A model generated the notes under the pieces. The model searched no databases, had not been told where the DNA came from, and saw only the letters and a program-made list of their open reading frames with translations. The translations under genes were made by a program, and so were the position numbers. A DNA stretch of 64,000 nucleotides, from assembly GCA_037447655.1 (NCBI GenBank), contig JBBHKE010002557.1, positions 62,001-126,000 of the forward strand, written 5' to 3'. The stretch's first letter is position 1. Each line of letters starts with the position of its first letter. Shown one piece after another: positions 1-64,000 of the stretch. This stretch comes from Zygnema cylindricum (taxonomy: Eukaryota > Streptophyta > Zygnematophyceae > Zygnematales > Zygnemataceae).

Positions 1-7
1 TTAAGAA

Positions 8-1245
8 TTAACAATATCACCTTGCCCAAGAAAATAGAAATAAGAGATAAAATCAATGTTGATGGCAAAGCAAGCTACATATACCCCTGGAAGCAACAAT
101 AGCAAAAAGAGAAGGCGAAATCTCCCCCAATGGCACCGCAGACAAGTAATGCACCCCTTCACCCCTTGGTTCCAGCCAATCAGAATCGACCAGACTCCCC
201 TTGGTTCGAAACAGAAAAAGTCCAAACCGCCCAAAAGATTGATAGTGGCAACTACCCTCCGAGCTGCGATTTCCACAAAAGACAGTTCCAAACCAAGATG
301 GCAATAGAGTCATACACACCACGACAAAGATTCTCCAAAAGAAAGTTTGTTGGAATTTTCTAGGGTTTTTATCAAGAGACAGTACTGATAAGCAGCCTAT
401 CTTCTTTGGCCCCAAGTGCCTTATACATCACTGTTCGTCCGGTTTGAAGACCACACGTCAACGCTATCAATTTAGTTAATCACCGGAGAGCAGATTTTAA
501 TGAATTGAGATCAGACCTAAGCTTCCGTACGACACTTGGGGCAAAAAGTTCTACTCCAGATTGCGGCTAGATCCGCAACCTAAAGTCAAAGTTGGTTCCA
601 CTATTAAACCACAAAGTACCGAAAAGACATGCACTAGCCAAACATCAACCTCATGTAATTAGTGGAATAAATTGATATTGGACCTGCAATGGATTCCTAC
701 TAACATTTAACAGCATTATCAAAATGACAGTCCGGAAAGTGTCGTGGCGTTCCACAATGTACCCTCCAAAAGGGCTGGTGGAACCGGGTTGTATGTTGCA
801 CCATGGCATAGTTTGAGATGCAATAACTCCGTGGTCTGGTCTTCGTTAGACGAGAAAAAAATTGTGTTGCGCTCAGTTCAAGACCTCAAGGATCTGGCCG
901 GTTTGGGGCACTCCTCCCTCCATACACAGGTAACCGTACAAGGTTGAAGTGGCTCCGATATATTAGATAGACAAGGGTGTACTGACACTGCCCACGAGCG
1001 TGACAGCTGTCGAGCATACCTTAGAACTATAAAGTGAGACCCACAACCCACCTTAGTTGGTGTGGGAGTCCTACAAATGGCCTAGATGCGGGTGCTTTCC
1101 ATGATAGTGACAATGCCCATTTCGGCCTCCAAATCCCCCGAGGAAATGCATGCAAAACAAAAGAGACAATGGATCCCGCAAGGGAAATGAAAGCTTGGGG
1201 AGGTGAAAAAGATATCCAAAACCCACCTCTAGGGCTAATATCCCA
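8..1245 (-). repeat. 3' LTR of gypsy element 1
   Basis: The reverse complement matches the plus-strand LTR at 15,334-16,620 along most of its length. It includes the same outer end GGTGATATTGTTAA and the same inner end next to a polypurine tract (plus-strand pyrimidines at about 1,247-1,262). The termini read TTGGGATATCA...TGATATTGTTAA, so the ends share an inverted ATATCA but do not finish with canonical CA. The first seven bases of the window appear to lie outside the LTR. Confidence 0.8.
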
Positions 1246-1289
1246 ATTTCCCCCCCTCTTAGTCCACCCTGACTAAGATTTAAATTTAC

Positions 1290-1500
1290 CTGCCAAATTT
1301 ACATTTCCCACAGAACAAAGGGCTTTGTGGTTGAGTGTGCGGTTCTAAGAGGAGGGGATATATGTTGTATGTCAGCATTAGCTACATTGGTCACAGACCA
1401 AGACAAGTTCTAGTGATGATGACGTCGTGCAGTTCGAGGAGCAAGAAGGAGGGTCAGCAAAGTAAGTTAGATGGAAAGTGGGTTCGTCTTCTAATCCTCG
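1290..1500 (-). pseudogene. C-terminal PHD finger of gypsy element 1 (broken)
   Basis: This lies between integrase and the polypurine tract. The minus-strand translation in two frames shows VCDQC followed by a His four residues on, and then FCGKC, matching the intact positions in the element-2 copy at 15,114-15,290. The segment carries stops and a frameshift. The zinc-ligand spacing resembles a C4HC3 PHD finger, a family that usually reads the histone H3 tail. On its own this copy is weak evidence. Alignment with element 2 is what makes the call. Confidence 0.55.
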
Positions 1501-1989
1501 AAGATGGCAAGGGGATACATTGATCTAATTCTCCTTGATTCTCCGGTTATCTTTTCCTTCCAAGGTGAGAACTCCTTTATTGGAAACGCTCACCACTTTT
1601 AAAATCACTCGCCCGACAGAAATATCTAACATGTCCTATTTCTGCTGCATCCGATACACAAAATCTACGGGCATGAATCACCCTTGCCGAGGTACATAGT
1701 TCTCGCTCTTGCGTTGAGAATACCATAACTGTGTTGATGCTACGCTGCTTGGAAATTTCCCATGGCGAGAGGCATCTCTCTGTGGAACACTTTGGCTTTG
1801 TCAGCGATCTATTTCTTGATTGTCCCGTGATTATCCATCTCTGGGAGGACCACTCTTGAGGCGGAAGCAGCGCCGATAAGGATGGGATGTCGTCCAAATA
1901 AAATGAAGTAAGGGCTATAAGAGTGGAGAGAGGCTTGCTGGCTGAACCTGTATCCTATGGCAATCCACGGCACCCGCATGTCCGACTCC

Positions 1990-2830
1990 CTAAATCTTTT
2001 TCAATTGCATATTTCCGTGGTGATCGCTTCACTATCTGTACTCACCTTTCACCCAAACGGTCGACTTAGGGGTGGTCGCGACTGGTAAGTTGATGGTCAA
2101 TGAGACATTTCTCTAAAAGGGTTGAGAATTCTCGAGCAAATTCAGATCCTTGATCTGTTAGAACTTAGGCAGGCGCTCCAAATTGTGAAAACACTCTTTG
2201 AAGGAAGGCATCTACAATAGCTTTAGATTCCTTCCGTGGCAAGACTACCGACTCGATCCACTTTGAAAAATGTTCTATCATGACAAGAACAAAGCGGTTT
2301 CCCCGTCTGCTGGTTGGAAAGGGACCTAGAAGATCTAAAGACCATCGATAAAATATTCCCCGGATGGGAATAGAATGAAGCTCAGTCCCCCTCTTCTTGT
2401 CAAAAGCTACCTTAACTCGATCGCAAGATGTGCATGTCTGTAGAATCCGGTTAACTTGGGCCTGAAGCCCGTGCCACGAATAAGATCTTGTGACCAAGGA
2501 TGTGGTCCGTTTCTGGCCGAAGTGACCACATTGCTGATGGAGGCGAGAGATCAAAGTTTCTCGATTTGAGGGAGGGGGAGCCACTTTCCTTTTCCTAACA
2601 GCCCATTTCCAGAGGAGAATGCCTTTGTCCTAGTTATAGGTCGCCATTCGAGTTTGTACTTGGGACAATTGAATTCCAGCTAGGTGAGGAAAAGATGAAC
2701 CCTGCTGGATGGATTGGAGAGAATTGGGATTGTTCCAGATATCCTTCCCTCCGACTCCTACTGATGCTTGCCCCTTCACGTCTACTGCAAAAGTTGACAG
2801 TTCCCCCCTAGATTGGGGAAGCCATGCCAA
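1990..2830 (-). pseudogene. gypsy element 1 integrase
   Basis: The minus-strand ORF at 2,584-2,165 shows the integrase zinc-binding HHCC region (HQQCGHFGQKRT, then CTSCDR) and the start of the catalytic core (WSLDLLGPFP, then FVLVMIEHFSKWIE). The continuation below 2,165 has VLTDQG, which carries the second catalytic Asp, just after a stop. The linker upstream (2,830-2,630) joins it to RNase H. The retroviral-type integrase inserts element cDNA into chromosomes. Several stops interrupt it. Confidence 0.85.
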
Positions 2831-2842
2831 GGCAGAGGAGGC

Positions 2843-4640
2843 TCAAATATTCCCCAAACTGAGCTTGAGGTCCTCATCGTGACGAGCACCGGTAGAGTCT
2901 AGAGTGGAGGGGTCTGGATTCTGGCTGAGTCCATCGGCATTCATATAGATTTCACATGCCTCATGGATAATACTAAAATCGTATTTTTGCAGAATTAAAA
3001 CCCATTTGGTGAGTTTGTCGGTCAATTTACTGTTTTCCATGGTCCATTTTAGGGGTTAATGATAAACTATGAGGGTGAATCGTACTCCATATAGATAAGG
3101 TCGGAAATGCTGGATGGCCCACACTTCCGCGATAAGCTTTCAATGATAACCGTTATAATTTCGTTCTTCTCTGTTATTGCTCCTCTGGTGTAAGCCACCA
3201 AATATTCTACCCCTGCATCATCTATTTGTGCCATCACTGCCCCAAATCCAAACCTGCTCCAATCAGTGTAAAGGAGGAAATGTTTTGTGATGATCAGGCA
3301 TCCGGAGTACTAGGTGCTGTTTCATGGAATCCTTCAAGAATTGGAAGGATGTTTGCTGTTCCTTAGCCCACTACCACTCTTGGTCATTCCGTAGTAACAG
3401 ATTTAAGGGTTGAGCGTGACTGCTGAACTCGGGGATGAACTTGCGATAGCAAATAGCCAAACCCGAAAAAATACAAATGGCTGAGATGTCTTGAGGTGGA
3501 GGGAGAACGTCAAGGGCGGCTACCTTGACCATATAGGGACCCATTGTGCCGGGTGTAACCTCATGTCCCAGGTAAATTATTTTCTGTACTCCAAAAATAC
3601 CTTTGCCCGGGTGACATTTCAAACCCGCTGCTTGGAGGGCCTGGAGGACAATCTGTATGTGCTCCAAGTGCTTTTTGGATGTTTTTGAGAAAATAATAAC
3701 ATTGTCGATGTAGCATCTAGCGCAGTCAATTCCTCGGAGAAATTTGTCCATTGCTCGCTAAAACTTGGCAGGTGCGTTCTTCAATCCGAATGGCATGTAG
3801 AGCCACTTATACAACCAGGAATCTGCCTAAAATGTTGTTCTCTCCCGGTGTTTAGGTTCCATAGCAATTTTGTGAAACCCATTTTTCATGTGAAGGGTAG
3901 AGTATATTGTGGCCTCGGCAAGAGAGTCAAAAATCTCTTGCGGGGTCAGCATCAGATATGTGTTACGAATGGTGGTTGGTTCAGCATGCGATAGTCCCCA
4001 CACATCAAAAATCTAGTGTTTTCCCCGACGAATCTTTCTTGGGTGGGAGATCGGTTGGGGATGCAAACCCACGGAGTCTTGTACTTTCCTGCACCAATCG
4101 TGCTTCCACCAAGATTTTTACTTTTGTCGTGATTAATTATTTTTCCTTTAAGTTGAGTGGACACAACTTCTCCCAAACACTTGTCGTCTCATTTATCAAA
4201 TCAATACGTAAAGGTGTCTTTTTGTAAATGCCAACATCGATCTCTGACCAAGAAAACACTTTTTTGTTCTCCTCTAACAGTTTGGACAGCTAGGCCTTCT
4301 CCTAGGGTTCTAGCTGTTCCCTAAGGTCTAATCCAACTTTTCGGGTTCTTTCGCTGCCCATGCTTTTAGGGGCCTTCCCCAGTGAGAGATGTCATATTCT
4401 AGCTCTATCTGTGGGTCTTTTTCTCCTCCTGTTACGACGCTACTGCTCACAACTTCCGCTAAGTCGTCCCTTTCTAAGCCTGCGCTCCCCCCCTATGAGG
4501 AATCCGTTGATTTGGGTGAAATGCTGGGAATGGACAATATTGATGTCAAAGTCTTTCTCCTTTCCTCTCTCCCCCCCTCAAGCTACAAGTTGGCCTGTGT
4601 TGCTAACAACTTTGGAGCTTGAAGGTAACTAGCCCTGGAC
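2843..4640 (-). pseudogene. gypsy element 1 reverse transcriptase and RNase H
   Basis: Separate minus-strand ORFs show GDYRMLN (4,176-3,952), the palm motif as YIDNVIIFSKT (3,751-3,371) and the RNase H end KLTDKLTKWVLILQKYDF followed by NADGLSQ (3,040-2,843). The catalytic YxDD box reads YIDN, so one metal-binding Asp has been replaced by Asn, while element 2 keeps YIDD. Frames change repeatedly. RT and RNase H copy the element RNA into DNA, and this copy cannot be functional. Confidence 0.85.
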
Positions 4641-4729
4641 CGTGGAGACTGTAGACTAGAAAAGGCAAGAGAATGTTTTAACACCCATGTGCTTACATTC
4701 AGATCCATGCTCTGTCGAAGTAGGCTGCA

Positions 4730-5648
4730 CCTTAGGAGGTCTAAAATACTTGGTGCGACGGTTGTTGTAGGTCAGAATCCCATTGCCTGTTCTTGTTCCT
4801 ATACTATCGATGTTGTCGTGAGTCTAGCTTTGCTGGCGAATATCATTCATGCAGCTCTTTTGCGATATGCATAGCTGTTGGGGAAGGAAATCGAGGTTTT
4901 TAGGGCTTGCCTTGGGGTCCTTGGTTCGTTGCATTGGAAGAACGGGGGATTATCAACCTTGGTCGCTGGTGTGGCCATCTCCTTGGTCTGAGGATTTGTT
5001 GCAGAGTTGTCTGGGGATCTGTTTTGTGGTTCTATAAGAGTTGGTGGAGGACTGAAAAAAGGATTAGATTTGTCCAATAAGCCCGAAATTGGTGAGCCCT
5101 TGATCCCACTTGCGCTGCATCGAAAACAAGTGGAGCTCCCAAAACTTGCGTAAATTGGTTCTAGCTATTGGCGACCTGTTTTCTTTTATCATCTCCCGCG
5201 TGGACATTTTCGAAGACGTACCCCACTGGTGAGTCTTAGAACTGTGCAGCTGGGAAATTAATATGATCATGTGGAAGAAGGTTCGACTTCGGATGTCCTG
5301 ATGCCCTTCACCTTTTCTTGCTAGAGAGTATCCTTGACACGGCCATCCTGCTATTACCATATCTACTCTTTCCACCATGGCTAGATGGGGTTCCAGGATG
5401 TTGTCAACATTTTGGGGAAGACTTCGGTGAGCTCTGCAGATTGAAGATATGGGAAGTTGTTGGGGATACAATTGGTGAAGTTGTTGTAGTCGGTGTTCAC
5501 TAACAGCTTGGGCTTTCGGTGAGATTTCCACGGCTACATAAGACTTTACCTTATATCGTGCCTTCAAAACAACTTCTAGGTCCGAGTTCATTCCGAAGAA
5601 AACTGATAATATTCTGAGTCCGGAATTAGCAACTGATAGTGACACCAC
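4730..5648 (-). pseudogene. C5-cytosine DNA methyltransferase domain inside gypsy element 1
   Basis: The ORF starting at 5,648 shows methyltransferase motif I (LRILSVFFGMNSDLEVVLKA, then YVAVEIS for motif II) and motif IV (VIAGWPCQGYSLARKG), whose Cys is the catalytic nucleophile. After a frameshift near 5,225 the next frame gives motif VI (GYVFENVH) and a motif VIII-like GSRAHQFRAYWTNL. The order I-IV-VI-VIII is canonical and not circularly permuted as in plant DRM. The late AHxxRAYWxN pattern resembles DNMT3-like enzymes, while PCQ resembles DNMT1/CMT/Dnmt2. It lies between protease and RT of the retroelement. At least one frameshift and one stop inactivate it. Confidence 0.85.
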
Positions 5649-5849
5649 CTGTCAATTTTAATTTTTGGCTTTCGAGCAGAACCACCGAAGGTTCCGACTA
5701 AGGCTTGGAGGTCTTGTTCTTTGTAGAAACAGCCAAAAAAGACTCGTCCACTCCTCGCCAAAGTGTGGCTATCAGTGATAATCTGCTTTGGTATCCCTCT
5801 TCCCACTGCTTGGAAATATAGAATTGTTATATCACCTGGGGGATGTCTA

Positions 5850-6440
5850 TGGCGCTGGCGAGCAGTTTTGAAAGAGTGTGGGTGGCATAAACAGGATAAC
5901 ATCCGGAAACGGAAACATTGGTCTTCCCCGATTCCATAAATCCAAGGGTACCACCACCTTGGTCCCCTCCAGATTCTTAGGGTCCCGAACCGTAAACTTC
6001 TCCTTCCACACACTTAAATCCATATTCAACCTTGTCCAGGTGGCCATCCCCTGCAAAATTTCAAACTTCTTACCTTCCACCACCAAGAAGGAAAGTTGGA
6101 TTCGGACTCGCTGACCAGCCTCATCGAAGAACTCGATTAACATATCCTTGATGATCCCGTGAACTGTTTAGCTCCCTCTGCTAACCGTTCTTAGGCATAT
6201 GTTACTGGGGCAGATCGCTGGCTGGAGTTCCTCGGGCATCTGCGGCAAAGCCGAAGTAGTCATCAGATTTGGTAGTGCTCTGGTGTTGACCATAGCATCT
6301 TGGTATCCTCCGTATCCGTTGAGTTTGAAATTTTCTGTCTGGTTGAGGATAAGCGCCACAGATGACTTCTTATACTCCTTATCCATCATAGGGGTCTTAG
6401 TATCTGCGGACAAAAAGACTGACCTGGGCTGGTTTGCCAA
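5850..6440 (-). pseudogene. gypsy element 1 aspartic protease region
   Basis: The minus-strand ORF at 6,143-5,847 reads VRIQLSFLVVEGKKFEIL followed by QGMATWTRLNMDLSV. This resembles the C-terminal half of retropepsins (FLVV...ILLG...W) and has a close counterpart at the start of element 2 (10,925-11,040). The ORF at 6,440-6,168 lies where the N-terminal half and active-site Asp should be, but I cannot find a clear D-S/T-G triplet. Assignment rests on position and the C-terminal half. Confidence 0.55.
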
Positions 6441-7133
6441 GTCTCTTTTCTCCCTTTCCGAGTGAATTTCCTCTGTGAGTGCCTGAATGAGGATTCTGAA
6501 TGAGGATTTTTTTAGGCAGGTTATGGGAAGAAGCCAGTGCTTTTACATGGGTTAGGGCGTAAGGCATGAGGTGCCTTACTAGCATAACTATTGGTTTGGA
6601 GGAAATATGTTGAGTTTTTGGCGACAAAGTTGGGGAACTTGGTTCTGCAGCTTTCTTCTGCTCCCCCCTCCCTTGCTTCCTCACACCCCTCCCTTGCTTC
6701 CTCACTTTCGTTGTCTGATTCGAATGCGGGAGGTGTTTTTGGTGTGTTATTTTCCGCAGGTTCCGCAGTATGATATTTGAACATATCTTGGTTGCTCCGT
6801 TTTCGGTCCTCTTCTACCTGTTTTCCCTTCCCCCTTTGTCTATTTGTTTGGTAGTTTTCTAATTTGAGAAGAAATTTTTTTCACCAGGGGGAGGCGGATT
6901 CATAGGTTTGATCCCGAGACGGATGTTGTCGTTCAGAATCACCGTCCGGGGAGTGAAAGACTGTGGTCCCGTGACCTTTCTGTGATGGTCTCCTTCTGCT
7001 AGTCATTGCCTCTCCTTTCTATGCTCCGTCGTGGAGTTTCGAAGTTGTCTGCGATTGTCTCCCACGCCCACATTCGAAGCTCCTGACATAAAGGTACGAA
7101 CATGGTGAGCATTAGGAGGTTCCACTTCCCACC

Positions 7134-8090
7134 CTATAACATCGTCATCGTCTCCACCTGACGTGGCTTATTTTTCAAGCTTCGCTCGCTTCTGTAGTTA
7201 CTCGTGTTTTCTTCGTTGGAGTTTTTGAGCGTCCGTTTGAGCAAGAGTCGGGAGGCATATCCTAAACGCAGTGCTGCCAATTCTGCAGCCATCGCGGCTA
7301 GTTGCTGGCTATGTTGCTGGATGATATTCTCCGGGGTGAGTCTTGCTTGATTCGCTGGTGTTCGTTCTGTTATGTTCATGGTGCGACGCCCCCAAGGGTA
7401 AAGGAGCTGAAGGGGGAGAGGATTCACGGCTGTTTCTCCTTCGCTAGTAAATAGAGCGTACTGCATCATCTCCTTCAAGACTCCATTTTTCCAGAAACAT
7501 TGCCCCTTTTTGTGTCACAGGAAACCGCACGCCTCACACTTCGAGCCATCGGTGGTGTATTTGACCCTTAACTCATTGGAGATTTGCGCATCATCGAATT
7601 TTGGGAGTTTGATTTGTTGCAGCTGAGCTTGAGATATTTTGCCAGTTTCGGACCGGGGAGTTGGACGGTAATTGTCCTTGATTGCCGTTGTTTTGTCTTT
7701 TGATCCTCCTCTTTGTTTGCGTTCCATCAATTTCCTTGTTCTTTCAGCTCTCTCTTTTTCCCATTCATTCTGCTTTAGGGCAAGTTCGGGTTTTAACTTC
7801 CGTGGGCAGCGCTTCCATCCATGACTTGTTTGCTGATAGTTGAGACAATTGTAGAGGAAGACGCGCTCATCTGCCCCCATGGCCAGCTTGGCCTCTTTGT
7901 TTGCCTCCTGCTTTCCTTTAAGCTTCCGCAAAGCCTGCAGTTCGGCCTATTCCTCCTAGTGCAAAGAGCTCTCTCCAATAAACCCTGCAAAATTAGCGCG
8001 ATCTTTTCTTGTGACTGTTTTTTCCCGGGCTTCACTATGGACGAAGTGGTCGTACAGTTTCATGGCGACTAGCGAAATCTCTTTAGCAGT
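7134..8090 (-). pseudogene. gypsy element 1 gag, nucleocapsid part with two zinc knuckles
   Basis: The ORF at 7,931-7,515 contains NCLNYQQTSHGWKRC, a CCHC knuckle (C-x2-C-x4-H-x4-C) in which the second Cys has become Tyr. Its end continues through a stop as KCEACGFL-stop-HKKGQC, a second C-x2-C-x4-H-x4-C knuckle. The next ORF (7,478-7,134) is a short charged segment containing QQLAAMAAELAALRLG. CCHC knuckles in gag bind element RNA. The frame is broken by stops. Confidence 0.65.
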
Positions 8091-8094
8091 TGTT

Positions 8095-10446
8095 TTAATA
8101 TCCTGGATGGTCTAGCCTGCAATCAATTGTCGAGGGCAATCTTCCCCGTGGGCCCAAAAGAATTTCGGACTGCGATGTATTATTTAGTGGCCATAGACAG
8201 TAGATCGATGGTTGAAAGTTTTGTCTTTTGACAAATGCTTGACAACCTGTTAAAAAGAGTTTGCAGTGTTTCAGTTTTCGGACACCGAAATTTCGTAAAT
8301 TCTTTGCTAGCAAATTCATTCCTCTCAATGTAGAGGAGCCTCCAAGTTCAAAAGAGTAGTGAAGGGTGTAGGGTTTGCTACCATCTTGGTGGCAACCTTG
8401 GCGTCGTGGACAGCCTGCAGCTAATTAACATACGCTAGCCCTTGGGCTTGTAATTTCATTTTTTCGATGAATACAGGCGTTAGAAGAACGTTCGCAGCCG
8501 CGGCGAGATATCGTTCTGGCTGCAAGACTGCGGCGTTGAGAGCCGCGTCGGAAATCTTCATGGTTGGTGCCATTAGAAGGGGTTGACATTCTTTGTAGTC
8601 CGCCAGCGCTCTCGCAGAGGTAGTTTTCCATCATCGGGAAAAGTGTTGTTTCGAAGTCATCCAGGATAGCTCCTACTCGGTATTTGTTGATCTTAGACAG
8701 GATGAAATATTTCCACAACAATTCAAAATCCGAAAATGCTATCCCCGAACAATCCAGTGTAGAGATCTGGACATCTCCCATCTCTTTCTCTTCCTCTGCG
8801 AGATTGGTGAATTGTGGCGAGGCCGGTATGGTGGGGCTGACAAACTGAGCCTGCGAAATTGCTCCTGGATCTACACATTCTGGATCTGAACCGCTTCCTC
8901 CTCCGATAAGAAGGGCGGGTGTAACAGCTGTGATCCCCCCCCCCACTGAGGATGGTCTTGCTGTTAGAGGAGGTGTTAGATTTCTAGCTCCTCTATATCC
9001 AGGAGAGTATTGTTCCTCCTTTACCACTTTCTCCACGGATGGGATGTGGAGATGAGGTTTGTTCAAAGGTCTTTGGGAAATAAGTGGTGACGGAGACGGA
9101 GACAGAAGCTGTTGGGGCCTTGTAAGATAAGGCGTTTGTCTCTTAGGTCATCTCCTAGAGGTCTAAAAAGATGGAGTTCCTGAGCAGGAAAAAAGAGAAC
9201 GTCGGTGAGGAGGAGAATAGGCAGGGATGGATTGGTTTCTTAAGACAAGCGGGTTGGGAGATCCACAGTTTGCGGCAGCTAGGAAATGAGGTGGCGTAAT
9301 GAGGTTATGTAATTCCCCCCCCTTTCCCGCAGAAGAGGGGTATCCCGGCTCCATTCTGAGAGAGAAATACTTGGTTTGTTGCATGTGGTAAGGTTGGTTT
9401 ACTGCATTACTTCATATGGATGCGACCTTGTCCCTGATGTAGTGGACCTCAGCCCATTGAGAAGTCCAGTGGACCTGCATCGAGCTTCCTGAATAAGGTT
9501 CAATTCTTGTTCCCATAAAGCCCGTCTTTCCTTCTCTAGTGCCTCCCAATCTATCGTAAATGGTCTAACCCCCGACGTAGGCTGACCCTAAGCTTTCACT
9601 ATCTCCACCAACTCATGTGTTCTACTAACCACCTTAGTTAGATCTGCAATCCCCATGCCCGCAACCTCTATATTTGTTTCTTTGCCCCGCAAGAATCCTT
9701 GTGAAGGTCACACAGTTGGTACATCTGGAGGAGACAGTCTAGGTGCGAAGGTCACCGGAGGAGGGAAAGTCTCCTCTTTCACAACGCGTGCGAACCTCCC
9801 TTTGCTGTCCCCGGTGGTCAAACCGCTTACACTTCTGGGTCTCTGGAGAATGCCTCCGACTGACTCCTTCCCCATCCCAAGCAGGGGAAGTAGTTCGACC
9901 TCGGGTTAACCTGCTAGTAGTAGTATCTTCCAATTTTTGGGACTTGCGAGCGTGCGGGCACTCTACTGGGTCTGCCCGGTACTGACTTAGATGAACAACT
10001 TTCAGATGAACTACTGAGAATCTCAACTATCCCCCCTACACGCTAGACCACCCTAAGTTGATCTGTGCTTGCCACCCTTTGAACTAACTCTTTTTTGACC
10101 CCTAACTCATGCAGATTGTGGAGTGCAAAGAGTTCTTTCCTCCCAAGACGGCGGGGAACTGTCAACATAGCTCGGTCTATGGGGGTCTCAGCCTTGGGAA
10201 CCTTCGACCAAGTATCGAACCATATATTGGAAAGTGACTTGTGAACGACTCCTTGTGAGCTAATGCTTTTTGACGAGCCGTAGGGGATGACTTCTTCCAC
10301 TCCTTCACCCGGACTCTGGCGACCTCGGCCAAAGAGGGAAATTGTTCGGGCGTCAGGCTAAGAGGAGGTGAGGGCGCGGATGTCCCGAGGGGTTCCTTCG
10401 CAGGCGAATCAAACACAGAGGCCATAGGGAATTCCTCCTCCATCAT
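8095..10446 (-). pseudogene. gypsy element 1 gag, N-terminal and capsid-like part
   Basis: Minus-strand ORFs at 10,446-10,177, 10,300-10,043, 9,066-8,425 and 8,328-8,095 lie upstream of the zinc knuckles in the gag position. The first is rich in Pro/Ser and charged residues. The last (AKNLRNFGVRKLKHCKLFL in part) resembles the helical retrotransposon-gag region in composition only. I infer gag from position; no diagnostic motif is visible. 9,067-9,738 holds only broken fragments. Confidence 0.45.
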
Positions 10447-10837
10447 CTGTGACTCTTTTTCCTGAACAAAAGTATCCAGACTACCCTGCTCCCCAGATCA
10501 GATTTCTGGAGCCCATTTCCTGAGCTTCTCCACCTACCATTTAGTGATGGCTAAAGGACAAAACTTTCGGAACAGTCGGTAAAGAGAACCCTAACTCCTC
10601 TTAAGAACTGAGGGTCCCAAAATTTGAAGCTTCTATCCCCTCTAATCCAAGGAGACAGGACGATTTTCAATACTATACTACTTTGGCAGAAGTCTGACAA
10701 GAGCCTACTCAATATCCACGATTGGGCCCAGGGGATCTAGGCAGTCTACTCCAGTGAAAACGCACCCATAAAGCGCCACCAAAATGAACCCTGAAATACA
10801 CTTCCACACAGATATAATAGAAATAACGAATCGGCTG
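10447..10837 (-). other. Leader of gypsy element 1
   Basis: There is no gene here. The stretch lies between the putative gag start (10,446) and the 5' LTR remnant, where the untranslated leader and primer-binding site belong. I could not recognise a tRNA-complementary primer site at the LTR edge. Confidence 0.35.
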
Positions 10838-10925
10838 TTTCAGAATTAACAATATCACCTTGCTTAAGAATCAAGATTATTGCCCCATAATATCACCAGT
10901 CAATCAGAACCAACCAGACTCCCCT
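10838..10925 (-). repeat. Shortened 5' LTR remnant and junction of the two gypsy elements
   Basis: GAATTAACAATATCACCTTGC repeats the outer end of the LTR at 1-30. A few tens of bases on, AATCAGAACCAACCAGACTC matches LTR bases around 177-197, so most of the LTR is deleted. At about 10,923 the sequence changes directly into protease-coding sequence on the plus strand, which marks a rearrangement breakpoint. Confidence 0.65.
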
Positions 10926-11140
10926 TACGCCAGCCAACAGGTGAAAATTGAGCTTCCCTTCTTAGTGGTAGAAAGAACTCAATTTGAAATTCGGTTGGGA
11001 ATGACAACTTGGACACGGCTGAATATGGGTTTAAGCGTGTGAAAAGAACAATTTACCGTTTGGGACCTCGGTAATCCCGAAGGAACCAAAGTGGTGTTCC
11101 TTACGATTTATGGAACCGGGGGAAGACAAATGTTTCGCTG
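10925..11140 (+). pseudogene. gypsy element 2 protease C-terminal half
   Basis: VKIELPFLVVERTQFEI followed by GMTTWTRLNMGLSV is the counterpart of the element-1 protease segment. A TGA follows at about 11,041, and the same frame continues with EQFTVWDLGN. The N-terminal half with the active-site Asp is missing because the element is cut here. Confidence 0.6.
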
Positions 11141-11398
11141 TCGGGTTGCTACCCTGTGTATACTACATCCTCTCCGACGGAACTATTTTAGAGTTCCACA
11201 GATATAGCAGAAGAGATCTAGCAATTCCCCATTTCCAAGCGGTGGGAAGAGAAATACAAAAATAGATTATTACAGGTGGCGAATCTCTGACTGGGAGTGG
11301 ATCAAACGTTCTCAACTTTATCCTTAAAAAACACAGTTTCCACCATCAGGTGAGTGGCATCGAAAGAGAAGTAAAATAGCGAGAAATGCAACAGACAA

Positions 11399-12366
11399 GT
11401 GGTGTCATTGACAACCCCCTATACACAACTCCAAGTTTTATCTATATTTACGGGAAATAGTTTCGATTTGGTAGCGGTTTTGAAAACAGGATATCGGGTA
11501 AAGTCATATGCTGCAGTGGAGATATCACCCGAGGCACGGGCTATCAGCAAACACTGCCACCAACAACTTCACAGCCTTTACCGTCAACAGCTTCCAGTGT
11601 ATGCCATTTCCAAAGCTCACCGAAGTCTTCCCTAGAACATAGAAAACATAATGGCACCACATTTGGCTAGTTTGGGAAAAGTAAATCTGGTGTTGGCAGG
11701 ATGGCCTTGTCAAGGATACTCCCTAGTAGGACAAGGAAAAGGGCATGAAGACCGCAAGAGTAGAACATTTTATCAGATGATCAAATTAATCTTGTGGCTT
11801 CAAAAGCTCCAGGACCCACCGGTGGGGTACGTTCTAGAGAATGTTCACCCGCGAGATGATACACGGAAACATGTTGTGGACAACTGGAATCACGTATCCC
11901 ACATTTTAGGAGCTCCTTTGGTTTTTGACGCCGCCCAAATGGGATCACGAGCGCACAAAGTTAGGGCATATTGCACCAATATGATCTGCGCTACCAGTCC
12001 TCCAACAATTGTTGGATAAGCAGAAACCCGACCCGAAAAAATGTGTGCAGCAGATACTTGGGGAAGGAAGAATGGCCACCCTTGAGACGGAAACCCGACC
12101 GCTCTCCATTCTTTCGGTGCAATCAACCAGGATTCCCACGGAAAGCACTCCCCACATTAGTTTCTTTCCCTAACAGCCACGCATATAGGAAAGGAGCAGC
12201 GGGAATTATTTGTGACAGTAAAGCAGGAAAGGAGAAGCGGAAATGATTTTTGACAGTAAAGCGGGAATCTGGACAACACCGACAATCACAGAACGGGAAG
12301 AAACAATGGGATTCTATAAAGGCACCACGCAGCACCGTGTATTTCAGACTTTCAGAGGTGTAGCCT
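11399..12366 (+). pseudogene. C5-cytosine DNA methyltransferase domain inside gypsy element 2
   Basis: Motif I (VLSIFTGNSFDLVAVLKTG) and motif II (YAAVEIS) are followed by motif IV (LVLAGWPCQGYSLVGQGKG, catalytic Cys), motif VI (GYVLENVHP) and motif VIII-like GSRAHKVRAYCTNM. After frameshifts come a target-recognition-like stretch (LPTLVSFPNSHAYRKGA) and a motif IX/X-like TPTITEREETMGFYKGTT near 12,280-12,330. The full catalytic-domain order is therefore present over about 320 codons. A TAG at 11,633 replaces a Gln codon that is CAA in element 1. Known family role: methylation of carbon 5 of cytosine in DNA. The affinity to DNMT3-like enzymes is inferred from motif order and motif VIII. Confidence 0.87.
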
Positions 12367-12703
12367 AATAGGGCAAAGTATAGATTTGAATTTTATCAAA
12401 TGGGTGCTCAAGCATCCACTCACTTTTTCCAGTCTCACGTCCCCGGAATCAAAAAATACTTACCTTCAACCTCTTTAGTTGTTAGCGATGTAGGCAACTT
12501 TGCAGCTTGAGGGGGGGAGAGAAAAGAGGAGAAAAATTCACATTTCACCACCGTAGGTTTTCCTAGTGGGGGGTGGCGGTGGCTCAAATGGCGACAGCTT
12601 AGCGGAGGTTGTCAACAGAACCGTCCTTGCCGGAGGGGTAGAGGCAAATCCACCGGTAGGATTGGAATTTGAGATTAACCTCTAGGGTAGACCGCCGGAG
12701 GCT

Positions 12704-13740
12704 TTGCCTGCTGTAGAGCCTAGAAAAATGGATTGGACCCTAGGGGAGCAGTTGGATCCTCAGCTTAAGGCGCGGCTCTCCGAGCTATTGGCCGAAAATA
12801 AACAGGTGTTCTCATGGTCAGAAACAGATGTTGGTATTTACAAAGGAACACCTTTCCGAATTGATTTGATTGATGAGACGGCTACTGTATGGCAAAAGCA
12901 ATATCCTCTCAGTTTCAAGGAAAAGGAATTCATCACGGCTAAAGTCTAGACTTTGGTGGACGCCGGATTGGTTTAGGAAAGTACCGCACTTCATGGGTTT
13001 GCTTCTCCCACAGTTCTCCCTCTCAAGAAGAACTCGTTCGAGAAGACTGTAGATTTCCGGATACGCGGAGATTATCGCATGCTGAACACGGCCACCATCT
13101 CTGACCGGTATCCGATGTCGACTCCGGAAGAGATATTCGACTCTCTTACTGGCGCCACTATATATTCCACTATGGACATGAAGAATGGTTTCCACCACAT
13201 TGCCATGGAACCGAAGCACAGGGAGAGAACTGCATTTTGGGCTGGTTCCAGACTTTATGATGGATTTACATGCTTTTCGGGCTTAAGAATACACCGGAAA
13301 AATTCCAACGGGCAATGGACAAAGCGCCTCGAGGAATCGATTGTGTCCGGTGCTATATTGATGATGCTATTATATTCTCAAAGACTTTTGAGGAACACTA
13401 CGAACATATCCAGATCGTTCTTCGGGCACTCCAAAAAGCGGGTTTGAAATGTCACCCGGGCAAAGGCATTTTTTGGGTACAGAAAATCATTTACCTCGAA
13501 CATGAAGTGACTCCCGGGACTGTGGGTCCCCACATGGTCAAAATAGTAAGTTAACCGGCAAACTCGCCAGATGGGTTCTTTTTCTGCAAGAATATGATTT
13601 CGACATTGTTCATAGGGCACGGGAAATCCATAGGAATGCCAACGGACTTAGCCGGAATCCTGATCCCTCCACCATTGATTCTACCGGGCTCGGCATGATG
13701 ACGACCTTAAGATCAGTCTAGGAATCATTCGAGCATCCTC
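12704..13740 (+). pseudogene. gypsy element 2 reverse transcriptase and RNase H
   Basis: The first ORF (12,704-12,949) is the RT N-terminal part (LSELLAENKQVFSWSETDVG). GDYRMLNTATISDRYPMSTP and ATIYSTMDMKNGFHHIAM follow near 13,060-13,210, and the palm motif CYIDDAIIFSKT lies near 13,345-13,380 with both catalytic Asp kept. The RNase H end (LARWVLFLQEYDFDIV, then SRNPDPSTIDSTG) lies at 13,560-13,690. Two in-frame TAGs near 12,947 and 12,974 and several frameshifts break it. Confidence 0.87.
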
Positions 13741-13989
13741 CGCTTTCATCGTGCTTCCCCAATCTGGGGGGGAATTGTCAACTTTCTCGGCCGACGTGGA
13801 GGGGCAGGCACCCATAGGGGCCGGACGGAATGACATCTGGAACGACCCCGATGCTCTCCAATCTATCCAGCAAGGGTCGCCTCTTCCTCACTTGACTGGA
13901 GTTCGATTATCCTGAGTAGATACCTAGATGGCTACATATGATTGGGACAGAGGCATTCTCCTTTGAAAATGGTCAGACGGCACGAGGAA

Positions 13990-14786
13990 AGTGGTTCCTC
14001 CCCCCTCTAACCGATAAACTCTGATTTCTAATCTCCATCGGTAATCTGGACACTTCGAGCAAAAGCGGACCACTTCCTTGGTTACGGGCTCTTATTGGTG
14101 GCATGGGTTGCGGACACAAGTCAACCAAATTGTGCAGACTTGCTCCTCATGCGATCAAGTTAAGGTAGCTTTTGACAAAAAGGGCGGGACTGAGCTTCAT
14201 TCGCTTCCAATCTGGGGGATGTTTTATCGGTGGTCGTTGGATCTTTTGGGACCTCTTCCAACCAACAGGCGGGGGAACCGATTCGTGCTGGTCATGATAT
14301 AACATTTTTCCAAGTGGATCGAGTTGGTGGTTTTTGCCCCGGAAGGAGTCCAAGGCAATTGTAGATGCCTTTTTGAAGAGGGTTTTAGCCCAATTCGGGG
14401 CGCCATCGGAAGTTCTAACCGACCAAGGCTCCAAATTTGTCGGAGAATTTTCCAACCTCTAGGAAAAATTCCTAGTCGACCATCGGTTAACCAGCCGTGA
14501 CCACCCTCAAGGCGACGGTTTGGCCGAAAGGTGCGTACAGACAGTGAAGCGGTCACTACGAAAATTTGCAGTTGAAAAAAATTTGGGGGAGTGGAACAGA
14601 AAAGTGCCTTGGATTGCTATGGGTTACAGATTCATGAGGCAGGCTTCTCTCCACTTCTATAGCCCTTATTTTATTATATTTGGACGGCATCCCATTTTGC
14701 CTGGGGCTACTTTGGCCCAAGCGGTGGTCCTCTCGGAGATGGATGCAAAGGGGACAATCGAAAAATTGATTGCCGATGAAGCTTAG
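13990..14786 (+). pseudogene. gypsy element 2 integrase
   Basis: The zinc region (CSSCDQVKVAFDKKGG) and the catalytic core are spread over adjacent frames: the first Asp in RWSLDLLGPLPTNRRGN, the second Asp in VLTDQGSKF near 14,415, and the Glu region GLAERCVQTVKRSLRKF near 14,518-14,560. Then comes the usual WIAMGYRFMRQASLHFYSPY. A frameshift after the first Asp region and a TAG at about 14,461 interrupt the frame. Confidence 0.85.
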
Positions 14787-14974
14787 ATATTCCACCGAGA
14801 GATGACTTTCGCTATGGGAAATTTGCAAGCGGCTCAACACCGAGATCAGTTGTGGTATTTTCAACGCCGGAGCGGGAATTATGTTCCCCGACAGCGACAA
14901 TTTATGTCGGGGGAATTTGTATATCGGATGCAACAAAAAAATAACACGTTGGAAATTTTGTCGGGAGAGTAATT

Positions 14975-15290
14975 TTGAAAGTGGTCGAAGTTTCCAACAA
15001 AGTGGGTCTTTCATTGGAGGGAAAGGATGGACAACGAATTAAAGAGAATCAGATCAATGTGGCCCCTGCCATCTTCGAGATTGGAAAACGACCCACTTTC
15101 CACTTAACTTACTTTGTCGATCCTCTTTCCTGTTCACCAGCTTGCACTCAATCCTCCCAGCTACACGACATATTGGTCTGCAATCACTGTGGTCAGTGTT
15201 GGCATTCAGCCCGTCTCCCCTCCACTTGGGAGCCACACCCTCTACCCTCCAACACCTGGTTCTGTGGGAACTGCGAATGGAGCGGGTAAT
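14975..15290 (+). pseudogene. gypsy element 2 C-terminal region with PHD-type zinc finger
   Basis: Downstream of integrase a 104-codon ORF ends in Cys-rich sequence: SCSPAC, VCNHCGQCWHSARLP and NTWFCGNCEWSG. The spacing fits a C4HC3 PHD finger (C-x2-C-x4-H and a final W-F-C-x2-C). The Cys expected three residues after the His is Arg, and the first pair has x3 spacing, so this copy is degraded. The preceding EGKDGQRIKENQI is a typical integrase C-terminal stretch. Chromoviruses carry a chromodomain at this position, and a PHD finger would be an alternative chromatin reader. Confidence 0.65.
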
Positions 15291-15318
15291 TGTTTTTATA
15301 TCTTAGTCACGCTTGACT

Positions 15319-15332
15319 AAGAGGGGGGGGAA
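15319..15332 (+). other. Polypurine tract of gypsy element 2
   Basis: A run of purines (AAGAGGGGGGGGAA) lies directly before the LTR start, the expected site of plus-strand priming. Element 1 has the same tract at 1,247-1,262 on the other strand. Confidence 0.8.
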
Positions 15333-15333
15333 T

Positions 15334-16620
15334 TGGGATATCAGGCCGATTATCGAGACCCAAATCCCTTTCCCCGGCCAAAGGGGGGGGGAGGAAGGGG
15401 GAGGGGACAACTTTCGCCTTCCCCCTACGCTCATCCCTATTCCTTGTCCAAGCATCTCTCCTATTTTGCATGCATATCTATGGAAGGGATGTGGGCAGCA
15501 GTGGGCACGATCATCATTTTGGGGAGCATTTGCATTCGGGGTTTATTTGCAGGACTCCAATGTGGACGACTCTAGGCTGTGGGCCCTTCCCTCACGATAA
15601 TCAACCACGCTCGACAGCTGTCAAGCTCATTTGATTTTCAGGCATACCTTTATATCACCAAGGATTTCCAAGCCATTTTTACATTATACGGTCTTCAAAG
15701 TACGGCGGAGGGAGTGCACCAAGCCGGACCTGATCCTTGTATTTCCTAAACTGAGCGGAACGCACTATATTTCGTGTCTAACAGAGGCCGAATGACCAAG
15801 TTTTACCGTTTCAAAGATTGAAATTCCGTTTCATGGGACCAGTTTCAAACAGCCTTCGTGGGGGGTACATTGTGAATTGCCACGTAACTTTTTGGATTTG
15901 CATCTAGATTGTGCTGTTATCCGTCGGTAGGAAGTTAGCACAGGCTCAGCTGGCTTTTGGTCCATTAATTACATTAGGTCAAAGTCTGGCAAGTTAGTGT
16001 CATTTTCAGGACTTTGTCTTATAATACTGGACCAAATAATTAATTTGAGCCACGGATCTAGCCGCAGTCCGCAGCATAACTTTTTGCCTCGAGTGTAGTA
16101 CAGATTATTTTGTCTTATGTCAATTCCATTACATTTTTTTGCCGCTCATTGGTTAATGGCGTAGCTTTCACTTTTGGACCTGCAATTTGACAAACTTTGA
16201 TGTATAAGGCACTTAGGGTTGAAGGAGACAAGTTGTTTTTCACTAATGTCTCCCGTGAAAACCCTCAAAAATTCTAACAAACCTTCTTTTGGAGAAACTT
16301 TGTGTTGTTTCGACTCTAGTACCATATTGGTTTTCGATCTGTCTTTTGTGGAAATTACATTCCGGGCGGGTAGTTGGCATTATCTTCCTTTTGGGTGATT
16401 TTGGACTTTTTGTTGTTTCGAACCGAGAAGAGTATGGTCGGTTCCGAGCTGCGAACACTGAAGGTTGCAGGAGTACTATACCTTTTGACAATACTATTGG
16501 GAGAGGGGTCGCCTTTTTCTAAATTTCATCGTTGATTGCTGGGGTATGTTAAGCTCGCTACGCTACATTTCACATTTTCTATCTTTTATTCTCTTTTATG
16601 GGGCAAGGTGATATTGTTAA
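15334..16620 (+). repeat. 3' LTR of gypsy element 2
   Basis: About 1.29 kb, starting TTGGGATATCA after the polypurine tract and ending GGTGATATTGTTAA. It is homologous in reverse complement to 8-1,245. Its first 0.29 kb also recurs directly at 16,801-17,094. It contains a GA-rich run near 15,380-15,400. Confidence 0.8.
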
Positions 16621-16800
16621 ATCCGGAAAACCAATCATATTTATTTGTATACATATCTACGTGGTAGTGCATTTGATTCTTCATCTGGAGTTGTCTTTGC
16701 TTTGGAGTTACTTTTCCGGAGTAAGTTGAAACCCCCTGGACCAAGACAGTGGGTTTTGAGGGAACAAATGCGATAGACTTTCTGTAGACAAAGCACTAAA

Positions 16801-17094
16801 TTGGCATATCAACCTGATTATCAAGACCCCAATCCTTTTCTGTGGCCAAGGGGGGGGGGAAAGAAGTGGGAGGGGATAACTTTCGCCTTCCCCCTACACT
16901 CATCCCTATTTTCTGTCCAAGCATCTCTCCTATTTTGCATGTATATCTAGGGAAGGGATGTGGGCAGCAGTGGGCACGATCATCATTTTGGGGAGCATTC
17001 GCATTCGGAGTTTATTTGTAGGACTCCAATGTCGACGAATCCGGGCAGTGGGCCCTTCCCTCACGATAATCAGGCACGCTCCACGGTGCACTTA
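16801..17094 (+). repeat. LTR fragment of the same gypsy family
   Basis: This is closely similar to 15,334-15,610, including the G-rich run and the shared stretch GGGCAGCAGTGGGCACGATC. It begins exactly at the LTR start and stops about 290 bp in, next to unrelated sequence. It is probably the edge of a third, truncated LTR. Confidence 0.75.
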
Positions 17095-17894
17095 CTTATG
17101 ATTTCCTAATAATCCCGGAAAAATAGCGACGACGTTGGCTCGGACTTCCTTGTTGTTCCGCCATATTACAGTCTACCATACTAATGATGTAAACCCTTAA
17201 AAGAGGTGTAAATTACTAGATGCTGTAAGACTAAGCGAGGCGGCGGAGCGATGATCCATATCCTACCCAAAAAATGGCGACGTCGTGTAAAATGGATCTG
17301 CGAGATTCAAAAGCCTTCCACCAAGAAATGAGGATGTGGTTGGGATTTGTCTGACCACAAAATCTTTTTTTTTGTTTTGTCCGCATATGCCGTTAGTTTG
17401 TTATCAATTCTCGTTTTCAAGGCGTCTCGTTTTTTCAATTATAAATTCTGTAACTTCACTGTAATATTTACACAATATGACACTAATTATTGTCGTATTG
17501 TGAAACATAATCCATTTTAAAGTCAAACTTAACTCTAACAAGCGTTTATTTCGTTCAAAGGTCTGGTATTACCATTATGTTCACTTTTGACCCTTTAATA
17601 GTGTCAACATATACTCTATTAATTTAGCAGGTTCTCAAATAGAGTTAAAAAGGCACCATATTACATTCCGCGACTATCAACATGTGTAAGTATGCAACAC
17701 TACGTTGACGTAACATGGACAGTTTTTAGCATGTGCACATGTTATCCATTCACACTGTCACACACAAAACGAACGTCTGAAGGTATGCGAACGCCTATTT
17801 TACAAACTCGACACCACTATTTTCCTAAACGCAGCTTTGTATGCGACCGACATAAGTTAACCACAATTTCCGTACGTATTTTGTAATTTTGTGT
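17095..17894. other. No gene recognised
   Basis: AT-rich sequence with short ORFs and no recognisable domain. It separates the gypsy LTR fragment from the copia promoter remnant. Confidence 0.4.
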
Positions 17895-18610
17895 CCTCCA
17901 TTGGACCACAGAATACAAGAATCCTCTAGATAGTATTTAACTAACCCACTTCAAGCCACAAACACTGCTGTCCCGGAAGGCAAAATGACAATTTGACTGC
18001 ACCCCTATGCAGCCTGGACTACCTTGAGTCCGTAGCAAAAAGAATTATTGAAAACGGCCAACCAGCCGATTAGTTATGTGTCGGCAAAAATGCCAAGTTT
18101 ATACAAGTTCTATAAGAGAGAGAGGTGCTATCTACCAAAAACCCCTAAGTCACAAACCCTCTCTCACAATCCCAATCTACAGAAATACGCTTCAATCAGG
18201 AGACTGTAAAGTACCAAAAAGTACAGTGGCCGATGTACTTATTGTATGGCGACAAGTTCATGGAGTGGACGCGTGTCACCGTCTGAGTCGTTATTATGTC
18301 GTTCGAGATCCCTGCTGCTCAATTCAATCTTGCCATGTATCCCTAGGTCACGCCACGTCACGCCACGTCTGAAAACCGCCTAAATGACCATTCTGAGACC
18401 TCGGCGACGATTAGCGCCGTCGGATAGAGACTGGCATTTAATTTACGTCGTCGAAATAAATATCCGATTCATTTGTTTCGTGCGGCGGGTTGTACGCACT
18501 GAATCTGATGTGTTTTGTGTTTCCTATTTCATAGTTATGTTAATCGGATTAAAAGTTCTACTCAATGTTTAAATAAACATCATACCCCATGTATTATAAC
18601 GAACTTCTAC
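17895..18610 (-). repeat. Copia promoter/LTR remnant (antisense), joined to a SINE module
   Basis: The reverse complement follows the sequence at 57,105-57,800: the same CCGATGTACTT block, the same TATA context (CTTGTATAAACTTGGCA at 18,094-18,112), the leader with its GACTCnnnnGAGTCC-type hairpin, and TTGAAGTGGGTTAGTTnAA before the gag start. It stops near the position of the gag initiator. It therefore belongs to the same copia family and is cut at gag, or it is a remnant of a longer copy. Confidence 0.7.
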
Positions 18611-18840
18611 GACAGACCGGTTAGAGCTGACAGCTACGTCGGGCTCTGCCGGTCCGAGGTTCAAGTCCTGCTGGACTCAACCTTTTGTTGAGAGTGAGTT
18701 AGTTCACTCTTAAGTCCTGTCTATGGAGCTAGAGTTGAGGCAGCCATGGCTCCACCACCCTTTTTAATCTTCAGTGACTACAACAAGTATGGGGGATAGA
18801 GGGAAGAGGTGGACGCAGGTTGCCTGCGCTTTACTTTTCA
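18611..18840 (+). mobile_element. tRNA-derived SINE module, copy 1
   Basis: The head resembles a tRNA gene: GGTTAGAGC as a D-arm/A-box region and GAGGTTCAAGTCCTGCTGGA as a T-arm/B box about 40 bp on. The body then carries GAGAGTGAGTTAGTTCACTC, GGCAGCCATGGCTCCACC and AGTGACTACAACAAGTATGG and ends near TGCGCTTTACTTTTC. The same parts in the same order occur in reverse at 56,890-57,104. The tRNA-like head suggests an internal Pol III promoter. No intact tRNA acceptor stem is present, so it is not a tRNA gene. Confidence 0.78.
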
Positions 18841-18984
18841 TGTTTAAACTAATGTATTAAGAACTAGAAAATACCTTATAAATCTAATAATTTCAACATC
18901 GGTAACGAAGTACACTGTTGTACAAACAAACTACTTCCGTACACCACACTATTCACAAAACAAATACGGTAAAACCATTGACGT

Positions 18985-19108
18985 TAATTTACAAGAATCG
19001 TAATTAATGTCAAAGATAAATTAGATTCATTCACAGTATTTCGGGTATAAATGTCAAAATTTTGTGGTGTCGATATAGCGTACATAAGGCTAAAAACAAT
19101 TCACGGTG
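18985..19108 (-). mobile_element. MITE end, CACCG-terminal family (copy a, truncated)
   Basis: The reverse complement begins CACCGTGAATTGTTTTTAGC and continues like copy c (GCCTTATGTACGCTATATC, then AAAATTTTGACAT). It abuts the TACTGTA spacer at 19,109-19,115 and faces copy b. The other end is not recognisable. Confidence 0.65.
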
Positions 19109-19115
19109 TACTGTA

Positions 19116-19299
19116 CACCGTGAATCGTTATTAGCCTAATACCCCAAAATTTTGACATTGATACCTTAAACATAATAAACTACACTATTTAAGGGCGTGG
19201 ACCATAATCTACCACGTCTCCTGGAACTAAATTAGAATGAATGACGCTAATTTTTTCTTTACACTAATAATTTCTATACGCTAATAACGATTCAAAGTG
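19116..19299 (+). mobile_element. MITE, CACCG-terminal family (copy b)
   Basis: 184 bp between TA dinucleotides. The terminal inverted repeats are CACCGTGAATCGTTATTAGC and, on the right, CGCTAATAACGATTCAAAGTG. A central imperfect palindrome, GCGTGGACCATAATCTACCACGTC (about 19,195-19,219), recurs in other copies and carries ACGTG/CACGT cores. It has no coding capacity. Confidence 0.8.
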
Positions 19300-19306
19300 T
19301 ACTGAA

Positions 19307-20082
19307 CACCGTGAATCGTTATTAGCCTTATGTACACTATATCAGCAACCCAAAAATTGTTACGATTCATTGAAAGAATCGTACGCACGCGGAATCAGTT
19401 TGATTTCGCGAAAGGAAAACTGTACTTTCTATAATATACCGAAAGTACAGTTACGTGTATTTAGATAAAGTTCTAGTTGTTTCGCGAAATATATTTGTTG
19501 TTTCGTTTCGCGTGTAGATTGTCGTACGTCTAATATAGTACGATAGTACTTCTAGCTTTGTCTAGTACTTTCGTCTTAGCTTGTTGTTTTGCTATGTTTC
19601 AGCCCTTAGTGAGAATTAGAGTGTTCTAGTCTAATCTGCGGACAGGTGGCATCTGGAAGCTTCTTGGCGGCGCACGCTCACACGTGTCACGCCATGGCTG
19701 GTATTGTATTTAAAGGACACCGTGACTGTGTGTTAATCAATCAATGAGAAATTGGAGGATTATATGGAGTAATAGAAGAGAAAAAGAAGAAATTGTAATT
19801 TCAGTTTTTTATTAATGTGAGAATTTTCTGAAATGTCTCTTCAATGTTGATGTAATGTTTTATATTCTGAATGCTTCTGCTGCTATAAGTGTTTGTTAGT
19901 GAGCTCAGAGTTTTTTATCGATCCTTTCAAAATTTTGACATTGATACCTTAAATATAATAAATTACACTATTTAAGGACGTGGACCATAATCTGCTACGT
20001 CTCCAAGCACTAATTTAGAATGAATGACGCTAATTTTTTCTTTACACTAATAATTTCTATACGCTAATAACGATTCAAGGTG
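19307..20082 (+). mobile_element. MITE, CACCG-terminal family (copy c), interrupted by a solo LTR
   Basis: The left part, 19,307-19,357, reads CACCGTGAATCGTTATTAGC. The right part, 19,930-20,082, contains the same GACGTGG...CTACGTC core (about 19,978-20,006) and ends CGCTAATAACGATTCAAGGTG before TA. Removing the insertion restores a MITE nearly parallel to copy b. Confidence 0.78.
19358..19929 (+). repeat. Solo LTR nested in MITE copy c
   Basis: About 572 bp, beginning (T)GTTACGATTC and ending ATCGATCCTTTCA. These ends match the LTRs of the element at 38,856-43,107 (TGTTAAGATTTTG...ATGATCCTTTCA, with a similar GCTTCnGCT...CTCAGAGTT stretch before the end). AAATT occurs on both sides and fits a 5-bp target duplication with one T lost. 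A TATTTAAAGG box lies near 19,709. No internal region or second LTR follows. Confidence 0.68.
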
Positions 20083-20084
20083 TA

Positions 20085-20340
20085 CTGTAACAGTTTCAGC
20101 CGGAATGGATCAGTTCCGGTTTTTTGAAAAACCGCTAGGCTCGGTTCGATTACGCCAAACCCGGAGTACGGGTGCGTGGGTGTACGGAAACTAGAGTACA
20201 TCAGTACGCACGGTCTGGATTGTTCAGTTTGGCAGAATCCAACGCTGGTTTGGTTTGCAGCAAATCTCAGGTCGGGTTCCAAACCCTAATTGTTCGGTTT
20301 GACCCACACGAACCGAACCAAACCCGGCCGGGCCGAGTGC
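20085..20340. repeat. GGTTCGG/CCGAACC-rich repeat, possibly a hAT subterminal region
   Basis: This is dense in short motifs such as GGCTCGGTTCGATTACG, GTTCGGTTTGACC and ACGAACCGAACCAAACCCGG. Direct and inverted hexamers of this kind are typical of subterminal transposase-binding regions of hAT elements. There are no clear ends and no coding sequence. The assignment is tentative. Confidence 0.3.
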
Positions 20341-20342
20341 TA

Positions 20343-20559
20343 CACCGCCAATCGTTATTAGCGTGTAAGTTTTTTTAGTGTATACGAATAATTAGCGTGG
20401 TTTACGCTAATTGGGAATTTGAAAATTTTCGAAGAAATCGTCTATTCTAATTAGGAATTAGGGCTTTTTTTAAATAGTGTGGATAATTCTATTTGAGAAT
20501 AAGAATAAAAAATAGCGGGACGGAATTAGCGTACACAACGCTAATAACGATTGGCGGTG
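20343..20559 (+). mobile_element. MITE, CACCG-terminal family (copy d)
   Basis: 217 bp flanked by TA on both sides. Terminal inverted repeats are CACCGCCAATCGTTATTAGCG and CGCTAATAACGATTGGCGGTG, a 21-bp perfect inverted match. Internal sequence is AT-rich (TAAATAGTGTGGATAATTC) and non-coding. Confidence 0.85.
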
Positions 20560-21334
20560 TACTGTACCGTCACTTCGCGACTTTTTGCCCTTCTGCGGGA
20601 TTCACGGAAAAGAAAAAACAGAAATACAGAAATTTACCGTCGGTCGCCGGTGCGTAACCTGTGTGGACAGCACGCGTCTGCCTAGGCCCGGAGTTTCTGC
20701 ACAGGAATTGGCGTGGACTTTAGACTATTTCTTATGTCAATCCTATACATTCTGGTCGAGCATGACTCGTGCAGTTTTCGTGAATGCAACGGCTCGTTTT
20801 CTCTTTTAGAATCAGTTTATAGAGAAGTTTTTTTTCCCCATATATTTCGGTATAAGTTTTTTCTCTTTGTTTTCTAGCCTCCAATTTTGAGGCTTTTAGT
20901 GTTGCTTTGCTTTTCTATTATTTTTAGTCCTTTTGAGGTTTTCATCTCTTACCTTTCGTGGTCGTCAGCAATTTTCCATTTCCATCATGTTTTGTACTTT
21001 GATGGTTTTACCATCACGATTTTTAACATAAAATCTTTCTCTTCAAAAGTATTAACAGCCTGATAAAACTGCAGTGATAAACAACATCAATAAATTGCTG
21101 CGATAATATTTTTTAATTGCATGAGTTTTAGGTGCTCGTTTAGAACTTTCCACCTTGCGAAACTTACTTTTCTAAACGTCACAAGAGATATCGCTTAAAC
21201 GACGACAGTAGATGTTATAAAATGCATAAAAGTTTTTAAGAAAAATTCCCACACATGATTTTTGATGGATAGAGATCTATAAGAAGGCAAAGTAATCATT
21301 TTCGGCGGCTCTCCACCCACTTGGCACTTAGCTA
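20560..21334. other. No gene recognised
   Basis: AT-rich sequence with only short unsupported ORFs. No domain, RNA gene or repeat boundary was recognised. Confidence 0.4.
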
Positions 21335-21600
21335 CACTGCCCATCGTTATTAAGGTTAAGGGTCTATTGGTGTTCATGCGAAATTAGAAAACGTCATACT
21401 AATTTAGTGCAGGGAAACGTGGCAGATTAATAGTTTGATAACACTATTTTACTACTTTCGGCCAGAAAAAGTTGCAATCGTATGTGTTGTTAACACTAAA
21501 TAACGCGCTTTAGTACTTCTACCTTGAATGGAAGTTGTGAATTGCATACTAACTAAACGCCCTTTGGCACACCGTGAATCACTATTAGCGTGAATACCAC
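21335..21600 (+). mobile_element. MITE-related sequence (copy e and start of another)
   Basis: CACTGCCCATCGTTATTAAG begins after TA, and the interior (GAAACGTGGCAGATTAATAG, then ACTTTCGGCCAGAAAAAGT) aligns with the outer MITE in intron 4 of the host gene (24,243-24,665). A second left end, CACCGTGAATCACTATTAGCG, starts at about 21,570. Boundaries are uncertain. Confidence 0.55.
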
Positions 21601-22520
21601 TAATTCGCTTCCAGTTTATTTGGCCTTAAAACACAAAATAGCGTTGGTAATACTGGTCTCCTTCTTAGCACTAATTTGATTTTGTGGTTACAACCGACCG
21701 TGTCATGTTTATTGGAAGTAGAAATATTAACACCAGAGAGAGGTGTCATAGCTTTTCTAGGAGCTTTGATGCGTGCGGCGCTTTTTTGCATTTCCAAATT
21801 CGACAATGCCAATCTCAATCATACATGCAATTATTGAGGCGTTAGTAGCACACAGGTTCTCATATGTCTTCCATCTCTATCACACAAAAAAGTTTCTTGT
21901 TGTTTATTATTTCGGAAAGTGAAAGTTTACAGAATGTTTCCATCATGTTCATGTCACAAACAGACAAAGACAATACATTGCAGAAATGACAACATACTTT
22001 TCAGAAAGGCGTATTTGCGAAACAATGGCGTATTTGCGAAACAATGGAGCTACTGTATTGACATTGAAAACTTCACACGACAGACCAGAATCACATAAAA
22101 TCGAAAGAGAACCAGATATCAACAGGAAAGGATTTTTTTTTATTTGTTTGGAAAAGTAATCAAAAAGCCTTAAATAAAGGGATCTATAAATAATGTTTAG
22201 ACAACACGTTTTAATCCCTAAACAAATGGATGTTACGTTCCTCCTACAGTTCCACTTGTTCATAAAGCTGAAAGAGATTTTAATGTACAGTAGACAATTT
22301 GCCTTTGCAATGACCGGCTTTATCAACTAAAAATACCTCTCCCTCATTTGGAGATGGAACCAACAGCACTCTTTATGCTGAAAAAATATCCAATGTGTGT
22401 CAAATCTATCCACAGAAGTTCAAAACTACATTCACAAATGGAAGTTCACAACCGTCTCTATAAATTCTATTTGCCTTTATCCAAATGACATACTGTTTAA
22501 AACAAAATTTAAGTGCAAGT
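21601..22520. other. No gene recognised; 3' flank of the esterase gene
   Basis: AT-rich, with short ORFs only. GTATTTGCGAAACAATGG is duplicated at about 22,010-22,046. It lies downstream of the host gene's coding end. Confidence 0.4.
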
Positions 22521-22521
22521 G

Positions 22522-22527
22522 TTTATT
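22522..22527 (-). terminator. Possible polyadenylation signal of the esterase gene
   Basis: AATAAA occurs on the minus strand about 155 nt after the TGA stop at 22,683-22,685. The hexamer is common in AT-rich DNA and the cleavage site cannot be placed, so this is only a candidate. Confidence 0.3.
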
Positions 22528-22682
22528 CACCCCTTCACAAATCTACTTTGCGTCAAAATTCTACCTCCATCCTAAAACCCAACCACCAGAATTATGTAAA
22601 TTAATATGTTTGCCAATCCCCTGGACAAGAAAACAAATCTGCAAATAAGCAAAAAATTATACTGACTAGTAACAAAATTTGG

Positions 22683-25600
22683 TCACAACAATTCTTTTAA
22701 AAAGTTGTACATTTGAACCACCCAAGTATCTGGTGGTCCTGGTAAACAATAATGCAAACAGTCCATTCCTTTTCCAACTTGCCCACGGTGACTATCGGGT
22801 CTTAAAGCAGTCGAAAAGTCGACATCCATATAAACTCCTCCTATTTCTTCCACATACTTTCGGGCGATTTCGTTTTGGTGGGAAAATTTACCCCAATTGT
22901 AAGGAAGATTTGAGGGATCTTGACGAACTGAAATAGGTCCAGGATAGGCGTCGCAGTTGTCATGTCCTGTAGTGAAAGTAAAATGTTGAGATACTTTATT
23001 AGACACTTTTTTAGTTGTCACTTTATTAAGTCTCATTTCTAAATATAAAGCACAGATCGGCAACAGAAAAAGCATACTAATAGGTAGACAGACCATAGCA
23101 TGTACGAAGAGCTTTCTGAAAGTGTATTTAAAAAAAAACCCAAAAATACAAAAATTGAAATGAAAAAGGAAAAGAAATGTAATTATTTGCAAATATTGAA
23201 GTACCTGGAGGCGTATTTCTCCAAATAACGAGAGCATTTGGAAGCTTTTCCCGAACGTAATATAGTGCGTTTTTCACATCAGGTTCAAAAATTTCGTCCG
23301 CTCGATAATGGGCGCCTCGATTCAAAACAAGAATTGAAGGTTTCCATTCATGCAATTTTAAAATCCATGGCGCTTCTCCATCTAATGGAACCTCAGTCAA
23401 TGTCAGACCTCGGTTAAAACAATATCGAATTTCTACCGGTTTCTCGAGAATGTCGTGACAATAGGAATATCCCAAACATTGACCGAATCTCAATCCGATG
23501 TCCCATTCTGGTAAACCCGTCGGGTACAAATCCACGGGAAGCATGTCCACTAAAGCGAGGAGGAAAGAAGAAAAAGGATAAACAAAGAAACAAGTCAAAG
23601 GGCGAAAATTAGTATCAGAGTGACATTGAGGCTCCTATAAAGCCTTTCAAGGTGTTTCTTTTTTGGATACCACGTACCTTCCGGGATTAAACTGGTCGCA
23701 AAACAAAATTATGGATAGTTTTTAGTTTTGAACCCAAAAGAGTTTGAAACTTTCAACAGTTCTAACATGAACTATTATTACAAGAAAACCAACTCATCTT
23801 TAACTTTCTCCAAAACCTACAAAACTACTTTTGAAATCTTGTATACATCCTAAAACTCTTTGGAAAAGCCTCCAAATTTTTTCAAAAAACCCTGAATTTT
23901 AAACCGCCTCAAAATTCTCCAGAAAACATCTTCAACTTTCTTAAAACTCACCATTGGTCATGTCAACTCCCAACAACATGTGAGCGAAAACATGTCGCTC
24001 AAAACTTCTCGTCATGGAATCTCCCACGAGAAGAATACTTCTTCCTGACCCCATGGTCCTGCAATCTCCCCCCCTTAACCATGTTACTAAACCCTATTTC
24101 AATTATAATCAATTCAAAAAAAGTAGAAAAAAAAATGTACGGGAAAAATATAAACCTTCAAATAAACAGTTAAAAAAAGGAGAAGAAGCATGACAAAAAA
24201 AGAATACCGGCCATTCCTGTTTCCAAGTCACACCTGTTCCCTGCCTGTCGTTATTAGAGTGAAACATTTATTAGTGTTTGATGCGAAATTAGAATAAACA
24301 ATACTAACTACTGCAAGGGGGGAGAGGGAGACGTGGCAGATACACCGTGTATCCACTATTAGTGTTAATGTTTTTTTCGCCACTTAAAACATGTTTTCTC
24401 CATACATACTTGTCGGATTGTGGATCTGACGGTTTCGATTGAAAGGTAGGATTCTCAGCTTCCGATTGGTGGTCTCAAATTGAAAATCCGACAAGTGTGT
24501 ACGGAGAAAAGTTGTTTGAAGTGGCGAAAAAAACATTAACACTAATAGCGATACACGGTGTAGTAGTCCACTCGATTAAATAATGTCGCTAACACTTTTA
24601 CAATTTCTTTCGACCAAAAAAAGTAGCCGTAGAACTAGCATTATCAACTCTAATAAGGGTGGCCAGTGTTTCTCACCTGCAGAATTCTTCCCTCGAAAAA
24701 CTTTCCAAAGGACACGTGTCGTCTGTTTTCCACTCCCATTTCAAACTATCCCGAACGCTCCAATTTCCCCCGTTTTCCGCGATTTTGTCCGATACGGCTC
24801 CGAAAATTCCGCCGGTTTTCGCGTGGCGGGAGTCACAAATCGAAATCGAATGCCACGGTTTTTTGATCCACGGTAAAGCTCGTGGCTCCGGATTAAATTT
24901 CCATTCGCCTTTCCGTACGAAACAGTTCAATTTTTTGTTTACTTTTCCGTACTCCTCTTTCGTACGTATTTTAGATCCGGGCAGAATACTTTTTAGTGCG
25001 GGCGCCGATTCGGGTCCTTTTCTCAAAAACTGCGAAACTGAAACACCTTCTACCGCTTGTTCCACGTAGGAATCGTCCGTATCGGCCGATTTTGCCGATT
25101 TTTGACGCATTTCCGGACTAGGAAGGGCTTTCGTCAGCATATTATAAAATAAATGAATCCAAGAATCCAAAATTCCGGGTTCGCAAACATCCACACATCC
25201 ACTGTATTTTGGGTCTCCTCCTGAATTTCCTTTTTCAATTAAATTTGTATCATAAACCCCTTTTATGCCCAAAATTCCATTTTGAGAAAGAAAATTTCCG
25301 GAATTTAGAAGTTGAGGTGGTCTTTTGGCGATTGTTTCGTTGACGTCCAAATAGAGACCGCCGAATTTTTCAACGATTTTTTTGGCGATTTTATTCCGGG
25401 CAGAAAATTCGGCGTCAGTGGGAGGGGGGCGGGAGACTAAAGAAGAGTCGTCGGAGGCAGAGAGGGAGGGAGAGTGAGAGGGAGTGCCGCAGGCACGGAC
25501 TGCAAGGAGAGGAGGGGAGGGAGAGGAGAGAGTTAGAAAGAGGAGGATAGGAAAAGGGTTGGGAGAGACATGGGGAGAGGACTGGAAAACGGGGAGGAGA

Positions 25601-27623
25601 TGGAGAGGGAGAGGGAGAGGGAGAAAGAGATGGAGAGGAGTTTTCTCTCTGTATAATGTCAGTCGAATTCCATTCTATCCCTTAGCCACGCCAATTACCC
25701 TCCCTCCCTCCCTCCCTCCCTCCTTCCTCTCTTTCCTCGCATATCCATACTACTTCATGTCTCCACTCTCTCACAATCCACGTTAATTCCCGTGCCAAAA
25801 CTCACCAGCAGGCGAATTCCGGTAAATGACGAGAGCGTCTGGATTCCGCCGCCGAATCAGACCGACGGCGGCTGTGACGTCACGCTCAAAGTCTTCCCGT
25901 GTGGACGCTTCCAGAGAGTGTGTCAGCATGACGACCGTGGGACGCCAGTACAGTCCTTTGGTCCACGGAACACCCCCATTGGACACCCCGTCTACAAGAG
26001 ATAAATCGGTGCTTCTTATGTATCGGACAGCCACCGATTCGCCGCCTAAAATATCGTGGCAGTATCGGTTTCCGGAACACATCTGTTTTTCCTTTCCTTT
26101 GTCCCATTCGGAACATCCGTCGGGGAAAAGGTTTACGGCGATGGTCTCTGAAAGAAAAGGGTAGGGAAAATGAAAAAAAGGAATGGGCAAATGAGTGGTT
26201 GAAAACGGTACAGAAAATGACAAAAAGGAATTGGAAATGAGTGGTTGGGAGAATGTGAAATATTTCAGATGAAGGGAAAAGGAAAAGGAAATTGTAGTTA
26301 AGTAAGCATGACATTTTAGGAAGTTTTTTTGCCATGGTAAAGTGAACAAGAAATCGCAAGAATTAGGAAAGGAAAGGGATTAACGATGAAAAAAATTGGG
26401 TGATTTCTTAAAAATAGAAAGGGTTTTACTTTTATTGCAGCTTCATTCTTTCGTCAATTTATGTTAGGGGAAAACCACATTTCTCGTTTTGTATAATTAT
26501 TTTTCGAAGGGTATTTGGGATTTAGGCAACATTTAAGTTCTGTTTCCCTAAGGGGTCATCATCGCCTTTGCTTTACGTAGTCGTAAAATATCGACTCATG
26601 ACATACATAATTACAAAATAGCAAATTACAAAATAACAAAGTTACAAACTTTCACAAAAATCTGATTGTAACACTACATCTGTCCGCCGTCAGAGTCCGT
26701 ACACGTTGTAGCGTCACGGAGTTAGCGTGACTTTTGAGGTTTTGTTGACGATGTAAAAAAGGAAACAAGAAAAAAGAAAGAGAAAAAAAAAGTAAAAATT
26801 GCATCGATTGACATGCACCGATATTGGCGTGAATTGTTTTCAGTGAAAACCCTGAAATTTGGTAAACTTAGAAGTTTTTGGAGGATGAATGTTTTTGAGT
26901 ACATGTATTTCATTTTTACCGGATGCTTGTTTTGATTTATTTAATATGATTTTGCTTCTATACGGCATTGGAGTCTGTTTGTTGATCTTGCTTATGGACC
27001 TTAGAATATTTATTAGCTTTCTTATTATCTGTAGTTTTCTTTTGATGGAACTCTTCTTCTTTCCAAACGGGTTTAGTTTACGTTTATTTTTGATTTATTT
27101 ATCATTATTTTTTCGTTAGAACCTCTACCCATTATTCTACATACCTTATATTTTATTTTGACAAAGTATAGACCCGAAGCTGGTTGATTAAGGCCTTTTT
27201 TGCCCTCTTTGCCATAGATTGTAGATTTTTGAAAAATCAGAAAATATTTTTAACTTTTACCTAAATCTGGAGGTTGAAAAATGTTAACTGATTTGACCTT
27301 TTTTTTTTTTCTGTCTTGTTCTATTTCCAGTTCATATTCACTCGTCCATAAATCATCAAAAATTTCACCGACAGTGGGAGAAATTTCACTTTTCATTTAC
27401 TTATTTCACTTATTTATTTGTTTCTTTATTTCATAAGCTCACTTGGTTTAGAAGCCCGAATATTATAAAAAAGACGGCGTTCGAATCCCCAAGAAAGTTC
27501 GTCACCCACAATTAAAATACTCGCGTTTACGCCAAAAGCGGCTCCCAAGGTCCTACAAAAATAAAGGAAAAAGAAAAAAGAGGGAGAGAGAGAGGGAGAG
27601 AGGGAGAGGGCGAGGGAGAGAGA

Positions 27624-27663
<40 letters not shown>

Positions 27664-28325
27664 TTTACGCAGAGTTCTAATAAAAACAAAAAGTAAAGCA
27701 AAAACTTTCCCAACTTCAGCCAAAAACCGATAGAAACACGTCACTACCAGACAAAATAGCACAGAATTACATCAATATTTAAGCCTCCCAAATCCACCAG
27801 CCCAAAGAAAATAAACTGAAGAAAAAAAAAAGGGGGGAAAGAGAGGCAAGGGAGGATAAACCCATTTTTTTTCTCCAGGTAAAAAAAAAATTAACCTTAA
27901 AAAACCTCCCCCCACTATTCTCACCTGCAAAAATTCTCATAGTCAAAATCTTCCCATTCGCATCCCGCCGCCTGCCACTCCCACTTTGTGACATCTGTCA
28001 CATCTGCCGCCGCTCCTCCTCCTCCTCCTCCGCCATTGGCCGGGAATTTTGTCTTTTCTGCTCCCGCACGTGCGACCCTCGCCAGATCGCATTTCGTCGG
28101 CCGGCCATAAGACTCTTGGCTCCATGCCGGTTTCCGCTCCGTTCCGTTAAACGTCCACCTGCCCTTGGAAGTGTAGCAAGCGAGGGCGCTCCGTAAAAGC
28201 CGGCCACCGGAAATAGTGTGGACTTGGGAGCCGGGGATGCCGCCCAGGACAGGAGGGAGAGGAAAAGACAAAAAAAAGCATGCCAGGAGGAAAAAACAGA
28301 GGGAGGAGGAGGAGAAGACTGGCAT
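22683..28325 (-). CDS. Secreted tandem PC-esterase (PMR5/TBL-like) protein, two domains in one gene
   Basis: Seven exons with GT-AG introns: 28325-27925, 27552-27443, 26147-25806, 25436-24677, 24058-23952, 23549-23205, 22966-22683. They total 2,349 nt, exactly 782 codons plus TGA, and every junction keeps the frame. Residues 1-30 form a signal peptide or anchor (MPVFSSSSLCFFLLACFF). Domain 1 (about 50-385) has GRWTF, KWEW and the block I motif as VGDE (149-152) and ends GCVDVCEPGILDSW (364-377). Domain 2 (about 450-782) has GEWKF, KWEWK, VGDSM (549-553, nucleophile Ser552) and DCLHYCLPGPPDTW (757-770, catalytic Asp757/His760). Known relatives O-acetylate cell-wall polysaccharides in the Golgi; that role here is inferred. 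Domain 1 lacks Ser, Asp and His. A start at 28,490 is possible but adds a low-complexity leader. Confidence 0.9.
24243..24665 (+). mobile_element. Nested MITEs in intron 4 of the esterase gene
   Basis: An inner MITE (24,343-24,560, 218 bp) lies between TA dinucleotides. It has inverted repeats of nearly 60 bp, starting CACCGTGTATCCACTATTAG and ending CTAATAGCGATACACGGTG, with GCCACTT and AAGTGGC further in. It sits inside an older MITE whose left half (TGTCGTTATTAGAGTG to GAGACGTGGCAGA) and right half (TTAAATAATGTCGCTAACAC to CTCTAATAAGGG) align with 21,335-21,560. The outer right end lies about 10 bp from the exon-4 splice donor at 24,676. Confidence 0.78.
24677..25436 (-). other. Fusion exon joining esterase domain 1 to domain 2
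   Basis: This single 760-nt exon is open throughout. It encodes the end of domain 1 (FSARNKIAKKIVEKFGGLYL, then CVDVCEPGILDSW), a linker of about 80 residues rich in Ser, Lys and Glu, and the start of domain 2 (CFVRKGEWKF, KWEWK, FSREEFC). No stop or plausible intron separates the halves. This is the direct evidence that the two domains belong to one protein and not to two adjacent genes. Confidence 0.9.
25480..25725 (+). repeat. GGGAGA-rich and CCCT microsatellites in intron 3
   Basis: 25,495-25,640 is almost pure purine (GAGAGG and GGGAGA units). 25,699-25,725 is (CCCT)n. Both lie within intron 3 (25,437-25,805) of the esterase gene, where the coding strand is pyrimidine-rich before the acceptor. 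Confidence 0.8.
27578..27660 (+). repeat. GA microsatellite in intron 1
   Basis: GGGAGA units pass into a pure (GA)n run of about 30 bp. It reads as a CT tract on the coding strand, about 25-110 nt upstream of the exon-2 acceptor at 27,553. Confidence 0.85.
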
Positions 28326-28620
28326 GTTGAAAGGGGAAGAGGGAGAGAGGTGGAGAGGGAAGGGAAGGAGGTGAAGGAGACGGTGGGAAAGAGGGTGAGA
28401 GAGGAGAAGAGGGAGGGAGGGGAAAGAGAAAGAGACGGCGGAGGTAGGAGAGGGAGACAGAGAAAGAGTGTGAGGAAGAGAGAGTGTCAAAATAGTGTCA
28501 AATTTTCGGTCAAGTAGGAGAGTCCAGAATTTTGTGGGAGAGAGAGGAAGAGGGAGAGAGAGGAAGAAGAGTTAAGGGGAGAGAGGAGGGAGTGACAGCG
28601 GGATTGTTTACGAGGGAAAA
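28326..28620 (-). promoter_or_regulatory. CT-rich leader/core promoter region of the esterase gene
   Basis: The coding strand is over 90 percent pyrimidine in long stretches (CTCCCT and CTCTCT units) directly upstream of the ATG at 28,325. Pyrimidine patches and GAGA-type tracts are common in plant core promoters and 5' UTRs. No TATA box was identified. The upstream ORF at 28,818-28,510 has a hydrophobic stretch (LPPYILVTAALFCLFVAHL) and could be an alternative anchor exon, but the one junction I tried did not keep the frame. Confidence 0.4.
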
Positions 28621-28949
28621 GTCGGACGGTTCGGTCGACGTCGGCCGCTCAACAGATTCTGATTCGCCGGAATAGGATGGCCGGGTGTTAGGACCGAGCG
28701 GCAAGTGCGCCACAAACAGACAAAATAGCGCGGCCGTTACCAGGATGTACGGAGGTAATACTCCGTACGATAAAGTGTCCAATTCCAGATAGCTGGTACA
28801 CATTTTGTTGCAAGGCATTTTTACGGCTTCTGCTAATTTCTCCTGGGCAGAGCTAAAACAGCTATACTTTGTAGCTTCGGGAACAGTGAGCTACAAGACA
28901 GAAAAGTACTTTATCTGGTAGATTACAAAGTCCGCTGTACTATGCCGTA
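28621..28949. other. Upstream flank of the esterase gene
   Basis: CpG-containing sequence with GTCGACGTCGGCCGC near 28,637-28,651. The hydrophobic ORF mentioned above covers part of it. Nothing else was recognised. Confidence 0.35.
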
Positions 28950-29152
28950 CAGTATTTTGTTATTAGTGTTTTTCTCGCCAGTTGAAAGAACTTCTCTGTC
29001 CATATTGGATTATCGATTTGCGGTTGCGATGGGTTCTACGTACGGATTCAGCCTCTTGTTTGGGGGAAAGCAAATAATAGCCTGACACGTATGCACTCAA
29101 AACTTGATTAAGTGGCGGGAAAAACGTCGACAGTAAATAGAAATAAACGGTG
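28950..29152 (+). mobile_element. Diverged MITE related to the intron-4 copy
   Basis: The left part, TTGTTATTAGTGTTTTTCTCGCC, and right part, AAGTGGCGGGAAAAACGTCGAC...AAACGGTG, correspond to the inner MITE of intron 4 (GTGTTAATGTTTTTTTCGCC / GGCGAAAAAAACATTAAC). It has decayed and the target duplication is unclear. Confidence 0.5.
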
Positions 29153-29586
29153 AGCAATCGGGCGGTTTGAGACTTTCGCGGTTGAGGATTGACGGACGTT
29201 TGCCGGTTGAGGGAGTTCGCCCGACAGAGGAGTTAACAATGCTAGATTTCTTCATGTTATGAGTTTGTCATATAGCGGACGGGTATTTACTGTTTAGGGT
29301 GTTTACTGTTTAAGGTGTTTACTGTTTGAGCTGTTTCTCCGTTGGAGAGTAGAATATAGCATTTTTTTTCGATGTCGTATGTAATGATGGCAACGCAGCA
29401 TTAAATTAAATTGGTCGAACTTTTTGTTTGCTCAAGGCGTCCATCAACTTCTGCAGAAACGTATGCCCTCCGATTCGAAGGAGAAAGTCCATTTAATAGC
29501 GTTGTCGGAATAACACTAATGCAATCTATTTTACAGCTGTTCAAATTGAACAAAAAAACATACAACGACAAAAGAAACGTACTGTA
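29153..29586. other. No gene recognised
   Basis: Contains a short tandem repeat, GTTTACTGTTTAGGGT / GTTTACTGTTTAAGGT / GTTTACTGTTTGAGCT, at about 29,286-29,333 (period about 17-18). No domain was seen. Confidence 0.4.
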
Positions 29587-30179
29587 CACCGCGAATCGTA
29601 ATTAGAGTAGATTTCGACTCTATGACATCAAATAGAGTAAACGATTCTAATTTTTTCATTATTCTAATTTAGGTGAGTTTAACTAGCGTAAAAAATTGTA
29701 ATATAGGTTCGTTTTAAATAGTGTGGAGTACGGACGACGTTCGACCGTGCAAAATTGTACTTTGTTAAGTAAAAAGGTACAAATAATGATTTAATAGAAT
29801 CTCGCTCGCACTTGAAATCCCACTAAACAAAAATATCAATCACATCGAAAAAAAGCCGTTCGCATAACTCTCGTCCGTCGATATCATCGTCGTCAGAGTG
29901 AACATTAACTGACATTCAGCGCAACAAATAATATTAACGTCATAATGACGTCAAAACTATACGAAATCACAGATTTTGTACGTCTACGTAATTTAGTGTT
30001 CATAATTTCAGCGTGGATAATTAATGCCGACATAACCCAATATAGAGTACTTAAATAAATTAGAGCAAACATCCTCTGTGAAAAAGTTATATCACATAAA
30101 TTAGAGTTCATTACTCTAATTGTTTTTTTTTTGTTTTTTTACTCTAATTTTTTCATTACTCTAATTACTATTCGCGGTG
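29587..30179 (+). mobile_element. Longer MITE, CACCG-terminal family (copy h)
   Basis: 593 bp between TA dinucleotides. The ends are CACCGCGAATCGTAATTAGAGTA and TACTCTAATTACTATTCGCGGTG. The motif ACTCTAATTTTTTCATTA repeats near both ends. The interior includes ordinary-looking sequence of unknown origin and no recognisable protein. Confidence 0.8.
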
Positions 30180-31904
30180 TAGTTTACAGAAAATTGAAGG
30201 AAACGTGTACGTGGTTCGAAGAAAATATCACTGTTTTTTAGCGCCTCTAAAGGAATGTTTTATGGCGACGTGCTCAACGAATATTGTTGATTGCAAAATT
30301 AGCGACGGAGAAACCATTTGGGCACAAAGGGGCTACCGTCTGAGTAGATGTCGTCCGTACTACCATTATTTTTCTTTGATCTTCGTGCAGCCTCGCGGGA
30401 CACAAAGATCGAAAACATGTTACACAAATGAGGGGAGATACAAAAACGTTGCTCCTTTTATTGAAAATGATGGGCGTTACCTTAAGGTAAATTACGGTCT
30501 TAATTCTATGGAATAGTTTATTCATTAATTTATAATCAATATTCTATTAAAAACGATGTTGAGCCCAATTATAGGTTGCTGAGGATGTTCTCGGGCTTGC
30601 TCTACATTCAGAGCAAAAATGCATGTGGGCACAGAAAATGACATTCCACCCTCTTCGATAGTATATGATGATGTAGAAATTATGATTGTTACACTTTATG
30701 ATGAAAATAAGGGTAGTTTAGGCATTCAAACTCTAACTTAGCAGAAGCGACAAAGTATAGAAGCGTCACTTATGAATGTTTACAATCGAAAGTTGTTTCA
30801 TATATGTTTTTTCATGGGAAAAAATAAATGTTTAAAAGAAAAGAGGGAGAAGGGGAAGGAGGGAGAGAGAGAGGGATATAGAGAGAAAGAGAGATTAAGA
30901 GGGGAAAAAAGGAGGAAAAGGGACGAAAAAGGAAGAAACGAAAAGACAAAGGGAGGAGAGTAGGACGAAAATATGAGCGAGACAAAGATAAACAAATAAA
31001 ATCCAAAATTAAGAATATCAGACAAACTTTTAAATACAAAAAACATGCAACAAAAACTTGACATTTAATAGGAGAAACAAGATTGTGTCGATTGTCAGAT
31101 AAGTGATAACACACTACATATAACAAAAAATGAGGCAATATGACTTGTTGTAACAATATTTTGAACTATTATTTCACCCTTAGGTGTTCGCAGTTAAAAA
31201 AAAACGATTTATTTTTTTACTTTAATTAATTTATGAATGCTTCTTGATATTTTTGACGAAAAAAACTATACTTATGTCGATACTAAATTGAAATCCTCTT
31301 TCAACTCCTCCGAGTACAGTTTTCCGTGGACAGTTCGATTTCGACCAAACAATGTTTTTTTATATCATTGTACTAAAATCGACCTACCACGTGGAAACCA
31401 ACAACCTCTCCACCATAAAAAAAATGTCATTATCACCGGTCTCTTATTTTTTCATACCGAATAATAGTTAGCCATTAACTCACCTTTAAATATACTTTAT
31501 TAGACAAAGCCACTAAAAATGCAAAATTTGACGGAGCACTACTAGTCTCACTCTTCGAGTCTTTCATGAAAAGACAACAACCCGCTATTCACATCAACTA
31601 TTACAGTGGCTGATTTGATATAAAACACACGACAGTCTATCCGGTTGTTATATTATAAGTGAAAAAATGTTTAAACAAAAAAAATGGGGTACATGGCAAA
31701 ACGAAATATCATGTGAATCCATTTTGTAAAAAAATACTTTGAAGTCTTATTTTTCACCTTAATAATATGCTCAGTTACAAATTAAATCAAAAATGATTCT
31801 CATGATTCAAGGTCGTAAGTAACTACAGTAACATATTTCATATGGTGAAGAGGGTCAATGTGGCAAAGGAAAAACAATGTAAAGTTTGAATTAGAGTTGA
31901 AAAT
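30180..31904. other. No gene recognised
   Basis: The largest ORFs are 103 codons at 30,205-30,516 (plus) and 114 codons at 31,156-30,812 (minus, a low-complexity shadow of a GA-rich tract at 30,842-30,961). None shows a known motif. The 103-codon ORF has nine Cys, but its composition does not allow a call. Confidence 0.4.
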
Positions 31905-33044
31905 TGTCGTGCATGAGAGGCAAGCAAGCGAACATGCATCACAACCAGCAAAGCCATGCATACGAACATATATGCAAATGGACATAAATATGAAAAGACA
32001 AAAACTATATACACCATGAGAAGGAATAAAGATGAAAATGACTCAAAGAGAGAAGGGGAAAAATACTCCCCTAGAGTGGAGTGGACCCACGAGGTAGCCA
32101 CTAGGCTCTCGGGTGTTCCACATATTCTCTACAAGAGTAATCTCAAAGGAAAGCAACGAAGCAAACTAATCACTTCCAACCAAAACCAAGAAAATCGGAA
32201 TTAACCAAAAATGACACTTTCCCAAGAAAATCGAAATGCCACACACATAAATACACTCAAACAAACCGTCCAGCTGTCCAGAGAACGGCGCAGCTTGACA
32301 GAAGATGCCACACCTCAAGCCTCCACTCCACCAATCGCCAAAAAGACAAATTTGGAATGAAACCTTCCGGACTTGGCCGAAGCCGTGTGGATTAAAAACG
32401 AGGCGGAAACAAAGGCCAATATTCTTAACCTATCTAGCCACTATAGCTAGCTATCAATAAGAAAGAGAAAGCATGAGCAATTGGTGAGAGGGAGAGTAAG
32501 AGAAAAGCTCCGCTGCCAAGAGAAAATTCATGTACAAAAGCTAAATTCTCTAAGTATGAGAATTAGGCTAAGTAAGAGCTACGCTAGGCCTGAGCAAAAT
32601 TAGCCTAAGTCTAGTCTACTTTACATGCATGAAACTACTTAAGATGTTGGTCAATAGGCGACCAACATCGTCTACCGTACGCCTGACAAAATCCACGGTG
32701 CGAGGGTAAAAACCCTCCCTAACTACATGTATGCGCAATGTACATGGGTTCGCGACTTAAAAAATAAAAGGTATCGAAGCGTCGCCGATACTATCGGAAA
32801 TCGCGAATCGGCGCCAAACAATACCGCGCGTCGATACTTCCAAAATTGCGTGCATACGCACGAAATGAAACATATCGCCCGAAATATTCTCGAAAATCGC
32901 GTCGCGTCGATACTCCAAAATCGTGTACCTTAAAACGAAACAGACAAAACGTGCGCACGGAATTAGTATGTGTTTAATTTTACGTGAACACAAATCGCGT
33001 TCACATCATAAACAAATGAACCGACGAAAACTCGCTCGTGCGAA

Positions 33045-33160
33045 CGCAAAAATCAAACGTGCGTGCATCAAATCGCGGGTGCGCAAACAAACGCGCGTGA
33101 ATGCGAAATACCGTGCGTGCGTGCAGAATACCGTGCGTACGTGCAGAATACTGTTGTTCT
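33045..33160 (+). repeat. CpG-rich minisatellite, about 20-bp period
   Basis: Units such as AATACCGTGCGTGCGTGCAG repeat about five times with drift. A second array of the same motif lies at 33,888-34,010. Both are inside the element with terminal direct repeats. Confidence 0.75.
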
Positions 33161-33887
33161 GAGACAATTGCTGGCACTGAAGATGAACAAGATGCAGCAG
33201 TAGTCATCGTAGAACAAATCAAGAGAGGAAGCTTCCACAAATACCGATGGCTGAACAGCAACTTTGACAGACTATAACTTTCCGAAACACGCTGCAATGG
33301 TCTTTAAAATTTAACACAATGTAGATAACACACAAAGGAACACACACACAAAATTTCAATCAATTCTGCTTAAAGACCTGAGAGATATGCGGAAATGAAA
33401 TTACATAAAACTGAGTGTACAGTTTTTATAACATTTGTTCCTAAAAATCAAATTCACTAAGTCCTACTTCTATACACCGAAACTACACTAGGCTGTACGG
33501 AGGCAATCCAGCCGTACGTCTAACATTCTATCACAAATATTTACACCGAAGTTCAGACAACGTAAAGTGATAATGATCTAGTCACGCCTCGTCACTATTT
33601 GTTGGCGGCGGCTGTCAGCGGTCCGATTAAGGGATTTGGCACCGTAGAACTGACTTCACGAGGTCCCGTGGTCCAGCCGAATTTCTGTACGTCCACGGAG
33701 GACATACTCACGCATTCTCCCAAATGATGACGCGTGTCCCAAGTGTGAATGAACCGTGAACTCCCAACTTCACTGTCACACTAATTTTAATAAGTAATGA
33801 TCCCAACTCAACCAAAAATAACTTAAGTCTTGAACAGCTCTCTCTCCCTCACAGCTGAGGCATAGAGAGGACTAAAGCTTTCTAAAA

Positions 33888-34010
33888 ACAACAAATATCG
33901 TGTGTGCGTGCAAAATACCGCGCGTGCGTGAGAAATACTGCGCGTGCGTGCATTATATCGTGCGCACGCGCCGAATATCGCGCGTGCCGACATGATATCG
34001 TGCGCCCGAG
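33888..34010 (+). repeat. CpG-rich minisatellite, second array
   Basis: Six units of about 20 bp (AAATACCGCGCGTGCGTG-like) end 27 bp before the right terminal repeat. ATATCGTGCGC alternates with ATACCGCGCG. Confidence 0.75.
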
Positions 34011-34229
34011 CAATCGACACGATGCGACATGACAGCTGTCGTGCATGAGTGGCAAGCAAGCGAACATGCATCACAACCAGCAAAGTTATGCATACGAACA
34101 TATATGCAAACGGACATAAATATGAAAAGACAAAAACTATATACACCATGAGAAGGAATAAAGGTAAAATGATTCAAAGAGAGAAAGGGAAGAATACCCC
34201 CCTAGAGTGAAGTGGACCCAATAATCCCC

Positions 34230-34312
34230 CCCCCCCAGCTCCTTAGCCTGTCGAGGGGCTGGTCAAGCACCCTAGTGGGTGGGCCCATAACCTGCAATTT
34301 TGTAGTCTCCAT
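34230..34312 (-). pseudogene. Copia gag start (fragment)
   Basis: On the minus strand an ATG at 34,312 begins METTKLQVMGPPTRV, matching the gag starts at 57.8 kb and 63.8 kb (QVMGPPSRV). After about 25 codons it runs into a poly-G tract and the neighbouring element. Confidence 0.7.
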
Positions 34313-34317
34313 TGTCC

Positions 34318-34870
34318 TAGAGAATGAGCAACCTATGTAAAGCCTCTAGGATAATATTTGCCCCTTCTACTTTCCCGCTGAATAAGCGTCGCGCAGGCAC
34401 ACAAATATTCTGACCACTCTCGCCCTTGTGAGGACAAGACTCCCTTGAGTCAAACGCAAAAAGAATCACTCAATTTGCTCCCCTGAGCAGTAAGTTATGG
34501 CTGGTCAAAGATGACCTTTAGAGTTACAAGCTGTCTTAGAGAGGTACCTAAATTTCAGTGACCTCCACAGGTACCTAAATTTCAGTGACCTCCATTGGCC
34601 CATAGACTATCCAACTTATATGAAGCCTATAGGATAAAATTTGCCCTTTTGAATTTCATACCAGATAAAATCCACCTGGTCAGACAAGTGTTCTGACGAA
34701 CCTCACCCCTATGAGGGCCCAACTCCACTGGTCAGGCGCAAAAAGAATCTCTAAATTTGCTCCCATGAGTAGTAAGTTATGCATGGTCGAAGATGACCTT
34801 TATAGTTACAAGCTCTCTCAAAGAGAGGTGCCTAAATTTCAATAAGTCTTGGCCTGCCTATTCACAACTA
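34318..34870 (-). repeat. Copia leader with tandem duplication (period about 283 bp)
   Basis: CCTCTAGGATAATATTTGCC (34,343) recurs as CCTATAGGATAAAATTTGCC (34,626), and the whole blocks align (GCAAAAAGAATC, TTTGCTCCC, AGTAAGTTATG, GTACCTAAATTTCA). A 28-bp unit, GTACCTAAATTTCAGTGACC, is also doubled at about 34,543 and 34,571. It lies between the gag start and the LTR remnant, in the leader position. Confidence 0.75.
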
Positions 34871-35260
34871 CCTACTATTAAACCCTAGACCAATAGGAAC
34901 AGTGTACAGGACAAGAAGGTACAACGACCAACGCACTTCTTGTATGTCCATTGTATAACATGGCCTTTCGGATGACGCCTATCAGATCGGGATCCATGGT
35001 TTTATCCAAAATCTCCAATGTCCAATGATGTGGCGCCACGTGGCATTGCGTGACGTTGTCTCCTAAAAACCGCTAAAAGTTCATGTCTAGTTTGCGCCTG
35101 CAACGACGACCGTGCGATCACTATATTTTACACGATTCAATTCAGTCGGTTTACATGCGCGTCTTCGCCAAATGGTCCAATTAAATGGATTAGCCGTTGC
35201 GTTAATGTTTAATTAAATGTTACACCACAAATATATATTTATGCTCATGACTTGGCAGAT
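34871..35260 (-). repeat. Copia promoter/LTR remnant, copy 2
   Basis: This keeps the block order of the other copies: CCAATAGG, GTACAGGACAAGAAGGTAC, then GGCGCCACGTGGCATTGCGTGACGTT and AAAACCGC, followed by the SINE module. The TATA box is not conserved here. Confidence 0.55.
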
Positions 35261-35456
35261 AAAGCGAACGGTTGTGTGAACGGCGGTAACTTCGTAGGTA
35301 CCAGAATCAAATCCTGGTCAAGACACATACTTTTTTGGCAGTAACAAAATTGCCTCTTTCCTCGGTCTGTCGCTTTGACTACTTGAAGGCAGCCATGGCT
35401 GTCTTACGTCTCCAATGACTACGACAAGTATGGAAGAGTAAAGACAAAACGTGCAC
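35261..35456 (+). mobile_element. tRNA-derived SINE module, copy 2 (second head type)
   Basis: The head has TACCAGAATCAAATCCTGG as a T-arm/B-box-like stem-loop. The tail has AAGGCAGCCATGGCTG and AATGACTACGACAAGTATGG. It is shorter than copy 1 and shares a head with the copy at 62,728-62,962. Confidence 0.65.
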
Positions 35457-35689
35457 ACAGATAAAAAAAGGTAGAATTTAGAAAATACTATCTTCAACAT
35501 GAAACTTTCAACGCACGTAACATCTCTTTTAATATAAAACAAAGCTTTTAGGAGCGGCGCCACTATTTGCTCGACTTTTGTCAAACCCAATGCCATTCTT
35601 AGTTAGAGACAAGAACCACTTCAATCCTTTAATGCATCAAAATTATTTGTTAATAGATAAACCTTACTTTTTAAGGTAGTCATCTACGA

Positions 35690-35960
35690 TTATAACATTC
35701 TATTTATTACCCACCATAAAGCTTAGGTTTGAAGTGTCCACAAAAGTCAACATGTACCACATCCAAAGAATGTTTAACTCGGTAATTCACATCCATCATC
35801 GTATGGGGTTTCTCAATCTATAGTGCTTAACTGCAACATCGGTATTGTTTGGAATTTTTGTCTTATGCGAGGTCCATCTCATAAACATGTGACTTCTATA
35901 TTACCCCCCTCAAATTCTTGTGGGATGTGTGACATATAGGACACTACCACAAAATGCGAC
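35690..35960 (-). pseudogene. Copia integrase fragment
   Basis: One minus-strand frame reads HSLDVVHVDFCGHFKPKLYGG, matching the start of copia integrase cores (L-x-VH-x-D-x-CGPF...GG). HIPQEFEGGNIEVTCL lies upstream in the C-x2-C/GK region. Stops follow at once. It probably belongs to the same relic as the gag-like ORF at 38.4-37.8 kb. Confidence 0.5.
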
Positions 35961-37847
35961 ACCTTTTCATTTTCTATATATGGTTCAAAATGTGTGCGGG
36001 TTGGGCAATATCCTTTGGTTGCCTCTAAGAAAAATTATGGTGCATAAAGCCAATCACCACCCTTTCAAAAATCGGGTGCTTCTACATTTACAAATTTGAA
36101 TGAGAAATCTCTTTCCGCGAGTACGCTCCCGCGAACCTTTCAAATTTGTAGAACCCCTAGGAGGCTTATAAAATCATTTGGAAAACATAGTGTGTTTTTT
36201 AACCTTGTCTTTGTAGCATACTCATCTGTGACGTCATCCACGTTGGGAATAAAATCAAACTATTATAACAACACACCAAAATTTGATGGTCGCTAACCAT
36301 AATGATATTTTTCGATTGTATAATGGTACGTTCCCATGTAGTCAAAACTTAGTCTTGTTACTTTATTTTTGAGGGGAAATTGTTTGTTTAATTTCTAAAT
36401 TGTTTCGATGTTCGAAAATGAAATCGTTACTTTACACGTGGGCATAATTTGTGATGGTTGTAGACGAACACAAAACTCGTGACAATTTATGACGTTTACA
36501 AGTTAACGACAATTATAAAAGTCTAGTTTTTTGTGACACTATACATGTTTAGGGTTTTATGACATTTTGATATCATGCTCACTTGTGACAACGTGGACAT
36601 CGATGATTCTATACCTTTCCACCATGGTTTCCCGATTTTACTTTTCCTATTTTCTCACTCTACCTTTTCTGGAACTGCATCCAAAGGTAGTAAATGTTTT
36701 TTAGAGCTATTTCACTTTATACCATTATTATCTTGTTTCATCCTAAAAAGTGTGGGATAGTGGAGACAGTGTGAGAGGGTTATGGATAGAGGTGCCTTGA
36801 AGGATTTCACTTTTGCAAAATGACAGTTGTTTCGAAAAACCCCTATAGGGAAAAAATTCGTACAAATTGAAAACAGACAATTGAAATGTCCGTACATGTT
36901 ATAGATTGACATTTTTTTTTCTTGTGTAGTCCGCATTTTGTAAAAATGTTTTCAACAATAAACCACGTGCAAAAATATGATCCAATTCATTGTTCATCCG
37001 TTACTTTATTTGAAATCGACATTTTAGTTGCTTTGAGATAAATTTTGAAAAAAAGATAGAAGGACACCACAAAGGATTGAAAAGAGGAGGACGACATGAT
37101 GTAATACAGTTCAAGTTTTAAGATGGCGCAAATTATACCATGGTTTTCATTTTTCTTTTGTACAACAAAGGATTTTTTAGTTGCATGCTCTGATTGGACC
37201 AAAAAAAAAAGGAAAAACCCTTACTCTAACACATGGGAACGTATCCTAAGCCTCATTGTTTCATCAGTTAAAACTACATTGGTGAATATTTGATGTTATG
37301 CCTTTGCATCAACGATCCAAGGGCACACCTTTTCGTGCTTTTCATTATTGCCCACAAAATCCAACGTCTAATTGAAAAATATGAAGGTTTTACAGTCACT
37401 AAATCTATCTCTTTCATCCATGTAGTTCTTTTGTCATCACCGATACACCACGACCATATCACCATTAGAGACCACAACTACGGTCTTCTCGTCCATGCTC
37501 TCGACCGAAACCACTATCACACTTGTTGTAATATTACGAGCTAATGTGGCCATAGTGACGGACAATGTTATTACCATGTGCAATAATATAAAAAGTAATA
37601 TCATTGTCGGTCATTGTCAATGAAATCTTGTGATAAACGTTTGAGATGTTTGCATTACAGAATGGTACATTGCTTCGATTTAGCCTTCCTAAACCCTAGT
37701 ACCGGATAACACCTCTTTTATTGTGAATGGACTTAAGCTCCATAGATTTAGAAGACCGTACATTTCATTGCTTGTAGTAACAGAACCTTTAGTCATACTC
37801 TCTATTTTCATCGAATGCAAATCCACAACACTAAATTTTGTTCAAGA
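35961..37847 (-). other. Decayed sequence between copia fragments
   Basis: No domain was recognised on either strand. If 38.4-37.8 kb is gag and 35.96-35.69 kb is integrase of one element, this should be its protease region, but I see no D-T-G-A motif. It may include other insertions. Confidence 0.3.
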
Positions 37848-38420
37848 TTATAATTTTGTACGATTGGGCATATATAAAAGTTGAGACCTTCTCCACTTCT
37901 TTCTAAATATACCATGATTAAGTAACTGTTTAATTAGAGCATCGTATCTATGGACGGTGTCAACTATCGACTCATTTGTTAAACTATAGAAAATGATGAA
38001 ACACATTCTGTCTCTTGTTTGAATGAATTGCTTCGATGCAACTTTGTATGAGACTTCATGTTGCTGCGATGTTTTTAGGATTCCACAACTTGAGTGCATT
38101 GGGATCGGCTGATTTTTTCACTCGTCGCTCACGGTGTTTCAAAACACTTTCAAAATCTGTTTTCCACGGATACAATTTTTCCAAATTGCGTAAATTTGTC
38201 CCGTTGACGAGAACTATTTTGTTAGGACACTTAGAAGCTTCTATTGTTCTCCATATTTTTGTGGAATATGAGTTGTCTTCTTTAGTCTCTTCACCCCCCT
38301 TACAAAAGTATTTTCTTATAATGGCAACCTCTCCAATGCTTTCAAAACTGTCACTCACCAAAACCAAGATTTGGTTCCTCAATCAAGGGTTTTCTTGCCT
38401 CGCTTCCCTAATTTCTTAAA
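37848..38420 (-). pseudogene. Possible copia gag remnant
   Basis: The ORF at 38,099-37,848 contains SLTNESIVDTVHRYDALIKQ followed by LLNHGIF. This resembles the helical segment of copia gag proteins (a hydrophobic helix, then an R-x-x-x-L-x-x-x-L pattern, then G). The ORF upstream (38,382-38,056) is charged and lacks a motif. Weak evidence. Confidence 0.35.
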
Positions 38421-38665
38421 GTTAACTCTCTTTTCCACATAACGCAGGAGGTGTTTAAACAAAGTTCATTGTGGATCGTATGATGTGATTGTCCCTCCAA
38501 AACGATGGAGTCTAAATGGGTTAGTAGGAAAAGATGTCACCAAAGATGAACACATTTTTGAAAGGTTTTCATGATTATTTTTTGAGAGAACGTTATTTTT
38601 TTTGAAAGCTCAAAGGCTTCTCATCCTCCTCCTCAAGCTTAGGGTTTTTAACTTGAGATCTACGG

Positions 38666-38679
38666 TTTAGGGTTTAGGG
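38666..38679 (+). repeat. Two interstitial plant-type telomere units (TTTAGGG)
   Basis: Two exact TTTAGGG units are followed by TTATAGGG and preceded by AGGGTTTTTAAC. It is too short for a telomere. It may be a telo-box or a chance match, but the unit is the plant type. Confidence 0.5.
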
Positions 38680-38855
38680 TTATAGGGTTTCATTTCGTCC
38701 GTACACATTCAGATGTTTTGTCGATGTATCTCATTTTGGACCGGCACATTGGAATGGTACCGAAAGATCGTACTGTATTGGTAGCGGCACTAATCAGTAG
38801 AAAAAGAGATGTATCGGCTCCATCGCATCGGGTACCAATTGAGACAGCGGTTGGC

Positions 38856-39593
38856 AGTAAGGATTTTGTACTGAGAACTCATTTAGCGACGAGACATTCT
38901 CGTAGCTAAAGTAGCGACGACCAGCGACGAAGTAGTCTCGTCGCTAGATATTTGAAGTGGCGTAGAAGTTAGCAACGAAGTAGTTTCGTCGCAGGATATT
39001 TGAAGTGACGTAGAAATTGTTTGTTCACTTCGTTTCACGCGAGTTCTAGTCGTACTATTGAAGTGGCGTGGAAAATGTTTGGTCGTTTCGGTTCACTTAA
39101 GTTCTAGTTGTACCGTGTGGTTCAAGTCGGTTCGTGGTTGACTTGTCTAATCATACCGTGTAGTTCAAGTCGGTTCGCAGTTGTTGGTCGGATGTTTTCA
39201 CCACGTTGACTCTTACGCGTTTCTAATTGTGTACCGTGGTATTGTTACCTGACGTTTGAAGGGGTATATTGAGGCGTAGTGAGAGAGAGGTTCTCATCAA
39301 TTTGGCGCGAGTTAATCCTCCTTGTAGGTTATGAAGGAGTTCAAGGAGTTGAGGGAGTTTGATAGCTTTGTGGTGTGTTTGAGGAGTTAGAGGAGGGTAG
39401 TGAAGAGTATCTTCTATATTATTAATTGGAGTTAGAAGTGAGAGTGTTTTGAGGGTGTGAGGAAATTATGTAAGAAAAGTTCTCCGTGGAATATATTGGC
39501 TTCTTTGGGGTAATCTCTCTTGTGTGTGTTTTATTCATTTATGCTTCCGCTAGCATTTACACTCAGAGTTATATTTTGTGTATGATCCTTTCA
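38856..39593 (+). repeat. 5' LTR of the non-autonomous element
   Basis: 738 bp, starting AGTAAGGATTTTG and ending GATCCTTTCA. The first 150 bp contain repeated GCGACGA and TAGTnTCGTCGC motifs in both orientations plus a doubled GATATTTGAAGTG, probably the U3 regulatory part. Confidence 0.92.
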
Positions 39594-39595
39594 AT

Positions 39596-39607
39596 TGGTA
39601 TCAAAGC
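39596..39607 (+). other. Primer-binding site (tRNA-Met type)
   Basis: TGGTATCAAAGC lies two bases after the LTR's terminal CA and differs from the plant initiator-tRNA-Met complement at one base. Confidence 0.88.
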
Positions 39608-39666
39608 AAAATGTAGTGCTTTATGAGTTTTAGGATGATGGAGAGATTGAAAGAAATAAGGAGGAT

Positions 39667-40116
39667 ATGTGGTCATTCAAGTTTAGAGGGGCTCAATATG
39701 AGGCGGCCTTTCCTACTCGTCCTTTTGGCCGAGTTAGATTCGGAGATGAAAGAAGTTTGGAGGAGGTGTTGTGTGACTTGTTCTACAAGTTTACCCTTAA
39801 TGTTGATGTGAAAATTCAGATTGAGATGGGAGGAAGAAAAGGCTTTTGTCCTTTGAAGAGTGAACCAGATTTCGATCAAGATGGAGGTGATTCTTTATTT
39901 GAAGTAGAAGAAGAAGAAGATGATGAAGAAGAAGTAGATCAAGAATCCGAAGAAGTAATCGATAAAGTCGAAGAAGGTGAAGAAGAGAAGAGTGAATTAA
40001 AAACTGGAGAGAGGAGTGAAGAAAAAGGTGATGAGAAGTGTATTAAAAAGAGTGATTTGATAAAAGAAAAGAAGAGTGGAAAAAAGAGTGGAAAGAAGAA
40101 GATAAATTGCTTTTGA
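39667..40116 (+). CDS. Acidic ORF of unknown function inside the non-autonomous element
   Basis: 149 codons starting MWSFKFRGAQ. The first 60 residues look globular (a mix of hydrophobic and charged residues, with LEEVLCDLFYKFTLNVDVKI). The middle is a Glu/Asp tract (EVEEEEDDEEEVDQESEE), and the last 40 residues are Lys-rich (EKKSGKKSGKKKINCF). I recognise no family. It sits where gag normally starts, about 75 bp after the primer site, so a gag-derived or captured host fragment is possible. The strong codon periodicity of GAA/GAT runs may inflate the ORF. Confidence 0.5.
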   Translation: MWSFKFRGAQYEAAFPTRPFGRVRFGDERSLEEVLCDLFYKFTLNVDVKIQIEMGGRKGFCPLKSEPDFDQDGGDSLFEVEEEEDDEEEVDQESEEVIDKVEEGEEEKSELKTGERSEEKGDEKCIKKSDLIKEKKSGKKSGKKKINCF

Positions 40117-40587
40117 GAGGAGAAATGAAGTTGCCGATGTGGTATATTGATTGAGGTGTAAAGGAGTGGTTTTTTGAAGAAGAAAGTAAGTGTGTTGTCG
40201 TGAGTTGAATATGAATCTCGACATTTTGAAGATCTATTTTTGGAGGGATTTTTATTTCGTACTTTTGTAAGTTTACTTATTAAGACGTGAATCGAAGTGA
40301 ATCGAGGTGAATGGTGTGGCGATTACCTAAATCGCCGATCAGTTTTGGAAGAAGCGTCATTCAAGTTTGGCATTTTCAATTTCTGTCCGCAGTTCAAGTG
40401 TGTACAAATTTATTTGATTTTTGTCGTCAATGACTGCACATTTTTTTAGTTGTGGATTTTGTTGAAGTGAAGTTTTAACGTGTCTATAATTAGGAGGAAG
40501 AAGAGGAGGAGTTTCGTGTTAGCGAAAGACCGTTTGCTTTACCGGTTGTTTTGGCCATTTATTGACAAAGAGGAGGATTGAAAAAAA

Positions 40588-40985
40588 TTGACGAAGATGA
40601 AGAAAAAAAAAGGAGAAATCAGATTCTTGTTTCTGAGTTTGAAAGAAGAAAAGAGTAGAGACGAAGTGGAGGTATTGAGAGATATTCTCTCGGAAGGAAA
40701 AAGAGTACTCCTTCCCTCCTGGCGGCTTCGACGTTTGTTTGGAGAAACCATTTTATTTGAGAGTTTTATTTGAGGAAGAATCTCGGATTTATGGAGCGAC
40801 TAATTTGGAAGATCAATTTCCGAAAGTTTTTAACAAATTGATGTGGTATATTGATGCCCTATTACAATCTGAACCAAAAGGAGAAAAGGAAAAGAATCAT
40901 TTGCCAGATAATTCAAATTCCTATGTAGCGTGTTTGTCGCGCGGTCGTCTAGTTTGTCTTTTGTTGTTTTGTGTAAGTTCGTTTA
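40588..40985 (+). pseudogene. Second ORF pair in the element, probably one broken reading frame
   Basis: KKKGEIRFLFLSLKEEKSRD with LRDILSEGKRVLLPSWRLRR overlaps the next frame (FYLRVLFEEESRIYGATNLE, then FPKVFNKLMWYIDALLQSE). The two make sense together if a frameshift near 40,745-40,765 is assumed. Composition is amphipathic and helical. No known domain was seen. Confidence 0.4.
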
Positions 40986-41148
40986 CATTATTTTGGAGTT
41001 GAAGTGGTGGTTTGACAATTCCCACATTGAGAAGGGGATTGTTAAGTTTTACATTGTGAGATTTATGTTAGCGTCCGTTGGCAGCTTAGCAACCATTGTA
41101 CGTTTAGTTTAAGTATTGATTTTAAGTGTCGGAGTTATTTGTGTCTTG
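40924..41148 (+). repeat. 225-bp internal direct repeat, copy 1
   Basis: TGTAGCGTGTTTGTCGCGCG... to ...GTTATTTGTGTCTTG recurs at 41,861-42,085 with the same length and only a few differences. Both copies end soon after an open stretch ASVGSLATIVRLV. Confidence 0.9.
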
Positions 41149-41860
41149 GTTGGACGTTTGACGTACATTGGGGAATGAACGATGATGTCAGATATTCAGG
41201 TGGCCGTGTTGGTCGTCGTCAGATTTTGTCGGTCATATAGTTATTAAAATTTGTTAACGCGGACCTTTCATTACCTTATGGTACCATGTGGATGTGACTA
41301 TGGTACAAGTTGACGAAAACAAATATTTGGAAGTGCAAATTTTGATGGAGGTTGTGACGCGGAGTTATTTGACGTGGATTTGCGGCGTGGACTTTTATTT
41401 ATTTTGATTTCGAAATTTCACCACCCTGTTACGTTTTTTTCGTTTGGAGCGGCATTATGTTTTATTTTGAGATTCTAAGAAAAAATGGAGAATGGTCATG
41501 TGGCGTATGCGTGAATTTTGACGCGCGAAGCTACGGAATAATTTTGAGTGGTGATTGAAGGAAAAAATCGCAATCAAGTTGTAACATTTCAGAGGGGGCT
41601 ACGACATTTGGATTTGATTGAAGTTTGAGAAGATTTTGTTGGAGGATTATCCAATTTGGCGTTTTTGGAAAAATCGCGAGGAGATATAATTGTTTCTTAC
41701 GTCGGACATTTGATGCTTTGTTTCGTACATTAATCTGGTGTTTTAATTTGTCGTTTAAGTATACTTCATGATGTTTTACGAAGGGGAAGTTTTAAGTTGT
41801 GATTGGTTTAAATATTGCAAGTTTCAGAGGAAAATTGTTAAACTCAAATTTATAATCGGT

Positions 41861-42085
41861 TGTAGCGTGTTTGTCGCGCGGTCGTCTAGTTTGTCTTTTG
41901 TTGTTTTGTGTAAGTTCGTTTACATTATTTTGGAGTTGAAGTGGTGGTTTGACAATTCCCACATTGAGAAGGAGATTGTTAAGTTTTACATTGTGAGATT
42001 TATGTCAGCGTCCGTTGGCAGCTTAGCAACCATTGTACGCTTAGTTTAAGTATTGATTTTAAGTGTCGGAGTTATTTGTGTCTTG
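41861..42085 (+). repeat. 225-bp internal direct repeat, copy 2
   Basis: Second copy, offset 937 bp from the first and about 285 bp before the 3' LTR. Identity is similar to that between the two LTRs by eye. Confidence 0.9.
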
Positions 42086-42357
42086 TCTTATTTGAAGTGT
42101 ATGTATGGAGGGTCCCGGTCACTGTACGGTTTTGTGTCATAGTGATCGTAGTGGTTTTTGTTCTGATTTGAGGAGTATACTAGTTTTTGGGTTGCAGCGT
42201 ACATTTGTACATCCAATTTTGTTTCACTTTGTCGAGGAGTTTTCCAGTTGACGTTTGCGTACGTTCTTTTGAGCGTGTACAAACAGCATCAAAAGAAATA
42301 TATGAAATGGGAAAAAATTAGTAGGCATGGAGGAAGAGGGGGTTTTGAGTGTCTCAG

Positions 42358-42369
42358 TAAGAGGGGGAA
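42358..42369 (+). other. Polypurine tract of the non-autonomous element
   Basis: TAAGAGGGGGAA directly precedes TGTTAAG at the 3' LTR start. Confidence 0.85.
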
Positions 42370-43107
42370 TGTTAAGATTTTGTACTGAGAACTCATCTAG
42401 CGACGAGACATTCTCGTAGCTAAAGTAGCGACGACCAGTGACGAAGTAGTCTCGTCGCTAGATATTTGAAGTGGCGTAGAAGTTAGTAACGAAGTAGTTT
42501 CGTCGCAGGATATTTGAAGTGACGTAGACATTGTTTGTTCACTTCGTTTCACGCGAGTTCTAGTCGTACTATTGAAGTGGCGTGGAAAATGTTTGGTCGT
42601 TTCGGTTCACTTAAGTTCTAGTTGTACCGTGTGGTTCAAGTCGTTTCGTGGTTGACTTGTCTAGTCCTACCGTGTAGTTCATGTTGGTTCGCAGTTGTCA
42701 GTCGGATGTTTTCACCACGTTGACTCTTACGCGTTTCTAATCGTGTACCGTGGTATTGTTACGTGACGTTTAATGAGTATATTGAGGCGTAATGAGAGAG
42801 AGGTTTTCATCAGTTTGGCGAGAGTTGATCCTCCTTGTAGGTTATGAAGGAGTTCAAGGAGTTGAGGGAGTTTGATAGCTTTGTGATGTTTCTTGAGGAG
42901 TTAGAGGAGGGTAGTGAAGAGTATCTTCTATATCATTAAGTGGAGTTAGAAGTGAGAGTGTTTTGAGGGTGTGAGGAAATTATGTAAGAAAAGTTCTCCG
43001 TGGAATATATTGGCTTCCTTGGGGTAATCTCTCTTGTGTGTGTTTTATTCATTTATGCTTCCGCTAGCATTTGCACTCAGAGTTATTTTTTGTGTATGAT
43101 CCTTTCA
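42370..43107 (+). repeat. 3' LTR of the non-autonomous element
   Basis: 738 bp with canonical TG...CA ends, the same length as the 5' LTR. It differs by scattered substitutions, such as GTGGTTCAAGTCGTTTCG against GTGGTTCAAGTCGGTTCG. Confidence 0.92.
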
Positions 43108-43910
43108 TTGGCCGCATTGGCCATTACTGTAGGTCAGAGGCCGTAAAAGGTCAACCGAAACCGTGACCGACCCTTAATCGACCGCCCGCACCGGATCCAG
43201 AACCGATTCGGCTGCCAAACTTTGGGGGCTAGGCAGTTGCAGGCGTTTTATCACCAGAAAAAAATAATCAGTTACGGTCGGTCAAGCAAAAAATGGAATT
43301 TTTGTACTTTTTTTTTTCAACATTATTGTAATTTGTACTTCTGGTATCGTGGAAGTAAGTGACATCAGGATTAGCTTAGGAAATCAAACATGGTACTAGC
43401 ACTATTCATTTTGCGAGTCTTATTGAAAGATAAAGGCCGGAAATCGTATTCTGTTGTTAAGTGTTAATTATGCATTTTATACGGTGTTTCAAAAAACATG
43501 CCAAAATATTTATATCAATATCACGTGACAGATAGTAATTATTGGCTTACTCGTACATCGTACATGTTTCCACAAATATATCATATTATTTTGTCAATGT
43601 CATGCGACACGTAGTAATTATTAGTTAGTAAATGAGCGGAAATCAAATTATTAAGTTAATTTCCCACGACAAATCCTAACTATTAGCTTACTCATATGTT
43701 TCAAACAATAAATCGATAAATTTAATTGTTTTTTAAGTTAGAGAAACTTGACCACAACTCAAACAAAACCTAGTCATACACCAATATGGAGAAAAGCATT
43801 CGCGCTTCTCTTAAAACGAAAATCCAAAACGATTTTAAAAATAAAAAAATGGTGAAATTGCTCAGTATTACCTAGTAAAAGAGTATATAAATTAAAAGCA
43901 GCCACTCAAG

Positions 43911-46030
43911 TTGTTGGAAAAAATTGAGCATGTCTACGAAACTAAAACATCAAACAAATACATAGTAAAAGGGGGAGGTCTTGTGGCTTGTAATACATGT
44001 TTCATTGTTTATCAATACAAGTCAACAAACGGTACTTTAACAATTAACACTCACATATGTTCAACTTTGGCCGACACGGATAGTTCTATATGACTTCTTC
44101 GTAAGTTTATTTAAAAAACGGAGGCGAAAACGAGTGACCGAAAAAAAAACTGCGAAAATGGTGGCGTTGATGTGTTGCGAGGACCTTCGATCATTTTCGA
44201 TGGTCGAAGGTTCATTTATGATTTATTTTGAATTCCATTTAGGATAGCTTTCATGTGTATGTCATTATAATTTTTTTTGTTGATAAATTTATATTCTTGG
44301 GCTTCATCACTATTTTTTCATCTATAATTTATATTCGTGCGCTTATTTTTATTTTTCTATAATTATTTGGTTTGTCATGTTGTTGTTGTGGTATAAACCT
44401 TATTTATTGATCATGGTTAGTAGCTGTATGATATTTTTTTTTCTTTTTTATTGTTCCCATGTTTTTAATTATTTTGTCAAGCATTATTTGATGTTGGTGT
44501 TTCGTCCAACAAAAGTGTTGACATCGACCAGCTACTCTCGTCCGTCAATAACATAAAATACTACAATATATCTTATGCCAAAGATATTCTTAGTTTGATC
44601 ATCCCAAAACTTAGAAAAAATATTAATAACAATATTTTTGTCGCATTTACGACAGATCTCTGGACCGAGACAATAAAAAGAACTTCATTCATGTCAGTAG
44701 CCGTTCATTTTATTGGCAAAGAATTTAAACTTCATGCACGGACGCTTCAAGTTTATCATTTTTCGGAGAAAGAACATACCGCGGAAAATGTTTTAACAAC
44801 TTTCAAAAACTGTTTGACCAATTTAGAAATGTCCAATTTTGATGTTTTGCAAAATTGTTGCATTGTTGTGACCAGTAGTGGCTCTAACATGTGTGCGGCT
44901 TAAGGCCTACCGAGTATGTTTACTTGGATACCTTGCACGGAACATCAAATTGCTACAATTGTGACAACGATTTTGAACAAGAGCGGAACTTCCAAAAAAT
45001 ACAAATATAATGTGGAAGTTTTTGAATTGTTTGATCTAATTGACGCGTGTAAATCATTGGTCACGTTTTTCAAATAGAGTAATTTACAAATTATTTTGAA
45101 AAACACTTTAAAACAAGAAAACGCAACGCGGTGGAATTTTTTGCTCCGAATGCTTAAGAGTATTTACGATGCATTCAATGAGATAGGACCAATCGCTCAA
45201 GCAAAAAATAAATTGATACTGTTTGCTTGTATCGATAAGACTTACCTTACCAAACTTTTTTTGATTTTTAGAAAGGTTTCAAGAAGCGACTCTAAAGTTG
45301 GAAAAATTTAAATAACCAACTTTACATTTGGTTTTGTTTGAACTATTGGCTCTACATAACCATTGTAAGATAGGAAAAACATCTTACAATGACGGTGAGA
45401 AAAAATGCCCGGCCGATTCCCCAAACTTGCAAAAATTGAAATTTGCTCTACCAAAGTGGGGCCTTCATGAGTATCGTATTATCGCGGCTCTGTTAGATCC
45501 TCGACAAAAACAAAAGCTTGAAATAATTGGGGCATCGAAAACCAAAATTGAAAGCACGATGGTCAAACTTCGAGAACTCGCAAACAACCTCGGTGATGAC
45601 GTTGATTTTGGTAGTCCTCAACGTATCACAAAAAAACGAAAAACATCGCAAAGTATGGACGGTTTCCACAATTTTTTTGGTGAGAGCGATGACGAAAAAT
45701 GAGGTTTTTATTACAACCGACAAAAAAACGCTCGTTAGTGACGAATTGAAACGTTATTTTGATTTAAAATTAAGCAAAAACGAAAGATCGAACTATAACA
45801 TACTTGAATGGTGGAAACAAAAATCAAATAAACGTGCGAAAAATGGAGGATTTCCTATTGTAGCTGGTGTTGCTATATCTATTCTAGCCATTGCGGCTAC
45901 TAGCTCCATGTCCGAATGCAAATTTTCGGATGTCGGGAACACGATAACAAAGAAATGGAGCTCACTAGCGGCTTCAATTGATAGTGATCCTTTTAGTGTT
46001 AGATCCAACCGAGATATTTTAAATGCATAG
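43911..46030 (+). pseudogene. hAT transposase, copy 1
   Basis: The N-terminal BED-type finger (ACNTCFIVYQYKSTNGTL, then NTHIC) is at 43,911-44,093. MVALMCCEDLRSFSMVEGS lies at about 44,158-44,215. The catalytic region is at 44,595-44,903 (FVAFTTDLWTE with the first Asp, then TSSGSNM, where the second Asp has become Ser). The C-terminal dimerisation domain (AGVAISILAIAATSSMSECK, then GNTITKKWSSL) ends at 46,028. Stops and frameshifts separate the parts. hAT transposases cut and paste DNA transposons. Confidence 0.85.
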
Positions 46031-46599
46031 TTTTTTGTTTTGATTTGATTTATAATTATTGTTATTTTTTTAGTATTAGTTATACGTATTTTTTTATTTG
46101 TTTTTTTTTTGTATTCACAATTTTTCTAGTGTTTATACTTTTTTATTTTTAAACCGGAATGCTTACATTTACCAAAGTACCAAAGCGCACTATTTATACC
46201 ATATTTAGATTTATAGATTTTGTGTAATTTTTAATTTTGAAGTTGATCATCACAATGTGTTTTTCGTTAATTAATTTTCTATGTGAAAAACTATGATTTT
46301 TTTTTTAAACATACATAATTAAAACTTTACCTTTTTTGCATAATTCATAGCATAGTATTGTAGTCGAAAGAAAAACCGTCCAAAAATTGTAGCGAAAAAA
46401 ATAGATTTGCGAGAGAATAAACATTAATATAAGAGTTTAAGCATTAATCCAAGAGTTACACGCAAAATTAGGAACAAATCTCTAGAAAGAGGTGACTGTC
46501 GAGGAAAAATAATATTCGTAAAGGGAGATTGCAAAAAGACAAAATAGTAAAAAGAAGAGGTACACGAGCTGTTTTTTTGTAAAAGGAGATGTACGACTA

Positions 46600-46750
46600 C
46601 ACCACTCATAGTTATTAGTGTTAATAAGTCGCTACTACTTATAGCCAAAAATACCAAAATATGGTTAACAACATTATTTAAAGACGTGGACTATAACCTG
46701 CCACGTCTCCTTGCATGAATTAGTACTATTAATGATAATTTTCCATTAAC
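46600..46750 (+). mobile_element. MITE left part, cut by the assembly gap
   Basis: After TA, CACCACTCATAGTTATTAGTG begins a copy of the CACCG-type family. It includes the core GACGTGGACTATAACCTGCCACGTC (46,683-46,707) and runs to the N gap. Confidence 0.65.
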
Positions 46751-46760
46751 NNNNNNNNNN
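46751..46760. other. Assembly gap (10 N)
   Basis: Ten Ns are flanked by CCATTAAC and GTTAATG, inverted complements of each other. The gap length may be nominal, so the distance between the two hAT copies is not certain. Confidence 0.99.
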
Positions 46761-46950
46761 GTTAATGATTGGTACTAATTATTTCTTCCAAAGATGGTTT
46801 TGCAAAAAAAAAAATACCTACCTGTTTATTTGTTGTTGTAGTACTGTTTGGTTTAATATTAATTTTTTTAAATTTATTCGTATACTTATATTTAATAAAT
46901 ATTCTTTTATCACTACTTCGAGTTTATATATTTAAATAATTGTTTAGTTC

Positions 46951-49096
46951 AATGGCAAAAACAAGTTACCGAAAAAGAATTGCGAAAATGGTGGCGTTGA
47001 TGTGTTGTGAAGACCTTCGACCATTTTCGACGGTCGACGGTTCAGGTATGATTTATTTTAAATTCTATTTAAGATGGCTTTAGTGTAAATGTCATTATAA
47101 CTTGATTTGTTAATAAATTTATATATTTGAGCTTCATCACTATTTTCTTATAAATAATTTATATTCATATGCTTATTTAAATTTTTTTAATTATAATTTG
47201 GTTTGTCATGATGTTGTTGTTTATTTGTCCATCCATAAAAAAAAAAACGTTTTGGTAGAAACCTTCTTTATTAATCATGGTTAGTAATTGTATGATATTT
47301 TCTTATTGTTTTTTTTTGTTTTTTTTCCCAGGTTTTCAAGCATTTTGTCAAGCATTGTTTGATGTTGGTGTTTCGTCCAACAAAAGTGTTGACATCGACC
47401 AACTACTTCCGCTCGTCAATAATGTAAAAAACTACATTATATCTTTTTCGAAATATATTCGTAATTTGAACATCTCAAAACTTAGAGAAAATATTGATAA
47501 CAACGTTTTTGTCGCATTCACGACTAATCTCTAGACCGAGACAACCAAAAGAACCTCATTCATGTCAGTAACCGCTCATTTCATTGATAAAGAATTTAAA
47601 CTTTATGCACAAACCCTTCAAGTCGATCATTTTTCGAAGAAAAAACACACCGCGGAAAATGTTTTAACGGCTTTCAAAAATTGTTTGGCAAATTTTGAAA
47701 TGTCCAATTTTGATCTCGGCGTTGTCGTGATTGATATTGTCTGCGTTGTTGTGATTGATAGTGGATCTAACATGTGTGTGGCCCCTTCAAGTCGATCATT
47801 TTTCGAAGAAAAAACACACCGCGGAAAATGTTTTAACCGCTTTCAAAAATTGTTTGGCAAATTTTGAAATGTCCAATTTTGATCTCGGCGTTGTCGTGAT
47901 TGATATTGTCTGCGTTGTCGTGACTGATAGTGGATCTAACATGTGTGCGACTGAAGGTCTACCGAGTATGTTTACTTGGATACCTTGCGCGGACTATAAA
48001 ATTGCAACAATTGTGACAACAATCTTGAATAAGAGCGGAACTTCTAAAAAAGGCAAATACGATGTGGAAGTTCCTGATTTTTTTGATCTAATTGACGCAT
48101 GTAAATCATTGGTCACGTTTTTCAAACAGAGTAATTTACAAAATCTTTTGAAAAACACTTTAAAGCAAGAAAACGCAACGCGGTGGAATTCTTTGCTCCG
48201 AATGCTTAAGAGTATTTACGATGCATTCAATGAGATAGGACAAATCGCTCAAGCAAAAAATAAATTGATACTTTTTTCTTATATCGATAAGACTCACCTT
48301 ACCGAACTGTTACGATTTTTGGAAAGGTTTTAAGAAGCGACCCTAAAATTTGAAAAATTCAAAGAACCAACTTTACATTTGGTTTTGTTTGAACTATCGT
48401 CTCTCTATAACCATTGTTAGATAAGAAAAACATCTTACAATGACGGTGAAAAGGAATGCCCCGCCGATTCTCTAAACTTGCAAAAATTGAAACAACTTTT
48501 TGTGAAATTTGCAATACCGAAGTGGGGCCTTCATGAGTATCATATTGTCGCGGCTCTCTTAGATCCTTGACGAAAACAAAAGCTTGAAATAATTGGGGTA
48601 TCAAAAACCGATATTGAAAGCGCAAGGGTCAAACTTCGAGAACTCGCAAACGACCTCGGTGATGACGTTGATTTCGGAAGTCCTCAACGAATCACCAAAA
48701 AACGAAAAACATCGCAAAGTAAAGACGATTTCCACAATTTTTTTGGTGAGAGCGATGACGAAATTGAGGTTCTTATTACCACCGAAAAAAAAAAGCTCGT
48801 TAACGACGAAATGAAATGTTATTTTGATATCAAATTAAGGAGCGACGAAAGATTGAACTTTAACATACTTGAATGGTGGAAAAAAAAACCAAATGTACGT
48901 GTGAAGGATGGAGGATTTCCTATGCTAGCCGGTGTTGCTATATCTATTCTAGCTATTCCGGCTTCTAGCTTCATGTCCGAATGCAATTTTTCGGATGCCG
49001 GGAAAACGATAACAAAGAAGAGGAGCACATTAATGGCTTCAATTGTTAGTTATCTTTTGTGTGTTCGATCCAACCGAGATCTTTTAAATGCATAGT
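46951..49096 (+). pseudogene. hAT transposase, copy 2
   Basis: This parallels copy 1 from the KMVALMCCEDLRPFSTVDGS stretch on. A GT-AG intron (about 47,045-47,331, donor CAG-GTATGA and acceptor TTTTCCCAG) would join it to GFQAFCQALFDVGVSSNKSV. The first catalytic Asp is Asn and is followed by a TAG (FTTNL-stop). The second region reads VVVTDSGSNM. A 169-bp tandem duplication (47,614-47,951) breaks the frame. The dimerisation domain (AGVAISILAIPASSFMSECN) ends at 49,095. No BED finger was found. It is clearly homologous to copy 1 but diverged. Confidence 0.85.
47614..47951 (+). repeat. 169-bp tandem duplication inside hAT copy 2
   Basis: Units 47,614-47,782 and 47,783-47,951 begin CCCTTCAAGTCGATCATT and are almost identical, differing for example at GTTGTTGTGATT against GTTGTCGTGACT. 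As 169 is not a multiple of three, it shifts the frame. Confidence 0.93.
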
Positions 49097-49690
49097 TTTT
49101 TGTTTTGTTTTGTTTTCAAATTATTGTTATTTTTTTAGTATTAGTTATATTATTTTTTTTTCCTTTGAAATTTTTGTTGTATTTCAAAAAAAAATTAGTG
49201 TTATTTTGTTTTATTTTTAAATCGGAACGCTTATTTTTATCAAATTACCAAAGCGTTGTATGAATACCAAATTTAGATTTATAGATTTTGTGTAATTTTT
49301 AAGTGTGAGGTTGAGAATTTGTATAATAGAGTCGAAAATAAAACGAGGTTGTTATTTGTTTATTTCTATATGTGATAATACAAAATATTTTTTGTTTTTT
49401 TTCCCTATCACAATGTGTTTTTTGCTAATTGATTTCCCATATGAAAAACTAAGATTTTCTTTTAAACATACATAATAAAAACTTTACATTTTTTACATAA
49501 TTCATAATATAGTATCGTAGTCGAAAGAAAAACCGCCCAAAACATGTAGCGAAAAATTTAGATTTGCGAGAGAAAAAACATTAACATAAGAGTTTTAACA
49601 TTAACATAAAAGTTTATACATTAATATAAAATTACACGCAAAATTACAATGATTAAGACTAAGAGTTACACGCAAAGGGAGATGTACCAC
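49097..49690. other. hAT copy 2 downstream region
   Basis: AT-rich sequence that parallels the region downstream of copy 1 (AAAACTTTACnTTTTTnCATAATTCAT; GAAAGAAAAACCG). It therefore belongs to the hAT element's 3' part. No terminal inverted repeat was recognised. Confidence 0.5.
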
Positions 49691-49692
49691 TA

Positions 49693-49901
49693 CATCGCTC
49701 ATTGTTATTAGTGTTAATAAGGGAGATGTACCACTACATCGCTCATTGTTATTAGTGTTAATAAGTCGCTACTATTTATAGTCTTTACTATTTCAAGACG
49801 TGGATCACAACCTGCCATGTCTTTTTGTATTAAATAGTGTTATTAATCATAAATTTTCATTAACACTTATAGATGCTTAACGCTAATAACAATGAGCGTT
49901 G
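49693..49901 (+). mobile_element. MITE with duplicated left end
   Basis: CATCGCTCATTGTTATTAGTG starts after TA at 49,693 and again at 49,737. The copy ends CGCTAATAACAATGAGCG and carries the core GACGTGGATCACAACCTGCC. The left 44 bp are tandemly duplicated. Confidence 0.7.
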
Positions 49902-51179
49902 TAATCTTGTACTTTTTCGGTTACGGGCGTGTACGGTTAGTCGCGAGAAACTAAGTTTCGGTTAAGGTTTATTTTCGTAAATGCCGGTCGGTTAACGGCT
50001 AACAATTTTGGAGCGTGACATAACCCAGTTGGGCGTCGGTTACTCAGATTTTGAAAAACAAAACGGTCGGTTTGGGTTATGTAAAATTTTGACTTTTGCG
50101 ACCTGTGATACACATCATATTCATGTTGGTGCAACCCATTGTTAACGGGAAAGTAACATCGCCGCACTTGATCAAGTAAAGCACCGAACGCTACGCATTG
50201 GCCGACATTTGGTTGTCGACTAAGGGTGCGTCTCTATGTGCCAAAGTAAGGGTTTTTTTCTGTCAATTTCCTGTAAAACTTAGAGCCGTACCGCGTAAGT
50301 TTCAACCGCACAAAAAAATAGAAAAAAAGTACATTTTGCGTCATCGTCGAATTTAAGATGTACTACATGTTGTCGTTTTGTGTTCTTCGACCCACGGCCA
50401 CGCCAAGAAACGTCATCTTCAAACTTTTCTTTAAAACACAGGGCCGATGTGTTTTAAAACAAAGTTTTTTTGAAAAACAAAAAGGAACACGTATTCGCAC
50501 GTGTAACATTTTTTACAAAAATTTCTAACAAATTCAACCGACGACGAAAGGTACACTATTGCGTTATGTTTTGTTGTTTGCGTCCATCAAAGTACACTAT
50601 TTGTTTTGTTTTGTTGCTTTTCGTTCAGTACGGATTTTTCCATTTCAAAGATGTTGAAAATTACGATGCAATTTGACAAAATTGTGAGAAATCTTTGAGG
50701 GCGCCCCAACAAGTCGCTTACGCCACCTCTTTCACGCAGCCTCGTATTCACGCCTTTGCAAACTTCATTATTCATCATCCCGTCACGAGGCGGCTATAAT
50801 TTGGTGCGTCATCACAGATTGTACAGAGTCGACAACCGTCACTGGCATTCTCGACGTATGGCATTCTCGACGTATACAATCGTCCAGCCCTTAAGTGACA
50901 ACTTTGATTGGTACATATAAGGATACCCGAAATCCAGGCTGCTGGATCTCCGCTAAAAAACAAAGTAAATTCTCTAAGTTTGAACTACATAAGTAATTTT
51001 TTTAAGTTTGAAGTACATAGAGACGCACTCTAATTGAGTAACGAGTCTCCTATCGCGTAGCTTTGCTGCGATACACATCCGTAGCATGCGGATCATAGTT
51101 GTTCAATTCGTGCGAATTCTAATTCTTTTCCAATTTTTACGCAAAATTTTTTGTCGATTATATACTTTTCATAAGTTTC
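49902..51179. other. No gene recognised
   Basis: 49,915-50,110 is rich in CGGTTA and GGTCGG motifs that could be a hAT subterminal region. GTATGGCATTCTCGAC is doubled at about 50,844-50,871. No coding domain was seen. Confidence 0.35.
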
Positions 51180-51720
51180 GTTTAGTTTTCGTTATACGGC
51201 ATACAAAAATGTACGCAAATTGTCCCTTTAACCCTAAAAAAAAAATAAAAATCTAAAATATACGAAAAATATAAGAAACGTACAAAATAAACGGAAAGCG
51301 TACCCTAAAAAGTAAAAATCCTAATGTAAACGACATTGCACGTAATGTACAAAAATGTACCCTAAAACTGTAAAATCCCCCGTTAACTAACCCTAATTCA
51401 CGGACACTGTACGAAAATGTATAAAGAATGCACGGAGACTTTTATGCAGTATAACAGAAGTATACGGAAATGTATGAAAAGTAGCTTTAAAACCTTTAAA
51501 TCATAACCGTTGAATGTACGAACATATTTGGACGTTGTACCTAAATGTACAAAAAATCAACGTTAATTGCCTTGAAAATATACGAAAATGTACGAGAGTG
51601 TTACCCTAAAAATCATAAATTCTCCCTTTAAATTACCCTAAAAGAACTAATATATACGGACACACTACGTAAACGTACAAAAATGTACAGGTACTTAGTC
51701 GGGTACGTATTTTATCAATT
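51180..51720. repeat. GTAC/AAATGTAC-rich AT tract
   Basis: ACAAAAATGTAC, ACGAAAATGTA and similar short motifs recur about every 40-60 bp, together with CCCTAAAA and AACCCTAA. There is no open frame of note. Confidence 0.55.
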
Positions 51721-51837
51721 TTTGAAAATTGTTAGATGCGAATCGTACGTAGTATTTGCACGTTCGTTTCGTGCTTAATATGCTATATGAATAACAATGA
51801 TGAGGATCCTTGCTTTTATGTCACTAATTAATAAAGG

Positions 51838-52260
51838 GAATTGATCATGACAGTGACTGTTTTGGTTGCGCACAATCATTTAGGTCACTTTGTCAAAAAT
51901 TGTACGTTTGAAGTACATATTCGTACAAATAAAGTATCGTTGAGTACAAATTTGACGGTCAATTGGTTGGACAATTTTGACTTTCAAAACATTGATTAAA
52001 CCGCTTAAAAATTTGCCGCACTTGCAGACATCAACCGTCATATTAAAAGAGAATTGATAATGGTAGTGACTACTTTGGTTGCGCACAGTCACTTACGTCA
52101 TTTTGTCAAAAGTTATACGTTTGACGTACACATCGGTACAAGTAAAGTACCGTTGAGTCTAAATTTTACGGTAAATCGGTTGCACAGCTTTGACTTTCAA
52201 AAAATTGTTTCAACCGCTTAAACTTTTGCCGCGCTTGCGAACGTCGACTGTAATAAAAAA
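51838..52260 (+). repeat. Tandem repeat, two units of about 210 bp
   Basis: GAATTGATCATGACAGTGACT (51,838) and GAATTGATAATGGTAGTGACT (52,051) start units that align throughout (GGTTGCGCACA, TTGTCAAAA, GACTTTCAAAA, TTGCCGC). Similarity is roughly 80 percent by eye. Confidence 0.85.
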
Positions 52261-52271
52261 ATTAGCAATTC

Positions 52272-52899
52272 ACACGGCCGACGAATGTTTACAGTAACAA
52301 AACTGCAACAACCACATGTAAATAAAAGTGTTGCAGACAATCACTTTTTGTCGTTACGTGAGCTTCACGGTGAGAGCACGTTGGATGTGAACTTAGCCAC
52401 AAAATTGAAGTTTAGTCGTCTAAGCTTTATATTGAACTTAGACGCAAATTGAAACGAAACCTCTTTAAAATAAAATATTGTAAGTGTTGTACGCAAATAC
52501 CAAAACGCATAAAACAAAATTTCGCTGTTAATGTAAAAATGGTGATTCGTAGATAGTGTGGCTCGATTTCGTCGCGAGTGACAACGCGCATTTTTTTCAT
52601 ATAATTTTAATTGATATTCTGACTCCAGTTCGTTTATTACAGTGTAAAAAGTTTATTTCGTTTCGTGCGTTTTCGTATTTCCGTACAAGATTACAGTACT
52701 TCAGTTTAAAGAGGTTTTGTTTCACTTTGCGTCTAGGTTCAATGTAACGGTTAGATGAATGAACTTCAATTTTGCGGCTAAGTTCATATCCAACGTGCTC
52801 TCACCGTAGGGATCAAGTAACATCAAAAAGTGACTGTCTGCAACACTTTTATTTACATGTGGTTGCAACAGTTTTGTTCCTGTAAACGTTAGCCGGTGT
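52272..52899. mobile_element. Fold-back element with inverted repeats of about 200 bp
   Basis: The left arm, 52,272-52,480, and right arm, 52,690-52,899, are inverted complements: CAACCACATGTAAATAAAAG with TTTTATTTACATGTGGTTG, and CACGTTGGATnTGAACTTAGC likewise. The outer ends are ACACGGCC and GGCCGGTGT-like (AGCCGGTGT). The loop of about 210 bp is AT-rich and non-coding. Superfamily undetermined. Confidence 0.85.
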
Positions 52900-53927
52900 A
52901 ATACAATCTCCTACCTCTCAGAAAATCTCATTACTAAAACCAATTTCAACCAAACATTCCACACATTGGAAAATACATATTCACATTGGACATCACCCAT
53001 ATAAGGATAAACTTTAAATTAGAAGAAGCTTTTGTCCACATAATATTAGCTTGGTCTCTTGCCCTCATGGCTTAACCCTTCTTTTTAAAGTGTTTTCCAG
53101 TGCTCTTCACTCTTAAGTATTCTATCTCTTATTTTCTAAAACACTACTTAGTTAGTAAGAGATTTGAGTGCCAAAATGCCAATGCTCCAATTTGGTTTTA
53201 ATCGTAGAGGACCAAGATCAGTCGGAATTTCTCCAAATTTTTCCAAAGGAAAAGATGTTTAATTTTCTTTTCGACTTCACCATTTATCCATCATCGCCCT
53301 GTACTAGCGAGGCCAGAGTTAACGGTCCGTTGAACAAGTTTATCTGGGCCAATCATTCATTAGCAAGGACTCATACCAACCAATGCAAAAGCGTGCGAAA
53401 TCTTTCACTAACTACGTTGCATTTTCTAACTAATCAAACGCTATATTTTACTACGTAACATTTACGTGCAAAAGTGCACGCGAATTGAAACGCGACTTCG
53501 CACGTTCGCGCGTCACAAATTTTACACGCGAAACTACCTCCGAAATTTACAAATTTTAACTTATGACGTTTCGTACTAAAAAATCGTAAGAAACGAACCA
53601 TCATATGTACTAAACGACTATCAGTACTTTATAGACGTATGCCTTAAATTCCGCGGTTACTTTTGACCCTTAACCCGTTTCAATGATACCCAGTTGTTAT
53701 ATTGACCTCACGCTATCGCCTAAACACACTAATCACTATATCTTTTAAAATACAACTCCAAATCGTGCGATTCTTTCGCGGACGTCTACCAAATTCAAAA
53801 CTCTATATTCGTAACACTTAAATACCCATTTACAAACAAGTTCAATCCACTATTACTGTTACATCATCCCCTCCTTATATTTAACTAACCTTAGGTAAAA
53901 CACATTTCATTCTCAAGACGCTACTTC
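52900..53927. other. No gene recognised
   Basis: Only short ORFs. An ORF of 96 codons at 53,168-53,458 has no recognisable motif. This stretch may include the 3' LTR of the gypsy remnant that follows, but I could not define it. Confidence 0.35.
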
Positions 53928-54119
53928 TTAATTATTATCCCTCCTATACCTTTGTAAAAACTCATAATTTTTATCTTCTAAGGTTAACTCTTCTTCCGAC
54001 CTTCCTAGATAATGCACTTGCCACAATATAGTATTATCGACCTTAAACCGTTGACCAACCCAATCTATTACCCATCTGTGGACCTCAAGTTCTATAATTA
54101 TTGAGGGATCTAATTCCAA
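53928..54119 (-). pseudogene. Chromodomain-like C-terminus of the gypsy remnant
   Basis: ILWQVHYLGRSEEELTLEDK corresponds to the Y-x-V-x-W-x-G-x-x-E-x-x-TWE core of a chromodomain, with several changed aromatic positions. Chromodomains steer integration to methylated-histone chromatin. Confidence 0.5.
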
Positions 54120-54155
54120 TTCTCCTTCAATTAGTCGAAGATTTGCTGGTTTCAG

Positions 54156-55447
54156 CTAACAGATGTGTATAACTGGATGAATTTTTGTTGAAGGCGAAAA
54201 GTCCAATTTGGCAGCAATTGACGATACCATCTTGATTACAGTAAATGTTCTGACGTACTTATGAGCAAATTTCCGCGTAGGATTCGATTGTCTTTTGATC
54301 TTCCATCTGTAATGAGTTGTTGAAAGCCAAACTTTCTCACCTGTGCTTACCACTCTATCACCCGGTTTGCGGTTAGCATTTAATTCTTGCCTTCTTTGTG
54401 CCTCCACTAATGGATCCCGGTCTGTTTTCCAAACTATTTGAATGTATTCCCAAAACTCTGCTCCAAAACCCCTATATTTTTGACTGACCCCTGTTTTTAA
54501 ATCTAATGCTTCTCTCGGTAGGTACCCGTATACAACTTCAAACCGTGAGAATCTTGTACTAGCATGTTTACATGAATTGTATGCAAATGCCATTAATGGT
54601 AGTTTAGATTCCCATGTGTTCTGAATTCCACTGCTAACAGTCCTAAGCATTTCTTCAAGTGTATGGTTCATCCTTTCTGTCTGTCCATCTGTCTAAGGAT
54701 GATAAGAGGTACTCTTTTTTAATTCAGTGCCTAAATTTTGCTGCAATTCTTTCCTAAATGCAAACGTAAATTTTGAATCCCTATCACTGACTATAGACAA
54801 GGAAACTCGATGATGTTTGACCACGTTGTCAAAATATAACTTTGCAAAATCTACAACTGAATGAGTAGTTTTGCAAAGGATAAAGATTACCATTTTACTG
54901 AACCTATTGACTACGACCATGATATTGTCATTTCTTCTAGATGTAGCTGGTAACCTGAATGTTTTAAGAGACCTCTAGGTTTCTAGTTACTAGGTTTACT
55001 ATGTTGGCAAGGGACACAACTTTCCACCAGTTTCGACACCTCCTCTGCCATCTCGGGCCAAAACAATCTACTTTGCAACCGACCAAGAGTTTTATCTCGA
55101 CCTAGATGTCCTAAATGCTCATGGGCTTCTTGTAAAAGTTGTTTTCTTAAGTCTCTCATTTCACGAATGTATAATCTATCCCCTGTTTGCAAATACAGTA
55201 AACCATCTTCTATTCTAAAGTTTTTGAGATGCCTCTCATTTAATGGGTCAAAATTCCCTCTCGAAATATTTTTGCAAATCATAGCAAAATAAGGATATTT
55301 ATGATAACCATTTATAACAGCTTCTAAAGACAATTCGTCTCGAACCATCACATTTATATCAAAACATCTACTTAAAGGATCTGCGACTACATTTGTCTTT
55401 CGAAGAATATGTTTGACATTAAATTTGAAATATGCTAATTTCTGCAT
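54156..55447 (-). pseudogene. Integrase of the gypsy remnant
   Basis: The zinc region is HEHLGHLGRDKT followed by CVPCQHSK. The core has VVVNRFSKM, VSDRDSKFTFAFRKEL with the second Asp, and YHP-stop-TDGQTERMN with the Glu. The stop is a TAG exactly where nearly all gypsy integrases have Gln (HPQTDGQTE). The segment with the first Asp lies in a broken stretch near 54,930-54,980. Confidence 0.87.
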
Positions 55448-55449
55448 CC

Positions 55450-56336
55450 AACCTGTCTGGCAGTCATAATCTGTGCATCAGTTAATCTCTATAGATAAAA
55501 AGTGCGTTATAATCACAGTAAACTTTAAATTCTTTATTATGCAAATAACAACACTATTTCACCAATGCATGAACAATTGCAAGTAATTATTTTTGCTGTT
55601 CCTAGATAGTTCTTTTCAACATATTGAATTTCCTAGACTCAAAAGCAATATGATGAAAATGTTTGCCGACTTTTTGACTTATGACTGCATGTAGACCTTT
55701 ATCAGATGCATCAGTAGTGATCACAATTTCAAATTCCCCAACAAGATGAGGATAACACTAGTGTAGGGGCAGAGGTCAACTTCCCTATTAGTTCCTCGAT
55801 AGATCTATTTTGATCGGCTCCCCACACAAACCTCTCCTTCTCTCGAAGTAAATCCGTCAATGGTGCGGCGATCATATTGAAGTTTCTGATAAATTTCCTA
55901 TAATAACCTTCACCGTAATCTTATTTAGACTACGATAGTGGACACACATCCTCAACGTTGCGTCCTTTTTTTAAACGAAGAGAATTGGTGCTCCGTACGG
56001 TTATTTGCTGAATTGAATATGTCATTTCTCCAACAGCTCCTTGGTCTGTTTCTTTAACTCCCTTTGCTCAAAGAAGCTATGCTTATAAATCCCTGTGACA
56101 GGAGGATTACGTCCAGGTTCAAAGTTAATAACATGTTTCATATCTCGGGAAGGTGGCCTCCTTGAGGGTAAGTCACTTGGGAAAACATCTCTAAATTCAA
56201 TAATGAAATCTTTAACAGCAGCATTTGATGTATTAATGTCAGTTACAAAATCAGATTTTTGTTTTTCAAGAGTTTTAGTGGTGACTGATTTAGGAATAAC
56301 ATCAATGTTAGTGTTTTCTCCCCCCCCCTTCATCAA
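55450..56336 (-). pseudogene. RT/RNase H of the gypsy remnant, internally deleted
   Basis: The RT N-terminus (EFRDVFPSDLPSRRPPSRDM) continues as PYGAPILFV-stop-KKDATLRM and HYRSLNKI. The sequence then jumps to RNase H (HIAFESRKFNMLKRTI, LLAIVHALVK, FKVYCDYNAL), so the catalytic palm is absent. Confidence 0.8.
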
Positions 56337-56447
56337 GAACTGCCTCCGTTACTAATAACAAGAAAACATAATTTGTTTTATCTTTTAAATGTTTTTAAAA
56401 TTGTTTAGCAGAAATCAAACCTTCCACTCCTAACTTGGTTATGTTAT

Positions 56448-56860
56448 TTATATGATTGCTATGCAAGTTCTTCGATGGTAATGCTTGCAAAATCTTCCAA
56501 CCGTTTTCAGATTCACTCTCAAGGTGTTAGTTACCTTATTAATTTGATGGTTATGTTCAGTTAACCAACGCTTTCCCGGTATTAGCTCCTCACTACCCAA
56601 ATTCATTATTTCACACACAACTTTCATTTTATGACCCTGGATATCAACTTCTATTGTGTCAGTTTGTAAATCTAATGTGGACATATTATCATTTGCCACC
56701 TGAACATGCAAAGGTTTTTCCCTTATGACTGTAGGAATTTTATTTTCCTCTACAAACTTATGTGAAATAAAATGATGTGTAGCACCTAAATCTACCATAA
56801 CTCTTAATGGTTTCCCTTCTGTTAAAATCACTAGATTTAGGAGAGGTATTTTCTGGGTCT
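56448..56860 (-). pseudogene. Aspartic protease of the gypsy remnant
   Basis: RVMVDLGATHHFISHKFVEE is a retropepsin active-site stretch in which the usual D-S/T-G-A reads D-L-G-A, a change expected to reduce or abolish catalysis. MKVVCEIMNLGSEELIPGKRW matches the second half (the ILG-D/R-W motif). The ORF start runs into the SINE tail. Confidence 0.75.
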
Positions 56861-56889
56861 TAATTAAAAATAAAAAGGAAAAAAAAAAC

Positions 56890-57104
56890 ACAAGCAACCT
56901 GCCTCCACCTTCTCTCACTAGCCCCCATACTTGTTGTAGTCACTGAAGGAGAGAGAGGGCGGTGGAGCCATGGCTGCCTTAGCTCAATAGGCAGGGCTTA
57001 AGAGTGACCTAAGTCACTCTCAACCAAAAAGGTTGAGTCCGGCATGACTCGAACCTCCGACCGGTATGGCGAGGCATAGCCGTCAACCCTTACCAGTCTG
57101 TCGT
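56890..57104 (-). mobile_element. tRNA-derived SINE module, copy 3
   Basis: The reverse complement gives the tRNA-like head (GGTCGGAGGTTCGAGTCATG, close to the B-box consensus GGTTCGAnTCC), GAGAGTGACTTAGGTCACTC, GGCAGCCATGGCTCCACCGC and AGTGACTACAACAAGTATGG, the same order as copy 1. Its tail end is the left boundary of the insertion into the gypsy remnant. Its head joins copia promoter sequence directly. Confidence 0.82.
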
Positions 57105-57800
57105 AATAGTCCATTAGGATACATAGGGTTTGACAGTTGTTCAAACAATAGATAGGCGACTAATCCGATTAACGGAATTACAAATAGAATACATAAAACA
57201 AGTTCGAGTTTTAGTGCTCACGAAATAAATGTACCGGACGTTTGTTTTTGAAAGGCTATCGTTTAAAGCCGGTTTTGATCCGACGGCCCGCACCATCCCT
57301 GAGATCCCGGAAACGCCCCCTTGGCGGTTTTCGAACGTGACATGACTTGGCGACACGTGGCACGATGTCATTGAGAAGAGGAAATCCCGGAGAACATGAA
57401 GACAAGTCCAAACGAGGCAGGCGTCCACTCCTTAGCCTTGTCGTACACAGGCCGTACACAAAGTACATCGGCCGTAGTACCTTTCTGTACTGTACAATCT
57501 TCTGATTGGTTCCGTACCTCAGTAGATAGGAGTTGTGAGAGGGTTTACGACTTAGTGGATTGAGAAGGTAGCCGCCTCTCTCCCAATAAGCTTGTATAAA
57601 TATTGGCATCTTGGCCACTCCATAACTAATCGCCTGGTTGGGCGTTTTTCAGTGATTCTTGTTGCTATGGACTCAGGGGAGTCCAAACTGCACAGGGGTG
57701 CAGTCAGTTTATCTATTTGTCTGCTTGGGTGGCAGTTGCTCTAGTTGAAGTGGGTTAGTTGAAAACTATCTAGAGGCTTCCTCAATTTTGGTCCAAATCG
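57105..57800 (+). promoter_or_regulatory. Copia promoter/LTR region, copy 3
   Basis: Homologous to 62,963-63,804 and, in reverse, to 17,895-18,610. It contains TGATTGGT (a CCAAT box in reverse) near 57,502 and CTTGTATAAATATTGG with TATAAAT at 57,595-57,601. The leader has the hairpin GGACTCAGGGGAGTCC (about 57,669-57,684), and TTGAAGTGGGTTAGTTGAAA precedes gag. No second copy is present downstream, so I infer the LTR from family comparison. No tRNA primer site was recognised. Confidence 0.65.
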
Positions 57801-58820
57801 GGGACATAGAATTGCAGGTTATGGGCCCACCCTCTAGGGTGCCCATATTCAACGCATCTAGGTTCATTTACTGGGAAGCTATAATGACAGGGGCATTATG
57901 TGAGAAACGATACTTGGGTATTGTTAGTAGACAAGTGAAACGTCTGTCTCAAGGAACTCCCCCAGGGTTTGGAGGAGAGAGGTTTTCTGCAGCAAGATCT
58001 GCTCCAAGGGAGGAGACAGATGATGGGGACACCAGTGTGTCCGAAAAGGGGAAAGGAAACGAGACACCTCTCACTCCTATTGCCACGGCACCCAGAGCGG
58101 TGGCCGTGAAGACCGAAGAAAACGACATTTAGATGTGGGAGTACACCAACATGAATGCCAGGCACTTCATTCTGAGGCACCTCACTCAAGCTTTGGCAAC
58201 CTCTCACCTTCACATCTTCAAGGCCGAGGAGTTATGGATGACCTTAGTGGAGATCTATATAGCTGGGACCATTCAGGGGCTTTAGCTGGTTGAGCAAAGG
58301 CTGACGAGTTACACTTTCAAAGGAGAAAAGATGTGGGACTATTGCAGCGATCTCTCTTGTCTATACATGGAGATGGAAAGTGCCGGATAGACAGGCACTA
58401 TGAAGATGAGAGTTAACACTCTCATCATGAAGTTGCCGGAGGAGTATGAAAATATAGTGTACCAAGTGCAAGAAATGGATGATAGTGCTTGGAAGTATAA
58501 CACCGTGGTCCGAATGATACTTGTGCAGGAGAATACCACTGAGATTCGGAGAGGAGGAAAGAGCGTTCAAGCTCTAGCTGCCGGAACGGACCGGTGGAGG
58601 AAGGATTCGAAGAAGCTGTACAACAACTTCAAAGGGGAAAAGAACCAATCTGGAGAACCGAGGACTCCAAAGGGCCTTTGCCCTTTCTGCAAAAAGCCGA
58701 GGCACCGAGGCTTCAAGAAAATCGTGGAGGGGGTTCTGCTGGAGGGAAAAAGAAAGCACTTGTGGTCACATGAGTTAAAGGAGAGACCGAGGAGGACAAA
58801 TCTTTCGAGAAGGAATATGG
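57801..58820 (+). pseudogene. Copia element A gag
   Basis: Starts like the family (IELQVMGPPSRVPIF), but the initiator ATG seen in the third element is changed here. The body has a helical gag segment (MKLPEEYENIVYQVQEMDD) and a CCHC knuckle, CPFCKKPRHRGFKKI, with the last Cys lost. In-frame TAGs lie at 58,130, 58,283 and 58,388, and a frameshift lies between about 58,700 and 58,830. Confidence 0.8.
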
Positions 58821-58849
58821 GGAGCTTATTCTTGACGAGAATCTAGAGG

Positions 58850-59310
58850 AGAAGGAGATCCCTCGGAAATAGAAGTGTGCATTTGGAGCCATTTAGGAAG
58901 CTCCAGAGGAGGGATGGATCATCGACACACGTACATCCATGCATATGTGTCATGACAGGCACCTCTTCACTTAGCTAACAAAGATCCCTACTGTGGAAAT
59001 AGAGTATAAGGATGGGAGAGTAGTTACCACAGATCTAGTGGGCTCGGTAGGTCTGAAAGTCTTAGTGGAGGGTAAGATTTCTATTCTCACCTTCTCAGAT
59101 GTGCTCTACAATCCTCACCTAAGTAAGAATCTTGTGTCTACCTTTTTATTAGATGACAAGGATTTTGATACCTTCACTAGAAAGAGAGTCTTTATAGCTA
59201 AGTATGGAGATGAAGTCTACTTCACAGCAAATAACGGTAGCCAAGGAATGTTTAGGCTTAACCTGAGTAATGAAAAAAAAAGTGCTTACCATGGTGGTGT
59301 CCCGAGCTTG
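58850..59310 (+). pseudogene. Copia element A protease
   Basis: GWIIDTRTSMHMC corresponds to the active site W-x-x-D-T/S-G-A-S, here D-T-R-T-S, so the Gly is lost. NPHLSKNLVST follows, as in other copia proteases. TAGs at 58,870, 58,894 and 58,972 interrupt the frame. Confidence 0.8.
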
Positions 59311-59328
59311 ATGATCTGACATAAACGT

Positions 59329-60330
59329 TTGGGACATGTACATTTTGATGGACGAAGGGAAATGAAGAAGCTGGGTGTAGTCGAAGGCATTCAGTTTGGG
59401 GAGAATGAAATGATGGATGATTGTAGTGGCTGTGCCCAAGGTAAGGCTCACAGACTTCCCTTTCCCAAAACTATCACATATAGAGGTGAGAAAGTACTAG
59501 ATATGGTCCACACAGATATTTGGGGACCAGGAAGAGTACCTTCGGTTGGGGGGAAGAGGTATATGCTGACAATTACTGATGATTGGTCCAGATATTCCAA
59601 AGTCTACTTCTTAAAAACAAAGTTTGAAACACCAAAATACTTTAAAGAATACAAATCCTGGAGTCTGAAGTTGCACGGAACCCCCATTAAGAGAATAAGG
59701 AGTTATAATGGGGGAGAGTACACCTCTAACCATTTTGAGGATTATTTGAGAGATGAGGGAGTTGAGCATCAGAAAACTGTACCAAATAATCCAAAACAGA
59801 ATGGTGTAGCTGAGAGGTTAAACCGGACTTTAGGAGATAATGTATGCTGTATGTTGGCAGATAAGAAAATAGGAAGAAGATTTTGGGCAGAAGCCATGAA
59901 CTGTGCTAACTACATTAAAAATAGAGTCCTCACTACAGCTGTTAAAGGGATGACCCTTTATGAGAGATGGGTTGGAAGAAAACCGAATATCTCTCACTTG
60001 AAAGTATTCGGTAGTCAAGTTTACAATCTTTACACAGATAAGAAAAACTGGAAACTAGATGCTAAAGGGAAATCGAGATATTTTGTGGGATATGATGAGG
60101 ATGTCAAGGGATATAGAGTCTATGACTTAGCTAAACAAGATATCATTCTGGTAAAACATCTAGTTGTCATGAATGAAGGGAAGTCTTTTGATCCCTCCAA
60201 ATACACTAAGAAAATCAGAATCAGTTTTGAGTCCGAGAGTGAGGAGGCCTTAGATCTTTCCAGAAGGGACACTAGTGAAAACATAATTGCATATCCATGG
60301 GAGATAAAAGATGGAGGAGATATACCGTAA
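59329..60330 (+). pseudogene. Copia element A integrase (333-codon ORF)
   Basis: GAG-pre-integrase and zinc region: GHVHFDGRREMKKLG and CSGCAQGKAHRLPFP. Core: VHTDIWGPGRVPS (first Asp), IRSYNGGEYTS (the second catalytic Asp of the usual SDNGGEY is Tyr) and QNGVAERLNRTL (Glu). KVFGSQVYNLYTDKKNWKLD and RYFVGYDEDVKGYRVYD end the domain. It is the longest ORF in the window, but the Asp-to-Tyr change should inactivate it. Neighbouring stops TGA (59,317) and TAA (60,328) split it from protease and RT. Confidence 0.9.
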
Positions 60331-60390
60331 TCCCGTCATATTCCTGCACACTTTGAGGAGAGTGAGGAAGAGGAGTCAAAACCGGTTTCC

Positions 60391-60720
60391 ATGGATAGGG
60401 GAGCTGATGAGACAGTGCGGAGGAATATAAGACTTCCCTCCATTCTAGCTTCAGACTTTGAGGGAGGATGGAGGAACAACAAAAGGCTTCAAGAAAAACA
60501 GGTTGCTCACAAGGTAACAAAGCTTTCTCACCCACATGAGCCTCGATCATACTCGGAGGCAATGGACAGTCCGGAGAAAGATACATGGGTCAGAGCCATA
60601 AATGACTAGATGGCCTCAATCATGGAGGCAAATACTTGGGAGCTGGTGGACTATCCACCAGATAGAAAAATTATTGGATGTAAATGGGTATTTAAACTGA
60701 AACTGAACCCAGATAATGTT
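60391..60720 (+). pseudogene. Copia element A RT start (truncated)
   Basis: SYSEAMDSPEKDTWVRAIND, a TAG, then IMEANTWELVDYPPDRK and IIGCKWVFKLKLNPD: the invariant N-terminal block of copia RT. The rest of RT and RNase H is missing. Confidence 0.85.
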
Positions 60721-61447
60721 GTTTTTGGAAAGCTTTTTGTCTCAGCAAATTAGTAGGGCGACAAAAAGGTGGTAATTTGAAGCGTAAGGTTATGCGTCAT
60801 CACTTGAGGACAACGCAGCTGCTATGCATACAGAGCAACGCAGCAACGTAGCTGCTGTGCAGACAGAGTAGCCCAGCTGCTATGCAGACAGAGCAGCGCA
60901 ACAGCGAAGCTGCGACACAAACAGGACAAACGCAGCTGCAGTTATTTTGGATATGATCCGTACAGACAACGCAGCTGCTGCTACCTTCGATATGATTCGG
61001 TACGAGACACCGCAGCTGCTTTTGATATGAATCAGGTCAACAGACCTCAACTTAGTGGGTAGCTCAGTAGTAGCTTAGTGGTAGCTCAGTGGTAGCTTAG
61101 TGGTACCTCAGTGGTAGCTTGACAGATTAGTATTAGCCTAGTAGAGTGATGTATCTCTCAGGTACACTAGTATTGCCAGTACAACACAAGTATAATACTT
61201 AGAACTCAAAACACATCTTGTATCCAGACTTACAAGTAGTAAAACTGCAAACAATTTTTGGGAAACTTATGAGCATAATATCTTGAGTGTTTTCAGGTCA
61301 ATTGTGCTGAAACTTTGGGAGTTGTCAGTGTTTATGCTACTCTATATTCTGATAGAGTTTTGAGAGGTTTAGATGCTTGTGTAAGAATTGGTGAGCACTT
61401 GAAAACAGCTGTTTGGTAGGATTCTTCATAGCTTCTGAGAGTGTATC
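60721..61447 (+). promoter_or_regulatory. Probable LTR/leader of copia element B with tandem repeats
   Basis: The sequence changes at about 60,720 and leads to the gag ATG at 61,448. GCAGCTGC-type palindromes recur every 25-40 bp at 60,818-61,020. An 11-bp unit (AGCTTAGTGGT / AGCTCAGTGGT) repeats about six times at 61,056-61,122. Such arrays are typical of U3 enhancers. There is no second LTR in the window, so the boundaries are inferred. Confidence 0.5.
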
Positions 61448-62350
61448 ATGTCCACTTCTACTACTAATGCTGCTCCTCCACCCGCAACGGTGATCGTAGA
61501 ACAACAAGTTATGGGCCCATATTCAAGAATTCCTATCTTTCTGGGGGAAAAGTATGTTTACTGGGCGGATATGGTGGAGACACATTTTGAGAATGTCAAT
61601 CTTTTGGAAATATTGGATGGTTCGCTGGATGAATCTGATCCATCATGGTCTAAGAAAAATACGCAAGCTCGTTCTATTCTAAAATTTTGTATATCTGAGG
61701 ACTTAGCTATGTCTCGGATAAAAATGAAAAAAGCAATTGATATCTGGAAATCTCTTAAAACTGATTATGAAAAAGCTAATGTCCAAGAAGAGCTTCTATT
61801 GGCTGGAAAAATTTTGGACTATAAGTACACTGGCGGTACAATGGCTAAATATTTTAACAAATTCCGCATTCTTATAGATGCACATGCTTGTGCAAGTGGG
61901 GTGTTTCATCCGTTTCAACAGGTTGTTTTGCTCATGAAGGGTCTCCCTCGTAGTATGAAAGGAGCATCTGACATGCTCAAACAAAAAGATAAAGCTAGCT
62001 GGAATTTACAGTTAGCCATCAATATTTTACTAGAGGAAGAAGCTACATCTAATATTCTCAATGTTGAGCAAGTACAGCCTTTTAATTCAGACTTTGGGAA
62101 GAAAGGTCAGTTTAATCATTAACGTACTCAGTTTAACTAGTTCAGACAATTTAATCAAGATGGAAATAGACAATCGAACAATGTATGTTTTTATTGTAGT
62201 GAGAGAGGTCATAGATACAAATTCTGTCCTAAACTTAAACATGCTAACGATACGAGTAAATATAGGCCGGGATGGCAACAAAGTCTGTTTTTCAAAAGCT
62301 TCACGGGGCCTACACCTCGTGGAAATGCATTGTTTTCAGCCTTTTCATCA
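61448..62350 (+). pseudogene. Copia element B gag
   Basis: 224 codons start MSTSTTNAAPPPATVIVEQQ and share VMGPYSRIPIFLGEKYVYW with the other copia gags here. The typical helical gag core follows (EELLLAGKILDYKYTGGTMA, then LLMKGLPRSMKG). After TAA (62,120) and TAG (62,138), both at expected Gln codons, an intact CCHC knuckle follows: CFYCSERGHRYKFC at about 62,183-62,224. It packages element RNA. Confidence 0.85.
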
Positions 62351-62690
62351 CTCCAAGACGAGACTCTGACATTTTATAAGGAGGACGACATGGATCTATT
62401 CGCTATGGCGGCAGCAATGGAGGGAGCAAAGGACCCTGGATGGATAATGGATACAGGAGCATCAGCAAACATGTGCTGGAACAAGGCCATTTTCAAAAAT
62501 CTGAAAACTACGCCATTGAAAAATATGTATTATGCTTGTGGAATAAGTGTCCAGACTCGTGCTGTGGGTGATGTGTCATTGCTAGTTGTTGTAGAAGGAA
62601 AAGCAATTGAAAGGACTCTTCACAATGTCTTATTTGTGCATGACTTTAAGAAAAATCTCTTTTCTACGTCGTTGGTAGAGAGTAAAGTGT
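62351..62690 (+). pseudogene. Copia element B protease (truncated)
   Basis: GWIMDTGASANMCWNKAIF is an intact copia protease active site (DTGAS). DVSLLVVVEGKAIERTLHNV and FKKNLFSTSLVESK follow before the SINE tail interrupts. The catalytic site looks functional, but the element is broken. Confidence 0.85.
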
Positions 62691-62727
62691 TTATATTTGG
62701 GTATTTTCTAGGTCTTTTTTTTAGGAT

Positions 62728-62962
62728 AGAAAAGTAGCGGAGGCAGTCTGCCCCTAACCTCCTTCTCCAAGCCCCCACACTTGTTGTAGTCACTAAAGGC
62801 TGGAGACGGAGGTAGAGCCATGGCTGCGTAAGCTCACCAGAGAAGACAGGGGTAAATTAGGTAGATGTACTAAAAGGTACTTGACGGACCCAGGATTTGA
62901 TCCTGGTACTTGCCGTTCGTCAAGTAACTCGTAGCCGGTAGCTTTGTCCGTTTAGTCTAGGA
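62728..62962 (-). mobile_element. tRNA-derived SINE module, copy 4
   Basis: The reverse complement has the head type of copy 2 (GTACCAGGATCAAATCCTGG as T-arm), then CGCAGCCATGGCTCTACC, AGTGACTACAACAAGTGTGG and the tail CTGCCTCCGCTACTTTTC, with an A-run (TAAAAAAAAG) just outside at about 62,714-62,724. It forms the left boundary of the insertion into copia element B. Confidence 0.8.
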
Positions 62963-63804
62963 CTAGTGCTAAGATATAATGGGTTTGATATGTATATAAA
63001 CATTCACATGTAGGATTTTCCATTGTACTGGAATACGGTTTATTAGACATAGAATCAGTTGTACTATTAGTACCGGACGAAACAAATAGTACGGACATTT
63101 GTTTCGACTGTCCTTATTTAATACGAATATCAATCGGACGGCCGTGGTTAGCGCCAGCTTCACGAAAAGGACAATATGGCGGTTTGCGGACTCCACCACT
63201 CCGGATAACACGTGGCAACATCATACGGGTTTACAAAATCACCGGAACGGAAGACAACAAATCCGAGGGTGACAAATGTCGCATAATGGCGACGTCGTAC
63301 ACTGTCCGTACAGAAAGTACATCGCCAACTGTACTTTATTTTACGGTACACTTTTGTGATTGGTTAGTACCTCAATACTAGGGGGTTTAGAGAGGGGTTC
63401 AAGACTTATAATATTTTGGGTAAGTAGCCGCCTCTCCAGAGAGCATCTTGTATAAATGACAAACTTTGGCCAGCCAAAACTATCAACTCAGTTGACCAAA
63501 TTCAGTGATTCGTGTTGCTACAGACTCAGGGGAGTCCACGCTACACAAGGGTGTAGTTGGTTAGAGTGTTTGCCTGCCAAGGTGGCTGTATTTCTAAGGG
63601 AAATTCAAAGTGGGGAATGTTATCCTAATCTCATATTCTAACTTTGTATTGTGTGGTGGAACAAGCACACAGAAAGTCTTACTTCACAGGGGTGAAGCTG
63701 TAATGGGGTTCTGATTGTCAAAGGGTCAATCATTTGGGTTTATATAAACTTGGAGTCGGCACTATCTAGATTAGCTTCTTTGGATCTGCGAATTCTGTGT
63801 GGCA
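62963..63804 (+). promoter_or_regulatory. Copia promoter/LTR region, copy 4
   Basis: Homologous to 57,105-57,800: TGATTGGTTAGTACCTCA near 63,357, CTTGTATAAATG with TATAAAT at 63,451-63,457, and the leader hairpin GACTCAGGGGAGTCCACG (about 63,521). It runs into the gag ATG at 63,805. Confidence 0.68.
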
Positions 63805-64000
63805 ATGGAGCCCATAGAATTTCAGGTTATGGGCCCACCATCTAGGGTGCCCATGTTCGATGGAACACACTTCACTTATTTGGAGTTCACAATGGAGGGA
63901 TTGCTTTTTGAGAAGCACTTATGGGGAATTGTTTCGGGACAAGTGAGATGTCCGCCACCTGGCTTTGGAGTAGCTTACTATGGAGAATCATCTAAGGCTG
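63805..64000 (+). CDS. Copia element C gag (5' part, runs off the window)
   Basis: An open frame of 65 codons from ATG starts MEPIEFQVMGPPSRVPMFDG and continues LLFEKHLWGIVSGQVRCPPP, collinear with the gag of element A (ALCEKRYLGIVSRQVKRLSQ). Unlike element A it keeps the initiator and has no stop so far, so this copy may be intact. The 3' part lies outside the window. Confidence 0.85.
   Translation, partial: MEPIEFQVMGPPSRVPMFDGTHFTYLEFTMEGLLFEKHLWGIVSGQVRCPPPGFGVAYYGESSKA

Follow-up and report, generated by a model that had tools for sequence, protein, structure and literature searches.

The window analysed here is a stretch of 64,000 nucleotides from Zygnema cylindricum. Its minus strand carries, from position 28325 to position 22683, a host gene whose seven exons are separated by GT..AG introns and join in frame to encode a protein of 803 residues with two tandem PC-esterase domains. 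Domain 1 spans approximately residues 44-412 and is connected to domain 2 (approximately 456-803) by a linker (approximately 413-455). Exon 1 (28325-27925) provides the start codon, a hydrophobic N-terminus (signal peptide or anchor) and the N-terminal part of domain 1. Exon 2 (27552-27443) holds block I of this domain, in which VGDELSWGFERR replaces the GDS motif, and exon 3 (26147-25806) its core, with a T in block III where domain 2 has an N. Exon 4 (25499-24677) encodes, in a single open frame, the C-terminal part of domain 1 with a GCVDVC motif, the linker and the N-terminal part of domain 2. Domain 2 continues with its block I (VGDSMTR, with the nucleophile Ser573) in exon 5 (24058-23952) and its core in exon 6 (23549-23205); exon 7 (22966-22683) contains the GHDNC block, the DCLHYC motif and the stop codon. 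An open reading frame located just upstream on the same strand (28510-28890) also has a hydrophobic stretch and could be either an alternative 5' exon or a product of chance. It was set aside as a 5' exon because the hydrophobic start precedes the domain in the homologues P0002-P0004 and in the copies from the same genome too. The surroundings of the gene contain retrotransposon fragments (integrase, Copia-type gag and a reverse transcriptase match below the cut-off) and a hAT dimerisation region; the transposon-related fragments are found at 2165-2629, 12977-13447, 48571-49095, 54156-54692, 59320-60330 and 61439-62122. Another fragment (5064-5651, minus strand) matches the C-5 cytosine DNA methylase profile PF00145 at 28.9 bits, for a cut-off of 22.

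The initial annotation had described seven exons and 782 codons. The exon number and the frame hold, but the start of exon 4 has been moved from 25436 to 25499, which brings the protein to 803 residues. The acceptor at 25499 is in phase, has a pyrimidine tract followed by TTGCAG, and restores a conserved cysteine. Moreover, the homologue P0001 (84% identical) carries a stretch matching the residues that are lost under the 25436 boundary. In spliced alignments to the window, both P0001 and the translation of a copy from the same genome (C1157) lead to 25499; the alignment with the more distant P0002 leads to 25436 and adds spurious small exons. The acceptor at 25436 was dropped in view of the tract, the phase, the residues of P0001 and the spliced alignments of P0001 and C1157, and 25499 seems most likely to be the true start of the exon. 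The earlier length agrees with 803 minus 21 residues, and the catalytic residues previously numbered Ser552, Asp757 and His760 become Ser573, Asp778 and His781.

The nucleophile motif of domain 1 reads GDE (residues 150-152; 27498-27506), with Glu152 in the place of the nucleophile, and its C-terminal motif is a degenerate D-C-x-H-x-C, GCVDVC (residues 385-390; 25183-25200, minus strand), with Gly385 and Asp388 at the places of the Asp and the His. Domain 2 has GDS (residues 571-573; 24016-24024) and DCLHYC (residues 778-783; 22746-22763), which supply Ser573, Asp778 and His781; the genome positions of all motifs were computed from the exon table. The three residues of the triad are thus gone from domain 1 and present in domain 2, as had been claimed from the first reading of the gene, and the alignment places none of the catalytic Ser, Asp and His in domain 1. 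Judging by its motifs, domain 2 would be catalytically competent and domain 1 would not. The loss extends beyond the triad: among 18 rows of domain 2 and single-domain sequences, 14 positions, those of the triad included, are conserved in 90% or more, and none of the 14 is retained in any of the five domain 1 rows. On the other hand, 26 positions, eight of them cysteines, are common to domain 1 and to the domain 2 and single-domain sequences.

Profile PF13839 matches domain 2 only (48.4 bits, for a cut-off of 27) and has no match in domain 1 searched alone. PF14416 (PMR5N) has no match up to an E-value of 1 in the whole protein or in either half; it matches a control from the same genome (L002) at 57.8 bits. 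Of the two profiles named in the initial annotation, PF13839 is therefore borne out for domain 2 and neither is for domain 1. The latter is recognised as a member of the family by its homology to domain 2 and by its fold rather than by Pfam. When run against 25 proteins, a profile made from five domain 1 rows retrieves domain 2 of the window protein with an E-value of 7.8e-72, and 36% of the 337 residues aligned between the two domains of this protein are identical. In the predicted structure, SGNH fold matches run across domain 1; the models are of modest confidence (pLDDT 68 and 64; pTM 0.52 and 0.47) and leave the packing of the domains unsettled.

Since each half by itself looks like a complete single-domain esterase, two neighbouring genes could have been joined by mistake. 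Yet, domain 1 finishes and domain 2 begins inside the same open exon, with neither a stop nor an intron between them, and 0 of 2000 dinucleotide shuffles of this exon 4 bridge were open in any of the six frames. In addition, P0001 to P0004 contain both halves, and the seven-exon structure is found again when the C1157 copy is aligned. These three lines of evidence rule out the two-gene artefact for practical purposes, and we consider it extremely improbable. The fusion of a pseudo-esterase to an intact PC-esterase in one gene, as first suggested, is upheld by the seven in-frame exons and by the relatives with the same layout.

A protein search returned 23 matches, four of which are tandem (P0001, P0002, P0003 and P0004). 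P0002-P0004 are considered transcripts because of their Trinity-style ORF names. P0001 is probably a transcript too; none of its source contigs exceeds 3044 bases, and the reading frame is unbroken at the places of the window introns. The window protein is 83% identical to P0001 in domain 1 and 88% in domain 2. In P0002 and P0004, domain 1 is only approximately 35-36% identical to that of the window, and it is nevertheless open and keeps its cysteines. A second search, with the tandem alignment, recovered P0001 and one fungal protein only, missing P0002-P0004, and a third one, with domain 1 of P0002, recovered P0002, P0003 and P0001 and missed P0004. As these protein searches miss known members, the tandem family may be more widespread.

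The origin of the tandem layout can be read from the introns and from the phylogeny. Introns 1, 2 and 3 correspond to introns 4, 5 and 6, with phases 2, 1 and 1 in both halves; for two of the pairs the alignment column is identical, and for the third the offset is at most three columns. These matching introns indicate the tandem duplication and fusion of a gene that already contained introns. A first tree included 13 of the 20 non-tandem matches (P0008, P0017 and P0019-P0023 were omitted as near copies or incomplete). In this tree, the rows of domain 1 group together (100/100), as do those of domain 2 (86/88), both clades together exclude the 13 single-domain rows (98/97), and the branching order is identical in the two halves. 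A second tree, to which four of the eight loci from a PF13839 search of the same genome were added, retrieves the same clades (100/100, 82/77 and 96/95), with weakly supported differences between the halves in the order of C575 and C1157. The simplest reading of these sequences is that a single duplication predates the split of these lineages, and the loss of the triad in domain 1 would most simply have happened once, in an ancestor common to the tandem members found.

The same assembly (352.8 Mb in 2689 contigs) contains 29 exon-level matches to PF13839 and 35 matches to domain 1, alleles possibly being included in both counts. The tandem proteins were aligned with a spliced aligner to 18 stretches, none longer than 10 kb; on the window gene with P0001, this aligner found the exon ends but inserted small spurious introns where there were gaps. 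The tandem layout recurs, whole or in part, in six or more additional loci, some of which may be alleles. Together with the four homologues, they answer the search for other tandem proteins proposed with the initial annotation. The C1157 copy (L021) has seven exons that cover query residues 7 to 803 without a stop. Parts of both domains are present in C575 (L028; exon 3 recovered in part and two TGA inside the domain 1 match), C573 (L026; exon 5 not recovered), C1178 (L029; one stop), C1346 (L030) and C1940 (L022; one stop). Two further loci were read in domain 1 only, up to the end of the stretch: C2034 (L025; one stop) and a second copy in C573 (L027). Domain 1 has GDE in all seven loci in which block I is readable, the window included, its C-terminal motif is devoid of the Asp and the His in all seven in which that motif is readable, and domain 2 has GDS in all five readable loci (the window, L021, L028, L029 and L030); since the motif patterns were written after reading the translations and are blind to an intact domain 1, these counts rest also on the translations themselves. 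No domain 1 with the triad residues was found in any readable homologue or copy from this genome. Three near-identical loci (L034, L035 and L036) have only exon 3 of domain 1 and exon 7 of domain 2 within their 10 kb, a pattern that suggests a duplicated deletion derivative. The stops in L022, L025 and L029 indicate that part of the tandem family is decaying. The family has thus expanded and partly decayed, and the window gene belongs to a whole set of tandem genes instead of being a single oddity. Separately, a single-domain relative in C1607 (L037) has GDV at the place of the nucleophile Ser and keeps DCHH; it is possibly a second, independent pseudo-esterase.

The coding sequences of the sister copies show that the dead domain 1 was under constraint, a conclusion based on these copies and not on that of the window. 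In exons 1-3 of domain 1, dN/dS ranges from 0.28 to 0.44 in all ten pairs among L021, L022, L025, L026 and L027, the highest upper 95% bound being 0.77; the window copy is not among them. The values for domain 2 are 0.35-0.70 in six pairs among L021, L026, L029 and L030, and 0.37-1.01 in four pairs involving L022, whose stretch is short and allows 96-97 codons to be compared. In the ten pairs available for the portion of domain 1 encoded by exon 4 (91 codons), the ratio runs from 0.25 to 1.51, with one pair at 1.51 and six of the ten intervals including 1. Comparisons among the window, C1157 and C575 are near or at saturation, and three of the six have no dS; domain 1 of the window has a near-saturated dN/dS of 0.18 with C575 and no value with C1157. 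Because some of the sister copies are broken, their ratios mix past constraint with recent decay. One could argue that domain 1 is a functionless relic riding along with domain 2, given the stop present in each of L022, L025 and L029 and the weak constraint on the exon-4 part in many pairs. However, the low ratios of exons 1-3 in every pair, as well as the open reading frame and conserved cysteines of domain 1 in the distant P0002 and P0004, make this relic very unlikely. The catalytic residues of domain 1 are consistently missing, and the sister copies show it to be under selective constraint, the two marks by which it is classed here as a predicted pseudo-enzyme.

The region of the dead nucleophile reads G[DG][ED]xxWGxE[RK]R in all 11 readable domain 1 sequences (seven loci of this genome and four homologues). 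The residue replacing the nucleophile Ser is acidic in every domain 1 read, and the one replacing the His is Asn or Asp. The spacing of residues 152, 155, 156, 160, 163 and 167 would fit one face of the following helix; residue 163 is a Tyr in the five domain 1 rows aligned and a Phe in copies of the C1157 type. Several roles may explain such a pattern. Domain 1 could have no binding role and be a structural partner only, required for the folding of domain 2, for ER exit or for an intramolecular pseudo-dimer. The positions and cysteines shared with the active domains are in line with this possibility, and so is the fact that both halves stay together in the window gene, in the four homologues and in six other loci from this genome. 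Nevertheless, the new conserved residues are clustered right behind the dead nucleophile, as in a reshaped site, although an interface could also be located there, the packing of the domains being unsettled; we regard a purely structural role as possible but rather improbable. A more ambitious proposal is that domain 1 was rebuilt, its old active site now serving a new purpose, binding or acid-based catalysis, on the same glycan chain as domain 2, which would make the protein a two-step or processive editor of wall polysaccharides. This is a speculative and, in our opinion, unlikely outcome.

The explanation that we favor, and consider probable, is the following: the gene encodes a two-domain SGNH/PC-esterase, probably secreted or Golgi-luminal, in which domain 2 would be active and domain 1 would be a pseudo-enzyme that holds the glycan or supports domain 2. 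The hydrophobic N-terminus would direct the protein into the secretory pathway, probably for secretion or retention in the Golgi lumen. Domain 2 would then form an acyl-enzyme at Ser573 and transfer or hydrolyse an acyl group, most likely acetyl, on a cell-wall polysaccharide. Domain 1 would hold the glycan chain or support domain 2, and its contact surface may lie beside the former nucleophile, where the conserved motif arose. The triad, the fusion and their origin are deduced from sequence and the constraint from the sister copies; domain 1 retains the predicted fold, eight cysteines of the family and, in those copies, constraint. Acetyl transfer is an extrapolation, as this clade does not correspond to canonical TBL proteins.

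The enzymes that acetylate polysaccharides are usually treated as single-domain proteins, and their specificity is hard to explain. The best known relatives are the plant TBL/DUF231 O-acetyltransferases, such as XOAT1/ESK1 (PDB 6cci), which is the best structural match to the window protein and also, with weak similarity (E = 0.0012), its top PDB hit by sequence. The likeness consists of the PC-esterase fold and the triad of GDS and DxxH in domain 2. According to the consulted part of a review, TBLs have the GDS and DxxH motifs, mutating them abolishes activity, and two TBLs of Klebsormidium nitens acetylate pectin (PMC11360243); AXY9 likewise has GDS and DxxH in the portion available of another article (PMC6110886). 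The window protein differs from the TBLs in having two catalytic-type domains, the first without the triad, and in lacking PF14416. In the second tree, four TBL rows of the same genome branch apart from the tandem family (97/99), three of them being fragments of 265 or 279 residues and Arabidopsis TBLs being absent from the tree. As PF14416 is missing here yet found in a TBL from the same genome, and as these TBL rows branch apart, the tandem protein is classified by its sequence as a PC-esterase and not as a canonical TBL; the PMR5/TBL identity given in the initial annotation is abandoned in that sense.

The single-domain PC-esterases P0011 (from Marchantia), P0012 and P0014 share RNTPPGHxNC and DCLHYC with the tandem family, and by tree path no single-domain row lies closer to domain 2 of the window than P0012; these proteins differ by having one esterase domain each and by their position outside the clade of both tandem domains (98/97). 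The Closterium proteins P0005-P0010, P0013 and P0015-P0023 have the same type of esterase near their C-terminus, and two profiles detect no second esterase domain in them. In P0005-P0008, P0013, P0015, P0016 and P0018-P0023 the esterase lies behind a long and different N-terminal part, with PF04577 on P0021, which may be a true fusion or an error of the gene models. Within the sections of the literature covered by our searches, no report was found of a tandem dead-plus-active PC-esterase or of a pseudo-enzyme domain in the TBL/PC-esterase family. A survey based on Pfam can miss such a dead half, as happened with domain 1. The tandem protein offers a way of testing directly how glycan recognition is tuned by an inactive domain, as it joins an enzyme to a dead copy of itself that has persisted across deep divergence in apparent algal kin of land plants. 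Domain 1 resembles pseudo-enzyme domains in general, in which the catalytic motifs are lost while the fold and the constraint are kept.
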